From Ignavibacteriota bacterium (GTDB taxonomy: Bacteria; Bacteroidota; Ignavibacteria; SZUA-365), in the NCBI GenBank assembly GCA_016218045.1, contig JACRFB010000012.1:62001-126000 (forward strand): a stretch of DNA of 64,000 nucleotides, written 5' to 3'. This document shows positions 1-64,000 of the stretch, in pieces. Made by a program: the position numbers and the translations under genes. Every line of letters starts with the position of its first letter. Positions within the stretch are counted from its first letter, which is position 1. Below the pieces are notes generated by a model. That model was not told the origin of the DNA and searched no databases. It was given only the letters and a program-made list of their open reading frames with translations.

Positions 1-1
1 G

Positions 2-346
2 CCGGTCGAGGCGATCAACTCGTCACGCACGCCGTGGACGTTTCAGCTCGACGGCCGTCTCGACCGCTCGTTCCGCGTCGGACCTGTCGACCTCAACGTG
101 TACCTCTGGGTCGTGAACATTCTCAACACCAAGAACGTGACCGGCGTGTACGCGACATCCGGCAGCGCGAACGACAACGGCTTCCTCTCGACCGACGAGG
201 GGCAGAACCGCATCGCCAACTACAGCCGGTACGGTGATGTGTTCGGCGAGTTGTACAAGGATTTCTACTACCAGTCGTATCTCATGAACGCGGGCGTGTA
301 TGGCGCGCCCCGCAGAATTTACCTCGGTCTCCGCGCCACGTTCTGA
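2..346 (+). CDS. TonB-dependent receptor, C-terminal fragment (5' truncated)
   Basis: An open frame enters from the window edge and stops at 346, giving about 114 residues. The text runs TPWTFQLDGRLDRSF, then NVYLWVVNILNTKNV, and ends in GLRATF. Alternating hydrophobic strands, a 'tpw.fql...d..f' segment and a terminal Phe are what the last strands of a TonB-dependent receptor barrel look like. Such a receptor would import a bound ligand across the outer membrane using TonB energy; the substrate cannot be told because plug and most of the barrel lie outside. The next gene starts 45 bases downstream on the same strand without a visible promoter, so receptor, secreted protein and PorV-like barrel are probably one transcript. 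Assignment to the receptor family is by resemblance of a short tail. Confidence 0.75.
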   Translation, partial: PVEAINSSRTPWTFQLDGRLDRSFRVGPVDLNVYLWVVNILNTKNVTGVYATSGSANDNGFLSTDEGQNRIANYSRYGDVFGELYKDFYYQSYLMNAGVYGAPRRIYLGLRATF

Positions 347-391
347 GACGCAGCGAGTCCTCCATCCAGCGATAGCACACCAGGAGCCATC

Positions 392-3300
392 ATGATACGT
401 ATCACACCGTTTCTCCTGTCCGCGCTGCTTGTGTTTCCGCTTGCTGCCGCGGCCGAAAATCCGGAAGGCCCCCAGAAGGGTGGCCTGTCGAAAACCCTTT
501 CGAACGACCAGTGGGACTTCATTTCCGTCAACAACATCCTGATGTGGATGTCGAACAACGGGCGTATGTCGCACAATCCGCTGTCGGATCAGTCCGGCTG
601 CGAATGGCCCAAGCGCAGCGCGAAGTACGTGATCTTCACCGACGGCATCATCTGGGGCGGGAAGATACAGGGTCAGCGGCGCGTGGGCGGCGCCACGTAC
701 AATGCGGGCCTGCAGGCCGGGCCGATACTGCCCGACGGCAAGGCCGCCGATCCCAGCGATCCGCGCTACCGCATCTTCAAGATTCAGCGCGTGAATGCCG
801 AGCAGTTCGCGGCGCTGTCGGCCGCGGATCAGCAGCGGCTGCAGAAGGACTTCGTGGAATGGCCCGCGGGTCCGCCTCCCGGTGGATCGGGTGCGCCGTG
901 GCGCGACAGGAACGGCAACGGCATCTACGAGCCGAATTTTACGGACTGGCTGCAGTACGGCGATTCGACACGCAGCGACATACCGCTGCTGCCGGGCGAC
1001 GAGAACATCTGGTTCGTGTCGAACGATCTCGACTCGCGCCGCACCGTGAACCTCTACGGATCACCGCCCATCGGTATCGAACTGCACACGCTGGTGTGGG
1101 CGTACAAGCGCACCGGACCACTTTCGAACATCGTGTTCACGCGATACACCATCATCAACAAGGGCACCGACGATCTGCTCGAGGCGTATTTCTCGAAATG
1201 GTCCGATCCCGATCTCGGCGACGCGTGGGACGACTTTGTGGGTATCGATACAACGCTCAGCCTGGGTTACGCCTACAACGGTCTCTCGAAGGACGAAGTG
1301 TACGGCGTGCCGCCCGCGGCGGGATACGATTTCTTCCAGGGGCCGATCGTGCCCAGTCCGGGCGATTCTGCGCGATACAATTTCGGCATCCGCACGGGTG
1401 TGAAAAATCTGGGCGTGTCGAGCTTCGCATTTTACATCAACGGCAGTTCCGTGTACCGCGATCCCGATCTGAAGGATCCTGCGGGAGCGGAGCAGATGTA
1501 CAACTACATGCAGGGGCGCCTCTACAACGGAAGGCAGTATGTGGATCCCACCACCGGGCAGATCGTGCGCATGTGCCTGCCGGGTGATCCAATCACCCGC
1601 GCCGGATGGATCGACGGCATCGTGTCGACACCGGGCGACCGGCGTTTCCTGATGACGTCGGGTCCGTTCACGCTGGCGCGCGGCGACACGCAGGAGGTGG
1701 TCGTCTCGACGATCGTGGGCCGCGGATCAGACCGGCTCAACAGCATCAAGGTGCTGAAGTACTTCGACCGCTACGCGCAGATCGCCTTCGACAACAATTT
1801 CGACCTGCCGCAGGCGCCGCCCTCGCCCATCGTGCGTGCGTCGCTGCACAACCGCCAGGCGGTGCTTACTTGGGGCGATCCCGACATCGTGGCGCGTGTC
1901 GAGAAACACAGCGACCGCGGCTACCGCTTCCAGGGGTACAACGTGTATCAGTTCCGCAAGGCGAGCGATCCGCTCGACGACGCCGTGCGTCTCGCGACCT
2001 TCGATGTTGTCGACGGAACGTCGATCATCTTCGACGAAGTGCTCGACGAGAAATCGGGCATCGTGCTCGACGTGCCCGTGCAGTTCGGCACCGACGGAGG
2101 ACTCGAGCGTTCCTTCGAAGTGACCAAGGATTTTCTGCTCGACCGTCCGCTGGTGAACAATCAGCCGTACTACTTCGCCGTCACGGCCTACGCGTTTAAT
2201 CCCAATCCCGACGCCACGCCGCGTCAGCTCGAATCGACTCCGGTGATCATCGAAGTGAGGCCGCAGACGACCGATCCGGGCGTGCGTTTCGGCGAACCAC
2301 TGCGCAACCGCATCGTGCCCGTGCACACCGGAGGCACATCCACCGGTTTTGCGGAAGTGGAGGTGGTGGATCCGCTGCGCCTGACAGGCGACACATACGA
2401 AGTGTCGTTCCGCAGCACGGGAAATGTCGCGACGACATACGATCACACGATGGACGGCGGGACGGTGGACACGCTGCACGTGCCGTCTTTCGACACGTGG
2501 GTGCTGAAGAATGTGACCAAGGGCACAACACCGGTGACCGGGGCCACGGGCTTCCACGGCCTGCAGACCGACTATTACGTGGTGGACGGATTCAAGATCG
2601 GCGTGCGCGGTTCGAGTTACTACACGCAGTACAACGCGCGGGAGTACGATCCGGCCAATCCGCGCCTGCATCACGACGAGATACTGCTCCGCGAATGGAT
2701 CGGCGGTCCCGAAGTGTTCACGCCCTACGAGCGCGGATCGAAGGACAGCGGGCGTTGGTGGGAATGCGGATACAACGGCGAGTTCGGCAGCAGTCTGAAG
2801 GGGTATCAAGTGGACCGCATTGTCGAGATCCGCTTCGATTCCACGAAGCCGCAGAAGGGGTACATGTTCCTGCGCGGCGCGTCGCCGAACTACGGCTACC
2901 GCGGGTATTTCGATTCGCCCATACAGGTGTGGGATGTGACCGACGCCGATCCTTCCAAACATTTCCAGCTCTGTTACGCATGGGTCGAGCAGTTCGGCCG
3001 ACCCGCGCAGGACAACCGCTGGGGACCGACGACGGATCCGAACGACCGCGAGATGTTGTACATCCTGAACGAGCGCTACACCGGCACGCCGAATCCCGCA
3101 TGGACCGATCCCAGTTTCCGCCTGAACACCGGCGCGCGGAACATGCCGATCCTGTACTGGTCCTGGCATCTGCTCAAGACCGACTACGCGGGTCAGCGTG
3201 ATCCGTGGCAGCGCGGGACGATATGGCGCATCACGCCGAAGGTGGCTTTCTCCGAGCGTGACACGTACACGTTCTCGACGATACCGCCGACCTTCTCGAA

Positions 3301-3637
3301 GGAGCAGGCCAAGAGTGACGTGTCGGCCGTGAACGTGTTTCCGAATCCCTACTACGCGTCGAACACGCGCGAGCAGAACAAGTATCAGCGTTTCGTGACC
3401 ATCAACCATCTGCCTGCGCGCGCGTCATTCAAGATTTACACGCTGTCGGGCGTGCTCGTGCGTTCCTTCGAAAAGAACGACGCGAGCCAGTACGCGACAT
3501 GGAATCTGCTCAACGACAACGGCCTGCCGATCGCGAGCGGCCTCTACTACATCCATATCGAGATGCCCGATCTGGGACTCGAGAAAACACTCCGTCTCGC
3601 GGTGGTGACGGAGACACAATTCCTCGATCGTATCTGA
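392..3637 (+). CDS. large secreted protein with fibronectin-like region and T9SS type A sorting domain
   Basis: A 1081-residue protein. The N-terminus (MIRITPFLLSALLVFPLAAAA) is a signal peptide. A central region around residues 470-630 reads as a fibronectin type III-like fold (AVLTWGDPD, YRFQGYNVYQFR, QPYYFAVTAYAFNP). The last ~90 residues form a T9SS type A sorting domain: VNVFPNPYYA, a strand series, GVLVRSFEKND, then GLPIASGLYYIHIEM. The protein should be exported by Sec, moved through the T9SS translocon and cut and anchored at the cell surface. No enzymatic motif was found. An SD-like AGGAG lies before the ATG. It sits between a TonB receptor and a PorV-like barrel, 12 bases from the latter, suggesting a surface complex. 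Its ligand is unknown. Confidence 0.85.
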   Translation: MIRITPFLLSALLVFPLAAAAENPEGPQKGGLSKTLSNDQWDFISVNNILMWMSNNGRMSHNPLSDQSGCEWPKRSAKYVIFTDGIIWGGKIQGQRRVGGATYNAGLQAGPILPDGKAADPSDPRYRIFKIQRVNAEQFAALSAADQQRLQKDFVEWPAGPPPGGSGAPWRDRNGNGIYEPNFTDWLQYGDSTRSDIPLLPGDENIWFVSNDLDSRRTVNLYGSPPIGIELHTLVWAYKRTGPLSNIVFTRYTIINKGTDDLLEAYFSKWSDPDLGDAWDDFVGIDTTLSLGYAYNGLSKDEVYGVPPAAGYDFFQGPIVPSPGDSARYNFGIRTGVKNLGVSSFAFYINGSSVYRDPDLKDPAGAEQMYNYMQGRLYNGRQYVDPTTGQIVRMCLPGDPITRAGWIDGIVSTPGDRRFLMTSGPFTLARGDTQEVVVSTIVGRGSDRLNSIKVLKYFDRYAQIAFDNNFDLPQAPPSPIVRASLHNRQAVLTWGDPDIVARVEKHSDRGYRFQGYNVYQFRKASDPLDDAVRLATFDVVDGTSIIFDEVLDEKSGIVLDVPVQFGTDGGLERSFEVTKDFLLDRPLVNNQPYYFAVTAYAFNPNPDATPRQLESTPVIIEVRPQTTDPGVRFGEPLRNRIVPVHTGGTSTGFAEVEVVDPLRLTGDTYEVSFRSTGNVATTYDHTMDGGTVDTLHVPSFDTWVLKNVTKGTTPVTGATGFHGLQTDYYVVDGFKIGVRGSSYYTQYNAREYDPANPRLHHDEILLREWIGGPEVFTPYERGSKDSGRWWECGYNGEFGSSLKGYQVDRIVEIRFDSTKPQKGYMFLRGASPNYGYRGYFDSPIQVWDVTDADPSKHFQLCYAWVEQFGRPAQDNRWGPTTDPNDREMLYILNERYTGTPNPAWTDPSFRLNTGARNMPILYWSWHLLKTDYAGQRDPWQRGTIWRITPKVAFSERDTYTFSTIPPTFSKEQAKSDVSAVNVFPNPYYASNTREQNKYQRFVTINHLPARASFKIYTLSGVLVRSFEKNDASQYATWNLLNDNGLPIASGLYYIHIEMPDLGLEKTLRLAVVTETQFLDRI

Positions 3638-3649
3638 GCGGAGGCAGCC

Positions 3650-4735
3650 ATGAAACTCGTTTCGAATGCAGCAACAGCATCGCGCGTGCGCGGCATGTCC
3701 CTCCTTGTCCTCCTCGTTGCGGCGGCAGCGTTGCTGCCGGGCGTGAGCAGCTTCGCCGGCGGAGGCAACCGGCGTGGCACCGCGGCAGCCGACCAGCTCC
3801 TCGTGCCGGTCGGGGCGCGCGGTATCGCGCTCGGCGGCGCGCCGCTGTCGGGTATCTCCGGCACCGAGGCCATATACTACAATCCCGCCGGACTCGCCGG
3901 CATGTCCACGTCTGTGGACGTCCGTTTCTCACACATGAGCGGCTTCGACGCCGACGGTCTGAACTACGCTGCGGTCGGCGCGTCTTTCGCCGGCTTCGGC
4001 CATGTCGGACTGTCGATCAAGTCGTTCTCGTTCGGCGACATCGTCTACACCGACGAACGTAATCCCGACGGCACAGGCGCCGTGTTTGCTCCGACCTTTG
4101 TGGATCTCGGCATCACATACGCGCGCGCTCTCACCGACCGCATACGCGCCGGACTGACCGCGCATATCGTGTCGGAGGAATTGAACCGCGTGTCGTCGTC
4201 GGGCATCGCGTTCGACATCGGCGTGCAGTATCACGGCCTCGCCAACGTACGAGGCCTGCAGCTCGGCGTGGCGCTCAAACATCTCGGCAGCGCGATGGCG
4301 TTTGATGGACCGGGCCTGTACCGCACGGTGAACGAAATCGGATCGGATCGTGAAGGACAACTGCTGAAAATCGAGGCGGCGGGATTCCAGATGCCCACCT
4401 CGATCGAGATCGGTATGGGGTATGTGCGGGATCTGGCACCCGAACACGTGCTCACCGTCTCGTCATCCTTCGAGAACAACAACTTCCTGCCTGATCAGTA
4501 CCGCATGGCCGTCGAATACGGATACATGAATCTGTTTTTTGCGCGCGTCTCGTACACACTTGCGGGTGGTGACGCGGCGGACGTGAACGGCGAGTCGTCG
4601 TATCTTTTCGGCCCCTCCTTCGGTGCGGGCGTCCGCCAGAACGCAGGCAGTATCGCCTTCGAATTCGATTACGCCTACCGGACCGCGAAAGTATTCAAAG
4701 GTTCTCATGCCTTTACGCTGGGTATAACGTTTTAG
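3650..4735 (+). CDS. PorV/PorQ family outer membrane beta-barrel protein
   Basis: A 361-residue protein with a signal peptide (RGMSLLVLLVAAAALLPGVSSFA). After it comes the family signature AADQLLVPVGARGIALGGAP followed by GTEAIYYNPAGLAG, the FadL-like opening shared by PorV and PorQ. The remainder is alternating strand segments ending in HAFTLGITF with a C-terminal Phe, as for an outer membrane barrel. In T9SS organisms PorV (LptO) receives cargo from the translocon and hands it to the sortase PorU; paralogs of this family often sit beside individual cargo genes. Its position 12 bases behind a T9SS cargo fits a dedicated shuttle, but that is inference. A GGAGGCAGCC sequence just before the ATG supports the start. 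A strong terminator follows. Confidence 0.85.
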   Translation: MKLVSNAATASRVRGMSLLVLLVAAAALLPGVSSFAGGGNRRGTAAADQLLVPVGARGIALGGAPLSGISGTEAIYYNPAGLAGMSTSVDVRFSHMSGFDADGLNYAAVGASFAGFGHVGLSIKSFSFGDIVYTDERNPDGTGAVFAPTFVDLGITYARALTDRIRAGLTAHIVSEELNRVSSSGIAFDIGVQYHGLANVRGLQLGVALKHLGSAMAFDGPGLYRTVNEIGSDREGQLLKIEAAGFQMPTSIEIGMGYVRDLAPEHVLTVSSSFENNNFLPDQYRMAVEYGYMNLFFARVSYTLAGGDAADVNGESSYLFGPSFGAGVRQNAGSIAFEFDYAYRTAKVFKGSHAFTLGITF

Positions 4736-4761
4736 CATCCCGAAGCACATATCCTCCACAT

Positions 4762-4798
4762 GCGGGGAGTCCTTTGCGGGACTCCCCGCGTCGTTTTA
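4762..4798 (+). terminator. Rho-independent terminator after the PorV-like gene
   Basis: Inverted repeat GCGGGGAGTCC / GGACTCCCCGC (4762-4772 and 4779-4789) with a six-base loop, followed by a T-rich stretch (GTCGTTTTA). It ends the receptor, cargo, PorV transcript 27 bases after the stop codon. Confidence 0.85.
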
Positions 4799-4842
4799 TG
4801 CAGGGTGCTTGGTGGAGACAGGGAGCACGATATGTAATGATC

Positions 4843-5013
4843 GCATGAGGATTCAGGAGAAAGGAGACAGGAAACACACACAGACACGATTGCCTCCTGT
4901 CTCCTGTATCCTGTCTCCTCACACGAGCATGAGGATTCAGGAGAAAGGAGACAGGAGACACGCATAGACACGATTACCTCCTGTCTCCTGTAGCCTGTCT
5001 CCTCACACGAGCA
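4843..5013. repeat. two tandem 84-bp units with internal inverted repeats
   Basis: Copy 1 starts at 4843 and copy 2 at 4927, so the period is 84 bases; the copies differ at only a handful of positions. Each unit carries GGAGACAGGA and, further on, its complement TCCTGTCTCC, so each could fold into a long hairpin. The body is built from CTCCTGT-type words. There is no open frame of note and no transposase. It fills most of the 419-base gap between 4735 and 5155. Confidence 0.85.
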
Positions 5014-5025
5014 GAATAGACCGAT

Positions 5026-5060
5026 CTACCATCTACCCACCTACCACCTACCACCTACCA
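5026..5060. repeat. CTACCAC-type short tandem repeat
   Basis: About five imperfect units of CTACC plus two or three bases, directly after the 84-bp repeats and before the promoter-like site of the next operon. Low complexity, no coding potential. Confidence 0.8.
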
Positions 5061-5068
5061 GGATACGG

Positions 5069-5099
5069 TTTCCTACGGATAAACTTATCCGTACATTAT
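5069..5099 (+). promoter_or_regulatory. possible Bacteroidota-type promoter for the 5155 operon
   Basis: TACATTAT at 5092-5099 matches the TANNTT core used elsewhere in the window. Twenty bases upstream stands TTT (in GGTTTCC) instead of TTG, so the -33 element is weaker than at the other sites. The start codon lies about 55 bases downstream. Confidence 0.45.
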
Positions 5100-5154
5100 T
5101 CAATCCGATCCATCCCTGTTACTCGACCTTCGCAACAAACCCAGAGGAATCCCC

Positions 5155-8100
5155 ATGCCCTGGACGCATCGTTGGAGCGCTATGTTTATCGTGGCAGCGT
5201 GCCTGAGCATCGCTGCTCCGGACGCGCGGACGCAGCCGCGTCTCGTCGGCCCGGTACTGCAGATACAGACCACACCATTGGATTTCGACACCGTGCGCTG
5301 CGGCACACAGAAGTGCCTGCAGCTCACCCTGCGCAATATCGGCGACGGACCGATGAACGTCGGAGCGTCGGCGCTTGCGGCACCGCCGTTTACGGGTTCC
5401 ATAGCGGCCGCGACAGTTCCGCCCGGCACATCGCGCATGTACCAATTCTGTTACACAGCCGCGGCGACCGCGTCCGTCGACAGCCAGCGTGTCACATTCC
5501 GCGCAGACTCGCGGCTTCCCGTGTCACTGGGCCTTGTGACCGATGTCAGCGCGTCGATGAGCTCCGCCTTCGGGTCCACCACGCGCATTCTTGCAGCACA
5601 GGCCGCGTCGGACAGTCTTTTCAACGACCTGCTCTTCACCCCCGCCATACGCGACGAAGCCGCCGTATACAGCGCGGGCGCCGCTACCACGCTGCTTCAG
5701 GATTTCACCTCGACACGCGCCACACTCACGGCGGCGTTGCCCGGAACCGCGGGGGGCGCCGATGCCTGCCTGTACGATGCCGTGCTGCGCGCGGTCAACG
5801 ACACACGCGCGCGCAACGGCGTGCCTGTGGTGGTGCTCATCACGGGCGGACAGAACACCTGCGCGGGAAGTCCGACACAGATAGCCGCGGTCATCGCCGC
5901 CGCACAGGCCGCATCCGAACCCGTGCGCATCTACACCATCGACATGGGGCAGACGGCCGTGGCGGAGCTGCAGCAGCTCGCGACGCAGACCGGCGGCATG
6001 TATCAATCCGCCACCGATCCGGCGGGCCTCACCGCCGCATTGCGCGCGATTGCGACCATGCTCAGCATCAACACGTCCTTCGACGTACTCCTGCGCGCCC
6101 GCACCGTTTCGCCGCAGATCACACTTTCGCCCGCCGAATGCGATTTTGGTGCGGTGCTTGTCGGCTCCTCGCGCTGCCAGACCGTCGCCGTGCAGAACAC
6201 CGGCAATGCGCCGCTCGACATATCGTCCGTCACTGTGCCCGCTCCGTTTGTGATACAATCGGCTCCGGCCTCACCCGTGCCTCCCGGAGGCAGCGCAAAT
6301 ATGACCGTCTGTTACGCGCCCGCGGCGCTGGGCTTTGTGCAGGCGCAAGGGCGTCTCACCAACAGCTCGTGTAATGAACCGTCGCTGCAGTTTGCCGTGC
6401 GCGGCGTGGGCATGCCCACATCAAACGCCGTCCTCGGTCCCATCCTGCAGATCGTGCCGTCGCCCGTGGACTTCGACACGACGTTGTGCGCCACAACAAA
6501 ATGCCTGACAGTCACCTTCGCCAATGTCGGCGACACTGCCCTCACGGTGCGGAACGTTCCCGCGCCGCCTCCGCCATTCAGCGGTCTCATCCCCACGCCC
6601 TTCAATCTCACGCCGGGACAGTCGCGGTCGTTTCAGGTGTGTTATCAGCCGCCCGACGCTCCGCGCATCGATTCGGCGGTCGTGACACTCAACGCCGACA
6701 CACGCGTGTCGATGAGCATCGGGATGCTGTTCGACGTCAGCGGCAGCATGACACTGGCCATATCCGGCGCCGACGCGACACAGCGCATCGCCGCCGCGCG
6801 CAGCGCGGGCATGGACTTCGTCTCGAGTCTTATCGACACGCTGGGCGTGCGCGACGAGGCCGCCGTCATGACATTCTCGAACACCTTCGCCGTACCGCAG
6901 ACGTTCACGACCGACAAGACCGCACTGACATCCACCATCGCCGGACTGACGGCGAACGGCGGAACCCGGCTCTATTCATCCCTCGTCGACGCCATCACCA
7001 CGCTGGCGGTGCGCGGCAACCGCAAGGTGCTGATCGTGCTCACCGATGGCGAGGACAATCTTTCTACGCACACGCCCGCACAGGTGATTGCCGCGGCGCA
7101 GGCGGCGGGCATCACCATCTTCACGATCGGCATCGGCGAGGCAAACGCCACGATACTCACGAACATGGCCTCGACCACGGGCGGCCGTTTCTTCAGCGCG
7201 TCCACAACCACCGACCTCGTCGGTGTGTACAGGCAGATCGCGGCGCTGCTCGGACAGAACAGCACCACGACGTACCGCCTGCGCGGACGCGGCATACGGC
7301 CGGTGATACAGGTCGTTCCTACCGTACAATTCGATTCCACCATGGTTGGTGACACACGGTGCATCGACATTCTCGTGGGGAACACCGGCGAGGCACCGCT
7401 GCGTGTGACGGGAGTGGCCATCGGTAATCCGCCGTTCAGCTTCGACACGCCCGTGCCCTTCGCTGTGCTGCCCGGAGCCACGGCGAGCGTGCGCGTCTGT
7501 TTCTCGCCAACGCGGCTCCGCCTGTTGCGCGACACCGTGACGTTCATCTATCAGGGCTGCGGTCAGGAGAGACGCGATGTGCTGCTTGAGGGTATCGGCT
7601 ACGACAGCGTGGCAGTGTGGCTGCAAGGCGCGTACACCGCCAAACCCGGCAGCAGCGTGCGATTCCCGATCCGGCTAACACGGAGAATTCCTGCCGAGTA
7701 TGAGGTGAGTTCGTACACGCTACGACTTCGATACAACAAGACGTTGCTCGCTGGTATGCGTCCATCGGGAATGCAGCCTTCCGTTCCTGCACACACGGCG
7801 GGAACATTGAGCAGCGGTTTGATTGTTGCTGCGGCCGCCGAGACCGCAAACTTCGCCGAGGCGGATGCCACGCTTCGTTTGGATGTGTCCGGATTGCTCA
7901 CAAATCCTGTCGACGACAGCGTGCTTATTATGGCCGACCTCCTCGCTCTGCTTGGAAACAGCCGTACGACGGACGTATCCATACTCTCCGCGCAATTTGC
8001 CGACGGCAATCCGCGCGCGGGCATTTTCTCGCCCGCGGTGTTCCGTATCGACAGTCTCTGTTACCTCGACGCGCGCCTGCTGGAAACGCGCGGTCGCGTG

Positions 8101-8358
8101 GGAATGCTGAAAGAAGGCCGGCCGAATCCATTCACGGAGACGACCAGGATACCCTTTGTGCTCGCGGCCGCCTGCCGCGCGCGCCTCAGCGTGCTCGACG
8201 CCTACGGGCGCGAACTGCGCGTGTTGCTCGATGCGTGGACCGAGGAAGGGGAGTACACAGCGACCTTCGAGGCGGCCGGATTGCCCGCGGGCCTGTACTT
8301 CGCGCGTCTCACCTGCGACGGACAACCCGACACGCAAAAACTGCTGCTCGTGCGCTGA
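5155..8358 (+). CDS. double VWA / choice-of-anchor-D (ASH-like) T9SS surface protein
   Basis: A 1067-residue protein with a signal peptide (MFIVAACLSIAAPDARTQ). Domain order: ASH-like domain (30-120), VWA (122-310), ASH-like (312-420), ASH-like (424-520), VWA (521-710), ASH-like (715-815), a cohesin-like region (820-960) and a T9SS type A sorting domain (about 985-1067, GRPNPFTETTRIPF to GLYFARL). The first half (ASH, VWA, ASH) is repeated in the second half. Each ASH domain keeps a Cys pair (KCLQL/FCYT, RCQTV/VCYA, KCLTV/VCYQ, RCIDI/VCFS), probably a disulfide. The second VWA has a full metal site (FDVSGSM, GGTRLY, LTDGED). The first has DVSAS but lacks the Thr and has LITGGQN in place of the third-loop Asp. 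Likely a surface adhesin or assembly protein; partners may be the barrel and PD40 proteins downstream, 14 and 12 bases apart. Confidence 0.85.
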   Translation: MPWTHRWSAMFIVAACLSIAAPDARTQPRLVGPVLQIQTTPLDFDTVRCGTQKCLQLTLRNIGDGPMNVGASALAAPPFTGSIAAATVPPGTSRMYQFCYTAAATASVDSQRVTFRADSRLPVSLGLVTDVSASMSSAFGSTTRILAAQAASDSLFNDLLFTPAIRDEAAVYSAGAATTLLQDFTSTRATLTAALPGTAGGADACLYDAVLRAVNDTRARNGVPVVVLITGGQNTCAGSPTQIAAVIAAAQAASEPVRIYTIDMGQTAVAELQQLATQTGGMYQSATDPAGLTAALRAIATMLSINTSFDVLLRARTVSPQITLSPAECDFGAVLVGSSRCQTVAVQNTGNAPLDISSVTVPAPFVIQSAPASPVPPGGSANMTVCYAPAALGFVQAQGRLTNSSCNEPSLQFAVRGVGMPTSNAVLGPILQIVPSPVDFDTTLCATTKCLTVTFANVGDTALTVRNVPAPPPPFSGLIPTPFNLTPGQSRSFQVCYQPPDAPRIDSAVVTLNADTRVSMSIGMLFDVSGSMTLAISGADATQRIAAARSAGMDFVSSLIDTLGVRDEAAVMTFSNTFAVPQTFTTDKTALTSTIAGLTANGGTRLYSSLVDAITTLAVRGNRKVLIVLTDGEDNLSTHTPAQVIAAAQAAGITIFTIGIGEANATILTNMASTTGGRFFSASTTTDLVGVYRQIAALLGQNSTTTYRLRGRGIRPVIQVVPTVQFDSTMVGDTRCIDILVGNTGEAPLRVTGVAIGNPPFSFDTPVPFAVLPGATASVRVCFSPTRLRLLRDTVTFIYQGCGQERRDVLLEGIGYDSVAVWLQGAYTAKPGSSVRFPIRLTRRIPAEYEVSSYTLRLRYNKTLLAGMRPSGMQPSVPAHTAGTLSSGLIVAAAAETANFAEADATLRLDVSGLLTNPVDDSVLIMADLLALLGNSRTTDVSILSAQFADGNPRAGIFSPAVFRIDSLCYLDARLLETRGRVGMLKEGRPNPFTETTRIPFVLAAACRARLSVLDAYGRELRVLLDAWTEEGEYTATFEAAGLPAGLYFARLTCDGQPDTQKLLLVR

Positions 8359-8372
8359 GAGGAGATCCCGCA

Positions 8373-9152
8373 ATGAAAACCACCATCATCACCACGCTCT
8401 GTCTCCTCGCCATCCTGTGCTCCGCCGCGCCCGCGGGCTCCGACGGACCCATACATCCCGAAGACCGCATCCTCTTTCCCGGCGCCGCGCGATTCATTTT
8501 GGCCGGACCCTACGGCGGCATCGACGCCGCGTTTCACACGGGCCGCTTCTCGACCACGTCCAACGGCCTGTTGTGCTGTTCCTTCGACGAGGGCGACGGC
8601 ATCGGCCTGGTCGCGGGCTTCAAGGCCTTTATTCCCATCGGCGGACGATTCGACCTGTCACCACGCATCCTGTACGAAAATCCCGGGGGTGATTTCACCG
8701 CCATACTGCAGCAGTACCCGATTCGCGGCAGAAACAATGCCGTCGAATTCGTGACGCTCGACAACACGCTGGAAGTGACACTGCACATGCTGAGCGCTGA
8801 ACTGCTCGCAACCTACACCTTCACGTCGTTCGGACTCTACGCGGCGCTGGGGCCGTCCGCGGGATTCATACTCGGAAACCGATTTGTCAAGACCGAGACC
8901 ATCGCCGGTCCGCCGGGCGTGACCTATCTCGACGGAAGCACGTCGAAGGAGATGTACGCCGGCTCGAGCGACATTGTGCGCGGGTCGGTCTTTACGCTGC
9001 GCGGCGGACTCGGCGCTAAAATTCCGATATCCCGATCCATTACTCTGAATCCCGAAGTCCTGTACGGATTTCCGCTCAGCACCGTCTCGACCGACGGGAA
9101 CTGGAAAGTATCCACACTTCAGGCGACGCTCGGCGTCCTTTTCCCCTTGTAG
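8373..9152 (+). CDS. small outer membrane beta-barrel protein (paralog of the one at 21845)
   Basis: A 259-residue protein starting at an ATG preceded by GAGGAGAT, which favours this start over an upstream in-frame one inside the previous gene. A signal peptide (MKTTIITTLCLLAILCSAAPA) is followed by amphipathic strands (FILAGPYGGIDAAF, LLATYTFTSFGLYAALGPSAGF). The end, PEVLYGFPLSTVSTDGNW to FPL, matches the end of the 21845 protein (PEVSYVYPLTNISSDDNW to FRL), so the two are paralogs. It sits between the double-VWA protein and the PD40/OmpA-like protein. In T9SS bacteria barrels of the PorP/SprF family pair with PorE-like PD40/OmpA proteins; whether this barrel is a remote PorP/SprF relative is inference. 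Confidence 0.75.
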   Translation: MKTTIITTLCLLAILCSAAPAGSDGPIHPEDRILFPGAARFILAGPYGGIDAAFHTGRFSTTSNGLLCCSFDEGDGIGLVAGFKAFIPIGGRFDLSPRILYENPGGDFTAILQQYPIRGRNNAVEFVTLDNTLEVTLHMLSAELLATYTFTSFGLYAALGPSAGFILGNRFVKTETIAGPPGVTYLDGSTSKEMYAGSSDIVRGSVFTLRGGLGAKIPISRSITLNPEVLYGFPLSTVSTDGNWKVSTLQATLGVLFPL

Positions 9153-9164
9153 GAGACGGCACTC

Positions 9165-10991
9165 ATGAAAACTCGCATGTGCATCCTGCTCTGCCTCGCC
9201 TTCTCGGTCTCCGTTTCCGCGACCGCGCAGAATTTCAGTTCCTATCCCATCGTCGTGCGGCCCATCGACACCGACATCAACACGGCCGAGAACGACTACG
9301 CGCCGTTCCTCAGCATCGACCGCGGCACGATGTATTTCACGTCGTACCGCGGCGCGGGCTCGCGCGGCGAGGCCGACATTTACCGCGCCGCGCGCAGCGG
9401 CGAACGCTGGGCCGCCGCCGCGAACGCGGGCGACGTCTTTAATACGGGCGATAACGACGGCGCCCTCGCGATCGCGGCCGACAATACCAGCGTCGTGTTC
9501 GCGTCCGAGGAACGGCCCGGCGGCCTGGGCGATACGGACCTCTGGCTCGGGCGTCTCGTGAACGGCGTCCTATCTGATGTGCGCAATCCCGGAGCTGTTG
9601 TCAACAGCACCCGGTGGGATTCGCAGCCCACACTCTCGGGCGACGGCACCACACTGATATTTTCGTCGGACAGACCCGGCGGGAAGGGCGGGGCGGATCT
9701 GTGGATCGCGACCAGCGACAACTGGGGCACGTTCCGCGAGGCGCGGCCACTCGGTACGCTGCTCAACACATCCGGCAATGAATGCGCCCCCTACCTTACG
9801 CCCGATGGCGGCACGTTGTATTTCGCCAGCGACGGGCACGGCGGTTATGGCGGCTACGATATCTGGATGTCGATACGTGAAGGCGACACATGGACGGCGC
9901 CCGTCAATCTCGGCCCCGTCATAAATTCCGATGAAGACGATCTGTTCTTCCATGCTCCCGCGAAAGACCGCGAGTTCTTCCTCGCCTCCGCGCGACGTGG
10001 TGGCTACGGCGGACTCGACATTTACGCGGGCACACCGAACGTGTTCGGGGCGGGTATGTTCCGCATGGTTGTGCGTGTGATCGATTCCGTGAGCGGCGCA
10101 CCGCTGCCGAGCATCGTCACCGTGACCGACGCGGAGACCGGCGGCGTTGTCGCGTCGTTCGTCACCAATTCGCAGGCCGACGAATACGCGCAGTTGCTGC
10201 CCGCGGCGCGCGCCTACAAGGTCGAGGCCAGCATACGCGAGTATCCGCCGCGGTCCGCTCTGGTCGTATCGACACCGCCGAACACCGAGGCCGTCACCGT
10301 GCTGCGCTTCGGACCCATCACTGTCGCGGAATTCGATCTCGGCAAATACAACGTGCCGTTTTTTGTCACCGGGTATTACCGGCCCAACACAAAACAGAAT
10401 CTTGCGGAACTGTTCGGCAAACTGTCAGGACCCCTCTCGCAGGCCGGCTACATCGAGCGTTTCAAGGAGCAGTCGAAGCGCCATCAACAATACCAGGCCT
10501 ATGCGGAGACTGTCGAGGGGATTTTCCAGACTGTGTACACCGCAGGTGTGGACGAGATTTTTCCGCGCTTCAAGGCCGCGGCGCTGCCGGGCGAGGCGCT
10601 TGAAATCCGCGTCATCGGTTATGCCGATCCGCAGCCCATCGTCGGGGTATTTCACGAAGAGCACCGCGTCGATTTTGTGGATGTCTCCGGTGTTGCACAT
10701 TCGGTGGACAAGGGCGAAAGCCTCGACAACTTGAAGCTCTCAGGACTGCGGGCGCATTTCTCGGCCGAATATCTCGACGAGCTGTTTTCGGCATCCGCCG
10801 CGAAGGGTCTGACAACATACAAGGAATTACGCGATGCGGGACGTATCCGCTACGTGGTTGTGGGCGGCGATGTGAGCCGCGACCAGAACGACTTTGCCGC
10901 CCAGCGACGCATCCGCATCACGATGAGCCGCGTCGGAACCGCGCCTCGCGGAGCCGACAGCGACTTTGATCTCAACAAGAGGTACAAATGA
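9165..10991 (+). CDS. PD40 (WD40-like) propeller protein with divergent OmpA-like domain
   Basis: A 608-residue protein with a Sec signal peptide ([15 protein letters not shown]) but no lipobox. Residues about 30-290 carry PD40 repeats with the typical [21 protein letters not shown] and [17 protein letters not shown] blocks. A short carboxypeptidase-regulatory-like domain follows (about 300-380). The C-terminal third is an OmpA-like domain: [40 protein letters not shown] and [10 protein letters not shown]. An insertion of about 35 residues separates the GYADPQ strand from the NLKLS helix. OmpA domains bind peptidoglycan, so the protein should tether a surface complex to the wall. It is a paralog of the 22678 lipoprotein. 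Stop and next start overlap (ATGA). Confidence 0.8.
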
Positions 10992-11782
10992 CGGTACAAG
11001 GAACACAGGCGCCGCGCGAAGGCGCGGATATCTGGACGCTCGCAGGTAAGCGCGCTCTCGTCACCGGCGCCACCCGCGGCATCGGTGAGGCCATCGCGGG
11101 CGAGTTGCTGGAGCGCGGCGCCGAGGTGCTGCTGGTGGCGCGCAGCGCGGATTCCGTACACGCCGCCGCGGAAGGTTGGCGCGCGCGCGGCTTTGCGGCC
11201 GTGGGCCTCGCGGCTGATGTGTCGCAAGAGAAGGGACGGGACACACTCGCGCGATTTGTGCAGGACGAGTGGGGCAGTCTCGACGTGCTGGTCAACAATG
11301 TGGGCACCAACATCCGCAAACGCACGCTCGAGTACACCGGCGAGGAGTACGCGTTTCTGCAGAACACGAACCTGGTGTCTGTCTTCGAACTCTGCCGCAT
11401 CTTCCACCCGCAGTTGCAGGGCGGTGGAGCCATCGTGAACATTGGATCAACGGCGGGACTCGCCGCCTTGCGCACGGGTCTGCCGTATGCGGCCAGCAAG
11501 GCGGCGCTGCACCACCTCACGCGTTACCTCGCGGTCGAATGGGCCTCCGACGGCATTCGCGTCAACGCCGTCGCACCGTGGTATATCCGCACGCCGCTCG
11601 TCGCGTCGCTGCTCAGCAATGAGACCTATCTCAACGAGGTGCTCGCGCGCACACCCGCTGGACGTGTGGGTGAAGCGCGCGAGGTGGCCGCGCTGGTGGC
11701 ATTTCTCGTGATGCCCGCATCGTCCTATGTCACGGGACAGGTGATTGCGGTCGACGGAGGATTTTCGGTGTATGGATTTTAG
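10988..11782 (+). CDS. SDR family NAD(P)-dependent oxidoreductase, tropinone-reductase-like
   Basis: A 264-residue classical short-chain dehydrogenase. It shows the Rossmann motif TGATRGIG (about residue 25), the NNVGTN motif, a catalytic Ser in NIGSTAG, the YAASK catalytic pair and the C-terminal [12 protein letters not shown]. Sequence style ([14 protein letters not shown]) is that of the tropinone-reductase-like subgroup found widely in bacteria and plants. The substrate is unknown. The ATG overlaps the stop of the PD40/OmpA gene by four bases, so it is translated from the same message, although no functional link to the surface proteins is evident. It ends directly at the heptamer repeat. 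Confidence 0.85.
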
Positions 11783-11950
11783 TTAGGAGTTAGGAGTTAG
11801 GAGCTAGGAGTTAGGAGTTAGGAGCTGGGAGGAGTGGGGAGTAGGGAGTTGGGAGTTGGGAGTGGGGAGTTGGGAGTAGGGAGTTGGGAGTAGGGAGTTG
11901 GGAGTAGGGAGTGGGGAGTTGGGAGTAGGGAGTTGAGCGTTGGGAGTTGG
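11782..11950. repeat. heptameric GGAGTTA/GGAGTTG/GGAGTAG tandem repeat
   Basis: Starting at the stop codon of the SDR gene, about two dozen imperfect 7-base units run to about 11950: first GGAGTTA and GGAGCTA types, then GGAGTTG, GGAGTAG and GGAGTGG types. The plus strand is almost pure purine plus T with runs of G, so unusual DNA structure is possible. No spacers, so not a CRISPR. First part of the 638-base gene-free stretch 11783-12420. Confidence 0.9.
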
Positions 11951-11964
11951 ATAGCGGGGATTGT

Positions 11965-12113
11965 GTCATGCCGAGCTCGTCGAGGCACGACGGGACAGCG
12001 AGTCAGCGCACCCTCACCCCGGCCCTCTCCCGTTCTGGGCGAGGGTGACTGATCTGTTCTGGGCGGTGTTATATGCGTGTATCGTGGCAGTGTCGGGCGA
12101 CCGCCGGTCACCC
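11965..12113. repeat. cluster of three short palindromic (REP-like) elements
   Basis: Three different inverted repeats lie close together: TGCC...GGCA around GAGCTC (11969-11987), CACCCTC / GAGGGTG (12009-12015 and 12041-12047) enclosing a C-rich core, and GGGCGACC / GGTCACCC (12095-12113). They look like pieces of interspersed repetitive extragenic palindromes. No open frame of note covers them. Confidence 0.55.
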
Positions 12114-12197
12114 CTGTCAGAATCCACACGCGGCCAGCGCACACGCAGATTGGATCGCGGAAAGAATCGGATCGCTGTGTCGTTTTTTCGTCCGATA

Positions 12198-12363
12198 GTC
12201 TAACCGTCTAATCGTCTGATCGTCTGATCGTCTAATCGTCTAATCGTCTGATCGTCTGATCGTCTAATCGTCTAATCGTCTGATCGTCTAATCGTCTGAT
12301 CGTCTGATCGTCTGATCGTCTAATCGTCTAATCGTCTAACCGTCCAACCGTCCATTCGTCCAT
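12198..12363. repeat. octameric GTCTAATC/GTCTGATC tandem repeat, about 20 units
   Basis: Twenty 8-base units plus a partial one run without interruption from 12198 to 12363. The inner units are GTCTAATC or GTCTGATC in irregular order; the outer ones decay (GTCTAACC, GTCCAACC, GTCCATTC). It lies just beyond the terminator of the minus-strand gene at 12421. Confidence 0.95.
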
Positions 12364-12402
12364 AAGAAACGCGGGCATGGGTTTGAAACGATCCATGCCC
12401 GC
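12364..12402 (-). terminator. Rho-independent terminator of the BNR-propeller gene
   Basis: On the minus strand GCGGGCATGG, a 12-base loop and CCATGCCCGC (12402 to 12371) are followed by GTTTCTTATG. It begins about 20 bases after the stop codon at 12421. Confidence 0.7.
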
Positions 12403-12420
12403 AGCTCCGGAATGTGTGTG

Positions 12421-14547
12421 TCACCTGCCGGCGATTACAAAACGCGCCGAGGTTGTGCGCGTGGCGGACTGCACCTGCACGGTGTATACGCCGCCCGGCA
12501 ATGAAGGCAGTTCGAGTGTTGCACGCGAGGAGCCCTGTGTTAATGTGCCCGTGTATACGACGCGTCCCAGCATATCGACAACGATGCAGCGCGCCGCGGA
12601 CTCGAGCGCGGTCGTGAGTGTTACCTGCAGCGCACCCGACGATACCACGGGATTCGGATACAGTGACAGTTCCGTTGTCGAGGGAAGGGCGGCCGGAGCG
12701 TCGGCGATTCCGGTCGGCACACGGTCGATGATGAAGATGCCGTTGCCGTCCGTCCCCGCCAGCAGCGCGCCGTTGCTGTTCACGTGGAAGGCGAGGATCG
12801 ACTTGTTGAACAGACCCGTGTTCGCAGGCAGCCAGTTGCGCGCGGCGGCATCGTAGTAGTAACATCCCTTCACCTCCATGCCCACGGCGGGTCGGCCCGA
12901 TGGCGCGATGGCGATGGCGTACACCGACGCCACGGGAAGATCGTTGGTGATGCGCGTCCATGTATCACCGCGGTCGGAGGACACATGCACTTCGCCGTAG
13001 CTGCCGTGATACAGCCCGTAATTCTTGCTGTAACAGAGCGATGTCACAAGAAGTCGATTCAAACCTTTCTGTATCGACGACCAGGTCGTGCCGTTGTCGA
13101 GCGACCGGTACAGCCCCGCCGTTTCAGTGCCGGCAAAAATCACCCCGTCTTCGGTGAAGATCATGGTCGAGATCTCGCCGTTGCCGAAGGTTTCGTTGAT
13201 CAAGGACCAGGACTGTCCGTAATCGAGCGAGCGGTACAGCTTGCGGCCGAAACACGAGGCGAAGATCGCGCGGGTCGGACTCACGGCAACAAGCCGCACA
13301 TTGCGGTTTGTCATGCCGGTGATGTCCTGCGTCCATGTCGCGCCGTCGTCGGTGCTGTGGTACACGCCGTTCGGTGTGCCGACGTACAGGTAGTCGTTCT
13401 CGGGCATCACGCAGGCGGTGCGCACGGTGCGCGTCTGATTGCCGTTGGCGATGGTCCAGGTGTTGCCGCCATCAGCGGATTTCATCACGTCGTTGAAGGT
13501 GGGATTCACCATGAAGATCGTGCCCTTGCTGTTGGACGTGAACGCGGGCACGGTGAGATTGATGAGGCCCGCGGTCATGTCGGTCCAACTCGTGGGATCG
13601 ATATCGCCGCGCATCACGCCGTCCCAGGCGGTTCCTGCGGCGAAACTGTTCTTGAAGGATGAGAGACTCAGAATGCTGCCGCCGTGCGCGGAGCGGCGCA
13701 TCTGCCTCCAGCTCGCGGCGGAATCGCGCGTGAGATAGACGATGCCGTTCGCACCGCCGGCGAGCACAGGACCCGAGGATGTCGCACACAGCGCGGTGAT
13801 GTTGGCCGTGGTGTTGGTGTCGTTGAACCAGGTGAGGCCGTTGTCGCGCGAGATGCTGATGCCGAGTCCGCTCGTGCCCGCGTAGATCGCACCGTCGGCT
13901 CCCACGGCCGTGCACTTCACGGTGACGGCGTCGAGGTCGGCATGCGCCAGCGCCCAGTTTGCGCCCTGATCACTCGAGCGATACAGGCCGCGGTTCTGAT
14001 GGCCGGAGTAGATGTTGCCCGCGGCATCCACTGCCACGGTGTTGACAGATACGTTCGGCAGGCCGCTCATGATTTCGGTCCACGATGTGCCGCCGTCGTC
14101 GGATTTATGGAGTCCGGCCCAGCCACCGAGATAGAGTGTGCCGGACGGACTGAATGCGATGGCGAATCCGTTTTGACTTGAGGGCAGGGCCTTGATGGTC
14201 CACGTGGCTCCGTCATCGGTCGAGATCGCGAGATTGTATTCGAGTCCCGCAAAGAGACGTCCATCGGGCGCGCGTTTGAGCTGATAAATCGACGTCCCCG
14301 CCAGGGAGGCCGTTGCATAGGGTTCCCACGGCTGTGTTGCGTCGGTGCAACGGAAGAGTCCGCCGCGTTCCGTTCCGGCAAGCAGGCTTCCGTCCGGCAG
14401 CTCGAGCAACGACAGGACTTTGCCTGTGAATGGACCTCCGACCTGCCGCCATGTATCGGCGGTGCTGGGGGATTGCGCGTGAAGGGACGAGAGCGCGAGC
14501 GCAAGAAGGGCTGCGATCGCCGCGGAGAGGAAGGAACGCTGAATCAT
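12421..14547 (-). CDS. BNR/sialidase-type beta-propeller T9SS secreted protein
   Basis: A 708-residue protein. The start chosen is the ATG at 14547, which gives a signal peptide (MIQRSFLSAAIAALLALALSSLHAQS) and follows a GGAG; the frame stays open further upstream but that part is not protein-like and overlaps the promoter. The body holds many Asp-box repeats of the type S-x-D-x-G-x-T-W (STDDGATW, SDDGGTSW, SSDQGANW, SLDYGQSW, SSDRGDTW), predicting one or more beta-propellers as in photosystem-assembly-factor and sialidase-like proteins. The end is a T9SS type A sorting domain (LSLYPNPVVSSGALQVTL, then GGVYTVQVQ). No sialidase catalytic residues are evident, so it is probably a binding or structural surface protein. 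Transcribed alone. Confidence 0.85.
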   Translation of the reverse strand: MIQRSFLSAAIAALLALALSSLHAQSPSTADTWRQVGGPFTGKVLSLLELPDGSLLAGTERGGLFRCTDATQPWEPYATASLAGTSIYQLKRAPDGRLFAGLEYNLAISTDDGATWTIKALPSSQNGFAIAFSPSGTLYLGGWAGLHKSDDGGTSWTEIMSGLPNVSVNTVAVDAAGNIYSGHQNRGLYRSSDQGANWALAHADLDAVTVKCTAVGADGAIYAGTSGLGISISRDNGLTWFNDTNTTANITALCATSSGPVLAGGANGIVYLTRDSAASWRQMRRSAHGGSILSLSSFKNSFAAGTAWDGVMRGDIDPTSWTDMTAGLINLTVPAFTSNSKGTIFMVNPTFNDVMKSADGGNTWTIANGNQTRTVRTACVMPENDYLYVGTPNGVYHSTDDGATWTQDITGMTNRNVRLVAVSPTRAIFASCFGRKLYRSLDYGQSWSLINETFGNGEISTMIFTEDGVIFAGTETAGLYRSLDNGTTWSSIQKGLNRLLVTSLCYSKNYGLYHGSYGEVHVSSDRGDTWTRITNDLPVASVYAIAIAPSGRPAVGMEVKGCYYYDAAARNWLPANTGLFNKSILAFHVNSNGALLAGTDGNGIFIIDRVPTGIADAPAALPSTTELSLYPNPVVSSGALQVTLTTALESAARCIVVDMLGRVVYTGTLTQGSSRATLELPSLPGGVYTVQVQSATRTTSARFVIAGR

Positions 14548-14577
14548 GGGGGGCTCCGTGCACAGGTGGGTATCGCC

Positions 14578-14608
14578 CCAACTTACATCGCGAAGGGATT
14601 CCCTCAAA
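14578..14608 (-). promoter_or_regulatory. Bacteroidota-type promoter of the BNR-propeller gene
   Basis: Minus strand: TTTG (14608-14605), 19 bases, TAAGTTGG (14585-14578). The predicted start of transcription lies about 25 bases before the ATG at 14547. Confidence 0.65.
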
Positions 14609-14767
14609 GAAGGCCACGTTGTCCGATACAATGCGACATTGCTACACACGGGTTCGTGGTGCGGGAGGAAACGCGTGCTTTTGTACATTGCCGCGGATTA
14701 CCACGACACAGCACGTCCCGCGGCCGTGTCCTGCAACGGAACATGCACAGACACACCCACAGCAGAG

Positions 14768-16684
14768 ATGATTTCGAGATACGAGGAAATGGTGGCACAG
14801 TTCAAGCACAGCATGCTGCACGCCGATCCGCTGGCGGCCCTGCGGTCGTCCCGCCGTGGTGCCGCGCGGACATACATCCTCGTTGCGCTTGCCGCCATGC
14901 TCTGCGCTTCGGCCGCCCGCGCGCAGCGGGTGGTGGCCACCGTGGACGGACGGCCGGTGACCGACGACGAACTGCGCATGCGCGCGGCGCTCACCGTGTT
15001 CCCGGGCCGCGAGCGCGCGGGAGCGGCCGAGACCTTCAAGCGCGAGTTCCTGCTCTCGATCATCGCCGAGCGGCTGCTCGCCGCGGAGGCGCGGAAAAAC
15101 GCGCTGGCGGGCGAGAGCACCTTCACGGCCTCGCGCGCGCGCGCCGAGGCGATGTTTGTGCGCGACAAATTGTACCGCGACAGCGTGCGCGCGCGTGTGA
15201 CGATTCCCGAGGCGGAACTGCGCGCCGAGTACGCGCGGCTGCTGCGCGAAACGGAATACCGCTACATCGTGACGGAGTCCGACTCCGCCGCGCGTGCCCT
15301 GCACGCGGCGCTTCGCGCGGGTCTGCCCTTCGACACGGTGCTCACGACCTGGCAGGGGAGCGACAGCACACGCGCCGCTGCGGCGGTGCCGGTCACGGAG
15401 CCGCTCGAACGGTCTCTCGCGGCGGTGCAGCGACGTCTGCGGCCCGGCGCCTTCTCGGAACCGGTGCGCATCGCGGCGCGCTGGTACATTGTGCACCGCC
15501 GCGATGTGGCGCGCGAGATTGCGTCCGACGAAGACTTCGCGGCGCGAAGCAGGCGCATCGAAAACGATCTGCGCGGCGCGCGTGAGGCCGCCCGCGCGGC
15601 CGACCTTGTACGGCGTCTGTGGACGGGTCGGAAAGCGGTGTTCGGTGATTCGTTGTACCGCGCACTCGGCGATGCCGTGGTGTCGGCTTTGCGCGCGCAG
15701 CTTCATGCCGACTCCACCACCATCGCGGCTCTTGGAGCCGGATGGTTCGACGACATGCGCGCACGCGCCGGCGCGCGCATCGACAGCCCCTTTGCGCGTA
15801 TCGACGGCGAGGCGCTCTCGTACGGCGCGGTGCTCGAACTGCTCGAGGGCGCGGGTGTACGCGCGGGGCGGACGATGTACCGCCGCCTTCCCGACGTGTA
15901 CCGCGCAGCGGTGAAGGAGGCGCTCGACAGGCACATCCTCACGCGCGAGGGCTACCGGCTCGGTCTCCAGCACAGCGATGCCGTGCGCGCCGATATGGCG
16001 CTGTGGGAGGAAAGCGGCCTCGCGCATTCACTGCCCGACGTGTTATTCGAGCGCGCAACGGCGGTGGACGACAGTGTGTGGGCCCTGTACGCACGTTATC
16101 CCGATCTGTTCGGCGGACCGCCCCGCGCGCGTATCGTCGAGGTCCTGACGCGAGACCGGGCACTCACGGCCGAGGCGCTCGCCGCCGTCGGCGACACCGC
16201 CCGCTTCCGGCGCCTGGCCGCGACCAGATCCGAACGGCCCGGTGCGGCGGAAAGAAACGGAGAATACGGTCCCTTTATCCTGTTTGATGAAGGCGCGCTC
16301 GGCAAGGCGGTGTTTGCCCTGCGTCCCGGCGGCGTCGGCGGACCCGTGTCCCTCGGCGAGCAGGTGTCGGTGTTCCGCCTTCTCGCGCTCGAGACCCCGG
16401 GCGATTCCCTCCGCGACATGCGCACACTCCGCGCGGCGGTGGACTCGCGCCTGCGCGCGCCGCTTTCGGCGCGGCTTACCGCGGACCGCGTCCGCGCGCT
16501 CGCCGCCCGCGCCGACATACGCATCAACGAGGAGGAACTGCGCGCGCTCTCGCTGCCCACCACGCAGATGTTTACGCTGCGCTTTCTGGGTTTTGGAGGA
16601 CGCATCCCCGCGGTGCCTGGACTTGCGCCGCTCTTTGGTCCCGTGTTCGAAGGGATGAGTGCTCCCGTGCGCACCGCCCCATAA
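14768..16684 (+). CDS. periplasmic parvulin-like peptidyl-prolyl isomerase / SurA-like chaperone
   Basis: About 638 residues. An N-terminal basic stretch and hydrophobic segment (TYILVALAAMLCASAARAQ) form a signal peptide. A SurA-N-like region follows (VDGRPVTDDELRMRAAL, FLLSIIAERLLAAEA), then a degenerate parvulin-like domain (EYRYIVTESDSAARALHAAL, PGAFSEPVRIAARWYIVHRR) and a second one nearer the C-terminus (FGGPPRARIVEVLTRD, NGEYGPFILFDEGALGKAVFAL, SLGEQVSVFRLLALE). It would assist folding of outer membrane proteins. Isomerase activity is uncertain since the domains are divergent. The start is ambiguous: ATG at 14768, 14789 or 14813 are all in frame and none has a clear SD; 14768 is the longest plausible one. 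Monocistronic, ending before a hairpin shared with the tRNA gene. Confidence 0.7.
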   Translation: MISRYEEMVAQFKHSMLHADPLAALRSSRRGAARTYILVALAAMLCASAARAQRVVATVDGRPVTDDELRMRAALTVFPGRERAGAAETFKREFLLSIIAERLLAAEARKNALAGESTFTASRARAEAMFVRDKLYRDSVRARVTIPEAELRAEYARLLRETEYRYIVTESDSAARALHAALRAGLPFDTVLTTWQGSDSTRAAAAVPVTEPLERSLAAVQRRLRPGAFSEPVRIAARWYIVHRRDVAREIASDEDFAARSRRIENDLRGAREAARAADLVRRLWTGRKAVFGDSLYRALGDAVVSALRAQLHADSTTIAALGAGWFDDMRARAGARIDSPFARIDGEALSYGAVLELLEGAGVRAGRTMYRRLPDVYRAAVKEALDRHILTREGYRLGLQHSDAVRADMALWEESGLAHSLPDVLFERATAVDDSVWALYARYPDLFGGPPRARIVEVLTRDRALTAEALAAVGDTARFRRLAATRSERPGAAERNGEYGPFILFDEGALGKAVFALRPGGVGGPVSLGEQVSVFRLLALETPGDSLRDMRTLRAAVDSRLRAPLSARLTADRVRALAARADIRINEEELRALSLPTTQMFTLRFLGFGGRIPAVPGLAPLFGPVFEGMSAPVRTAP

Positions 16685-16687
16685 AGG

Positions 16688-16714
16688 AAAACGGCCGCCA
16701 TCCTTGGCGGCCGC
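16688..16714 (-). terminator. Rho-independent terminator of tRNA-Pro
   Basis: Hairpin GGCCGCCA / TGGCGGCC between the tRNA and the stop of the parvulin-like gene. Read on the minus strand it is followed by GTTTTCCTTTAT, the T tract expected for termination of the tRNA transcript. On the plus strand no T tract follows. Confidence 0.7.
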
Positions 16715-16717
16715 TTG

Positions 16718-16791
<74 letters not shown>

Positions 16792-16800
16792 ATTCGTCTC

Positions 16801-16832
16801 CTAATATAGCGATCCGAGCGGCGGCGCGCAAA
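16801..16832 (-). promoter_or_regulatory. Bacteroidota-type promoter of tRNA-Pro
   Basis: Minus strand: TTTG (16832-16829), 20 bases, TATATTAG (16808-16801), ending nine bases before the first tRNA nucleotide. Confidence 0.75.
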
Positions 16833-16858
16833 TGCGGCGTGAAATTTCCCGCCGACTC

Positions 16859-17467
16859 TTAATAATCCCCGACGCGGCCCTTGAGACTGCGGTACAACAA
16901 CTCGCGCGCGCGGAAGATGTGCGCCTTCACGGTGCCCAGCGGCAGGCCCAGGTCCTCGGCGATTTCCTCGTAGCTCTTTTCCTGCTGATGGCGCATCACA
17001 ATCACGACGCGGTACTTGTCGGGCAGGTTTTCGATCGCCGCCTCGATCGTGCGCGTCTGCTGCGCGCGCAGGATGTTCTGGTCGGGCACGTAGCTCGTGT
17101 CGGGAATCTCGAAATGCTGCTCGCCGTCGCTGTTCGGCAGGGGCTTGTCGATCGAGACGAGTTTCACCTTGCGCTTGCGCAGGTGGTCGATGGCGTTGTT
17201 CGTCGCGATCTTGTACAGCCAGGTCGAAAACGAGAATTCGTCGTTGAAGGACGCGAGCGAGTTGAACGCCTTGATAAAGGCCTCCTGCGTCAGATCCTCG
17301 GCCTCGGGCGTGAAGCCGATCATGCGGACGATCAGGTGATAGATCGCGTTGCGATACTTGCGCATCAGGCGTTTGTACGCGTCCTGATTGCCCGCAAGGG
17401 CGTCGCGGATCAGGTCCTTGTCCTCGGCCCGCGATTGTTCTCTTCGTTCTTCCGGCGTCTGATACAT
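16859..17467 (-). CDS. ECF-type RNA polymerase sigma factor
   Basis: A 202-residue sigma-70 family protein. Region 2 spans about residues 22-95 (AYKRLMRKYRNAIYHLIVRMIG, EAEDLTQEAFIKAFNSL, FSTWLYKIATNNAIDHLRKRK) and region 4 about 140-195 (LPDKYRVVIVMRHQQEKSYEEIAEDLG, GTVKAHIFRARELL). Regions 1 and 3 are absent, as in ECF sigma factors. The ATG at 17467 starts a protein of normal family length; the frame is open upstream but that part covers the promoter. No anti-sigma gene is adjacent, unlike the second ECF factor at 59538. It would redirect RNA polymerase to a stress or envelope regulon. Confidence 0.9.
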   Translation of the reverse strand: MYQTPEERREQSRAEDKDLIRDALAGNQDAYKRLMRKYRNAIYHLIVRMIGFTPEAEDLTQEAFIKAFNSLASFNDEFSFSTWLYKIATNNAIDHLRKRKVKLVSIDKPLPNSDGEQHFEIPDTSYVPDQNILRAQQTRTIEAAIENLPDKYRVVIVMRHQQEKSYEEIAEDLGLPLGTVKAHIFRARELLYRSLKGRVGDY

Positions 17468-17490
17468 CCGCTTCCGTGTGTTGTCGGCCC

Positions 17491-17521
17491 CTAATCTACA
17501 CGCCGGGGCCGGGCAAAACAA
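17491..17521 (-). promoter_or_regulatory. Bacteroidota-type promoter of the ECF sigma gene
   Basis: Minus strand: TTG (17521-17519), 20 bases, TAGATTAG (17498-17491). It lies 24 bases before the ATG at 17467 and about 40 bases from the divergent promoter of the phosphodiesterase gene. Confidence 0.7.
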
Positions 17522-17558
17522 TACGCGGACACACGGAGCCGCGTGGTGATTGATCCGA

Positions 17559-17589
17559 TTGGCAATGAGGGCGGGATATCGTACTTTTG
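17559..17589 (+). promoter_or_regulatory. Bacteroidota-type promoter of the phosphodiesterase-folD genes
   Basis: TTG (17559-17561), 20 bases, TACTTTTG (17582-17589), a perfect match to TANNTTTG. The ATG follows 24 bases later. Confidence 0.8.
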
Positions 17590-17612
17590 GCATCTTACCC
17601 ACACGACGCACC

Positions 17613-18416
17613 ATGCACAATCCCTCCCAGACCATCACCATACTCTTCATAGGCGACATCGTCGGAACTCCCGGCATGAACGCGGTCGCCACCTTCCTTC
17701 CCGCGCTTGTCAGAGATCATCACGTCGATTGCGTCATCGTCAACGGCGAAAACGCGATGGACGGCAAAAGCATCAGTGAAAGCCAGCTCGCGCAATTGAA
17801 GGGACTTGGCGTACACGCCATCACCTCGGGTAATCACATCTGGGAGAAGTGGCACATACAAAAACTCATGGCGGCCGAATCGATGCTGCTGCGCCCCGCG
17901 AATTATCCGCGCGAAAATCCGGGCCGCGGCTGGACGGTGGTGGATCTGAAGGAGAAGGGGAAGGTCGCGGTTCTCAATCTTCAGGGCCGCACGTACATGA
18001 GTCCCATCGACTGTCCCTTCAAAACCGCCGACTGGGCCGTGCCGAAGCTGCGCGAGGAGACCGCCGTCATCGTGGTCGACATGCACGCCGAAGCGACAGC
18101 AGAAAAGATCGCGATGGGCTGGCACCTCGACGGCAGGGTCAGTGCCGTGATAGGCACACACACGCATATACAGACGGCCGACGCGCGCGTTCTTCCGATG
18201 GGCACCGCCTACATCACCGATGCGGGCATGACCGGCCCGTACGACTCTGTCGTGGGCATGCGCAAGGACATCGCGCTGCGGCGTTTCATACGGCAGACCG
18301 CGCACAAGTTCGAGATGGCCGCCGACGACGTCCATCTCTCGGCCGTGCTGCTCACGGTCGACACCGAGTCGGGCCGGGCCCTCTCCATCCGTTCCTTCAT
18401 GTTTCCGGAGTTTTGA
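17613..18416 (+). CDS. YmdB-like (TIGR00282 family) metallophosphoesterase
   Basis: A 267-residue calcineurin-like phosphoesterase. Metal-binding motifs are clear: GDIVGTPGMNAV at the N-terminus, VNGENAMDGKSIS, SGNHIWEK and IGTHTHIQTADARVLP, followed by the family signature YITDAGMTGPYDSVVGM. In Bacillus and Deinococcus members hydrolyse 2',3'-cyclic nucleotides and influence RNA turnover. The ATG at 17613 lies 24 bases after the promoter; an in-frame ATG further upstream would sit inside the promoter. The folD ATG follows two bases after the TGA, so the pair is translationally coupled. Confidence 0.9.
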   Translation: MHNPSQTITILFIGDIVGTPGMNAVATFLPALVRDHHVDCVIVNGENAMDGKSISESQLAQLKGLGVHAITSGNHIWEKWHIQKLMAAESMLLRPANYPRENPGRGWTVVDLKEKGKVAVLNLQGRTYMSPIDCPFKTADWAVPKLREETAVIVVDMHAEATAEKIAMGWHLDGRVSAVIGTHTHIQTADARVLPMGTAYITDAGMTGPYDSVVGMRKDIALRRFIRQTAHKFEMAADDVHLSAVLLTVDTESGRALSIRSFMFPEF

Positions 18417-18418
18417 TC

Positions 18419-19306
18419 ATGAGCGCGCAGATACTCGACGGCGCGGCCCTGGCCGCGGTCATCAAGGAGGAGGTCCGCCTCGAAACGATCACCTTGCGTG
18501 AACGCCGCGACGTGCGTCCCGGCCTCGCCTTCCTCCTCGTCGGCGACAATCCCGCGTCCCGCTCCTACGTGCGCTCAAAAGGCCGCGCCTGCGACACCTG
18601 CGGATTTCATTCGACCACGGTCGAAATGTCCGCGGAGACGACGCAGCTTTCCGTGCTCGAACAGATCGACGCCTGGAATCTCGATCCCGACATCCACGGC
18701 ATCCTTGTGCAACTTCCGCTGCCCGCGCATATCGACGAGGACAAGGTGATCAACGCCATTTCACCGCGCAAAGACGTGGACGGTTTCCATCCCGTCAACG
18801 TGGGACGCCTGGTCATCGGGCAGACCGCGCTGCGCCCCTGCACACCCGCCGGCATTCAGGAACTGCTCGTGCGCAACGGCATCGAGACCGACGGCCGCCG
18901 CGTCGTGATCGTGGGGCGGAGCAACATCGTGGGCAAGCCGCTCGCCAACATGCTGATGCAGAAGGGGCCGGGCGCAAACGCCATCGTCACCGTGGCGCAT
19001 TCCGGCGCCGAGGATCTCGCCGCCGTGACACGCGAGGCCGACATACTGATCGTCGCCATCGGCCGCCCCGCGTTCATCACCGGACACATGGTGAAGGAGG
19101 GCGCGGTGGTGATCGACGTGGGCATCAATCAGGTCGATGATCCCGATTCCGCAAAGGGCTACCGCATTGTGGGCGACGTACACGCCGAGTCGGTGTCGGC
19201 CGTCGCATCGGCCCTGACACCCGTGCCGGGCGGCGTCGGACCCATGACCATCGCGATGCTGATGAAAAACACGCTGCTCGCCGCGCAGCGCTCCGTGGCC
19301 GGCTGA
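18419..19306 (+). CDS. folD: bifunctional methylenetetrahydrofolate dehydrogenase / methenyltetrahydrofolate cyclohydrolase
   Basis: A 295-residue protein of normal FolD length. It converts 5,10-methylene-THF to 10-formyl-THF for purine and formyl-Met synthesis. Signatures: VGDNPASRSYVRSKGRAC with the Tyr and Lys of the active site, QLPLPAHI, DVDGFHPVNVGRL, the NADP-binding GRSNIVGKPLANML and the C-terminal PVPGGVGPMTIAMLMKNT. It begins two bases after the phosphodiesterase stop. The next gene starts 52 bases downstream on the same strand. Confidence 0.97.
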   Translation: MSAQILDGAALAAVIKEEVRLETITLRERRDVRPGLAFLLVGDNPASRSYVRSKGRACDTCGFHSTTVEMSAETTQLSVLEQIDAWNLDPDIHGILVQLPLPAHIDEDKVINAISPRKDVDGFHPVNVGRLVIGQTALRPCTPAGIQELLVRNGIETDGRRVVIVGRSNIVGKPLANMLMQKGPGANAIVTVAHSGAEDLAAVTREADILIVAIGRPAFITGHMVKEGAVVIDVGINQVDDPDSAKGYRIVGDVHAESVSAVASALTPVPGGVGPMTIAMLMKNTLLAAQRSVAG

Positions 19307-19358
19307 GTCGGCGCAGGCACACACAACGAAGAACCTGTACCACCGATAGAGGACCATC

Positions 19359-20474
19359 ATGACCATCGGAATTCTCAAAGAACGCTTCGAGGACGAACAG
19401 CGCGTCGCCCTCTCACCCTTCGGCGTGGAATCGCTCGTGAACGCGGGCGCCACCGTCGTCATTCAGAGCGGAGCGGGGGAGGGATCCCGCTTCGAGGACG
19501 ATCTCTACCGCGGCTCGGGGGGCACCATCGTGTATTCCGCCGAAGAGGCGGCCGGCCGCGCCGACGTGATCCTCAAGGTCATGCCGCCGGTGAAGGACGA
19601 GCTGGAACTGCTCACCGAAGACAAGACCCTGCTCTCGTTCCTCATGCTCGGCATGGGACAGCGCTGGTTCGTCGATCATCTCATGCAATCGAAATGCACC
19701 GCCGTCGGACTCGAGCTGCTCCGCGGAAAAGGAGGATCCTATCCGATTCTCCGACTCATGAGCGAGATCAGCGGACAGATCGCCGTGCTCGTCGGCTCGC
19801 GCTATCTGCGCAGCGACCAGGGCGGACGCGGCGTGCTGCTCGGCGGTGTCGCGGGCGTCGCCCCCGCGGCCGTCGTCATTCTCGGCATCGGCGCCTCGGG
19901 CTACGCGGCAGCGCAGACAGCGCTCGGTCTCGGCGCGCAGGTGATCGTGATGGACAACGATCTCGAGCGTCTGCGCGAAGCCGACAAACATCTTGGCAAG
20001 CAGATCACGACCGTGATGGCCACACCCGAGAACATCCGCCGCGGCGTGAAGATCGCCGACGTGTTCATCGGCGCCATCGCCATCAACGACGAAGCCAGCC
20101 ACCACCTCGTCACCGAGGACATGGTGAAGACCATGAAACCCGGCGCCGTCGTGATCGACATCTCCGTGACGCAGGGCGGCTGCATCGAGACCATCCGTCC
20201 CACGACGATCAAGGACCCGACCTTCGAGAAATACGGCGTCATTCATTACGGCGTGCCCAACATGCCCTCGATGGTCGCGCGGTCGTCGACCTACGCGCTG
20301 ACAAACGCGACACTGCCTTTCCTTCTGTCGTTGTCAAAAAACGGCGTCGACGCCACCATTGCGGCCGAGAGATATTTCCGCTGCGGCGTGGTGACGCATC
20401 ACGGCGTGCCGGTGCATTCCCTGCTCAACGACATCTACGACATCCCGGTCGAGCCGCTCGACTGCAATTGCTGA
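19359..20474 (+). CDS. alanine dehydrogenase / transhydrogenase-alpha family protein with altered catalytic residues
   Basis: A 371-residue protein with the full alanine dehydrogenase fold: KERFEDEQRVALSP (substrate-binding Arg15), ILKVMPP (Lys73), RLMSEISGQIAV, GGRGVLLGGVAGVAPA, the NAD-binding VVILGIGASG and STYALTNATLPF. In characterised enzymes a His at position 96 and an Asp near 270 are catalytic (contexts FTFLHLAA and IAIDQGG). Here the same places read FLMLGM (Met96) and ISVTQGG (Thr271). The protein may therefore act on another substrate or be a non-canonical subfamily; plain 'alanine dehydrogenase' is not safe. It is followed 54 bases later by a CoA-transferase, a possible metabolic partner. 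The ATG has AGAGGACC upstream. Confidence 0.8.
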   Translation: MTIGILKERFEDEQRVALSPFGVESLVNAGATVVIQSGAGEGSRFEDDLYRGSGGTIVYSAEEAAGRADVILKVMPPVKDELELLTEDKTLLSFLMLGMGQRWFVDHLMQSKCTAVGLELLRGKGGSYPILRLMSEISGQIAVLVGSRYLRSDQGGRGVLLGGVAGVAPAAVVILGIGASGYAAAQTALGLGAQVIVMDNDLERLREADKHLGKQITTVMATPENIRRGVKIADVFIGAIAINDEASHHLVTEDMVKTMKPGAVVIDISVTQGGCIETIRPTTIKDPTFEKYGVIHYGVPNMPSMVARSSTYALTNATLPFLLSLSKNGVDATIAAERYFRCGVVTHHGVPVHSLLNDIYDIPVEPLDCNC

Positions 20475-20528
20475 CCCACTCCCACACCGTACCTCTCCCG
20501 CAGAACCTGAAAGTAGAAGGACGTTCCC

Positions 20529-21842
20529 ATGCAATGGCTCTCGAGCTATCGAAAAAAAGTGACGACCGCTGAAGCGGCCGTGCAGGTCATAAAATCCGGC
20601 GACAACGTGTACGTGCATCCCGGCTGCGCCGTGCCCGAAGTGCTCATCAAGGCGATGATCGGCCGCGGACACGAACTGTCGGACGTGAAAGTGCACCACA
20701 TTCTCACGGTCGGTGAATCCGGCTACGTGTCGGAGGAAATGCAGGGGCATTTCCGTCACAACGCGCTGTTCATCGGCCACAACGTGCGTGACGCCGTGAA
20801 GAACGGCCTGGCCGACGTGACACACATCTACCTCCACGAAGTCGCCTCGCTGTTCTACAAAAAAATCATCCCCGTCGACGTGGCCCTCATTCACGTGTCG
20901 CCGCCCGACGAACACGGCTTCTGCAGCTTCGGCGTCGGCGTCGAGATGACCAAGCCGGCCTGCGAGATGGCCAAACTCATCGTCGCGCAGGTGAATCCGC
21001 AGATGCCGCGCGTGCTCGGCGACTGCTTCATCCACATCAACAAGATCCACCACATCGTGGAAGTGGACGTGCCGATCAAGGAACTCCCGCAGGTCGGAGA
21101 AATCGCCGACGAGAAGGAGGCCGAGGTGTATCGCAACATGGGCGCGTACATCGCGGATCTGATCGAGGACGAATCGACGCTGCAGATGGGCATCGGCAGC
21201 ATACCCGACGCGGTGCTGTCGTTCCTCGACAACAAGCGCGACCTCGGCATTCACACCGAAATGTTTTCCGACGGCGTGATCAAACTCGTCGAACGCGGCG
21301 TCATCACGAACGAAAAGAAGACGCTGCACCCCGGCAAGATGGTCGCTTCGTTTGTGCTCGGCGAACGCGGAATCTTCGACTTCATCAACAACAATCCCAT
21401 CGTCGAGTTCCACCCGAGCCATTACGTCAACGACCCGTTCATCATCGCGCAGAACAAAAAGCAGGTGGCCATCAACTCGGCCCTGCAGGTGGACATCACC
21501 GGCCAGGTCTGCGCCGATTCCATCGGACCGCGTCTGTACTCGGGTTTCGGCGGACAGGTGGACTTTATCCGTGGCGCATCGCGTTCGCCGGGCGGCAAGC
21601 CGATCATCGCGCTGCCGTCCACCGCGCGTAACGACGAGATCTCGCGCATCGTGCCGCATCTCACCGCGGGCGCGGGCGTGACCACCAACCGCGCCGACGT
21701 GCACTATGTTGTGACAGAATACGGCGTGGCCTCGCTGTTCGGCAAAACCGTGCGTCAGCGTGTCAACGAATTAATTCATATCGCGCATCCGAAATTCCGC
21801 GACGAATTGCGTGCGTACGCGAAAAAGCAGAGTTATATTTGA
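20529..21842 (+). CDS. acetyl-CoA hydrolase / 4-hydroxybutyrate CoA-transferase family protein
   Basis: A 437-residue class I CoA-transferase of the acetyl-CoA hydrolase/4-hydroxybutyrate type. The catalytic Glu sits in GIHTEMFSDG (Glu244), which forms the glutamyl-CoA thioester. Other family features: VHPGCAVPEVLIKAM, HVSPPDEHGFCSFGVGVE, GIGSIPDAVLSFL, GFGGQVDFIRGA and the C-terminal VVTEYGVASLFGKTVRQR. It exchanges CoA between acyl-CoA and a free acid such as acetate; the exact acid cannot be read from sequence. The gene begins with an ATG behind AGAAGGA. The next gene starts two bases after its stop. Confidence 0.9.
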   Translation: MQWLSSYRKKVTTAEAAVQVIKSGDNVYVHPGCAVPEVLIKAMIGRGHELSDVKVHHILTVGESGYVSEEMQGHFRHNALFIGHNVRDAVKNGLADVTHIYLHEVASLFYKKIIPVDVALIHVSPPDEHGFCSFGVGVEMTKPACEMAKLIVAQVNPQMPRVLGDCFIHINKIHHIVEVDVPIKELPQVGEIADEKEAEVYRNMGAYIADLIEDESTLQMGIGSIPDAVLSFLDNKRDLGIHTEMFSDGVIKLVERGVITNEKKTLHPGKMVASFVLGERGIFDFINNNPIVEFHPSHYVNDPFIIAQNKKQVAINSALQVDITGQVCADSIGPRLYSGFGGQVDFIRGASRSPGGKPIIALPSTARNDEISRIVPHLTAGAGVTTNRADVHYVVTEYGVASLFGKTVRQRVNELIHIAHPKFRDELRAYAKKQSYI

Positions 21843-21844
21843 GC

Positions 21845-22672
21845 ATGCGACGACATTCTCCCGTACTCCTCGCGCCTCTGGCGCTTCTCCTGCTTTTGCT
21901 TTCCGGCGTCCCTGCGCGGGCACAGTTCCGCGCCGACGCGGCGGCTCCATCCTTCACACCCGTTCAGCCCGACGTGCTGTATCCGGCACCGCGCATCTGG
22001 CGTCTCGGTCTGATACTCGGCATGGGACTCAATTCACACGGCGGAGATTTTATTCCCGAGTGTGACGAGTGCCGCTTCACCGACGGATCGGGATCCGGCA
22101 TTGTCGGAGGCCTGCAGCTCGAGCACATGATCTCACCCTCTATCGGCATCGCCCTGCGCGGGCTCTACGAGGATCAGCGCGCGGAGTATTCCACGATCAT
22201 GCTCAAGGTGCGCCGCGGCGTTATGGCGGGCCCGGGTGATCCTTCGGGCGCCGACACCGCGGTCATCGACGTGGAGCGGATCATGAACGTCGATCTCGTG
22301 TACTTTACCATCGCGCCCGTGCTCGAACTGTATCCGCTGCGCGATCTCTACGTGTCCATCAGTCCGGGCATCGGCATACCGGTAAAAAATTCGTACCGGA
22401 CCGTCGAGCGCCTGCTCGACGACCGCTTCGTGTTCATGGCCACGGGGACAAACGAGAAGTCGCTCGGGACAAAGGACGTCTTCGACATTCCCGACGTCAC
22501 GACCCCGCGCATCGACGTGCGCGCGGGCATCGGATACAATCTGCGGCTGAGCCCCGGCGTCATGTTTACCCCCGAGGTCTCGTACGTGTACCCGCTCACC
22601 AACATCTCCTCCGACGACAACTGGTCGGCATCATCCATCCACGTCCTCGCGATTCTCAAGTTCCGCCTCTAA
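21845..22672 (+). CDS. small outer membrane beta-barrel protein (paralog of the one at 8373)
   Basis: A 275-residue protein with a clear signal peptide (APLALLLLLLSGVPARAQ). The body alternates strand-like segments (RLGLILGMGLNSHGG, SIGIALRGLYED, LYVSISPGIGIPV) and ends PEVSYVYPLTNISSDDNW to FRL, matching the tail of the 8373 protein. Two close Cys (CDECRF) near residue 70 may form a small disulfide loop. The ATG at 21845 is two bases after the CoA-transferase stop; an in-frame TTG at 21839 is less likely. It opens the second barrel, PD40/OmpA, VWA, VWA set. Confidence 0.75.
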   Translation: MRRHSPVLLAPLALLLLLLSGVPARAQFRADAAAPSFTPVQPDVLYPAPRIWRLGLILGMGLNSHGGDFIPECDECRFTDGSGSGIVGGLQLEHMISPSIGIALRGLYEDQRAEYSTIMLKVRRGVMAGPGDPSGADTAVIDVERIMNVDLVYFTIAPVLELYPLRDLYVSISPGIGIPVKNSYRTVERLLDDRFVFMATGTNEKSLGTKDVFDIPDVTTPRIDVRAGIGYNLRLSPGVMFTPEVSYVYPLTNISSDDNWSASSIHVLAILKFRL

Positions 22673-22677
22673 GAGCC

Positions 22678-24279
22678 ATGACTGCACGCATCCGTTTCGC
22701 CCGCGTTCCCGCCGGAGTCTTCCTTCTCCCGGTCATTCTGCTTGCACTCGCCGGCTGCGGCGGCACACTGCAGGAGGTCCGCACCTTCGAGTCCGCGGTC
22801 ATCCGCAATCTGGGCTCCGAGGTCAATTCCGACCGCGACGACTACGCGCCGTTCCTGCACGGGAGCCGCTTGTATTTCACCTCGAACCGCCCAACGGTCG
22901 AAGGGTACATACAGGGCGACGACGTATGGTTCTCCGACATCGAGAACGGTGTGTGGACGCGCGCGCTGAATCACGGCGGCACGCTGAACAGCGTGAACGA
23001 CGAGGGCGCGCCCTTTGTCACGCCCGACGGCGCCACGATGTACTTTGTGCAGTGCTGGAGCGAGGACGGCATCGGCGACGGCGACATCTACACCTCGACG
23101 ATCGACGCGCGGCGTGCATGGCAGCGGCTCACCAACGCGGGAGAGACCATCAATTCGAAGTATTGGGATTCACATCCGTATCTCTCGCCCGACGGCGAAG
23201 AACTGTACTTCGTCTCCGACAGGCCCGGCGGTCAGGGCGGCACCGACATCTGGGTTTCGAAGCGGCTGCGGAACGGCAAGTGGGGAACGCCCAAGAATCT
23301 CGGTCCGACAATCAACACCTCAGGCGATGAGAAGAGTCCGCTTGTGACACCGAACGGCATGATGCTCTTCTTTGCGAGTGACGGTCACGACGGACTGGGC
23401 GGCATCGACATCTTCGTCTCGTCGCGCGATCCGAAAAAAGGATGGCTCGCTCCGAAAAATGCGGGCCGGCCCTTCAACTCCGCCGGCGACGACATGTTCT
23501 TCCGCCTCTCGGCGCAGGAAGACACCGTGTTCATCTCGTCCACGCGCGAGGGCGGACTCGGCGGCCACGACATCTACAGCATCGGTCCGAATCCGTACAA
23601 GGACACGACACGGTACACCTTCTACCTGGCGCTCACCGTGCAGGATTCCGTGCGGCGCAAGAGTGTCGGCGGCGCTCGTGTGATCATACAGACTCCGGCC
23701 GGCGGCGCCGACACCGCGCGGGCCGACAAGCAGGGGCGCCTGCGTTTCGAGACGACCCCCGGCGCGCAGTACACATTCACCGCGATGGCCGACGGATATC
23801 ATGCCGGATCGCGTACCGTGAACGTGCCGCAATCGCTCGGATCCAACGTGTATCAGACGCGTGTGTATCTCGCGCCCATCATTGTCGACACGCCCGTCGT
23901 GAAAACACCAACGGAAACCGTGCCGACCGTGTATTTCGAATTCGACAAAGCCGACGTGACCGACGAGAACACGGCCTCTCTGAACGCTTTTGTGGCGGAT
24001 CTGCTGGCTCCGCTTCTCGCCGCCAAAACCGATTTCGAGCTGCAGCTCGATGCGCACACCGACGACTCGGGCAGCGACGATTACAACATCGCTCTCTCTC
24101 GGCGCCGTGGCGCCGCGGTGAGCCGCTTCTTCATCTCGAAGGGTGTGCCTCGCGCAAACATCGTGATGAATGCCTACGGCGAGCAGCGTCCCGCCTTGCC
24201 GAACGATTCGGACCAGGGCCGGCAGAAAAACCGGCGTGTGGAAGTCAGATTACTTTCCGAGCCGCTGAAGCAGCAATAG
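22678..24279 (+). CDS. PD40-propeller lipoprotein with C-terminal OmpA domain (PorE-like architecture)
   Basis: A 533-residue lipoprotein: signal peptide with lipobox LAGC (Cys near residue 22). PD40 repeats fill about residues 45-310 (YAPFLHGSRLYFTSNRP, LYFVSDRPGGQGGTDIWV, LFFASDGHDGLGGIDIFV). A carboxypeptidase-regulatory-like domain follows (about 325-400). A complete OmpA domain covers 415-530: TVYFEFDKADVTDEN, LQLDAHTDDSGSDDYN, LSRRRGAAVSRFF, QGRQKNRRVEV. It should be anchored in the outer membrane and bind peptidoglycan. PorE of the T9SS has PD40 plus OmpA modules too (with TPRs, absent here), so this is a PorE-like protein rather than proven PorE. Paralog of 9165; five bases after the barrel gene. 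Confidence 0.85.
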   Translation: MTARIRFARVPAGVFLLPVILLALAGCGGTLQEVRTFESAVIRNLGSEVNSDRDDYAPFLHGSRLYFTSNRPTVEGYIQGDDVWFSDIENGVWTRALNHGGTLNSVNDEGAPFVTPDGATMYFVQCWSEDGIGDGDIYTSTIDARRAWQRLTNAGETINSKYWDSHPYLSPDGEELYFVSDRPGGQGGTDIWVSKRLRNGKWGTPKNLGPTINTSGDEKSPLVTPNGMMLFFASDGHDGLGGIDIFVSSRDPKKGWLAPKNAGRPFNSAGDDMFFRLSAQEDTVFISSTREGGLGGHDIYSIGPNPYKDTTRYTFYLALTVQDSVRRKSVGGARVIIQTPAGGADTARADKQGRLRFETTPGAQYTFTAMADGYHAGSRTVNVPQSLGSNVYQTRVYLAPIIVDTPVVKTPTETVPTVYFEFDKADVTDENTASLNAFVADLLAPLLAAKTDFELQLDAHTDDSGSDDYNIALSRRRGAAVSRFFISKGVPRANIVMNAYGEQRPALPNDSDQGRQKNRRVEVRLLSEPLKQQ

Positions 24280-24297
24280 CGAAACAAGGAGGGCGCG

Positions 24298-26394
24298 ATG
24301 AGGCGCCGTAGTATTCACGCACGGGGACGTCTGCGCATAGCCGCCGCGTTGACCGTTGTCCTGTTGTCCTGCGCGGCTGCTGTGAGCGTTGCGCAGTTCC
24401 AGATGCAGCTCCGGCCGCCGGACGTGCAGCGCTGGCCCGAGGTGCGCATACCGCTGCGCGTCACCGACAATTCCGCGACGATACGCACCATCGCGCCGGA
24501 AAATTTTGTGGTGTTCGAAAACGGCGTGCGGCAGGGTCCGCTGCGCGTCGAGTGTGAGAACGACTCGCTGACCAACGTCGTGCATTTTATGTTTGTGCTC
24601 GACGTGAGTCTGAGCATGGCGTTTATCGAAGGCACACGCGACTACGATCCCGACAGCGTGAAGTGGCGTCGCGCGAAGCAGGTGTTCGTCGAATCGTTCC
24701 GGCGCCTGCGGCCCATCGATTACGGCGCCTTTCTCTCGTTTGCGCGCACCTCGGCGCTGCATCAGAATTTTACACACGACGCCGACCGCCTCGCGCGTGT
24801 AATCGAGTCGCTCTCGCTGCGATCCGGCACCGCCATATACGACGCCGCGCTGATGGCGCTCGGATACTGTGATGCCGATACAGGGAAGACCGTCATGATC
24901 CTCCTCACCGACGGCAGCGACCAGTCCTCGATTTCCAGCATCGACGATGTCGTGAACATGGCGCGCACAATAGGCGTGCCCATCTACATGATCGGGCTCG
25001 GCGTGGATTCCATCGATGTGCCGGGCATGCGCAGCATGGCCGAACGCACCGGAGGGGAGTTTTTCCTCGCCCCCACATCCGAGCAACTGTCGGATGTGCT
25101 CGGCCGCATCATGCGCAGCGTGGTGCTGAGCGAATGTGTGCTGTCGTACACCTCGGCCGACACGTGCCGCGCGGGCGGCATGCGTCAAGTGGATGTCACC
25201 GTCACCTTGAACGGCAACACCCAGACCGGCACTGTCGATTACACCGTGCCCGACTTCCGATCGCGGCTGGCCGTACGTCCCGTGCTGCCCGACACCGTCG
25301 AGGACAACCGCCTACTGCGCGTGCCGCTGCGTGCGGACGGTGAATTGCGGGCGGGCGAACAGATCGACATCGAACTCGAGTATCTCTACGATCCGGCGCT
25401 GCTGCGCTACGAACGTGTGGAAACGGTGGGGGACGTGTGTGATGGAGTGCCGCTGAACGTCGACGCGGGTACGCCGGGCATGCTGCGTATCACCGCTGCG
25501 GGAACGCCGGTTGCGCGTGGCGTGCGCCGCCCGGTGGCCGACACGTTGTTTCATGTGGTGTTCACCGTGCTCGAACGGCGCTCGAACATGGAGGGCCGGC
25601 TCGAGGCGCGGGTGCGGCATCTCCGTCAGCAGTGCGAAGTGCTTGCCGACGGTAGCGCGAGCACCTTCGTCGTGAACGGCTGTCCCGCGCTGCTGCGCCT
25701 GCACCTTCCCGTCACAGCATATCCGACCCGCGAGAACATCGTGGGCCTGCGCGTGGAACTCGACGACACCATCGACACGCAGCAGCCGCTGGGCTATTCG
25801 TTCCATGTGTCGTACGACGCGGGTCTGATGACCTTCGACGCCGCGTACACCACGGGAACCATGAGCGCGCTGGCGCAGGTAGTGACGCGTGAGGACGCGC
25901 CGGGCGAGCTGGACGTGTCCGTCGCGCCGTCGCCCGTTCCGTACGGTTCCGGCACGCTCGTGATGCTTCTGTTCCGGCCTCGTTACCAAAACACCCCTTC
26001 GCGTGTCTCTTGTGTGATACGCAATCTCCGAGTCTCACAATCCTGCGAGCCGCGAATTGAATTCACCGGCTCTGACGTCATGCTCGACGGATACTGCCAA
26101 CCACTTCTCGTGAAACAAGAGTCCTTGAAACTCCACGCGATTTCACCCAATCCGCTGCAGGCGGGCGGCCACGGGGTCGCCACCATCCTGTATTCGGTGC
26201 GCGGCACCGACAGGGCGCGGCTCGAAATCACGACGATGGAGGGTGAGGTGGTGCGGGTGCTGGTGGACGCGTATCTGCCGAAGGGCGAACACAACGCGGC
26301 ATTGCCCGTGGGTGATCTGCCGAGCGGATCCTATCTCTGCACGCTGCGCGAGGGCTACTCGCTCGCCACCAAGCTGCTGCTCGTCACGAGGTAG
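24298..26394 (+). CDS. VWA-domain T9SS surface protein A
   Basis: A 698-residue protein with a signal peptide (RLRIAAALTVVLLSCAAAVSVAQ). An N-terminal beta domain (about 30-90, NFVVFENGVRQG) precedes a VWA domain (about 95-280) with an intact metal site: DVSLSM, SGTAIYDA and LLTDGSD. Next come Cys-containing strands (CVLSYTSADTC), two cohesin-like or beta-sandwich regions, and a T9SS type A sorting domain (ISPNPLQAGGHGVATI to SGSYLCTL, last ~85 residues). An ATG behind AAGGAGGGCGCG marks the start. It is a tandem paralog of the next gene and related to the double-VWA protein at 5155. Likely a surface binding protein held by the barrel/PD40 pair upstream. Confidence 0.85.
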   Translation: MRRRSIHARGRLRIAAALTVVLLSCAAAVSVAQFQMQLRPPDVQRWPEVRIPLRVTDNSATIRTIAPENFVVFENGVRQGPLRVECENDSLTNVVHFMFVLDVSLSMAFIEGTRDYDPDSVKWRRAKQVFVESFRRLRPIDYGAFLSFARTSALHQNFTHDADRLARVIESLSLRSGTAIYDAALMALGYCDADTGKTVMILLTDGSDQSSISSIDDVVNMARTIGVPIYMIGLGVDSIDVPGMRSMAERTGGEFFLAPTSEQLSDVLGRIMRSVVLSECVLSYTSADTCRAGGMRQVDVTVTLNGNTQTGTVDYTVPDFRSRLAVRPVLPDTVEDNRLLRVPLRADGELRAGEQIDIELEYLYDPALLRYERVETVGDVCDGVPLNVDAGTPGMLRITAAGTPVARGVRRPVADTLFHVVFTVLERRSNMEGRLEARVRHLRQQCEVLADGSASTFVVNGCPALLRLHLPVTAYPTRENIVGLRVELDDTIDTQQPLGYSFHVSYDAGLMTFDAAYTTGTMSALAQVVTREDAPGELDVSVAPSPVPYGSGTLVMLLFRPRYQNTPSRVSCVIRNLRVSQSCEPRIEFTGSDVMLDGYCQPLLVKQESLKLHAISPNPLQAGGHGVATILYSVRGTDRARLEITTMEGEVVRVLVDAYLPKGEHNAALPVGDLPSGSYLCTLREGYSLATKLLLVTR

Positions 26395-26396
26395 CC

Positions 26397-28457
26397 ATGT
26401 GCCGGGTGCTGCTGCGCTGCGCGGTCCTTGCGGTGTTTCTGAGTGTACTGCCGCTGCGCGCGCAGAATGCGGCCGCGGGTGATTTCCGCATCACGGCGGT
26501 TGATACCAGCGACTTCCCGCGAATCGAACTGCGGCTTGAGGCGCCGGGGCAGAGCGCCGCGATGCGCGGACTCTCGATCCGCGATCTGACGCTGACGGAA
26601 AACGGCATAGCGCAGCGCATCGAGTCGCTGCTCTGTCCCGGCGACAGTCTCACGCGCTTCTCGGTGCTGCTGCTCCTCGATCGTTCGGCGAGCATGGCAC
26701 GGCTTCCCGACGACAGTCCCGACATCGACAGCACAAAACTTCGCGCGGCGAAGCGCGCCGCGTCGGTGTTCCTGCGCGCGCTCGAGCCGCGCGACGAGGC
26801 CGCGGTCTGCAGTTTCTCGTCCGAGACGCCCGACGGATCCGGCACGCGTTTCTTCGTGATGAATCATCCTTTCTCGCGCGATACCGCTGCGCTTGTGCGT
26901 TCTCTTGTGCCCATCACCGCCGCGGGAGGCACCTGGCTGTGGCAGGCGGCAACAAGCGCCCTCGAGCAGCTCGCCGCGCGGCCCGGCCGCCGTGTGTTGA
27001 TCGTGCTGACCGACGGCCGCAACCAGGGCGACGAGCGCCTGTATTCGAGCGCGAGTGTGATCGACCGCGCCACCACACTCGGCATCCCCGTGTTTGCCGT
27101 CGGCCTCGGCAGCGATGTGGACCGGCCCGTGCTCGAGAACGTGGCACGCGCCACGGGAGGCCGCAGCTTTTTTGCGCCGCGCCCCGAGGAATTGGAACGG
27201 GAATTCCTCGCGTTGGCGGACCATCTTCTTACCGACGCCTGCCTGCTTCGCTACACATCCTCGCACGCCTGCCTCGATGGTTCACGCCGCGACATCGAAC
27301 TCATGATACGCGCGGGAACAGCATCCGACGAATGTACTGCCACCTACACTGCGGGCGCCATGCTTGTCCCCGCAGTGGTGTCGCTGTCCGTCGATGGACC
27401 AGTGGACGCGGGCTCCGTGTTCCGCACGCCGCTGTCCGTCGCGCGCGCGGTTTCGACCACGTACACACTGTCCGCGCGTTTCGAGATCGCCTACGACACC
27501 ACGGCGCTGGAATTCGCGGGCCTCGCGCAGGAATTAACGATATTCCCCTCCGAAATATGCAATCTGACGGTGCAGGACGGCATCCTGCGTGTCAGCGCGC
27601 CGGCAGCGGTGCCGCTTTTCGCCGATGCACCCTTGTGTGTGCCCATGTGGCGCGCGCGGCTGTCGTCCCGCGACCGCTCGGCCACACTCGCGCTGCTCGA
27701 TGCGCAGGTCGAGCAGTACTGCCTCGCCACACGCACCGTCGAGGGCGGGACCGTCGATATACGGGCCTGCGTGCGCGCGCACAGCATCGGGTCCACGGGT
27801 CTGTCCGTGACGCGCGACGGGCTGCTGCGTGTGCCTGTGGTGGTGTTTCCTCCCGTGCCGATGGACGAACCATTCCGCCTGCACATGACCGTGGATTTCG
27901 ACACGCGTTCGCTGTCGTACCGCGGTCTCGAGGCCGACGACGCGCTCGCCCTCGACGCCGCAGTGACGGCCACCGCGGTGAAGGGCGCGCTGTCGATCGA
28001 CATGCAGGGACGCGCGCGCGCCGAGCGCGGACGTGTGGCGACACTGCTGTTCACCACCGAGAATCCGCCGCGCGCCGGCACACGCGACTCGCTGCTGCTC
28101 CGCGACGTGTACCTCGAAACCGCCTGCGCCGCGGCGCTGTCGACGAGCCCCATCCAGATCCTGCTCGACGGACTCTGCGCGCCGCTGCTGCAGCGCCGGG
28201 CCGGTGCGCTGTCGGTATCACCCTCTCCGTCGCGCGGACTCCTCACCGCGCGATTCACCCTCGCCGAGGCCGAGGTGGTTATACTGCGCATCTATGACGG
28301 GCAGGGAAGGGAAGTCTGGCTGCGCGACCTGGGGATGCTGACCCGCGGCGAGCACACAGTGCCGCTCGACAACACGGCTCTGCCGGCGGGGCAGTACACG
28401 CTGATACTCGGCACCTCGACGTTGCGCGCCGCCGCGCCGCTGCTGCTGTTGCGGTAG
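26397..28457 (+). CDS. VWA-domain T9SS surface protein B
   Basis: A 686-residue tandem paralog of the preceding gene, two bases after its stop. Signal peptide (LLRCAVLAVFLSVLPLRAQ), N-terminal beta domain with DLTLTENGIAQRI, VWA domain (about 87-275) with DRSASM, AGGTWLW and VLTDGRNQG, then CLLRYTSSHAC as in its neighbour, beta-sandwich regions and a C-terminal sorting domain (LSVSPSPSRGLLTARF, then LPAGQYTLIL). The PNP of typical sorting domains reads PSP here. The gene ends five bases before the convergent methyltransferase gene, leaving little room for a terminator. Confidence 0.85.
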   Translation: MCRVLLRCAVLAVFLSVLPLRAQNAAAGDFRITAVDTSDFPRIELRLEAPGQSAAMRGLSIRDLTLTENGIAQRIESLLCPGDSLTRFSVLLLLDRSASMARLPDDSPDIDSTKLRAAKRAASVFLRALEPRDEAAVCSFSSETPDGSGTRFFVMNHPFSRDTAALVRSLVPITAAGGTWLWQAATSALEQLAARPGRRVLIVLTDGRNQGDERLYSSASVIDRATTLGIPVFAVGLGSDVDRPVLENVARATGGRSFFAPRPEELEREFLALADHLLTDACLLRYTSSHACLDGSRRDIELMIRAGTASDECTATYTAGAMLVPAVVSLSVDGPVDAGSVFRTPLSVARAVSTTYTLSARFEIAYDTTALEFAGLAQELTIFPSEICNLTVQDGILRVSAPAAVPLFADAPLCVPMWRARLSSRDRSATLALLDAQVEQYCLATRTVEGGTVDIRACVRAHSIGSTGLSVTRDGLLRVPVVVFPPVPMDEPFRLHMTVDFDTRSLSYRGLEADDALALDAAVTATAVKGALSIDMQGRARAERGRVATLLFTTENPPRAGTRDSLLLRDVYLETACAAALSTSPIQILLDGLCAPLLQRRAGALSVSPSPSRGLLTARFTLAEAEVVILRIYDGQGREVWLRDLGMLTRGEHTVPLDNTALPAGQYTLILGTSTLRAAAPLLLLR

Positions 28458-28462
28458 GGGCG

Positions 28463-29095
28463 CTACTTGCGCGCCCAGTCCTCGAGGCGTTCCCGCACAC
28501 GTTCCTCGTCGGCGGGACGGTCGTAGAGGCCCGCGGTGAGGCGCTGGCGCAGCACCTCGTAGAGCGTGACGGCGGTGGCCACCGACACGTTGAGACTTTG
28601 CACCATGCCCATCATGGGGATGTGATACACCACATCGGCGGCGGCGAGCAGTTCGTCCGACACGCCGCGGCTCTCGTTCCCGACCACAAAGGCGTGTTTC
28701 CCCGTTGCATCGATTTCGTAGAGCGGCACGCTGCGTGTGGTGAGATGCGAGACGCAGATCGAATACCCGCCCGCGCGCAACGCCGCGACACAGGCCTCCA
28801 CCGAATCGTGCACATGGAAACTGAGCCACTTGTTGGCGCTGGCCGAACTCTGTTTGCCGATGCGCCGCACGTTGGGGAGTTTCTCCACGTGATACAGCAG
28901 ATGGACGTCCTGTATGCCCACGGCGTCGGCCGTGCGCAGTATGGCGGCCACATTGTGCGGATCCCACACGTTCTCGACCACCAGCGCGGCGTCGTGCTGG
29001 CGCCGCCGCAGCACACCCGCGAGTTTCTCGCGCCGCGTGTCGGTGATGGTGTCGATGCTGCGTCCGCGCTTGATGCGCTGTGCGTCTGCCGCCAT
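28463..29095 (-). CDS. SpoU/TrmH family RNA 2'-O-methyltransferase
   Basis: A 210-residue protein of the SPOUT knot-fold family. It starts RREKLAGVLRRRQHDAALVVENVWDPHNVAAILRTADAVGIQ, the motif 1 of TrmH-type enzymes (NPHNVAAILR type). FVVGNESRGVSDELLAAAD is motif 2 and IPMMGMVQSLNVSVATAVTLYEVLR is motif 3, which bind S-adenosylmethionine. Length and opening resemble tRNA (guanosine-18-2'-O)-methyltransferase TrmH more than the rRNA enzyme RlmB, but the target base is not decided by sequence alone. It lies next to tRNA-Met on the opposite strand. Confidence 0.88.
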   Translation of the reverse strand: MAADAQRIKRGRSIDTITDTRREKLAGVLRRRQHDAALVVENVWDPHNVAAILRTADAVGIQDVHLLYHVEKLPNVRRIGKQSSASANKWLSFHVHDSVEACVAALRAGGYSICVSHLTTRSVPLYEIDATGKHAFVVGNESRGVSDELLAAADVVYHIPMMGMVQSLNVSVATAVTLYEVLRQRLTAGLYDRPADEERVRERLEDWARK

Positions 29096-29170
29096 GGGAA
29101 GTCCTGCCGTGTTGTCGAGAGTGCGCGCGGCCGCTGCCGCGTGCCTGCAAGATACAAAATCGGGACGCTG

Positions 29171-29202
29171 TTTGCGGAAAACACCCGCGCGTTGTACATT
29201 GC
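29171..29202 (+). promoter_or_regulatory. Bacteroidota-type promoter of tRNA-Met
   Basis: TTTG (29171-29174), 20 bases, TACATTGC (29195-29202), ten bases before the first tRNA nucleotide. Confidence 0.75.
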
Positions 29203-29212
29203 ATTTCTCTGC

Positions 29213-29288
29213 GGCGGGTTAGCTCAGTCGGTAGAGCAATGGAATCATAATCCATGTGTCGTGGGTTCAAGTCCCTCACCCGCTACCA
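29213..29288 (+). tRNA. tRNA with CAT anticodon (elongator Met, or Ile2)
   Basis: A 76-base cloverleaf including an encoded CCA: acceptor GGCGGGT with ACCCGCT (first pair G-U), D arm GCTCAGTCGGTAGAGC, anticodon stem ATGGA/TCCAT with loop ATCATAA (anticodon CAT), T arm GTGGG TTCAAGT CCCTC with one T-T mismatch, then ACCA. The initiator hallmarks (unpaired C1, three G-C pairs in the anticodon stem) are absent. Lysidine-modified tRNA-Ile2 also has CAT and cannot be ruled out. Confidence 0.93.
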
Positions 29289-29296
29289 GATACACA

Positions 29297-29335
29297 CAAC
29301 GGCGAAAATCTCACGGTTTTCGCCGTTGTTTTTTT
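29297..29335 (+). terminator. Rho-independent terminator of the tRNA
   Basis: CAACGGCGAAAA (29297-29308) and TTTTCGCCGTTG (29317-29328) form a 12-bp stem with an 8-base loop, followed by seven T. Nine bases after the tRNA end. Confidence 0.95.
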
Positions 29336-29418
29336 CAGGGAGCCCCTGTCATCATCGCTCCACAGCAAGGCCACGTGCACCGGATGCCTGCACAGCCCGA
29401 GCCGCGCGGGAGACGGTG

Positions 29419-29450
29419 TTTGTTTTGACGGGAGTGCTGTGCTACGTTGG
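29419..29450 (+). promoter_or_regulatory. Bacteroidota-type promoter of the small ORF / lipoprotein genes
   Basis: TTTG (29419-29422), 20 bases, TACGTTGG (29443-29450). It lies 36 bases before the ATG at 29487 and more than 170 before the lipoprotein ATG at 29623, which supports 29487 as the first start on this message. Confidence 0.65.
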
Positions 29451-29486
29451 CAATAACACACATCCGGTTCGAATGATGGAGGCGGG

Positions 29487-29633
29487 ATGTTTCTATTCTC
29501 AGCAGTTGTGGCTGTCGGGTGTCTCTTTGCTGCGAGTCTTGCAAGGGCCGATGCGGTTAAGCCGTTCGCGGCTCCGCACAGTCTGTATGGGAATGATGGT
29601 AGTTGTGATCAGATTCTCCAGCATGCCCTCTGA
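29487..29633 (+). CDS. small secreted peptide ORF (48 codons) overlapping the lipoprotein start
   Basis: A short frame starting at an ATG behind GGAGGCGGG, a strong SD for this window. The product begins MFLFSAVVAVGCLFAASLARADA, a textbook signal peptide with an ARA-type cleavage site, leaving a mature piece of about 26 residues with one Cys. Its TGA at 29631 overlaps the ATG of the lipoprotein at 29623 by 11 bases in another frame, which suggests translational coupling. It could be a real secreted peptide, a leader for the lipoprotein, or the relic of a gene cut by a frameshift. Too short for family recognition. Confidence 0.5.
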   Translation: MFLFSAVVAVGCLFAASLARADAVKPFAAPHSLYGNDGSCDQILQHAL

Positions 29634-30954
29634 TCTAAAAGTCCTACCCCGCGTTTTCCTTGCGGCATCTGCGGTGTGTCTCATGCTCGCCGGGGCTTCA
29701 TGCACCGACGATCCACCTGTGTTGCCGCACCCGCCGGGCGACGGGGAAAAGATCACATTGACACTGGCGAACGTTGGAATGAAGGACGTGACGTTACACG
29801 TGAGGTACAGGGATTCGATTTCGTCCTGGACGCTCTCCCTCGTGCGTGACGGCCGGACAATTCGAACCGTGACAGTGTTCGCGCAGGATACACTACTTAC
29901 GAATGGGGGCTTGCTGCCGGCCCACACGTACACATTCTCCGTCGTGCGCCGCGTTGACACCACCGTGATGGAGAGGAGCAACGAACTCCGCGTGACGACA
30001 GTGCCGCCCACATCCTCGGCATTTCAGTGGAGGATCGATTCGTTGGGTGGGGGAACTTCGAGTTCCCTGTATGACGTGGCTATCATCCGAACGGATCCAC
30101 CATTGATTTACGCAGTCGGTGAATTATATCTCCCAGGTGAGATCCAACGGTATAACCTCGCAGTGTGGTCTGGATCCACTTGGTCGCTCAAGAGAATTCC
30201 ATACAGGTATGAAGGAAGGGACTTCTATAGTCCCATTACAACGGTACTTGCGTTTGACAGTACCGATATTTGGTTCGCCGGTAACGGCGTTCTGCACTGG
30301 GACGGTTCGCGGTACATACCCATGCCGCTGCCCTCCGATGTGTGGGGAGCTTACCAGATCAACAAAATATGGGGATCTTCCTCATCAAATATCTACATCG
30401 TGGGCAATAATGGATCCATCGCCCACTACAACGGGAGCACATGGCGCAGAATCGAGAGCGGCACGACACTCCCGATACAAGGCCTGTACGGAGCTATGAA
30501 GGAGGATGGGAGCGGATACGAGATCCTCTGCGTGGCCGACAGTTACATGGAGCCGGAAGGCAGCAAGGTCATCAAGATCGAGAACGACCAGGCGACCGTG
30601 GTGTGGAACGACCACCGCGATTCCGGCCTTGATGATATCTGGTTCATCCCTGGAAAAAGGTACATCGTCGTTGGCGACGGATTCTGGGATACGGAATCGC
30701 TGGATAAATCCTTCACGGAAAACAGGGATATTGCAGTTTTAAATTCGGCATACATGCATACTATCCACGGGGTTAATGCGCGTGACATTGTTGTTGCAGG
30801 GTCCTACACAGTGCTGGGTCATTACAACGGGTACAAATGGACGTCTCTGTATCCGTGGACCAATGGCGCTTGGGGTGCAAAAATCAAGGACGACCTCATA
30901 GTCGCCTATGGTTGGATCGGGCGATATGCGCTCGTGGCGGTCGGGAGAAGATAA
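29623..30954 (+). CDS. lipoprotein with beta-propeller-like repeats
   Basis: About 443 residues from the ATG at 29623, chosen because it gives a lipoprotein signal peptide (VFLAASAVCLMLAGASC, Cys near residue 27); the -3 residue is Gly, so the lipobox is relaxed. A fibronectin-like domain follows (TLANVGMKDVTLHVRYRD, TVPPTSSAFQW). The rest has propeller-like blades with recurring words: DIWFAGNGVLHWDG, SSSNIYIVGNNGSIAHYNGSTW, VVAGSYTVLGHYNGYKW. No T9SS sorting domain. Base composition is visibly lower in GC than neighbours (words such as AGATTCTCC, GAATTATATC), hinting at transfer. Function unknown; probably cell-surface or periplasmic-face binding. The start has no SD, consistent with coupling to the small ORF. 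Confidence 0.7.
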   Translation: MPSDLKVLPRVFLAASAVCLMLAGASCTDDPPVLPHPPGDGEKITLTLANVGMKDVTLHVRYRDSISSWTLSLVRDGRTIRTVTVFAQDTLLTNGGLLPAHTYTFSVVRRVDTTVMERSNELRVTTVPPTSSAFQWRIDSLGGGTSSSLYDVAIIRTDPPLIYAVGELYLPGEIQRYNLAVWSGSTWSLKRIPYRYEGRDFYSPITTVLAFDSTDIWFAGNGVLHWDGSRYIPMPLPSDVWGAYQINKIWGSSSSNIYIVGNNGSIAHYNGSTWRRIESGTTLPIQGLYGAMKEDGSGYEILCVADSYMEPEGSKVIKIENDQATVVWNDHRDSGLDDIWFIPGKRYIVVGDGFWDTESLDKSFTENRDIAVLNSAYMHTIHGVNARDIVVAGSYTVLGHYNGYKWTSLYPWTNGAWGAKIKDDLIVAYGWIGRYALVAVGRR

Positions 30955-31080
30955 GGTGACCGGAAACGAACGTTGTACATGTCGTAGTTCTATTTTCAAA
31001 AGGCGGCGGAACCTACGTCCTTCGGCTTTTACCGCCCGGATCACGGTGAGAAGGAATACCCTGTACTCACGTATCGATCT

Positions 31081-31509
31081 TCACTCCCCACCACGCGGAT
31101 ACATGCGCCGGGCTTCGGCATAGGCGCGGGTGAGCAGGGTTTCGAGGACGGGCAGTTGTACGTCGGATAGGCGTTTGATGTAGAGGCAGGCCACGCCGGT
31201 TTTATGTTTGCCGAGTTCGGCCAGCAGATCCTGCGCGCCGGAAAAGCCGGGTATGAGATAGAGCGTGATGTCGGCTTTGCGTGACGAGAATCCGAGCATA
31301 CACGAGTCGCCCTCGTGACCGCTTGCGTACTTGTAGTGGTAGGTGTCGAACCCCACGATGCTCGGGCCCCACATCGCGGGTTTGCAGCCCGTCACCTTCT
31401 GCATGAGTTTTGCCAGCGCCTTGCAGTCCTTGCGCCGCTGTTCGTCCTCGATGGCCTGCAGATACGCAACCACGCTGGCCTTGGTGGGTTTGGTTTTGGC
31501 TTCGTACAT
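31081..31509 (-). CDS. DUF1801 domain protein (YdhG/iron-chaperone-like fold)
   Basis: A 142-residue protein. The start is the ATG at 31509, preceded by AAAAAGGATACACAG, giving MYEAKTKPTKASVVAYLQAIEDEQRRKDC. DUF1801 features: LQAIEDEQRRKDCKALAKLMQKVTG, MWGPSIVGFDTYHYKYASG and SSRKADITLYLIPG. The family is related to frataxin-like YdhG proteins and its role is mostly unknown. It stands between the lipoprotein gene and katG, convergent with the former. The 126 bases between 30955 and 31080 hold no clear gene or terminator. Confidence 0.85.
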   Translation of the reverse strand: MYEAKTKPTKASVVAYLQAIEDEQRRKDCKALAKLMQKVTGCKPAMWGPSIVGFDTYHYKYASGHEGDSCMLGFSSRKADITLYLIPGFSGAQDLLAELGKHKTGVACLYIKRLSDVQLPVLETLLTRAYAEARRMYPRGGE

Positions 31510-31634
31510 CTGTGTATCCTTTTTGTATGTGTTTGGCCGTGACAGGAACGTGCGCGGCGCGCGGGCGCCAGGGGAGTACGAGAACGAGGAGCCGCACCAG
31601 ACGGCACGGCTCCCCGTCACGTGTATGCTGCGTG

Positions 31635-33932
<2,298 letters not shown>

Positions 33933-33962
33933 CTACGAAGTGCTGTGATGTGCTGAACACAG

Positions 33963-33993
33963 CGAATGTAGGGGAGAGCGCGTCGGGACGCAA
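33963..33993 (-). promoter_or_regulatory. Bacteroidota-type promoter of katG
   Basis: Minus strand: TTG (33993-33991), 20 bases, TACATTCG (33970-33963). The leader to the katG ATG at 33827 is about 130 bases. Confidence 0.65.
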
Positions 33994-34088
33994 GGCGGGA
34001 AATCCGCACATCACACGGCGGACGGGAAACGAGACACATCATGGCCCTCACGATTCCATTCCACATGTGCAATCCGTATCTTCGGTGC

Positions 34089-34832
34089 ATGTATCGAATC
34101 GACGAAGAAGTGCGGAGCATCCTCGACACGTTCCAGGGGATGATGGACGCCGGACTGAGCGCTTCACGCGCGTGGCGGGAACCGATAGCGCCCGTGATCG
34201 ATCACACCAATCTGCGGCCCGAGGCCGCGGAGCCCGACATCCGCCGTCTGTGTGAGGAGGCGGGGCAGCACGGGTTTGCGTCGGTGTGTGTGTATCCCTG
34301 TTTTGTGCCCCTGTGTGCGGAACTGCTGGCGGACGCGGCTCCGGCGGTGTGTACCGTTGTCGGATTTCCGCACGGCGCGTCCACGAGCAGCACAAAGGCG
34401 GCCGAGACGCGGCTTGCCGTGGAGGCGGGCGCGCGCGAGATCGACATGGTGCTGCGTATCGGCGCGCTGAAGGAAGGGAGACTGCAGGTGGTGTTCGACG
34501 ACATTCGCGCAGTGACGGACGCGGCGCACTCGGCGCACCCGGATACAATCGTGAAAGTGATACTCGAGACCTGTCTTCTCGACACGGAACAGAAGATCTC
34601 CGCCTGCCTGCTCGCCCGTGACGCGGGCGCGCACTTCGTCAAGACCTCGACGGGATTCTCGACCGGCGGCGCCACGGCGGCCGACGTGCGGCTCATGGCC
34701 CTTGCCGTGGGCGGGCGCCTGCGCGTGAAGGCGAGCGGCGGCATACGCACACGCGCGGACGCGCTACTGATGCTCGGACACGGCGCCGACCGCCTGGGCA
34801 GCAGCGCGAGTGTTGTCATCATCGAACCTTAA
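34089..34832 (+). CDS. deoC: deoxyribose-phosphate aldolase
   Basis: A class I aldolase that cleaves 2-deoxyribose 5-phosphate to glyceraldehyde 3-phosphate and acetaldehyde in deoxynucleoside breakdown. Signatures: IDHTNLRPEA near the N-terminus, TVVGFPHGAS, AREIDMVLRIGALKEG, HFVKTSTGFSTGGAT and RVKASGGIRTRADAL with the Schiff-base Lys. The start is uncertain: ATG codons at 34041, 34065, 34089 and 34140 are in frame and none has a strong SD. From 34089 the protein has 247 residues with about 40 before the IDHT motif, longer than usual. TATCTTCG at 34077 resembles a -7 element, which would favour 34140. Divergent from katG. Confidence 0.9.
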   Translation: MYRIDEEVRSILDTFQGMMDAGLSASRAWREPIAPVIDHTNLRPEAAEPDIRRLCEEAGQHGFASVCVYPCFVPLCAELLADAAPAVCTVVGFPHGASTSSTKAAETRLAVEAGAREIDMVLRIGALKEGRLQVVFDDIRAVTDAAHSAHPDTIVKVILETCLLDTEQKISACLLARDAGAHFVKTSTGFSTGGATAADVRLMALAVGGRLRVKASGGIRTRADALLMLGHGADRLGSSASVVIIEP

Positions 34833-34847
34833 CACGTGGAGTACCAC

Positions 34848-35402
34848 ATGAATCATCAGATGAATTTCCGCCACGGATCCGTGCTGCGCGCGTGCGTGCT
34901 GGCAGCGGTGCTGTTCATGACCGGGTGTAGCGCAAGCGAGGACACGGCCAAGGAGAACACCGGCACGCCGGGTGAATTCACCTCCACCGACAAGCGCGAG
35001 GTGGTGATCCCCGCGACGGATCAGCCGCCGAAGGCGACCACGATCGATCCCGCGCCCGTGCAACCCGCTACCGTGCGTGATGCCGAGGCGGCCGAGCCCG
35101 AGAAGGTGGGGCAGCCGCCCGTGCCCGAGGCGGCGCAGGCCAAACCCGAGGCGCAGAAGACCGGCCTGATGATGTGGAGCGTGCAGATAGGCGCCTTCAA
35201 GAGCGAGGCGGGCGCGGCCGCGCTTATCACCGAGGCGCGATCAAAATTCAACGTGCCGGTGTACAAGGATTTCGACGCGGTGTCGGGTCTCTTCAAAGTG
35301 ACGGTGGGATCCTTCCCCACGCGCGAGCAGGCATCGCAGTTCAAGGAAGACGTGCTTGCGAAGGGGTACACCGGCGCATTCACAACCGAAGTCCGCCGGT
35401 AG
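34848..35402 (+). CDS. SPOR-domain lipoprotein
   Basis: A 184-residue lipoprotein. The ATG at 34848 follows GTGGAGTACCAC. Signal peptide VLRACVLAAVLFMTGC with lipobox MTGC. A long low-complexity, Pro/Ala/Glu-rich linker (about 35-110) leads to a C-terminal SPOR domain: MWSVQIGAFKSEAGAAALITEAR, then GLFKVTVGSFPTREQASQFKEDVL. SPOR domains bind denuded glycan strands of septal peptidoglycan. Sixteen bases after deoC and directly followed by a second lipoprotein of the same kind, suggesting joint work at the cell wall. Confidence 0.85.
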   Translation: MNHQMNFRHGSVLRACVLAAVLFMTGCSASEDTAKENTGTPGEFTSTDKREVVIPATDQPPKATTIDPAPVQPATVRDAEAAEPEKVGQPPVPEAAQAKPEAQKTGLMMWSVQIGAFKSEAGAAALITEARSKFNVPVYKDFDAVSGLFKVTVGSFPTREQASQFKEDVLAKGYTGAFTTEVRR

Positions 35403-35888
35403 ATGTCGTTCCATCGCGCGGCACCGTTCCTGAGTCTGTGCGCGGCGCTGCTTGTTGCCGCGTGCGCGGGAACACCGCCCCCGCAGCGTAGCTCGCAGCC
35501 CGACTCCTACACGAAGGACGAGGGCTCGTTTGCTCCGGGCCGCTACCGCACGCTCGGCGATTCCGCGTCCGCCGCACGGCAGAACGAGCCGCCAGTGTCA
35601 CATGACACCCAGACTCCCGCGCGTAATGAGCGCGCCGTGCGTGTGATGGGTTTCAAGGTGCAGGTGCTCTCGTCCACCGAACTCGGCGAGGTCGAGCGCG
35701 TGCGCGATTCACTGCGTGTGGCCTTTCCGCAGGAAGGTGTGGACATCACCTTCGACGCGCCGCGCTACAAACTGCGCGTGGGCAATTGCGCCGATCGCGC
35801 GGCGGCCGAGGAACTGCGCCGTCTCCTGCTCGAGCAGGGCTGGTCGCAGGCGTGGATCGTGCCCGACATGGTGCTGCGCAACCGCTGA
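35403..35888 (+). CDS. second lipoprotein with divergent SPOR-like domain
   Basis: A 161-residue lipoprotein whose ATG directly follows the TAG of the previous gene. Signal peptide LSLCAALLVAAC with Cys near residue 21. A disordered linker (about 22-80) is followed by a SPOR-like fold: MGFKVQVLSSTELGEVERVRDSL, then YKLRVGNCADRAAAEELRRLLLEQGW. The RNP-type strand order fits a SPOR domain, though it is more divergent than that of its neighbour. Convergent with the next minus-strand gene 19 bases away. Confidence 0.75.
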   Translation: MSFHRAAPFLSLCAALLVAACAGTPPPQRSSQPDSYTKDEGSFAPGRYRTLGDSASAARQNEPPVSHDTQTPARNERAVRVMGFKVQVLSSTELGEVERVRDSLRVAFPQEGVDITFDAPRYKLRVGNCADRAAAEELRRLLLEQGWSQAWIVPDMVLRNR

Positions 35889-35907
35889 TCGCACGGCGCA
35901 ACACGGT

Positions 35908-37596
35908 TCAGCGCAGGCGTATGGTGACGTCGCGTGTTTCCCAGCGCGCGCGCACACGCACCGTATCGGTGGCGAGACCGAACCGTTCCGACGGTGTAAA
36001 CGGCGACGGGCGGCCGGGGCTCCATGTGCCGTTGCCGTCGTCGTCCACAAAGGCCTCGAGCAGGTAACTGCCCGCCGGCATTTCGGGCAGCGAATACCGA
36101 CCATCGGCCGCGGCCCGCGTGGCCTTGCCCGGCAGACGTTTCTCGGTGCCGCGCGCGCGGACGAGCACACGCGGAGCGGCGAGACTGTCGGCTCCGCGCA
36201 CGGCGCCCGTGATGCTGCCCGCGGCCGCGTCCTTCGCGGTCGTGAAGCTGTGGCACAATGCAGAATCCGCGAGCGACATGCCGCGGATGGTGTCGCGCAG
36301 CGCGGTGCCGTCGAGGCAGAGCGTGTACGTGTGCGCGCCCTGCAGCGGGGCGTGCGCCACCTGCGCGTGCAGGGGTGTGGTCCACACCACCGGCAGTGTC
36401 GGCAGAACCGCGCCCGTGCTGTCGCGCAAGATTAGCGGAAGTGCGCGGGACATCGGATGTGAGAAGGTGAATTCGAAGGGCGCGGCGGGATCGACGTCCT
36501 TCTGTCCGCGCGCGGGAGTGATGGAGGTCAGACGCAGGCGCGCCGTGTCGCTGTCGGTCACGGTTTCGAAACGCAGCGAGACCGCCTCGGGCGGCGCGAT
36601 GTTGCCCGCGCGGTCGCGCAAGGAGTCGATGCGCAGGAACAGCGGACCCTGAGGCAGAACCGATCCGAACCATATCACAAACGCGTAGCGCGCATCACGC
36701 GCGCGCTCCACGGCCATCGCGGGAAAGGATCGCCCGGTGCTGGAATCCTGCACGGCGATTTGTGCGGTGATGAGTGTGTCGGGATCCTCGTTCAGGCGCA
36801 GCAGCACGGCCTGCGCATGCAGGGGCTTCACACTCTGCAGCGATGGCCGTGTTGTGTCCTCGGTCGCGAGGCGCAGGGTCACGGCGGGCTGTGTGGAATC
36901 ACCCTCGATGACGCGCACGTCGTGCAGCGGTACGCCGTAAGCATCGGTCTCCGCGTCGTAGAGGTAGTTGTTCTGCTTGTCGCGCACGGCAAGAACACGG
37001 TACAGCCCGCCCGCAATGTTTGTGAAGCGGAAGCTGCCGTCGGTGCCGCTCTGCACAGCGTAGTCGGGACGCGTGCGCGCGGGCGAGAGTGTGTCGCCGG
37101 AACGTGTGTCGAGCCGGTAGGCAAAGACCGACACGCCCGACGGTTTGTCGTCGACGACGCTGCCCGCGAGTGTACCCGCGTCGATTCGGTCGCCGGTCGA
37201 AAAGGCGAGTGTGACGGTCTGCCCGAGCTGATTGCCCGCGCGCACGTCGCGCACGGTCGATCCGACCGTCGCCACATACGTGGTGCTGTCGCGCAGCGGA
37301 CGCCCGAGGGTCACCACAACACGGCGCCCGCTCCAGGAGAAGGCCGGGGGTGTTTCGGCGACAGGGGAGAGATGGAAACTCTGCTCGAAGGACTGCCGGT
37401 CCACATACTCGTCGAAGGTGAACGAGATCGATTCGCCGGCAAAGTGTGTGCTGCCCGGCGCGGGTATGGTTTCGATCACACGCGGCGGTTCGGCGTCGAC
37501 AGGTCCGCCACCCAGCGGTTTCGGCGTGGCGCAGCGCGAGGCGAGGAGTGCGCAGACGAGCAGCGGCAGCAGGGCCGCGAGACGGTTATGCGGCAT
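35908..37596 (-). CDS. Ig-like (Big_5/SbsA-type) domain lipoprotein
   Basis: A 562-residue lipoprotein (signal peptide LAALLPLLVCALLASRC). The N-terminal part has a Big_5-type Ig domain (PPRVIETIPAPGSTHFAGESISFTFDEYVDR, RDSTTYVATVG). A carboxypeptidase-like fold (GTLAGSVVDDKPSGVSVFAY, GSFRFTNIAGGLYRVLAVRD) follows, a second Big_5-like domain near residue 345 (TSITPARGQKDVDPAAPFEFTFSHPM) and a final CarboxypepD_reg-like domain (GSITGAVRGADS, DGRYSLPEMPAGSYLLEAFVDDDGNGTWSPG). This architecture is common in Bacteroidota lipoproteins of unknown role. Its ATG lies 11 bases inside the end of the permease gene, so it is the last gene of the galT-like, tsaD, mltG, permease series. Confidence 0.8.
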   Translation of the reverse strand: MPHNRLAALLPLLVCALLASRCATPKPLGGGPVDAEPPRVIETIPAPGSTHFAGESISFTFDEYVDRQSFEQSFHLSPVAETPPAFSWSGRRVVVTLGRPLRDSTTYVATVGSTVRDVRAGNQLGQTVTLAFSTGDRIDAGTLAGSVVDDKPSGVSVFAYRLDTRSGDTLSPARTRPDYAVQSGTDGSFRFTNIAGGLYRVLAVRDKQNNYLYDAETDAYGVPLHDVRVIEGDSTQPAVTLRLATEDTTRPSLQSVKPLHAQAVLLRLNEDPDTLITAQIAVQDSSTGRSFPAMAVERARDARYAFVIWFGSVLPQGPLFLRIDSLRDRAGNIAPPEAVSLRFETVTDSDTARLRLTSITPARGQKDVDPAAPFEFTFSHPMSRALPLILRDSTGAVLPTLPVVWTTPLHAQVAHAPLQGAHTYTLCLDGTALRDTIRGMSLADSALCHSFTTAKDAAAGSITGAVRGADSLAAPRVLVRARGTEKRLPGKATRAAADGRYSLPEMPAGSYLLEAFVDDDGNGTWSPGRPSPFTPSERFGLATDTVRVRARWETRDVTIRLR

Positions 37597-39160
37597 GCCG
37601 CGCTCCGGATCTGCGTCGCGCCGCGAATGCCTGCAGCGCCTGTGTGATGAGTTCTGTCACGAGCAGATAGAGGAAAAAGTGAAGGGGCTGACCCGACAGC
37701 GCAATATGCAGGATGATCGTCGTCAGGACAAAAGGCATCACAACGAGAAATTGTGTGAAGCGCTGCAGCGTGGCGATGTGGGATTCGATCATCGTGAAGG
37801 GCACGCTGCCGCCGCGCACGTTCAGCGCCGCTGTCTGCAACCGTCCGGCGATCACCAGGAAGGCCGCCTGCGCGAGCGCCTCGAGCGGGGGCATTGTGAC
37901 GGTGAAGATACACCCGAGTATCACCGCAATCGGCACGGTGATGCGCGAGGTGACCGAGAGCCGCACGCCCCCTGCAAAGCCGCGCTGATCTGCCGGTGCA
38001 AAGAACTGCAGCAGCCACACGGTGCCGGGATGCACCGCCTTCTGCAGCGACTGCTCGACGTGCCGCACGGAAAACAGGAAAAACACGATCACGGGCACAT
38101 GCATTTTTGATGCGGCCGTGATCAACGCGCCGTCAAAGGGCGATCGGAGTCCGCCCGTGATAAGACCGTACACCGCCACCGCCACGGGCATCATTACGAT
38201 GGGAATGATGTTGAAGCGCAGCGTGCGGTCGCGCGCGAGCAGCGCGGCAAAAAGATCGAAGCCCGCGCGGCGGCGCTGAGCCATGGGCAGATACCGGGCG
38301 AGCGAGAAACCCGCGCGCGGCGGACCCGCACTGACCGCGTCGGCAGCGGCGCCCGGTCCCATGTCGGGTAGGAGCATGAAACGGGTGCGTGAGATGAGGG
38401 CGAGCAGCAGGGCGGTGCTTGCGGCGAGTATCGAGAGCAGCGCCTCCTGCGGCAGCAGGCCCTTGCCGAGGATGAGACTGAACACCGCCACAAACCAGTG
38501 CGAGGGCAGCAGCGGCGCCCAGGCCGAGGAGAGGAACGAATTCCACCACGCGTTGGCATTGGCGAAGGCGGGGAGTCCCTGGTAAAAAAACAGCAGCAGG
38601 AATACCAGCGCCGACTGCAGCACGGCGAGCAGCCGCGACGACCCCGAGAAGCGCAGGACCAGCGCGTTATACAGCGCGAGCGCGTATCCCGTGGTCCACA
38701 GAAACACCACGGCGAGTATCAGCGCGAGCAGGGCGGTGCCCGCGAACGAACCCGTCTTGGCGAAGTAGGTCACGGCCAGCGGCATGATGAACGGTGTGCT
38801 GAGCAGCGACGAAAACATGAACAAATTGAAGATACGGGAGAGGAATATCGTTTTTCCCGACAGCGGAAACTGCTGCAGGATGCTGCGTTCGTCGGCGTCG
38901 AGCAGGATGATGGAGTACGAGCTGATGACGGTGTAACACGCGAGGTACATGGTGACGAGCACCGACAGCGTCACATAGGCCTGCTCGTGGAAGTTCCTGC
39001 CGAGCGTCCACGCGAGATACAGCGAGGCGATGCCGTAGGAGATGGTGATGGAGAGGGCGCGCCCGTACTGCGAGCGTCCCGTGCGCCCGCGCGCGTTGAT
39101 GCGCGCCGCGACACCCACGAGGGTGCGCACCTGCTGCCAGTTGACGGCGTCGCTGCTCAC
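37586..39160 (-). CDS. polytopic membrane protein resembling an ABC-2 type permease
   Basis: A 524-residue integral membrane protein with roughly a dozen hydrophobic segments (ALSITISYGIASLYLAW, VTLSVLVTMYLACYTVI, LLALILAVVFLWTTGYAL, VMMPVAVAVYGLITGGL, VPIAVILGCIFTVTMPP and others). Loop motifs such as ILLDADERSILQQFPLSGKTIFLSRI recall permeases of ABC-2 exporters that share DEREILLSLPIS-type words. No ATPase gene is adjacent. It overlaps mltG by four bases upstream and the Ig-like lipoprotein by 11 bases downstream, so it may act in envelope assembly with them. Substrate unknown. Confidence 0.7.
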   Translation of the reverse strand: MSSDAVNWQQVRTLVGVAARINARGRTGRSQYGRALSITISYGIASLYLAWTLGRNFHEQAYVTLSVLVTMYLACYTVISSYSIILLDADERSILQQFPLSGKTIFLSRIFNLFMFSSLLSTPFIMPLAVTYFAKTGSFAGTALLALILAVVFLWTTGYALALYNALVLRFSGSSRLLAVLQSALVFLLLFFYQGLPAFANANAWWNSFLSSAWAPLLPSHWFVAVFSLILGKGLLPQEALLSILAASTALLLALISRTRFMLLPDMGPGAAADAVSAGPPRAGFSLARYLPMAQRRRAGFDLFAALLARDRTLRFNIIPIVMMPVAVAVYGLITGGLRSPFDGALITAASKMHVPVIVFFLFSVRHVEQSLQKAVHPGTVWLLQFFAPADQRGFAGGVRLSVTSRITVPIAVILGCIFTVTMPPLEALAQAAFLVIAGRLQTAALNVRGGSVPFTMIESHIATLQRFTQFLVVMPFVLTTIILHIALSGQPLHFFLYLLVTELITQALQAFAARRRSGARHAA

Positions 39161-40167
39161 CGGGCCTCCCTCTGCAGCGCGCGATAGTCGCGCACGGCGC
39201 GTTCGTGTTCGGCGGCGGTGCGGCTGAAGCGATGCCCGCCCGTTCCGTCGGCCACAAAAAAGATGTACTCGTGTTTTTCCGGATCGAGCGCGGCGCGGAT
39301 GGCGGCGAGGCCGGGATTGTTGATCGGTCCGGGTGGCAGTCCGCGGTGTTTGTAGGTGTTGTACGGCGAGTCGATGCGCAGATCGCGGTACAGGAGGCGG
39401 CGCGGTCCGTCGGGAATGATGTATTGGACGGTGGGATCGGCCTGCAGGCGCATGCCCCGCGCGAGGCGGTTGTAGTACACGCCCGCCACACGCGCGCGTT
39501 CGCTGCCGAGCCGCGTTTCACCCTCGACGATCGAGGCCATGGTCAGGATCTCGTGAAAGCTGCGGCGCATGGTCCGCGCACGCGCGCGCATGTCGGCGGT
39601 GACGGAGGCGCGGAAACGCGCGTGCATTTTCTCGAGCGCGCTGAGCGCGGTCTCATCAACACGGAACAGGTAGGTGTCGGGAAACAGATAGCCCTCGAAC
39701 GAGGAGGCGCGTATGCCGTGGGAACGCAGCAGCGAGGGATCGCGCGTGAGCCGCAGAAAGGCGGTGTCGGACAGGCGCAGGCGCGCGGCGAGGATGCGCG
39801 CGATGGTCCGAGTGGTGGACCCCTCGGGAATGGTGATCCACACCTCCACCTGATAGTGTCCCGCCGCTATCGCGTCGATGATGCCGGCCATGGTAAGGTC
39901 GTCGGGGAATCGGTAGGTGCCGCTCTGCATGCGCCCGCCCTTGCCCGAAAGTTTTGCGGCCAGCGCAAACAGCGTGCCGCTCGACACCGCGCCGCTGTCG
40001 TCGAGCGCGCGGCCTATGTCCCACAACGACGCGCCGCGTTCGACGGTGACCGTGCGGCCCTCGCCGGTGTGCGGACCAAACACGAGCGCGCCGCCGAGTA
40101 TCGCCACCGCCGCGCAGAGCGCCGCCGCGGTCGCGAGGGGCCGCGGTCGGCTACGCCGTCGCCGCAT
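39157..40167 (-). CDS. mltG: endolytic murein transglycosylase
   Basis: A 336-residue YceG/MltG protein with one N-terminal membrane anchor (ATAAALCAAVAILGGALVFG). A LysM-like/YceG segment is followed by the conserved core: SFEGYLFPDTYLF, TMASIVEGETRLGSERARVAGVYYNRL with the catalytic Glu (about residue 212), MRLQADPTVQYI, SPYNTYKHRGLPPGPINNPG and EYIFFVADGTGGHRFSRT. It cuts nascent glycan strands and so sets their length. It overlaps tsaD upstream by 17 bases and the permease downstream by four. Confidence 0.95.
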   Translation of the reverse strand: MRRRRSRPRPLATAAALCAAVAILGGALVFGPHTGEGRTVTVERGASLWDIGRALDDSGAVSSGTLFALAAKLSGKGGRMQSGTYRFPDDLTMAGIIDAIAAGHYQVEVWITIPEGSTTRTIARILAARLRLSDTAFLRLTRDPSLLRSHGIRASSFEGYLFPDTYLFRVDETALSALEKMHARFRASVTADMRARARTMRRSFHEILTMASIVEGETRLGSERARVAGVYYNRLARGMRLQADPTVQYIIPDGPRRLLYRDLRIDSPYNTYKHRGLPPGPINNPGLAAIRAALDPEKHEYIFFVADGTGGHRFSRTAAEHERAVRDYRALQREAR

Positions 40168-41191
40168 CCGCGCTCCCGTGTTGCGTGCGCGAGTAGGCGG
40201 GCGCGTGCAAGGTGCCCGTGTGTCCGCGCGCGAGCAGCATCCAGGCGCATTGCGCCACCATCGCCGCGTTGTCGGTGGTGTAGGCGGGCGCGGGCAGAAA
40301 GACGCGCAGGCCCGCCGCCTCGCCGCGCGTCCGCATACGGCGCCGCAGTTCGGAGTTGGCGGAGACGCCGCCGGCGAGCACGATGTCGCGGAGCTTCCAC
40401 GCGGCCGCCGCGCGCAGCGTCTTTTCGACGAGCACGTCCACCACGGCCGCCTGAAACGCGGCGCATATATCGTTCAGGTATTCCTCCGGCGGAGGAACAC
40501 CCTGCGCGAGCGCCTCGGGCGCCTCGCGGCGCAACTGGTACAGCACGGCGGTCTTCAGGCCGCTGAAGCTGAAACGCCAGTCGCCCGAATCGAGCAGCGG
40601 TCGCGGAAGCGTGATGCGTGTGGCGTCGCCGCGGCCTGCGCGCCGGTCGATCTCGGGTCCTCCCGGAAAACCGAGCCCGAGCATTTTCCCGACCTTGTCG
40701 TAGGCCTCGCCCGCCGCGTCGTCGATCGTGGCGCCGAGTATCTCGTGATCGTCCACCGCGCGCGCGAGCATGAGCTGCGTGTGGCCGCCCGACACGACCA
40801 GGCACAGATAGGGGAAGGCGGGATGCGGCTCCTCGAGGAAGGCCGCGATCATGTGCGCCTCGATGTGATTCACGGGAATGAAGGGCAGGCCGCGTGAGAG
40901 CGCGAAGGCCTTGCCGAAATTGAGTCCGACGAGCAGCGAGCCGATCAGGCCCGGTCCCTGCGTGGCGGCCACGTGTGTCACCTGCTCGATACCGATGCCG
41001 GCGGTGTCGAGCGCCTCGCGCACGATGGGCACGATGGAGCGCAGATGCGCGCGCGACGCGAGTTCGGGCACGATGCCGCCGTAGCGGTGATGGAAGAGCT
41101 GCGACGAGACAATGTTCGCGCGAAGCACGCCGTCGACGGACACCGCCGCCGAGGTCTCGTCACACGACGATTCGATCGCCAGTATGATCAC
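40151..41191 (-). CDS. tsaD: tRNA N6-threonylcarbamoyladenosine synthase catalytic subunit
   Basis: A 346-residue TsaD (Gcp/Kae1) protein. The start is a GTG giving MIILAIESSCDETSAAV, exactly the family N-terminus; the open frame extends far upstream through the previous gene and was not used. Metal ligands are His109 and His113 (NHIEAH), with VSGGHTQLML, GATIDDAAGEAYDKVGKMLGL and LAGGVSANSELR as further signatures. Together with TsaB, TsaC and TsaE it makes t6A37 on ANN-reading tRNAs. The partners are not in this window. Eight bases separate it from the GalT-like gene. Confidence 0.96.
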   Translation of the reverse strand: MIILAIESSCDETSAAVSVDGVLRANIVSSQLFHHRYGGIVPELASRAHLRSIVPIVREALDTAGIGIEQVTHVAATQGPGLIGSLLVGLNFGKAFALSRGLPFIPVNHIEAHMIAAFLEEPHPAFPYLCLVVSGGHTQLMLARAVDDHEILGATIDDAAGEAYDKVGKMLGLGFPGGPEIDRRAGRGDATRITLPRPLLDSGDWRFSFSGLKTAVLYQLRREAPEALAQGVPPPEEYLNDICAAFQAAVVDVLVEKTLRAAAAWKLRDIVLAGGVSANSELRRRMRTRGEAAGLRVFLPAPAYTTDNAAMVAQCAWMLLARGHTGTLHAPAYSRTQHGSADAATA

Positions 41192-41199
41192 GGCGCCCG

Positions 41200-42525
41200 T
41201 CAGGTGTGCCGGTAGTACTGCAGCGGATTCGGCACCACGCGGCATTCCTCGGCGATGCGTATCGCGCCGTTGATCCGTCCGCCCGCGCGCAGGTCGTACA
41301 TGCGCGGCACGAGGCGGTCGCGCAGGTCGATGGGCGTCAGCGGATTGATGAAGATGTTTGTCCCGCCCTCGAAGCCGGCCGGCACGTTGATGCGCTGCTT
41401 GATGTTGATGTGCCAGGGCATGCGGAAGATGGAATCGATGGGCGTGTAGTACCACTCCTCGTTCACCGACACGTCGCTGCCGATGGCCGCGTGGCAGGCG
41501 CGCACGATGTCGCTGACGCCGCGCACCTCGTCCTCGGTGTGTTCGTAGGGACGTGTGTGCACGGACTTCGAGTAGATCTCGACGGTCGGATACCTGTGTC
41601 CGATGCCCACCATCGCGAGCGCGTGTTCGTTCTCGGCGAAGATCAGGTTGTGCATGGCCGCGAAGTTGGGGCCGTAGGTGTTGAAGACGTTTTTGTCTTC
41701 CACGATCATCTTGATCTGCCGCTGAATGCGTTCGCCCCATTCGTCAAGCGCCACGATCTGCGTGTGCAGATGATCGAACGACGCGCCCGCGGGTTTGAGC
41801 CAGTTCTTGAACACGCTCAGATACCGCACATAGCGGTTGTTTGCGATGATGTCCGACATCGCGTCGATGATGAAGAGGAAGTATCGGAAATGCTCCTCGT
41901 CGGTCATGTCGCCGGTGGCAAACAGATCGGTGGACAGGGTCGCGTCGCGGCGATAATGCGGATTGGCGATGATGAGTTCGTGGCAGCCGCCGAAAAACGC
42001 GTCCGCGATTTGAAGTTTCTCCTCCACCGGAATTGCCGAAATCTCCTCGTCGCAGCGGCCGGATCGGCGAAACTTGTAATCGAGCACGTCGAGCACGTGG
42101 CGCACGCCTTCCTGCGAAGCCAGGTACTGCTTCTTCCACTGTTCGTTCATCGGCGAGAGCCGGTAATCGTAGTTCTTGATCCAGTAGTTGATCGAGACGA
42201 TTTCGAACAGGTTCGGGACGCGGCGCAGCACCGGCGTCTCGGTGAAGTACTGGTCGGGCAGCACATGACGCAGCGTCGTGGCGACGCCGTTGCGCAACAC
42301 CACGCGCGATTTTTCGGGCGCGGTTTCGAGCATGCGCTTTTCACAGAACGCGCAATAATCCTCCCTCGGATGATGCGTGAACGGCTGCGCGTCGGGCGCC
42401 TTCTGGGTGTCGCTGGGGACGCGGTTCCCGCGCTCGGAGACGGTCCACACCTCCGTGCCGGTGAAAGGATTGACTTGTTTCACCGTGCCGTCGGCCATCG
42501 TGTAATAATACAAATGGTAATCCAT
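41200..42525 (-). CDS. GalT-like nucleotidylyltransferase (DUF4921 type, HIT superfamily)
   Basis: A 441-residue protein. An N-terminal CAFCEKRM resembles the zinc-binding CxxC of galactose-1-phosphate uridylyltransferase, and FDHLHTQIVAL near residue 250 is a variant of the HxHxQ nucleotide-transfer motif with the central His. The ends (WYYTPIDSIFRMPWHINIKQR, GGTNIFINPLTP) are typical of DUF4921 proteins, which are annotated as GalT-like. It may transfer nucleotides to sugar phosphates, but no galactose genes are nearby. First gene of the series running down to 35908; no good promoter was seen in the 102 bases before it. Confidence 0.75.
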   Translation of the reverse strand: MDYHLYYYTMADGTVKQVNPFTGTEVWTVSERGNRVPSDTQKAPDAQPFTHHPREDYCAFCEKRMLETAPEKSRVVLRNGVATTLRHVLPDQYFTETPVLRRVPNLFEIVSINYWIKNYDYRLSPMNEQWKKQYLASQEGVRHVLDVLDYKFRRSGRCDEEISAIPVEEKLQIADAFFGGCHELIIANPHYRRDATLSTDLFATGDMTDEEHFRYFLFIIDAMSDIIANNRYVRYLSVFKNWLKPAGASFDHLHTQIVALDEWGERIQRQIKMIVEDKNVFNTYGPNFAAMHNLIFAENEHALAMVGIGHRYPTVEIYSKSVHTRPYEHTEDEVRGVSDIVRACHAAIGSDVSVNEEWYYTPIDSIFRMPWHINIKQRINVPAGFEGGTNIFINPLTPIDLRDRLVPRMYDLRAGGRINGAIRIAEECRVVPNPLQYYRHT

Positions 42526-42627
42526 CGCGGCCGCTCAAGCTTCCGGGAGACGTGGTGTTGGGGTAGTACGAAATTGCCGAATGGCAGGGATGGCCGCGTT
42601 ACACGGCCGGGATGCTCCCGTTAAGGA

Positions 42628-42822
42628 TCAATCCGACTCTTCGACGGTGCGCTTCGAACGGCGGATCGCCTTCATCTTCTTCATGCGCTTCTTAACCGAC
42701 GGCTTGGTGAAATAGGTCCGCTTCTTGAATTCTTTCAGGACGCCGGAACGCTCGTATTTTTTCTTGAACCGCTTGATCGCGCGATCGATGGGTTCGCCTT
42801 CCTGTACAATGATACCGACCAA
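42628..42822 (-). CDS. rpsU: 30S ribosomal protein S21
   Basis: A 64-residue basic protein: VGIIVQEGEPIDRAIKRFKKK, YERSGVLKEFKKRTYFTKPS, then a Lys/Arg tail. The start is taken as TTG at 42822. An ATG two codons upstream abuts the SD (AAAGGAG with no spacer), whereas the TTG lies six bases after it, and the family N-terminus is MVGIIVQEGE. S21 helps mRNA recognition by the small subunit; in Bacteroidota it belongs to the bS21-bS18-bS6 group that hides the anti-SD. Its own message here has a clear SD. Transcribed from its own promoter. Confidence 0.93.
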   Translation of the reverse strand: MVGIIVQEGEPIDRAIKRFKKKYERSGVLKEFKKRTYFTKPSVKKRMKKMKAIRRSKRTVEESD

Positions 42823-42872
42823 GAACATCTCCTTTGTTTAATGCGTGAAAAACGCGTTGAAAAACACGAACT

Positions 42873-42904
42873 CAAATATACTTCACTTTCGATGAAACTC
42901 GCAA
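42873..42904 (-). promoter_or_regulatory. Bacteroidota-type promoter of rpsU
   Basis: Minus strand: TTG (42904-42902), 21 bases, TATATTTG (42880-42873), a perfect match to TANNTTTG. It ends about 50 bases before the start codon. Confidence 0.75.
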
Positions 42905-42948
42905 GTCCCGCGAATCGAAGGGTCGATTTCGGCAGCCACGTTTTCTTA

Positions 42949-44139
42949 TTATCCGCCGCACCGCGAGAGGGCCTGGTCGAGGTCGGCGATGATGTCGTCG
43001 GGATCCTCGATGCCGATCGAAAGCCGCACGAGGCCGTCGGTGATCTTTGCCTGTTCGCGCTGCTCCTTGGTCATCGTGGCGTGTGTCATCGAGGCGGGAT
43101 GTTGGATCAGCGTCTCGACGCCGCCGAGACTCACTGCGAGGGCGCAGAGCGACACCGAATTCATCAGCACGCGGCCCGCTTCGAGTCCGCCCTTCAATTC
43201 GAAGGCGATCATGCCGCCCGGTCCGCGCATCTGCCTCTGCGCGATGTCGTACTGCGGATGTGACGGGAAACCGGGGAACAGCATCCACTTCACCTTCGGG
43301 TGTGTGTCGAGATAGGTGGCCACGGCGGTCGCGACTTCGTTGTGGCGTTTCATGCGGATGGGAAGCGTCTTGAGTCCGCGGTGCACAAGGAAGGAGTTGA
43401 AGGGATCGATCACGCCGCCGACGAGGTTCAGAGTCTTGCGGAACAGGGGATACCGCTCGATGTCCTTTACGACGATGATGCCGCCGATCACATCGGCGTG
43501 GCCGTTCAGGAATTTGGTCATGCTGTGCACGATCACATCGGCGCCCAGTTCGAAGGGACGCTGGAGCACGGGGCTCATGAACGTGTTGTCCACCACCAGC
43601 GTCGCGCCGTGCGCGTGCGCGATGGCTGCGGCTCCCGCGATGTCGCTGATGACGAGTGTGGGATTGCCCGGCGTCTCGACAAAAACGACGCGTGTGTTCG
43701 GCTGCATCGCCGCCTCGATGGCGGCAAGATTGGCAGTGTCGACAAAGGTGACGCCGACGTTGAACTTCGCGCCGATGGTGCTGAGTATCGTGGCGGTTGC
43801 GCCGTAGACGGATTCGCTGCACACGACATGGTCGCCCGACGACAGCAGCGCGACCAGCGCGGTGTGGATGGCCGCCATGCCGCTGCCGCAGCCCAGTGCC
43901 TTCGCGCCGCCCTCGAGCGCGGCCACGGCGTCTTCCATGGCCTCGACGGTGGGATTGCGCATGCGCGTGTAAATGTAGCCGTCGCCCTCGCCGCTGAAAA
44001 GCTGCGCGCCGTGTTCGGCGTTACGGAACTTGAAGGTGGACGTCTGATATATCGGCGGAACAACGGCGCCGAAAACGTCTTCATAAATTCCTGCATGAAC
44101 GGCGAGTGTGTCGAGGGCGAGTCTACGATCCGATTCCAC
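42949..44139 (-). CDS. trans-sulfuration PLP enzyme (cystathionine gamma-synthase/lyase or methionine gamma-lyase family)
   Basis: A 396-residue fold-type I PLP enzyme. The GTG at 44139 lies six bases after AAGGAG and gives MESDRRLALDTLAVHAG, the normal family start. Motifs: PPIYQTSTFKF, YIYTRMRNPTVEAMEDAVAALEGG (phosphate-binding Tyr and Arg), ALGCGSGMAAIHTAL, VVDNTFMSPVLQRP, the PLP Lys in HSMTKFLNGHADVIGG and SLGGVETLIQHPASMTHA. Reaction type (synthase, beta/gamma elimination) cannot be fixed by eye. Monocistronic with its own promoter; no SAM riboswitch or S-box features were seen in the leader. Confidence 0.92.
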   Translation of the reverse strand: MESDRRLALDTLAVHAGIYEDVFGAVVPPIYQTSTFKFRNAEHGAQLFSGEGDGYIYTRMRNPTVEAMEDAVAALEGGAKALGCGSGMAAIHTALVALLSSGDHVVCSESVYGATATILSTIGAKFNVGVTFVDTANLAAIEAAMQPNTRVVFVETPGNPTLVISDIAGAAAIAHAHGATLVVDNTFMSPVLQRPFELGADVIVHSMTKFLNGHADVIGGIIVVKDIERYPLFRKTLNLVGGVIDPFNSFLVHRGLKTLPIRMKRHNEVATAVATYLDTHPKVKWMLFPGFPSHPQYDIAQRQMRGPGGMIAFELKGGLEAGRVLMNSVSLCALAVSLGGVETLIQHPASMTHATMTKEQREQAKITDGLVRLSIGIEDPDDIIADLDQALSRCGG

Positions 44140-44223
44140 GGGATTCTCCTTGAGGGACTGCGAAAAGGAATGGGTGGGGGGCAATACGAACGCAGGGCGG
44201 AAGCGTCCCGCGCGGGGGAATTC

Positions 44224-44253
44224 CTAAAATAGCCACCGGGGGCTGCGCGACAA
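44224..44253 (-). promoter_or_regulatory. Bacteroidota-type promoter of the PLP enzyme gene
   Basis: Minus strand: TTTTG (44255-44251), 19 bases, TATTTTAG (44231-44224). The GTG start is about 85 bases downstream. The site lies in the 124-base gap behind the barrel gene at 44264. Confidence 0.6.
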
Positions 44254-44263
44254 AATCGCGGAC

Positions 44264-46324
44264 TCAGTCGAAGAGCAGCCAGTCCACGCCGAAGCGCAAT
44301 TCGCCGCCCGGCATGGGATGGAAACCGGTTGTGACACTCTGTGTGTCGGTGATGTTGTCCCACACGACATGCAGCGTCGCGGCGTCCTTGATTGTGGCAA
44401 AAAGAAAGAGCCGCGCGGTGTACGTGTCGGTGAATGTTGCGGCGCCCGATGTGCGTCCTGTATGGTACGGCGTCGAGAACGCGCCCGTAGAGGGATCGAA
44501 CAGTGCCGGTGCAAAGGCGCTGCGCCAGGTGAGCCCCGCGCCCGCCTTCACGCGCAGCGTGCCGTCGATGATGATGCCGCGATAGTAAATCTCGGCGTCG
44601 TTGCTCCACACGGGGGTCGACGCCACACGCGCCTCGTCGCCGGCCTGGTCGTTGGTGATGGCGTCGAAATGATTCTCCCACACAAACTGGTGGACGGTGA
44701 GACGCGTCTGCAGCGCGGCGCCGAATACGCGGACGGTCCGCGCACCGTACGTGACCACGGGCAGGAATATTCCTCCCGCTTCGGACACATGAATGCCGTA
44801 GGGACTGCGCACGGTGCGCGCGTGCAGCCGCAGGTCGGTTTCGAAGACGCGTCCGCCCGCGCGCAGACCCGCTTCACCCACGAGCAGGGTCTCGTTCTCC
44901 TCACGCCCGGGATCGCGATACGAAAGTAGCGGATGCGCGTCCAGCGCACGTTCGAAGATGGTGGAGGCACGCCGCGCGACGGAGACACCGCACCACTGAG
45001 ACACGATGTCGGAGGGGAAGACGAGTGTGGCACCCGCGCCGACTCCGCCACCCGCGGCCTGCTTATCCGCGCTGCCGAACAGGGAGAGCCGCGTGAAGCC
45101 GAGAGGCACCTCGAGCAGGGCGCCGAGCCGCGCGGTGAGGACCTCATCGGAAGCGGAGGCCCATCCGTCGTGCGTCAGCAAACCCGCGGCACCGCGCAGG
45201 TGCAGCGTGGCCCACGGAAGCTGCGAACTGTGATTCGCGCGAAGTTCGGTCACATTCCAGGTGCGGGCCAGGTCGTGGCGCAGTGTGGCCGCGCTATCGC
45301 TTGTCCACGCGCCTGTGCTGTCGTACAGCGGTATGGTGATGGCAAGCCGGTCCGAAAACTCGCGTCTGTTGCTCGTGTGCGTCAGCGTCAGGCGCGTCTC
45401 GTGCCGGCCTTCGTCCCATTGCAGCACTGCGCCGAGTGCCGCCTCGTTGCGTGTCACGCGTGTGCGAATCGTGGGATTGACGAGTTCGGCGAAGATGGGA
45501 TCGAAGGCCGATGAGGCAAAGTCGTTGTTGTCCTCTCCCGGATACAGCGGGAAGAACATTGTGCCGGCGAGCGGCGTGGCCATGCCGCCGTTCATGTACA
45601 CGATGTGGTCGTTGTAGTAGTCGGAGAGTGTCAGCAGCACAGAGGGTGAGAGGCGCAGCTCGTACCTGCCGCGCAGATCCCAGCTCTCCGCGCGGGTGAA
45701 GGGGAAACGCGCGGTGTTTTGATAGTCGTTGCTGCCCGTGGTGCGCCGCGTCGCGCCGAGGCGCAGACGGTCGCCCTCGCGCGGATCCATGGCGAATTGC
45801 ACGTCGGTGAACAGATGATCGTAGGATCCCTCGCTGTGTATGAGTCGCGTCACGGGCTGTGGCGCCGCGCTGTCGGGCGATTCCAGTTCGACGGCGCTCA
45901 GGACGCCTGGACCCGCCAGCCACAGCGCCTGATGCGCGGGCCAGGACACGATGCGGCGCGTTTCGTCAATGGAAAGGAGATACGGATCCGAAAAACCTGT
46001 AACCGGATCACGCAGCGTGGCGCCGTCGCGCAGCAGCGCACCCTGATACGGCGTCGCTGCGAACGCGCCCGCCCACACGGGCTGCCCCGGTGAGCCCAGT
46101 TCCCACACCCGCATGCCGGGCAGACGGCGCAGCGCCTCGGCCGCGCCGCGGCGCTCGAAGAGCGCAAGCGAATCCGCGCCCAGCATCACGCGCTCGGGCG
46201 CCGGGGCTTCATCATGCGTCAGCGCCGCGGCGCGTGCGCTGTCGGGCGCCTGCTCCTGCGCCTGCGCCGCCGCAGCAATGCCGGCAAGCAGCACTATCAC
46301 GCAAGTCATCACACGTCGTGGCAT
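44264..46324 (-). CDS. TonB-receptor-like outer membrane beta-barrel protein
   Basis: A 686-residue protein; the ATG at 46324 is six bases after GGGGAGG and overlaps the previous stop as TGATG. Signal peptide RRVMTCVIVLLAGIAAAAQAQ. Residues about 45-150 look like a reduced plug domain (AAEALRRLPGMRVWELGS, GALLRDGATLRDPV), followed by many barrel strands (DRLRLGATRRTTGSNDY, SVLLTLSDYYNDHIVYMNGG, ARLFLFATIKDAATLHVVWDNIT) and a final FGVDWLLFD with aromatic end region. No TonB box was identified. It is the last gene of a four-gene operon with an acyltransferase-like protein and two lipoproteins. Substrate unknown. Confidence 0.75.
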   Translation of the reverse strand: MPRRVMTCVIVLLAGIAAAAQAQEQAPDSARAAALTHDEAPAPERVMLGADSLALFERRGAAEALRRLPGMRVWELGSPGQPVWAGAFAATPYQGALLRDGATLRDPVTGFSDPYLLSIDETRRIVSWPAHQALWLAGPGVLSAVELESPDSAAPQPVTRLIHSEGSYDHLFTDVQFAMDPREGDRLRLGATRRTTGSNDYQNTARFPFTRAESWDLRGRYELRLSPSVLLTLSDYYNDHIVYMNGGMATPLAGTMFFPLYPGEDNNDFASSAFDPIFAELVNPTIRTRVTRNEAALGAVLQWDEGRHETRLTLTHTSNRREFSDRLAITIPLYDSTGAWTSDSAATLRHDLARTWNVTELRANHSSQLPWATLHLRGAAGLLTHDGWASASDEVLTARLGALLEVPLGFTRLSLFGSADKQAAGGGVGAGATLVFPSDIVSQWCGVSVARRASTIFERALDAHPLLSYRDPGREENETLLVGEAGLRAGGRVFETDLRLHARTVRSPYGIHVSEAGGIFLPVVTYGARTVRVFGAALQTRLTVHQFVWENHFDAITNDQAGDEARVASTPVWSNDAEIYYRGIIIDGTLRVKAGAGLTWRSAFAPALFDPSTGAFSTPYHTGRTSGAATFTDTYTARLFLFATIKDAATLHVVWDNITDTQSVTTGFHPMPGGELRFGVDWLLFD

Positions 46325-47328
46325 CACCATCCTCCCCGTCTTCTGCGCGTCGTGTTGCGCAGCGCCTCCGCGACGCGCACCATTGTGTTCCGGTACTGCA
46401 CGGCCGCGATGTACGGCACACGTGTCCCGCCGAAGAGTTGTTTAAAATCCGATATCCCCGGCGTGTTCGCGCCCATGAAGTCGAACGTTGTCATCCCACA
46501 CTCCGCGTATTCCTCGACGAGTTGATCCACCAGCCAATGCGAGGCCGACAGGTCGCCGAGCGACAGATCGGCTCCCGCAATCCAATCGTACACCGTGCCG
46601 TTAAACGGAATCACCACACGCGCGGCCGCGGGAGCGCCCTCGGCGCTGCGTGCGCAATGAATGTCCACGAGTCCATCCTGCACAAGCCCGTCCAGCCATC
46701 GTTCGAGGAGCGCGCGCGGAAAGGGCGGCGCGCTGCCGTGCCGTTCATAACTGCGCAGATGCAGGTCGAGCACGGTGCCGACCGCCGCGTCGCGGTCGCG
46801 ACACACTCCGCGTTTCCCGGCCTTGCGTATATGCCTGCGCAGCGACGGACTGTACGCAGCGCGCGCACGGGCGGGATCCGCGATGGCGACATGCAGGGTC
46901 TCCTGCGCGCGAAGCGACCAGTGCCGCTGCTCGAGCGCCGCGCGCGCCCAGGGCTCCTCGCGGACGGACAGGTGCGCGAAGTGGCAGACCTTGCCTGCTT
47001 CGGCAAGAACGGCCGATGCGAGGGCGACCGCTTCGCGAGTGTCGGCGGCGGCGACCGCCGGATCGAGCAGCAATCCGCCATACAGCGAAATGGGCGCGGG
47101 CGGCGATATCATGAAGGGACCGCGGCGGCGGAGCAGCAGCACCGCGCCCGCGAGGAAGCGTCCGTTATCCTCGGCGGCAAGCAGCATCGCCGTGTATCCG
47201 AAAGCGCGCTCGATGTGCCCGAGCCAGGCGCGGCTCGCGAAACAGCCGCCCAGGGGCTGCGTGGACGCGAGAGCGTCCCACGACTGCGCCTCGGCGGGCG
47301 CGAGTCGAACTACGCGAGCGGACGGCAC
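46324..47328 (-). CDS. GNAT/FemAB-like acyltransferase (BioF2-like domain)
   Basis: A 334-residue protein starting with GTG. It has two GNAT-like halves: ARVVRLAPAEAQSWDALAS, FGYTAMLLAAEDNGRFLAGAVLLLRR in the first, and YSPSLRRHIRKAGKRGV, VLDLHLRSYERHG, AARVVIPFNGTVYDWIAGADLSLG, DFMGANTPGISDFKQLFGG in the second. Such proteins (PF13480 type, related to FemX) add aminoacyl or acyl groups to cell-wall or polysaccharide precursors. Its stop overlaps the barrel start (TGATG), and the previous lipoprotein ends 10 bases upstream, so it is translated with both. The acceptor is unknown. Confidence 0.75.
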   Translation of the reverse strand: MPSARVVRLAPAEAQSWDALASTQPLGGCFASRAWLGHIERAFGYTAMLLAAEDNGRFLAGAVLLLRRRGPFMISPPAPISLYGGLLLDPAVAAADTREAVALASAVLAEAGKVCHFAHLSVREEPWARAALEQRHWSLRAQETLHVAIADPARARAAYSPSLRRHIRKAGKRGVCRDRDAAVGTVLDLHLRSYERHGSAPPFPRALLERWLDGLVQDGLVDIHCARSAEGAPAAARVVIPFNGTVYDWIAGADLSLGDLSASHWLVDQLVEEYAECGMTTFDFMGANTPGISDFKQLFGGTRVPYIAAVQYRNTMVRVAEALRNTTRRRRGGW

Positions 47329-47338
47329 CGCGCGGACC

Positions 47339-48211
47339 TCAGCGACCGGACGCGATGATGGTCGCCGCGATGTAGTCGACGATGCGGTAGAAGTGTTCCA
47401 TCGCCGTCGCCATCTGATGGCCGATGCCCTCGCGCGCCGAGGTGCGCGAGATCATGCTCGAGTATATCTGCTTCACCTGGTTGCGCTTTGTCACGTCGAG
47501 CGAGAAGGCCCAGACCTGGCACACTTCAAAGGTGCGGTACATGCCGTTGAGGAAGAGGTCCTCGCCCGTCTCTGCCGCGCCGCGGCCCTCGGCGTACACT
47601 TGGTCCACCTGGTCGATGTGTCCCGCGAAGACGCTATCCTTGTCGAGATCCAGAAACACGGCCTTCGAGAGATGGAAACAGTCGTCGGCGAGCTGCCCCA
47701 GCAGGGTGGCGCCGTCGGCGCGTTCCTTCATCAGACGCTGAATCGTGCTGCTCATGGTGTCGAGAGTCAGCATCCTGTCAGCGCGGTTCGCGTAGCGCAT
47801 GCCGTACATGGTCTGGAACATATCATGCACGCCGAGCATGCCGTTGACGATTTTCCCGCTGCGGCCCGCGCGTGTCGCGTCCTCGCGAATGAACTCCTGC
47901 TCCTTCCCGTCGATGATCTGTTTCCAGCTTCCGTCGAGATCCCACGCGCGTGCGAGTGTGGCGAGCACCTTGGTCGTGGCGTAAGCCGCGTTGGCGAGTC
48001 GGTCGGCCTCGACGGTGTCCTTCGTGGAGTTCATGGATTCCCGCACCGTGTTGAGCACCTTCTGCAGGTTTTGCAGACGCGCGGCCGTGCCGCTTGTGTC
48101 GCGGGCCGTCTGCGCCGCGGCGCCGCTGTTCGGGTCGGCGTTCTGCGTCCGTCCGCAGGAGGGAAGGAGGGTGGCGAACAGACAGAGGAGAAGTGTGGTG
48201 CGGAGAAGCAT
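47339..48211 (-). CDS. lipoprotein of unknown function
   Basis: A 290-residue lipoprotein from the ATG at 48211: signal peptide MLLRTTLLLCLFATLLPSC with Cys at 19. The upstream part of the same open frame overlaps the previous gene in another phase and is not used. The mature protein is mostly helical (LQNLQKVLNTVRESMNSTKDTVEADRLA pieces, TIQRLMKERADGATLLGQLADDCFHLSKAVFLDLD, ATAMEHFYRIVDYIAATI). No known domain was recognised. Eight bases behind another lipoprotein gene and 10 bases before the acyltransferase gene, in one operon. Confidence 0.75.
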   Translation of the reverse strand: MLLRTTLLLCLFATLLPSCGRTQNADPNSGAAAQTARDTSGTAARLQNLQKVLNTVRESMNSTKDTVEADRLANAAYATTKVLATLARAWDLDGSWKQIIDGKEQEFIREDATRAGRSGKIVNGMLGVHDMFQTMYGMRYANRADRMLTLDTMSSTIQRLMKERADGATLLGQLADDCFHLSKAVFLDLDKDSVFAGHIDQVDQVYAEGRGAAETGEDLFLNGMYRTFEVCQVWAFSLDVTKRNQVKQIYSSMISRTSAREGIGHQMATAMEHFYRIVDYIAATIIASGR

Positions 48212-48219
48212 GATAGGTG

Positions 48220-49239
48220 TCAGGGTTGTGGTGTGATGGATTCGAGTATGAGGGTAAGGACGGACTGATAGTTTGCGAGTGTGCCGAGCGCCTGATTGAC
48301 TCCGCCGAACATCTTCACGACCTGGCCGGTCTTTGTGTCGGCCAGAGTGTACACGCGCCCCGCAAGCGCCGCGCCGTCGGTAAACATGACGTCCTCCTTG
48401 CGGAGCACGACGAAGCGCGACGAGTCCTGCGCGGCGGGCAGCTCGGTGAGCGGCGGCAGTTCGGGGATCCACACACGGACCACGGCCTCGCGGTCCATCG
48501 TTCCCGGATTCAGGTAGCTGAGTTCGACACCTGTCTGCGGCGCCGTCTCGCCCGGCACGCGGAAGGTCCGCTTGTCGGCCGCGTCCCAGGTCAGAGGATA
48601 CAGCAAGTCGAGCCCGAGCGACGAGGCGTTGAGCCGCGCCATGCCTTCGCCGCGTTTCAGGGTCGAGAACTTGCCGTCGTGCTGCCACCACGAGCGCTGC
48701 CAGGTGCCATCGTCGCCGAAGGGCACCTTCCACGCGCCGCGTTCACGAAGCAGAAAAAAGGATCCGATACTCTCAATCTGCCGGCCCGGCACGTCGGCTA
48801 CAAAACTAGCGGTGACGATGGCGCGTGTCGAGTCGCGCAGGTCGATGTCGAGGATGTCGATGCCCGAGAACGTGAAATAGAAGGGCGTCTCCGCGCGCGC
48901 CTGGCGCTCGCCGAGCCACGCGGCGTAAGCCTTCGCGTCCGCGACACCCGCGGTGCGCAGGGCGGCGCGGGTCCGTGCCGTGAGCAGCGTGTACGCATCT
49001 GCCGCGAGGTCGGGCCGGCCGAAACACTTCATCCACTGCAGAAAGGCGCCGCGGGCTTCGCGGTACTGGACCAGTTCGGGCGGCGGCGTGTTCGGGGTGC
49101 CGCGTTCCTCGGGCGCGATCTCGCGCTTCCCGCCGCAGGAGGGGAGCATCGCGGCAGCCGCGGCGAGGCAGATCACCAGCACCCACGCGTGGCGGGTGTG
49201 GCGCCCGGGGTCGATGCGGCTTGTGCGGAGCGGTATCAT
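48220..49239 (-). CDS. lipoprotein of unknown function, first gene of a four-gene operon
   Basis: A 339-residue lipoprotein from the ATG at 49239, chosen because it yields the signal peptide HAWVLVICLAAAAAMLPSC (Cys near 34). The mature part begins with a helical domain (REARGAFLQWMKCFGRPDLAADAYTLL, AYAAWLGERQAR) followed by strand-rich sequence (FYFTFSGIDILDIDLRDSTRAIVTASF, GAWKVPFGDDGTWQRSWWQHDGKF) reminiscent of NTF2/lumazine-like accessory folds, then RVPGETAPQTGVELSYL. No family was recognised. No SD precedes the ATG. On the minus strand TTC, 20 bases, TACTTTTC (49369-49339) is a weak candidate promoter. Confidence 0.7.
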   Translation of the reverse strand: MIPLRTSRIDPGRHTRHAWVLVICLAAAAAMLPSCGGKREIAPEERGTPNTPPPELVQYREARGAFLQWMKCFGRPDLAADAYTLLTARTRAALRTAGVADAKAYAAWLGERQARAETPFYFTFSGIDILDIDLRDSTRAIVTASFVADVPGRQIESIGSFFLLRERGAWKVPFGDDGTWQRSWWQHDGKFSTLKRGEGMARLNASSLGLDLLYPLTWDAADKRTFRVPGETAPQTGVELSYLNPGTMDREAVVRVWIPELPPLTELPAAQDSSRFVVLRKEDVMFTDGAALAGRVYTLADTKTGQVVKMFGGVNQALGTLANYQSVLTLILESITPQP

Positions 49240-49414
49240 AGGGAGGAATCTCTGATAGTCGTGAGCGGGGGATGGGTGCGCGGCGGCGGAGACGGTCCGC
49301 AGGCCGCGCGGTGTTCCCGGCCGGCAAAACATGAACACGAAAAGTACGGTTTTTCCCGACGATGCGGAAGTCGCTTGCCCGTCGCCTGCACGGCGCACGG
49401 ACAGGGCGCCGTTG

Positions 49415-49445
49415 TTGCTTTCGGAGGGGATATCCCGTACATTTA
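49415..49445 (+). promoter_or_regulatory. Bacteroidota-type promoter of the efp-acc genes
   Basis: TTG (49415-49417), 20 bases, TACATTTA (49438-49445), 42 bases before the efp start. The 248-base divergent gap 49240-49487 holds nothing else recognised. Confidence 0.7.
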
Positions 49446-49487
49446 CCATGATATAAGTAGTTTTTTCAATGATTTTTGCAGGAATGT

Positions 49488-50048
49488 ATGGGTTCGACCA
49501 CAGACTTCAGGAATGGCCTCATTATTCGTTTTAACGGCGATCTGCACCAGATCGTCGAGTGGAGGCATCACAAGCCCGGTAAGGGCCAGGCGATGGTGCA
49601 GGCCAAGCTCAAGAATCTCCGCACGGGTTCCGCGTTCGAGAACCGTTTCCGTCCGGGCGAGACTGTGGACATCGTCCGCGTCGAACGCCGCAAGTTCCAA
49701 TTCCTGTATCCCGAAGGTGAAGACCTGTGTTTTATGGATCAGGAGACCTACGACCAGATTCACGTCTCGCGCGAGTTGTTCGGTGATTCCGTCCGTTTCC
49801 TCAAAGAAGGGGAGATCTGCGAAATTGCTCTCGACGGCGAGACGCCGATCGAGGGCGAGCTGCCGATCACGGTGGAACTGCAGGTGACAGAAACCGATCC
49901 GGGTCTGCGCGGCGATACCGCCACGGGCGGCACAAAACGCGCCGTGGTCTCGACGGGCGCCGTGGTGAACGTGCCGCTCTTTATCGACGAGGGCGAAATG
50001 CTCAAGATCGACACGCGCACGGGCGCCTATCTCGAACGTGTGAAGTAA
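49488..50048 (+). CDS. efp: elongation factor P
   Basis: A 186-residue three-domain EF-P. It relieves ribosome stalling at polyproline, relevant here as several surface proteins have PPP stretches. Domain I has DFRNGLIIRFNGDLHQIVEW and the loop HHKPGKGQA with Lys32 at the place of the modifiable Lys34 of E. coli. Domains II and III show FRPGETVDIVRVERR, CFMDQETYDQIHV, ETDPGLRGDTATGGTKRA and the terminal GEMLKIDTRTGAYLERVK. The ATG at 49488 gives the usual N-terminus; an in-frame ATG four codons earlier is possible. No epm modification genes are in view. Confidence 0.96.
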   Translation: MGSTTDFRNGLIIRFNGDLHQIVEWRHHKPGKGQAMVQAKLKNLRTGSAFENRFRPGETVDIVRVERRKFQFLYPEGEDLCFMDQETYDQIHVSRELFGDSVRFLKEGEICEIALDGETPIEGELPITVELQVTETDPGLRGDTATGGTKRAVVSTGAVVNVPLFIDEGEMLKIDTRTGAYLERVK

Positions 50049-50081
50049 ACCCGAGCCACACACATGCCATCGGAGCCGACA

Positions 50082-50570
50082 ATGGATATCCAATACATCC
50101 GGAAACTGATCAAGCTCGTCACCGACTCCGATATCGAGGAGCTGGAGATCGAGGAAAGCGGCGCGCGTGTGCGTGTCACGCGCGGACGTGCCGCGGACGA
50201 GACTCCCGTCTCCTTCATGCCGTATCCGCAAATGCCCATGCCGCAGCACGCTCCGCCGGCCGCGCCCGCGGCTCAGGCGGCACCGGCACCCGCGGCGGCA
50301 CCCGCCCCCGCGAAGGACGACGCGTCGCTGTACACCGTCGTATCGCCCATCGTCGGCACCTTCTATCGCGCGCCCGCCCCTGATGCAGATCCGTATGTGC
50401 AGGTGGGGCAGTCCATCGCATCCGGCGCCGTGGTCGGCATCATCGAGGCGATGAAGATCATGAACGAAATCGAATCCGAACGCGGCGGCAAGGTCGTGAA
50501 AATCCTCGTCGAGAACGGCCAGGCCGTCGAATACAATCAACCGCTCGTGGTTCTGGACCTGAGCGCGTGA
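50082..50570 (+). CDS. accB: acetyl-CoA carboxylase biotin carboxyl carrier protein
   Basis: A 162-residue BCCP. N-terminal [25 protein letters not shown] is the usual AccB helix; an Ala/Pro-rich linker covers about 50-80; the C-terminal biotinyl domain has the biotinylation site EAMKIMNE (Lys125) and ends [12 protein letters not shown]. The ATG at 50082 follows GGAGCCGACA. It carries the carboxybiotin between AccC and AccAD in the first step of fatty acid synthesis. efp lies 33 bases upstream and accC 50 downstream. Confidence 0.96.
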
Positions 50571-50620
50571 GCGCCGGCAGGCCTGCGCGTCCCGCTCACC
50601 TGATTCCGGAAAGGTTGCCC

Positions 50621-51961
<1,341 letters not shown>

Positions 51962-52005
51962 TTCAGAGCGTCTTCCATTTCTTTCATCTCGCACAGGAGC
52001 ACATT

Positions 52006-52383
52006 ATGGAATTCCCGGTCGATCTCAAGTACACCGACACGCACGAATGGGTCAAGGTCGAGGGCGACATCGCCACGGTCGGCATCACGGCATTTGCAGC
52101 CGGCGAACTTGGCGACGTGGTGTTTGTCGACATCCCCGAAAAGCGCCGTGTCGCCATGGGTGAATCCTTCGGTTCGATCGAAGCCGTGAAGACGGTGTCG
52201 GATCTCGTCGCGCCCGTGTCGGGCACGATCACCGAGATCAATCCGGGACTCGAGGGCGCGCCCGAATCCGTCAACAGCGATCCCTACGGCGAGGGCTGGA
52301 TGGTGAAGATGAGCATCGAGAACGCCGCGGAACTCGGCTCGCTTCTCTCGGTGGACGACTACAAGGCCAAAATCGGCAAATAA
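52006..52383 (+). CDS. gcvH: glycine cleavage system H protein
   Basis: A 125-residue lipoyl carrier: YTDTHEWVKVEGDIATVGITAFAAG pieces, GDVVFVDIPE, GSIEAVKTVSDL with the lipoylated Lys62, and NSDPYGEGWMVKM. The ATG follows ACAGGAGCACATT. GcvP and GcvT are not adjacent; the gene stands alone between accC and guaA, so it may serve glycine cleavage in trans or act as lipoyl carrier in lipoate metabolism. Confidence 0.95.
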   Translation: MEFPVDLKYTDTHEWVKVEGDIATVGITAFAAGELGDVVFVDIPEKRRVAMGESFGSIEAVKTVSDLVAPVSGTITEINPGLEGAPESVNSDPYGEGWMVKMSIENAAELGSLLSVDDYKAKIGK

Positions 52384-52401
52384 CACCGGCCGTGCGCTTC
52401 T

Positions 52402-52445
52402 GGAGGCAGGGAACGGTGTTGCGCCTTACCCTGCCTCCGCTGTTT
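52402..52445 (+). terminator. hairpin terminator after gcvH
   Basis: GGAGGCAGGG (52402-52411) and CCCTGCCTCC (52429-52438) form a 10-bp stem with a 17-base loop, followed by GCTGTTTCC, a weak T tract. It separates the efp-acc-gcvH group from guaA. Confidence 0.6.
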
Positions 52446-52465
52446 CCGGACCCACCCCCTGATTT

Positions 52466-52481
52466 CGGATATTCGTATCCG
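52466..52481 (+). promoter_or_regulatory. UUCG tetraloop hairpin in the guaA leader
   Basis: CGGATA, TTCG, TATCCG: a perfect 6-bp stem closed by the very stable UUCG tetraloop, 14 bases before the SD (GGAGG) of guaA. No purine riboswitch consensus was seen. Role unknown; it could be an RNA stabiliser or a protein-binding site. Confidence 0.4.
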
Positions 52482-52504
52482 GCACATCCATCATTGGAGG
52501 ATCG

Positions 52505-54049
52505 ATGCACCACCACGAGTGGATCTGTGTCATAGATTTCGGTTCGCAGTACACGCAGCTCATCGCGCGGCGCGTCCGCGAACTCGGCGTGTATTCCGAA
52601 ATACACCCGCCGCACTCCGCGCCCGCAAAAATCCTCGCCTCGCCGCCCCGCGGCATCATCCTGTCGGGCGGACCCAGCAGCGTGTACGAGGACGGCGCGC
52701 CGAACGTGGACCGCGCGGTATTCGAGACCGGGGTGCCCGTGCTCGGCATCTGTTACGGGCTGCAGCTCATGGCGTCACATTTTGACGGCAGCGTCGACCC
52801 CGCGGCGCGGCGCGAATTCGGCAAGGCCGAGCTCGTAATCGACGACGCGACCGACGATCTTTTCCACGGCATTCCGCAGCGCTCGCGCGTGTGGATGAGC
52901 CACGGCGACTCGCTCTCGCGCATCCCGGCGGGATATGAGAGCATCGCGCACACCGACAACGCGCCGATCTGCGCCATCCGCAACGCGGCCAGACGGCATT
53001 ACGGCGTACAGTTCCATCCCGAGGTCGTGCACAGCCAGCACGGCACACAGGTGCTGGGCAACTTCCTCACCCGCATCTGCGGCTGCGAGGGCGGCTGGTC
53101 GCCGCGCTCGTTCATCGAGCAGAGCATCAGCGACATCCGCGCCTCCGTCGGCGAGGGCGACGTGATCTGCGGCCTCAGCGGAGGAGTGGATTCGGCCGTC
53201 GCCGCCGTGCTGCTGCACCGCGCGCTCGGCGAGCGACTGCGCTGCATACACATCGACAACGGCGTCATGCGCAAGGACGAGAGCGCGACTGTCGTCTCCG
53301 CCTTCCGCGACGTGTTCCACATTCCGCTCAAACATGTCGACGCGAGCGCGCTCTTTCTCGAACGCCTGCGCGGCGTCACCGATCCCGAGAAAAAGCGGAA
53401 GATCATCGGCGCCACGTTCATCGACGTGTTCGAGACCGAGGCGGCCGAATGGCGCGACGCCGCCTGGCTCGCGCAGGGCACGCTGTATCCCGACGTCATC
53501 GAATCGGTGAGTTTCAAGGGGCCGTCGGCCACCATCAAATCGCATCACAATGTGGGCGGACTTCCCGAACGCATGCGCCTGAAACTCGTCGAGCCGTTCC
53601 GCGAGCTTTTCAAGGACGAAGTGCGCCGCGTCGGCGTCGAACTCGGCATGCCGACGTCGATGATCAACCGCCATCCCTTCCCCGGACCCGGCCTCGCGAT
53701 ACGCATCATCGGCGACATCACCGAGGAGCGTCTGCGTATTCTGCGAGACGTCGACGAGGTGTTCCTTGACGAGATCACGGCGGCGGGGGAATACGACAAC
53801 ATCTGGCAGGCCTTCGCCGTGCTGCTCCCCGTGCAGTCGGTGGGCGTGATGGGCGACTCGCGCACGTACGAGTTCACCGTGGCGCTGCGCGCCGTCACCA
53901 GCGTCGACGGCATGACCGCCGACTGGGCGCGGATCCCGTACGACATTCTCGAGCGTATCTCGAACCGCATCATCAACGACGTCCGCGGCGTCAACCGCGT
54001 CGTGTACGACATCAGTTCCAAACCTCCAGCGACCATCGAATGGGAGTAA
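52505..54049 (+). CDS. guaA: GMP synthase (glutamine-hydrolysing)
   Basis: A 514-residue enzyme that aminates XMP to GMP. The N-terminal class I glutamine amidotransferase shows IDFGSQYTQLIARRVREL, the catalytic Cys in GICYGLQLMA and HPEVVHS; the PP-loop ATPase has GLSGGVDSAVAA; the C-terminal dimerisation domain has NRHPFPGPGLAIRI and ends KPPATIEWE. The ATG follows TTGGAGGATCG. It is followed seven bases later by a TPR gene. Confidence 0.98.
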   Translation: MHHHEWICVIDFGSQYTQLIARRVRELGVYSEIHPPHSAPAKILASPPRGIILSGGPSSVYEDGAPNVDRAVFETGVPVLGICYGLQLMASHFDGSVDPAARREFGKAELVIDDATDDLFHGIPQRSRVWMSHGDSLSRIPAGYESIAHTDNAPICAIRNAARRHYGVQFHPEVVHSQHGTQVLGNFLTRICGCEGGWSPRSFIEQSISDIRASVGEGDVICGLSGGVDSAVAAVLLHRALGERLRCIHIDNGVMRKDESATVVSAFRDVFHIPLKHVDASALFLERLRGVTDPEKKRKIIGATFIDVFETEAAEWRDAAWLAQGTLYPDVIESVSFKGPSATIKSHHNVGGLPERMRLKLVEPFRELFKDEVRRVGVELGMPTSMINRHPFPGPGLAIRIIGDITEERLRILRDVDEVFLDEITAAGEYDNIWQAFAVLLPVQSVGVMGDSRTYEFTVALRAVTSVDGMTADWARIPYDILERISNRIINDVRGVNRVVYDISSKPPATIEWE

Positions 54050-54056
54050 TCGCGCG

Positions 54057-54929
54057 ATGAATGAACACCGCATCTCGCATTTTCTCGACAAGGCGCAGTA
54101 CTGCGAGGACCATCAGCTCTGGCTCGAGGCGGCGCAGTATTACCAGCGCCTCATCGCCGAGGCGCCCGAGACGCTCGAGTTCCATCTGCGCCTGGCCGCG
54201 GTGTACGGCGAGATGGGCAACGTGCACGCCGCGGAGCGGGTGCTGCTGAAACTGCTGGCGTTGGACGCGCCGAAACAGGACGTGCTCCTCGCGCTTGGCA
54301 CACTCTTCTACAAGCACGAAGATCTGGACAAGGCGCTCTTTTATTTCGAGCAGCTCGTCCCGTTCCGCGTGCCGCAGGCGCATGTGACCATGGGTGTCAT
54401 CGCGTACCGCCGCGGTGATTTTGTGACCTCCGAGCGACACTTTGCGCGCGCGCAGGAGTTGGATCCGGCCGGCGCGGGCATACGGCTGCTGCACGCCGAG
54501 GTGCTGATCACCATCGGGCGACCCGAGCAGGCGGAAAAGATACTGCGGAAACACGCGAAGGAACAACCGGCCGATTGGAAGGCGCTGCATCTGCTGGGCA
54601 TCGCGCACGGCGCGCAGCACGACTGGGAACGCGCCGCGCTGGCTTTTGCCGCGGCGCTCCGCGCGCAGCCCGACGACATCGATCTGCTCTGCGCCAGCGC
54701 GGGAGCCCTCATGCAACTGCGCCGCATCTCCGACGCGGAACAGCAGCTCCGCGCGGCCTATCAGCTCTCGCCCGACGCGCCCGCGGTGCTGAACAGTCTT
54801 GGAGCGCTCGCGCTTCTGAAGGCCGACCGCGAGAAGGCCATCACGTTTTTTTCGAAGGCCCTCGAGATCGATCCGACCAATGTTGTGGCGCTCGAACACG
54901 TGCGCCTGCTTTCGTCCACGGGGCGCTAG
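54057..54929 (+). CDS. TPR-repeat protein
   Basis: A 290-residue protein without signal peptide, made of about seven tetratricopeptide repeats: LWLEAAQYYQRLIAEAPETLEFHLRLAAVYGEMGN pieces, LDKALFYFEQLVPF, FVTSERHFARAQELDPA, WERAALAFAAALRAQPDD, ADREKAITFFSKALEIDPTN. TPR arrays mediate protein-protein contacts; the partner is unknown. It is seven bases after guaA and two bases before the LpoA-like gene, so likely co-transcribed with both. Confidence 0.85.
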   Translation: MNEHRISHFLDKAQYCEDHQLWLEAAQYYQRLIAEAPETLEFHLRLAAVYGEMGNVHAAERVLLKLLALDAPKQDVLLALGTLFYKHEDLDKALFYFEQLVPFRVPQAHVTMGVIAYRRGDFVTSERHFARAQELDPAGAGIRLLHAEVLITIGRPEQAEKILRKHAKEQPADWKALHLLGIAHGAQHDWERAALAFAAALRAQPDDIDLLCASAGALMQLRRISDAEQQLRAAYQLSPDAPAVLNSLGALALLKADREKAITFFSKALEIDPTNVVALEHVRLLSSTGR

Positions 54930-54931
54930 CC

Positions 54932-56680
54932 ATGCGCGGGCGCAGGGGATGCGTCGCAGCCGCCGCGGTGGCGGTCCTTCTCTGCCTGCTGCCCGGTCCG
55001 CGCGCGCATGCGCAGGACGAGGATGCGGTCCGTCAGCGTGTGGAAGCAGCGTTTCGCGCGGCCCTCGTACATTTCGAGCAGCACGAGTACGTCGATGCCG
55101 GAAATGAATTCGATTGGATTTGCGCGGCCGAACCGCCGCACGTCCGTTCGACCGCCGCCTGCATCATGGCGGCGCGGGCCTGGTTTCTTGCGGGAAACAC
55201 CGGACGCGCGCGCGCGATTCTTCTCGAATTTGAAAGGCGGTTCCCGAAGAGCAGCTACGCGGCCGAGGCCGTGCTCCTTCTCGGGGAGGCGGCCGCGCGA
55301 CTCGGAGATCATTGCACCGCGCTGCGCGCATTTTTGGATGCACACGCGGCGGCCACCGATCCGGGGCTGCGGCGGTACATAGAGACGCAGGTCGATTCGG
55401 CCGTCATCGGCGGTGTGGAGTGGGCCGATCTGCACGCGATGATTCTCACGGCGAATCCGGAAATCGCCTCGCTGGCAATACTGCGCTGGGCGGATCTGGA
55501 GGCGATGAACGGAAGGGCGTCGAACGCGCGTCTCGCATTGCTGCACATTCCGCGCACGCCGCTCTCGCGCCGCTTCGCGGAACTGCTCGAGCAGGTGCAT
55601 TACCGGCTCGCCGAACCGGGCGACTCGCTTATCGTTGCTGTCGCGCTGCCCGAACCCGCCGACTCAAGCGGCGAGGCGGCGATGCTGCGCGATATGGACG
55701 CGGGCATCCTGACGGCCTTTCGTATACACCATGCGCGCGGAGGACTGCCGGTGCGCGCCGTACACCCGCCGAGCGCGGCATTCGACACGCTCGACGGGTA
55801 TTTCCACACGCTGCGCGGAGACCGGCGCGTGGTAGGCATCATCGGCGGCATGTTCAGCGCCGACGCAGCAATCATCGCGCGCGCCGCCCGCGGCACGGGC
55901 ATCCCGTGTATCATCCCCGCCGCCACGGCGGCGGATCTCGTGACCGTCTCGCCCAACATCATCCAGCTCAACACGCCCTTTGCCGCCCGCGGCTCGTTGT
56001 TGGCGCGGCATGCGGCGCGCACCTTCCCCCGCGCGCGCTACGCCGTGCTCGCCCCGCTCGAAGGATTCGCGCGTCCTATCGCCGAACGTTTTGTCGAGAC
56101 GGGACGCGCGCTGGGACTCGACATCTCCGTCGTTTCCTGGTATGCGTCGGGAACAAAAGACTTCCGAGCGCAGTATAAGACTGTGACGGAGAAGATCGGG
56201 CGCCCCGATTCCACCGTGGTGCTCTTTGCTCCCGTTGCCTCGACGGACGATCTGTTGTCCGTTCTCGCTGCATACAAACAATCCGGATGCAGGGCTGTGC
56301 TGCTCGGCGCCGGCGACTGGAACCACCCTGAACTGCTCGAGCGGTACGCGACACCCGACATGACCATCATCTTCGAGTCCGACTACGCCGTAAATCCGGG
56401 ATTCTCGCAATACCGGGATTTCTTCTACGCGTATCGTGGCGAGACGCGGCGCGAACCTTCGCGCAGCGCGGTATTCGGCTATGATGCGGCGCGGTTTTTT
56501 CTCAGTGCCATGTCCGGTGGTTCGCTGCTGCGCGACGACATCCTGATCCGCATGCGCACGAATTTCCTCGGACTGCGGTCACCCATCGATCTGCGGGACC
56601 AGAACGTGAACATGGGCATCAATGTCATGGCATTTGAACGCGGCAAGGTGGTGCGCATCGCGACGGTACCCGACGAGTAG
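54932..56680 (+). CDS. TPR plus periplasmic-binding-protein fusion (LpoA-like architecture)
   Basis: A 582-residue exported protein (signal peptide AAAAVAVLLCLLPGPRAHAQ, no lipobox). The first ~170 mature residues are TPR-like (FRAALVHFEQHEYVDAGNEF, AARAWFLAGNTGRARAILLEFERRFPKSSYAAEAVLLLGEAA in parts). From about residue 215 a type I periplasmic binding fold follows: LIVAVALPEP, AGILTAFRIHHARGGLPVRAV, RRVVGIIGGMFSADAAIIARAA, GIPCIIPAATAADL, and AVFGYDAARFFLSAM. TPR plus Peripla_BP is the layout of LpoA, the activator of penicillin-binding protein 1A, and also of some amino-acid receptor proteins. No transporter genes are near. The ATG is two bases after the TPR gene. Confidence 0.75.
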   Translation: MRGRRGCVAAAAVAVLLCLLPGPRAHAQDEDAVRQRVEAAFRAALVHFEQHEYVDAGNEFDWICAAEPPHVRSTAACIMAARAWFLAGNTGRARAILLEFERRFPKSSYAAEAVLLLGEAAARLGDHCTALRAFLDAHAAATDPGLRRYIETQVDSAVIGGVEWADLHAMILTANPEIASLAILRWADLEAMNGRASNARLALLHIPRTPLSRRFAELLEQVHYRLAEPGDSLIVAVALPEPADSSGEAAMLRDMDAGILTAFRIHHARGGLPVRAVHPPSAAFDTLDGYFHTLRGDRRVVGIIGGMFSADAAIIARAARGTGIPCIIPAATAADLVTVSPNIIQLNTPFAARGSLLARHAARTFPRARYAVLAPLEGFARPIAERFVETGRALGLDISVVSWYASGTKDFRAQYKTVTEKIGRPDSTVVLFAPVASTDDLLSVLAAYKQSGCRAVLLGAGDWNHPELLERYATPDMTIIFESDYAVNPGFSQYRDFFYAYRGETRREPSRSAVFGYDAARFFLSAMSGGSLLRDDILIRMRTNFLGLRSPIDLRDQNVNMGINVMAFERGKVVRIATVPDE

Positions 56681-56707
56681 CGGTCCGCGCCGGCAAGGGG
56701 GAGACCG

Positions 56708-57400
56708 ATGCCGGACAAAGACACACGTTCCATTCCATCGTGGCCTCGCAACGAAAGGCCGCGAGAAAAACTGCTCGAGCGCGGACCGGAAGCACTGTCC
56801 GACGCCGAGCTGCTCGCGATCGTGTTCCAGACCGGCGGTCACGGCCGGACGGCCGTCGATCTGGGGCGCGCGCTGCTCGCGACCTACGGGGATTTCCGCG
56901 AACTCTCCCGCCGACCCGTGCTCGAACTCCGCGAACACCCGGGTATTGGCTCCGCCCGCGCGGCCATCATACACGCGGTGTTCGAGATAGGGCGGCGTCA
57001 CGCCTCGCTCCGCATCGATGCGGGCGACGCCATCGCCGGACCGGAGGACGTCGCGCACATGTATGTGCCGCGCATGCGTGATCTGCCGCGTGAACGTTTT
57101 ATCGCGCTGCTGCTCGACAACGCGGGCCGCGTCATCAAGGAGAAGGTGATTTCGGAGGGCTCGGTGAACGCGAGCATCGTGCATCCGCGCGAGGTGTTTC
57201 ACGCGGCGGTGACGGAGCTGGCGAGCGCTGTCATTCTCCTGCACAATCACCCGAGCGGCGTGCGCACGCCCAGCCGCGAGGATCATGCCATCACAAAACA
57301 ACTGGTCGAAGCCGGGCGCCTCATGGACATACCCGTCCGTGATCACGTCATTATCTGCGGCAGCAGTTACGTGAGCTTCGCCGAGAACGGCTGGTTATGA
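56708..57400 (+). CDS. radC: RadC/JAB-domain DNA repair protein
   Basis: A 230-residue RadC (YeeS/MPN+) protein: WPRNERPREKLLERGPEALSDAELLAIVFQTG pieces at the N-terminus with a helix-hairpin-helix (PVLELREHPGIGSARAAIIHAVFEIG), and the metal site of the JAB domain in HNHPSGVRTPSREDHAITKQL. The family is linked to DNA repair by annotation only; its biochemistry is unsettled. An SD-like AAGGGGGAG precedes the ATG. It converges on rarA with a six-base overlap. Confidence 0.92.
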   Translation: MPDKDTRSIPSWPRNERPREKLLERGPEALSDAELLAIVFQTGGHGRTAVDLGRALLATYGDFRELSRRPVLELREHPGIGSARAAIIHAVFEIGRRHASLRIDAGDAIAGPEDVAHMYVPRMRDLPRERFIALLLDNAGRVIKEKVISEGSVNASIVHPREVFHAAVTELASAVILLHNHPSGVRTPSREDHAITKQLVEAGRLMDIPVRDHVIICGSSYVSFAENGWL

Positions 57401-58699
57401 CTTCTTGTCGCGGCGTCCCGGCCACAGGGAGTTCAAGCGCTCGCGCAGAGTCGCTTCGCGTCCCGAATCCACGGGATTGTAATACACCGTGTCGCGCAAC
57501 TCCTCCGGCAGATAATTCTCTGCCACAAAATGGCCGGGGTATTCGTGCGGATAATTATAGCCGGCGCCGTAGCCGATTTTTTTCATAAACGTGGTCGGCG
57601 CGTTGCGCAGATGCAGCGGCACATCGTAGGGCGGCTTTGTGGCGGCGTCACTCATGGCCGCGTCGATGGCCGTGTACGCGGCGTTGCTCTTCGGAGCGCA
57701 GGCGAGATAGGCGGCGGTCTGCGCGAGAACGATGCGCGCCTCGGGCATGCCGATGGCATGAACCGCCTGAAAACACGAGGTGGCCAGCAGCAGGGCGTTC
57801 GGCTCGGCATTGCCGATGTCCTCGGAGGCAAGAATGATGAGCCGCCGCGCGATGAACAGAGGATCCTCGCCGCCGTTCAACATGCGCGCCATCCAGTAGA
57901 TCGCCGCATCGGGATCGCTGCCGCGCACCGATTTGATGAAGGCCGAAATGATGTTGTAATGTTCTTCGCCGCCCTTGTCGTACTTGGCAAAGGCGCGTTG
58001 AAAGGCCTCCTCGAGCACCTGTTTCGTGACATGTACACGCCCGTCCTGCTCGGCGAGCAGGCAGCACATTTCCAGCCCGTTGAGCAGCGCCCGCGCGTCC
58101 CCTCCGCTGTAGGCGATCAGCATGCCCGGGTCATCCAGGACTATCTCGAGCGAGGACAGATAAGGATCGGATTCAATGGCGCGCTGCAGGACGGTGGCCA
58201 GGTCCTCGGGCGTGAGCGGCTGCAGCACAAACGTTTTTGCCCGTGACCGGAGCGGACCGATGACTTCAAATGATGGATTCTCAGTCGTGGCACCGATAAG
58301 TGTGATATCGCCTTGCTCAACTGCTTGCAGGAGCGCGTCTTGCTGGGATTTGCTGAAGCGATGTATCTCGTCGATGAAGAGTATCGTCCCAGCGCCCTCC
58401 TCGGCGGTGGCGGCGTTGCGGGCAGTGTCGATAATGGCACGGATATCCTTGACACCAGAGGACACGGCGCTGATTTGATGGAAATGCGCTTTCACGCGCT
58501 CCGCAAGGATGCGCGCGAGTGTCGTTTTTCCCGATCCGGGCGGTCCCCACAGAATCATGCTCACCACACGACCGCGCTCGTACATGCTGCGCAGCGGTTT
58601 GCCCGGCCCGAGAAGGTGAACCTGGCCCACGTAGCTGTCGAGTGTCCTGGGCCGCTGTCGCTCCGCCAGCGGTATGGATGTCTCAGGCCACGAACTCAT
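57395..58699 (-). CDS. rarA: replication-associated recombination protein A (AAA+ ATPase)
   Basis: A 434-residue RarA/MgsA/WRNIP1 protein. PLAERQRPRTLDSYVGQVHLLGPGKPL at the start, Walker A GPPGSGKTTLARIL, Walker B FIDEIHRFSKSQQDALL, sensor GATTENPSFEV, and C-terminal DPDAAIYWMARMLNGGEDPLFIARRLII and PYGAGYNYPHEYPGHFVAE-type sequence (here IGYGAGYNYPHEYPGHF). It acts at stalled forks and gaps. Ten bases behind the membrane partner of the ECF sigma factor. Confidence 0.95.
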   Translation of the reverse strand: MSSWPETSIPLAERQRPRTLDSYVGQVHLLGPGKPLRSMYERGRVVSMILWGPPGSGKTTLARILAERVKAHFHQISAVSSGVKDIRAIIDTARNAATAEEGAGTILFIDEIHRFSKSQQDALLQAVEQGDITLIGATTENPSFEVIGPLRSRAKTFVLQPLTPEDLATVLQRAIESDPYLSSLEIVLDDPGMLIAYSGGDARALLNGLEMCCLLAEQDGRVHVTKQVLEEAFQRAFAKYDKGGEEHYNIISAFIKSVRGSDPDAAIYWMARMLNGGEDPLFIARRLIILASEDIGNAEPNALLLATSCFQAVHAIGMPEARIVLAQTAAYLACAPKSNAAYTAIDAAMSDAATKPPYDVPLHLRNAPTTFMKKIGYGAGYNYPHEYPGHFVAENYLPEELRDTVYYNPVDSGREATLRERLNSLWPGRRDKKS

Positions 58700-58709
58700 C
58701 TCCCGTTTC

Positions 58710-59528
58710 CTACTTGCCGACGCGCTGTGTGTCTGCGGCGCGTTTTGCGGCGCGGGTGCTGTCGGTGGTTTTTAGAAGGCCGGAGTCTTTGCCCTGAACG
58801 GGGGTGTATTCATTCTTGAATTCCACGGCGCCACCGACGGCGGTGCGCTGCCGCGACTCATCGGTGCTGCTTGGCTGCGTCTCCCGCATTTTTTCGGACC
58901 TTTCGGCGGCGGGAGCGGCCTGGTCGGCCTTATCGGATATGTTTGCTTTAACGTCTTTCAGCGCATCCTCCGCTTCCGTCGGATTCGCGGACGAGGGGTT
59001 GGGCGCGTCGGCTTCACCGCTTCCTGCTCCGTGTCCTCCCGGGGTGTTGTCGCTGCGATACAGGAATTGGTACTGAGCGGGGGGCACGTTTCTCTTGAGC
59101 TGCGGTGAAATGCCGTTGATCGCGCCCTCGTTCTGCCGCGGCTGTGCTTCGCGTTCCGGTGCCACGGGAGTTTGTGGAACCGACGTCGGCGGAGAGGGCA
59201 CAAACTGCGGGGTGGTGTGCAGATCCGGTGCGGCATGACGTGTTTCCGGCGACTGCAGGAAACGGATCCCGAGAATGAGGAGAAATACCACTGCAAGTGA
59301 TCCGGAAAGCACACCGAGACGGCTGCCCTTGAAAAGGAATTCCTGAAAAACGAAGCGTTTCCCTCCGCGCCGTCCAGCGTCCGGTTCCGCCGCAAGACGA
59401 TCCAGTACACTCTGCTCGAAATCGGCCGAGGGGCTCACCATCGGCAGGGATTTCAGATCCCGCAGCATCGGATCCAGATCGCGTCCCGTGTGCGGATCCA
59501 ATTCCTGACTCGGTCCTGGAGATTTCAT
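58710..59528 (-). CDS. single-pass membrane protein, putative anti-sigma factor
   Basis: A 272-residue protein with a cytoplasmic N-terminal part (about 1-68), one transmembrane segment (LGVLSGSLAVVFLLILGIRFL, about 71-91) and a long low-complexity outer part rich in Pro, Ala, Glu and Asp. No zinc-finger (HxxxCxxC) anti-sigma motif is present. The place directly behind an ECF sigma gene (nine bases) and the topology suggest a membrane-bound anti-sigma factor; sequence alone does not prove it. Confidence 0.6.
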   Translation of the reverse strand: MKSPGPSQELDPHTGRDLDPMLRDLKSLPMVSPSADFEQSVLDRLAAEPDAGRRGGKRFVFQEFLFKGSRLGVLSGSLAVVFLLILGIRFLQSPETRHAAPDLHTTPQFVPSPPTSVPQTPVAPEREAQPRQNEGAINGISPQLKRNVPPAQYQFLYRSDNTPGGHGAGSGEADAPNPSSANPTEAEDALKDVKANISDKADQAAPAAERSEKMRETQPSSTDESRQRTAVGGAVEFKNEYTPVQGKDSGLLKTTDSTRAAKRAADTQRVGK

Positions 59529-59537
59529 ACGCGGCTC

Positions 59538-60185
59538 CTAGTCATAAATATCTTTCAATAGATCGCGTAACATCGTTCGACCACGGAAGATACGCGATTT
59601 CACCGTGCCTTCTGACACACCTGTGATTTCGGCGATTTCTTCGTAGGAGAATTCCTGCACGTCGCAGAGGATCACTGCCTCGCGATAGTTGGGCGGGAGT
59701 TGTACCAGTGCTTTTTGAATGTATCGATACTTGAATGCGTTGTCGGCGACACGGTCGGGCATGGGTTCCCCATCGACAAGCGGGAGGTACTCCTCGTCCC
59801 CCGCGTCGGGTTTCCAGGTCAGCGGTCGCGAGAAGCGCGTCCAGGGCCGACGCAACTCGCTTCGGCAGTAATTGCCTGCGATCGTGAACAGCCAGGTTGA
59901 AAATCGTGCGCATGATTTGTACGTGTCGCGTTTCTGATACATACGGATGAAAACTTCCTGAAGGACATCCTGCGCAACGTTCATCGATCCGATATACCGG
60001 AAGATGTACGACATCAGGGGGTCCTTGAACCGTCGCATCAGCTCCACCAGCGCGTCTTTCCGATCAGCTTGAAGCAGGCGCGCGAGATCCTCGTCGGAGG
60101 CGCTTCTCAGATTCACGGGGGCGTCAGTTGCCGGGTCTACTACTTCTACGCTTGCAATCGAAAGTTGTTCCCGGGATAGGGTCAT
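59538..60185 (-). CDS. ECF-type RNA polymerase sigma factor
   Basis: A 215-residue sigma factor. Region 2: ALVELMRRFKDPLMSYIFRYIGSMNVAQDVLQEVFIRMYQKRDTY in parts, FSTWLFTIAGNYCRSELRR. Region 4: ALVQLPPNYREAVILCDVQEFSYEEIAEI and GVSEGTVKSRIFRGRTMLRDLL. It sits 12 bases behind holA and nine before the putative anti-sigma gene, so it is expressed within a housekeeping operon unless an internal promoter exists (none was seen). Regulon unknown. Confidence 0.9.
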   Translation of the reverse strand: MTLSREQLSIASVEVVDPATDAPVNLRSASDEDLARLLQADRKDALVELMRRFKDPLMSYIFRYIGSMNVAQDVLQEVFIRMYQKRDTYKSCARFSTWLFTIAGNYCRSELRRPWTRFSRPLTWKPDAGDEEYLPLVDGEPMPDRVADNAFKYRYIQKALVQLPPNYREAVILCDVQEFSYEEIAEITGVSEGTVKSRIFRGRTMLRDLLKDIYD

Positions 60186-60197
60186 CTTGCTGTTTTT

Positions 60198-61265
60198 TCA
60201 AACGTGCCTAGCTTCGACAATGATCTGGTACAGCAGGCGCGGAATCACCATACGCTCCAATGCCGATTTTTCGCTGCCGCGCGATTTTAATTCCAGATCG
60301 GCCGCAAGAAGATATCCAAATATTTTTTCGAATTCGAAGTCATTTTTTACCGACCCGCGCACTTTCTTCAATTGCTGGTAGTAATACGTCGAATTGACGC
60401 CGAGTGCCCGGGCTTCGGCCTCGTCGTTTGTATTACCGGAATTGAGGGGGATCTGCCAAATCATGGAGTACTGCTTTGCCAGATAGCCGATCAGGGCCGT
60501 GGCGCTGCCGGTTTCCAGATACCCGAGAGCGGTCTTTTCAGCGGCGGGAAGATTGCGCTCACAGAGCCGGTCCCACACCGCAAACATGTTCGAGGACGGG
60601 GACGCACCCACAAAGGTGAGCACGTCGGACTCGGTCACAACGCGCCTTCCCGCGACCGCGGCATGGAGTTTTTCGCATTCACCAACAAGCGTGCGCGTGT
60701 GCAGGCCTTTCAAGGCCAGCAGCACACCTATTGCGCCGGCCGAGGCATCGTGCCCGAGCCGCGCGAGTTCCTGGCGCACTATGTCGGCCGCGCCTGGCTC
60801 CTTGAGTTCCTTGTACTCGAGCGTGACATCGGCCTTGAACACGTTTTTTGGGTCTTTCAGGTAGGCCACAACATCAAAGGCCGGACCCGATTTTTTCCCG
60901 TCGCTTTTTTTCTTTGCGGAGCGGGGAAGCGTCTCCGCGGTGAGTATCAGAACCGTATCCGGCGAGGGATTCTGCACATATGCGGCCAGAGCGGGCTCCG
61001 GAAGCAGTTTCACCGCGTTGCGCACCACAACTACACGTTTTTCCGCCATGAACGGAAATGCGTTCGCCGTGTTCACCACCTCGGCGGCCGAGCACTCTGT
61101 GCCGTAGAACACCGTGTAGTTGAATGAACGGTCGCCATCACCGATGGCCGCGTCGGCCAGTTTGCGCATGTCGCGCTCGATCAGGAAGTCGTCGACCCCG
61201 TACAGGTAATAGACCCCCGCAAAGTGGCGCCTGTCGATGTGGTTCTTTAATTCACCGGGCGACAT
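60198..61265 (-). CDS. holA: DNA polymerase III delta subunit
   Basis: A 355-residue clamp-loader subunit. Start MSPGELKNHIDRRHFAGVYYLYGVDDFLIERDM matches the HolA opening (YLLYGEDxFLIE type). Further features: NAFPFMAEKRVVVVRNAVKLL, DTVLILTAETLP, LARLGHDASAGAIGVLLALKG, AVWDRLCERNLPAAEKTALGYL, and the C-terminal LLAADLELKSRG. It opens the beta clamp together with tau/gamma and delta prime. Fifteen bases behind uppP. Confidence 0.9.
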   Translation of the reverse strand: MSPGELKNHIDRRHFAGVYYLYGVDDFLIERDMRKLADAAIGDGDRSFNYTVFYGTECSAAEVVNTANAFPFMAEKRVVVVRNAVKLLPEPALAAYVQNPSPDTVLILTAETLPRSAKKKSDGKKSGPAFDVVAYLKDPKNVFKADVTLEYKELKEPGAADIVRQELARLGHDASAGAIGVLLALKGLHTRTLVGECEKLHAAVAGRRVVTESDVLTFVGASPSSNMFAVWDRLCERNLPAAEKTALGYLETGSATALIGYLAKQYSMIWQIPLNSGNTNDEAEARALGVNSTYYYQQLKKVRGSVKNDFEFEKIFGYLLAADLELKSRGSEKSALERMVIPRLLYQIIVEARHV

Positions 61266-61280
61266 GGTTGCGGGCTCCGA

Positions 61281-62102
61281 TCAGGGGTGCACAATGCCGG
61301 CCGACAGAAGCGCAAGCAGCACACCCGCGAGTACGATGCGATACACAACAAAGACGTAGGTGCTGTGTGTGCGGAGATAGCGGAGCAGAAACTCGATTGC
61401 CAGAAAACCCACCACCCCCGAGACGACGGTTGCCACAAGCAGCGCCACTCCGAATTCCGAGACGAGTGTTTCGCGCAGTTTGTAGAGTTGGTACACACCG
61501 CTGAGAGCCACGGCGGGCACGCTGAGGAGAAAGGAGAACGCCGCGGCGGACTCGCGTTTCATGTTGAGGAAAAGACCCGCCGTGATGGTGGTGCCGGAAC
61601 GTGACGCGCCTGGAATGAGCGCGACCGCCTGCGCAACACCGATGAGCATCGTGTCGAGCAGCGTCAGATCCGCCTCGCCCCGCGCGCGTTTGGAGACACG
61701 TTCGGCCGCGACGAGGAGCAGTGACAGAATTACCAGACTCGCGGAGATCACGTAGAGCGAGCGGAATGTGGTTTCGATAAGGTCCTTGAACACGAGTCCG
61801 CACACGGCGATGGGAAGTGTGCCGAACACGATCCACCATGCCATCGCGGAATCGCGCGTCGCGAAGGGTTTGCCGCGCAGTGTCTCGCGCAGACCAGCGG
61901 CGAGCAGCCGGCCGAGATCGGCGCGGAAGGCGACGAGTACCGCGGCGAGCGTCCCGATCTGTGTGACGGCGGTGAAGGGCGCGCCCGGATCCGGCCAGCC
62001 GAGCAGAGCGGGCACGACGCGCAGGTGGGCCGTGCTGCTCACGGGCAGAAATTCGGTAAGGCCCTGCACGGTGCCGAGCACTATGGCCTCGATGATGCTC
62101 AT
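61281..62102 (-). CDS. uppP: undecaprenyl-diphosphatase (UppP/BacA)
   Basis: A 273-residue membrane enzyme with about eight hydrophobic helices. Both family motifs are present: GLTEFLPVSSTAHLRV (with the Glu-rich motif) and LIPGASRSGTTITAGLFLNMKRESAAAFSFLLSVPA. It dephosphorylates undecaprenyl pyrophosphate to recycle the lipid carrier for peptidoglycan and surface polysaccharide. It lies 25 bases behind the bi-domain oxidoreductase, which may act in surface sugar synthesis. Confidence 0.95.
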   Translation of the reverse strand: MSIIEAIVLGTVQGLTEFLPVSSTAHLRVVPALLGWPDPGAPFTAVTQIGTLAAVLVAFRADLGRLLAAGLRETLRGKPFATRDSAMAWWIVFGTLPIAVCGLVFKDLIETTFRSLYVISASLVILSLLLVAAERVSKRARGEADLTLLDTMLIGVAQAVALIPGASRSGTTITAGLFLNMKRESAAAFSFLLSVPAVALSGVYQLYKLRETLVSEFGVALLVATVVSGVVGFLAIEFLLRYLRTHSTYVFVVYRIVLAGVLLALLSAGIVHP

Positions 62103-62127
62103 GTCCGCCTCGGATCGCCGCGTCGGG

Positions 62128-64000
62128 TCACAGCGTGACGATCTCGTTCCATTGCAGGGAATCGAGAATGCGGAAGGTGGCGCGTGTCGTCGCGATGAGA
62201 CTCTCGACCGGGATCACACTCCCGCTCCTGTTGCGTATCGCCTGCAGGAAGCTGCGCACTTCGTCGCGATGTCCCTTGTCGCCGGAGCTTTTTTTCACCT
62301 CGCGTTTTCCGCCGCGGTACAGTTCGAGCGACATGAAGTTGTTGAGCACGGCCGTGGAGCCGGCATTGGACATGGTGATGCGCTCTTTCGGAACCCCGTT
62401 GTCGCCGTTGGACACGTAGGTGATGATGCCCAGGGAGCCGTCACTCATACGCATCGTGATGTTGAGCGTGTCGCAGTTCGTGACGGCCTCGCTCTCGGAC
62501 GCGATTCGTTCAGCGTGTACACGCGCGGGAGCGGAACCGGTGAGAAACTGTATGGTGTCGATGAAGTGGCAGACCTCGCCGACAATGCGGCCGCCCCCGT
62601 CGATGGGGTCGTGCGTCCAGTGATCGGCGGGCAGGAAGCCGGCATTCACGTAGTAGTGAATCACCGAGGGTTCCTTCGCGCTCGCAAAAAACGATTTCAT
62701 GTCGCGCACGAGAGGCGCGAAGCGGCGGTTGAATCCGACGAGCAACTGAAGGTGCCCGTTGCTGCTGCCGGCGGAGGCCAGCAGCGGCTCGAGTGTCGCG
62801 AGCTGCGCCTCGTTGAGGGCGAGGGGTTTCTCGACAAACACGTGCTGCCCGCGTTCGAGCGCGCGGCGTGCGAGCTCCGCATGATCGCCGTGGCGCGTGG
62901 CGATGAAGACGGTGCCGATGCGTTCGTTGTGGAAGATCTCGTCGGGATTTGTGCTGTGATTGCGGAAGCCGAATTTTGTGGCCATGTCGGCGCTCGTGAG
63001 GCCCGACCGGTTGCAGACCGTGTCGAGTGTCACACCCTCGGCCTCCTTGAGGTGGGGGAGCAGGTAGCCGCTGGCGAAGTTGCCCGCGCCGATGAAGCCG
63101 ATGGTCAGCGATTCGCGCCGCTGGGAAATCTGGATATGTGGATCGGATTTACCCGCATTTTGCACGGCCGCCAGCTCCTCGGGGGCGAGGTCGTCATATG
63201 TGAGGACGATGCCGATGTACGGCTCGCGCTTTTCGCCCTCGATCAGCGCGTACGCGTCGAGGGCGCGGTCCACCGGGAAGCGGTGCGTGGTGAGCCGCTC
63301 GGTGCTGACCCGTTTGTTTTCGAGCAGATCGAGATAGGCCTGCATGTTGCGGTTTTCGGTCCAGCGCACATATCCGATAGGGTAGTCGAGACCGTCGAGT
63401 TCGTAGTCGGCGTCGTAGCGGCCCGGACCGTAGGAGCGCGACATGCGGACGTCGAGCTCCTTCTGATAGGCGGGGGAGCGGGGCAGATCCAGCGGCGTGG
63501 CGCCGACGAGGACGATGCGTCCGCGTTCGCGGGTGATTTTGCCGGCGAGCACCATCGGATCGTTGTCGTGCGTGCCCGCGGTGATGATCACCGAATCGGC
63601 GCCGTGGCCGCGCGTGTGTGAGGCCACCAGGGCTTCGACCGGGTCGTTGTGCCGGTGATACGCCGCCGCCGCGCCCGAGGATTTTGCGAGGTCGATCACG
63701 ACGGGATCGATGTCGATGCCGATGACGGTGCATCCGTTCGCCGCGAGGAACTGCACGGTGAACTGGCCGAGCAGCCCGAGGCCGATGACGACGACGGTTT
63801 CGCCCAGCGTGGGCTCGGCCTGACGCACGCCCTGCAGCGCGATGGCAGCGATGGTCGAATACGCGGCCGATTCCATCGACACGGTCGGAGGAATTTTTGC
63901 GACGAGATTCCGCGGCACGACAACGATGTCGCTGTGATGCGCAAATTCGGCGCCGGCGCAGGAGACGCGGTCGCCGATCTCGATGTCGCGCACCCACTCG
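62128..64000 (-). CDS. bi-domain oxidoreductase: zinc-type alcohol dehydrogenase fused to Gfo/Idh/MocA (5' truncated)
   Basis: At least 624 codons; the frame is still open at the window edge. The first part is a medium-chain dehydrogenase: IGDRVSCAGAEFAHHSDIVVVP, AIALQGVRQAEPTLGETVVVIGLGLLGQF (Rossmann), HTRGHGADSVIITAG. From about codon 300 a Gfo/Idh/MocA oxidoreductase follows: TIGFIGAGNFASGYLLPHLK, VFIATRHGDHAELARRALERGQHVFVEKPLALN (EKP signature), VGEVCHFIDTIQFLTG. Such fusions occur in polysaccharide clusters, where they may oxidise sugar nucleotides. The missing 5' end should hold the zinc-binding part. Confidence 0.88.
   Translation of the reverse strand, partial: EWVRDIEIGDRVSCAGAEFAHHSDIVVVPRNLVAKIPPTVSMESAAYSTIAAIALQGVRQAEPTLGETVVVIGLGLLGQFTVQFLAANGCTVIGIDIDPVVIDLAKSSGAAAAYHRHNDPVEALVASHTRGHGADSVIITAGTHDNDPMVLAGKITRERGRIVLVGATPLDLPRSPAYQKELDVRMSRSYGPGRYDADYELDGLDYPIGYVRWTENRNMQAYLDLLENKRVSTERLTTHRFPVDRALDAYALIEGEKREPYIGIVLTYDDLAPEELAAVQNAGKSDPHIQISQRRESLTIGFIGAGNFASGYLLPHLKEAEGVTLDTVCNRSGLTSADMATKFGFRNHSTNPDEIFHNERIGTVFIATRHGDHAELARRALERGQHVFVEKPLALNEAQLATLEPLLASAGSSNGHLQLLVGFNRRFAPLVRDMKSFFASAKEPSVIHYYVNAGFLPADHWTHDPIDGGGRIVGEVCHFIDTIQFLTGSAPARVHAERIASESEAVTNCDTLNITMRMSDGSLGIITYVSNGDNGVPKERITMSNAGSTAVLNNFMSLELYRGGKREVKKSSGDKGHRDEVRSFLQAIRNRSGSVIPVESLIATTRATFRILDSLQWNEIVTL

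Follow-up and report, generated by a model that had tools for sequence, protein, structure and literature searches.

A Conserved Operon of Two Lipoproteins, a FemAB-like Enzyme, and a Plugged Outer-Membrane Barrel in Ignavibacteria-Type Bacteria: A Possible Module for Envelope Glycan Aminoacylation

Results and Discussion

Operon Architecture and Conservation

The genes described here lie on contig JACRFB010000012.1 of an Ignavibacteriota bacterium (GCA_016218045.1), and all coordinates are positions in the window, by which we mean the whole stretch of 64,000 nt that was analyzed. Four open, co-directional reading frames occupy the minus strand. The first, LipoA (48220-49239), encodes 339 residues with an LPSC lipobox and is followed after 8 bases (48212-48219) by LipoB (47339-48211), which encodes 290 residues and likewise carries LPSC. 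After a further 10 bases (47329-47338) comes the gene for a 334-residue FemAB-like enzyme with a GTG start (46324-47328), and the last gene encodes an outer-membrane barrel of 688 residues (44264-46330). The enzyme and barrel genes meet at TGATG (46326-46322), which corresponds to an in-frame ATG at 46324, an alternative start for the barrel. The first-pass annotation gave the layout exactly: 8 and 10 bases separate the first three genes, and TGATG joins the last two. The gene for a PLP enzyme of the methionine gamma-lyase/cystathionine gamma-synthase group (42949-44184, minus strand) lies 79 bases past the barrel and was excluded from the module; in genomes of the family, this methionine gamma-lyase-like gene comes after the barrel in the same orientation and may be co-transcribed.

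LipoA and LipoB were each found in 14 of the 61 relatives searched, including all 12 genomes of the window's family, while 16 of 21 relatives have the enzyme (one weakly, 9.9e-4) and 18 of 21 have the barrel. A single contig carries all four genes in a row in 10 of the family's 12 genomes, and contig ends break the set in the remaining two (G009 and G011). Clear homologues of each protein in relatives, where the starts and stops of successive genes also touch or overlap, show that the four reading frames are not chance. The flanks are syntenic within the family, with genes that we mostly take to be guaA, accC, accB, and efp on one side and the PLP enzyme, tsaD, and mltG on the other. Because this whole surrounding block is conserved in the family, adjacency alone is weak evidence of joint function. 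The set nevertheless stays together, as far as the contigs reach, in order-level genomes whose flanks are partly different, and three genomes from another family of the order (G013, G014, and G015) keep the operon to the same extent. The first-pass annotation had made its proposal depend on a conserved neighborhood, and the proposal survives, since gene order is kept both in the family and in order-level relatives. A literature search found nothing on this operon, which has no name to search by. In family f3, a gene on the opposite strand adjoins the barrel (L080 15319-15924, L081 4538-5242); by eye, we take its product to be a TlpA-like thioredoxin.

In four relatives (G003, G012, G013, and G014), an L,D-transpeptidase (YkuD) gene stands directly before LipoA (L067 8234-9025, L079 4098-5063, L078 805-1755, and L110). 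PF03734 exceeds its cut-off for this gene in all four, and a YkuD motif is present in it in G012 and G013. A search with the L,D-transpeptidase gene gave matches in 6 of 21 genomes and came up empty in 11 of the family's 12, among them the genome of the window, which has two YkuD matches elsewhere and none at the operon. The L,D-transpeptidase is a probable ancestral fifth gene of the operon, absent at the window's locus.

The FemAB-like Enzyme and Its Homologues across the Phylum

The enzyme matches PF13480 (GNAT_6) at 70.6 bits against a curated cut-off of 22 (E 2e-19), the sole Pfam family above cut-off in this protein and matched in one stretch, which bears out its initial description as a FemAB/BioF2-like enzyme. 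Its profile also matches PDB entries 9wqy (5.6e-8) and 9wqw (3.4e-7), both named "aminoacyl-tRNA-dependent peptide synthase", in alignments that run through FKxxFGG. The lysine of the FKxxFG motif, K296, lines up with the FK of 9wqy and is invariant in all 14 rows from the order. All 20 phylum homologues likewise have an FK lysine, and a pattern search finds the full FDxxGANTP...FK signature in 10 of them. A review singles out Lys305 in FemX(Wv) and Lys329 in DhpH-C as the key lysine, and we infer that K296 is their equivalent. PF13480 and the FK lysine place the enzyme closest to the FemABX/GNAT_6 transferases, such as FemX, DhpH-C, and HfsK, from which it differs in its neighbors: the adjoining genes encode lipoproteins and an outer-membrane barrel, and no flippase gene was recognized beside the operon in the window's order, where Pfam covered part of the neighbors. 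HfsK of Caulobacter, a mostly cytosolic, FemX-like tandem-GNAT protein of holdfast polysaccharide, is evidence that such enzymes also work outside peptidoglycan. The XrtA/PEP-CTERM FemAB family (TIGR03019) aligns over residues 15-306 (2.1e-15), and the score of 56.6 bits falls far below the cut-off of 260.35, so the enzyme is not a member of that equivalog. The span of this alignment and the length of 334 residues are what bears on a putative architecture of two GNAT domains.

At E ≤ 1e-15, the enzyme profile finds matches in 56 of 395 phylum genomes, the window's included, and 20 of these regions were examined. A flippase-cluster gene lies near the enzyme in 16 of them; of the other four, two (L214 and L221) break off at the end of their contig shortly past the enzyme, and L212 and L227 show none. 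Polysacc_synt_3 exceeds its cut-off in nine of the ten flippase-cluster proteins scanned, the tenth (from L226) having no Pfam match. BacA/UppP is encoded directly upstream of the enzyme in two regions (L210 and L227), and a DUF6798 membrane protein is often encoded between enzyme and flippase (two were scanned, both over cut-off). The enzyme usually follows hslU, with hslV, dacB, mreC, and mreB nearby; the names hslV, hslU, and dacB, like that of purH, another neighbor at these loci, are presumed. In L226, the upstream genes match MreB_Mbl, MreC, Peptidase_S13, Proteasome, NYN, and AAA_2 by Pfam, and the same clusters recur at most other loci. Taken as an arrangement in its own right, the cassette of FemAB-like enzyme, DUF6798 membrane protein, and flippase, often behind mreB-mreC-dacB-hslV-hslU, is phylum-wide (L209-L228). 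The wider context is different in L210, L222, L224, and L225 and the flippase is retained, a sign that more than block synteny links the two genes. The flippase, BacA, mreB, mreC, and dacB neighbors in the phylum, together with the L,D-transpeptidase in four relatives, fit the earlier suggestion of acyl or aminoacyl modification of a wall or lipid-linked component, although the substrate itself stays putative.

The Two Lipoproteins

The first-pass statement that the two lipoproteins match no recognizable family holds, in that no Pfam or NCBIfam profile exceeds its curated cut-off for LipoA or for LipoB. The lipobox Cys of LipoA (C35) is present in all 14 aligned rows. SnoaL_3 matches 4 of the 14 members, at best with 4e-4, and the LipoA profile has no match among PDB sequences. 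The predicted model (pLDDT 81.9, pTM 0.47) falls into two parts. Residues ∼52-192 resemble NTF2-like structures, among which are the N-terminal domains of PBP5 and PBP2a; for residues ∼198-338, the matches are PsbP-like structures, with BT_1490 (Z 9.8), PsbP (Z 9.5), and Tsi3 (Z 9.4) as ties; the domain matches overall have Z ∼9-11. LipoA is thus a predicted lipoprotein with an NTF2-like and a PsbP-like domain, a fold that shows no function. It differs from the known PsbP- and NTF2-like proteins in joining both domains behind a lipobox and in having no Pfam match over cut-off.

Of the 12 family rows of LipoB, 10 show the lipobox Cys, that of the window among them, and the other two, whose sequences start inside the gene, have a gap there. 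Both rows of family f3 (L079 2108-3019, L081 8240-9148) have no lipobox Cys, and to judge from these sequences the protein may be soluble and secreted in that family. A search of 294 class genomes with the LipoB profile gives matches in 14, every one a member of the window's order, and none outside it; inside the order, there is a second, weak match in G006 (4.9e-4). DUF5798 was considered and set aside, as it matches only 1 of the 14 members, below the Pfam cut-off. Searches of the PDB with the LipoB profile returned chance-level rows only (best E 0.33), and Foldseek with the predicted model gave no match at E ≤ 0.001 (best E 0.36), a search in which 8qkd appears with probability 0.98 and TM 0.52.

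The LipoB model (pLDDT 86.4, pTM 0.82) has ten helices besides the signal peptide; five of them are predicted to close into a central ring, and the others to lie outside it. The parallel arrangement of the central helices is seen on this predicted model when it is compared with 8qkd, the de novo designed single-chain alpha-helical barrel sc-CC-5. In VIA-align, 8qkd is the top match, with Z 19.9 and an rmsd of 3.0 Å over 220 residues, and the next row has Z 7.3. For comparison, the best Z documented for VIA-align is typically 14 across five largely helical models that had no clear match; LipoB stands above this value, though its model is a prediction. Helices 68-90, 116-140, 167-189, 216-238, and 263-288 are more conserved than the alternate helices (0.58-0.77 versus 0.40-0.58) and also more hydrophobic, as expected for a central ring. 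The LipoB profile aligns to itself at an offset of ∼100 residues (5e-6), so that a pair of hairpins recurs along the protein. One central helix holds the invariant polar residues E217, D218, N222, R226, and E229, which may face a lumen. LipoB differs from 8qkd in being a natural sequence, with 8% identity and conserved polar residues on its central helices. No natural ring-shaped (alpha/alpha) enzyme appears in the VIA-align list for LipoB, an absence that excludes nothing. The designers of 8qkd reported that they found no such closed fold in the PDB or AlphaFold-SwissProt, and the fold has been presented as a new designed-protein class.

The Outer-Membrane Barrel

No Pfam or NCBIfam profile exceeds its curated cut-off for the barrel. 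Porin_10, to which its C-terminal part is similar, stays below cut-off and matches all 16 members at E up to 0.1; under the same limit, Pfam Plug matches 5 of the 16, the window protein not among them. Among TonB-dependent receptors, BtuB is nearest by sequence. The barrel profile matches BtuB1 (8blw) at 1.1e-11, and BtuB plug residues 6-132 align to it almost gap-free, so the plug is nearly complete. The "reduced plug" of the first-pass annotation was therefore wrong, and of its two proposed roles, exporter or receptor, a receptor-like barrel is supported and an exporter is not. Its remark that no TonB box could be seen agrees with our inspection by eye. None is conserved in 16 aligned and 10 further barrel N-termini, a set in which some entries are the same gene twice and some rows are truncated or start-extended, and TonB boxes are short and degenerate. 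The Porin_10-like C-terminal part sets the barrel apart from BtuB, as may the lack of a visible conserved box. The N-termini are long, rich in S, T, and D, and unconserved, and those of L070, L074, and L075 hold tandem DS-rich repeats (e.g., GEDSL in L074 and DSTG in L075).

At E ≤ 1e-10, the barrel profile finds matches in 142 of 149 class genomes, not all of which are necessarily orthologues, and these barrels mostly occur without the lipoproteins or this enzyme. At class-level loci, a gene that we take to be ispE adjoins the barrel in 12 of 15 cases, and ispE and/or a presumed LOG-like gene is present in 14 of 15. The resulting cluster of ispE, plugged barrel, and LOG-like gene (L127-L141) is class-wide and places the barrel among housekeeping neighbors. 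In the window's order, none of the 12 genomes with an ispE match has the barrel or a LOG gene within the flank of up to 1.5 kb. Since ispE and LOG stand beside the barrel elsewhere in the class and not in this order, the barrel appears to have changed neighbors, leaving that context to join the operon.

A Possible Envelope-Modification Module and Its Alternatives

We propose that the four genes probably make and handle a cell-envelope component in this little-studied bacterial group. The specific version that we favor, an order-specific module that couples aminoacylation of a lipid-linked envelope glycan to outer-membrane handling proteins, is offered tentatively, as we give it somewhat less than an even chance of being right. 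In such a module, the cytoplasmic FemAB-like enzyme would probably transfer an aminoacyl (or acyl) group, putatively from aminoacyl-tRNA, to an undecaprenyl-linked envelope saccharide or a peptidoglycan precursor before that acceptor is flipped. At the outer membrane, both lipoproteins and the plugged barrel would subsequently bind this product or its partner, place it, or move it, and some relatives would add the periplasmic L,D-transpeptidase encoded at the operon head. The gene order, the homologies, the conserved FK lysine, and the neighborhoods of the enzyme's homologues are observed, and the folds are predicted; the use of aminoacyl-tRNA, the acceptor, the joint work of the four proteins, and the direction of transport are our inferences. 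Several results count against this reading: the flanks are syntenic as well, no flippase gene was recognized beside the operon in the window's order as far as Pfam covered the neighbors, the transpeptidase search was negative in 11 of 12 genomes of the family, and the barrel is class-wide and mostly apart from the lipoproteins and this enzyme.

A nutrient-uptake system offers a different account of the same genes, with the barrel as a TonB-dependent-type importer, the lipoproteins as substrate-binding accessories comparable to BtuG/BtuH or SusD, and the enzyme modifying the imported compound. The homology of the plug to that of BtuB (BtuB1, chain 8blw) speaks for it, as do the TonB_C proteins encoded in 21 of 21 genomes, four of them in the window's own, and the lipoproteins that accompany receptors in Bacteroides B12 loci. 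We consider it rather unlikely, given that no conserved TonB box is visible, that the class-wide barrel mostly lacks these lipoproteins, and that homologues of the enzyme lie among flippase and wall genes. Vitamin B12 as the substrate, suggested by the plug and the BT_1490 match, was rejected: Rfam gave nothing at gathering score over 43500-50100, hence no riboswitch (in six relatives it found one tRNA), and the LipoA match covers residues 1-133 of the BT_1490 chain, while BtuH binds B12 through its C-terminal part. We assign a similarly low likelihood to the idea that four envelope genes merely share a promoter and stay together within a stable chromosomal block with no common substrate. Block-wide synteny on both sides within the family is what this would produce; the persistence of the set where flanks partly differ, the touching or overlapping genes in relatives, and the apparent move of the barrel into the operon all count against it.

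The L,D-transpeptidase raises yet another possibility, in which this enzyme of the ancestral operon would link the barrel or a lipoprotein to peptidoglycan, with the FemAB-like enzyme preparing the stem peptide. L,D-transpeptidases can attach beta-barrels to peptidoglycan, and the gene lies beside LipoA in four genomes. It is absent from the window's locus, and 14 of 16 barrel rows show, by pattern, a Q after a signal-peptidase-like site. Under the Bacteroidetes Q-rule, such a Q is predicted to be cyclized, which would leave the N-terminus blocked and counts against a tether; the rule comes from Bacteroidetes and may not hold in this lineage. We regard a tether as highly improbable.

Within the favored envelope-modification module, LipoB could be a natural single-chain alpha-helical barrel of five parallel central helices whose polar-lined lumen would bind or convey an intermediate of the envelope glycan en route between the outer-membrane barrel and the FemAB-like pathway. 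This picture draws on the predicted model, and we think it improbable as a whole.

Conclusions

If the predicted ring of LipoB holds, a fold known as a designed protein would have a counterpart in nature. The module, for its part, connects outer-membrane proteins of a single order with a group of enzymes whose genes neighbor wall and flippase genes in other lineages, and through it a possible aminoacylated envelope glycan of Ignavibacteria-type bacteria becomes open to experiment.
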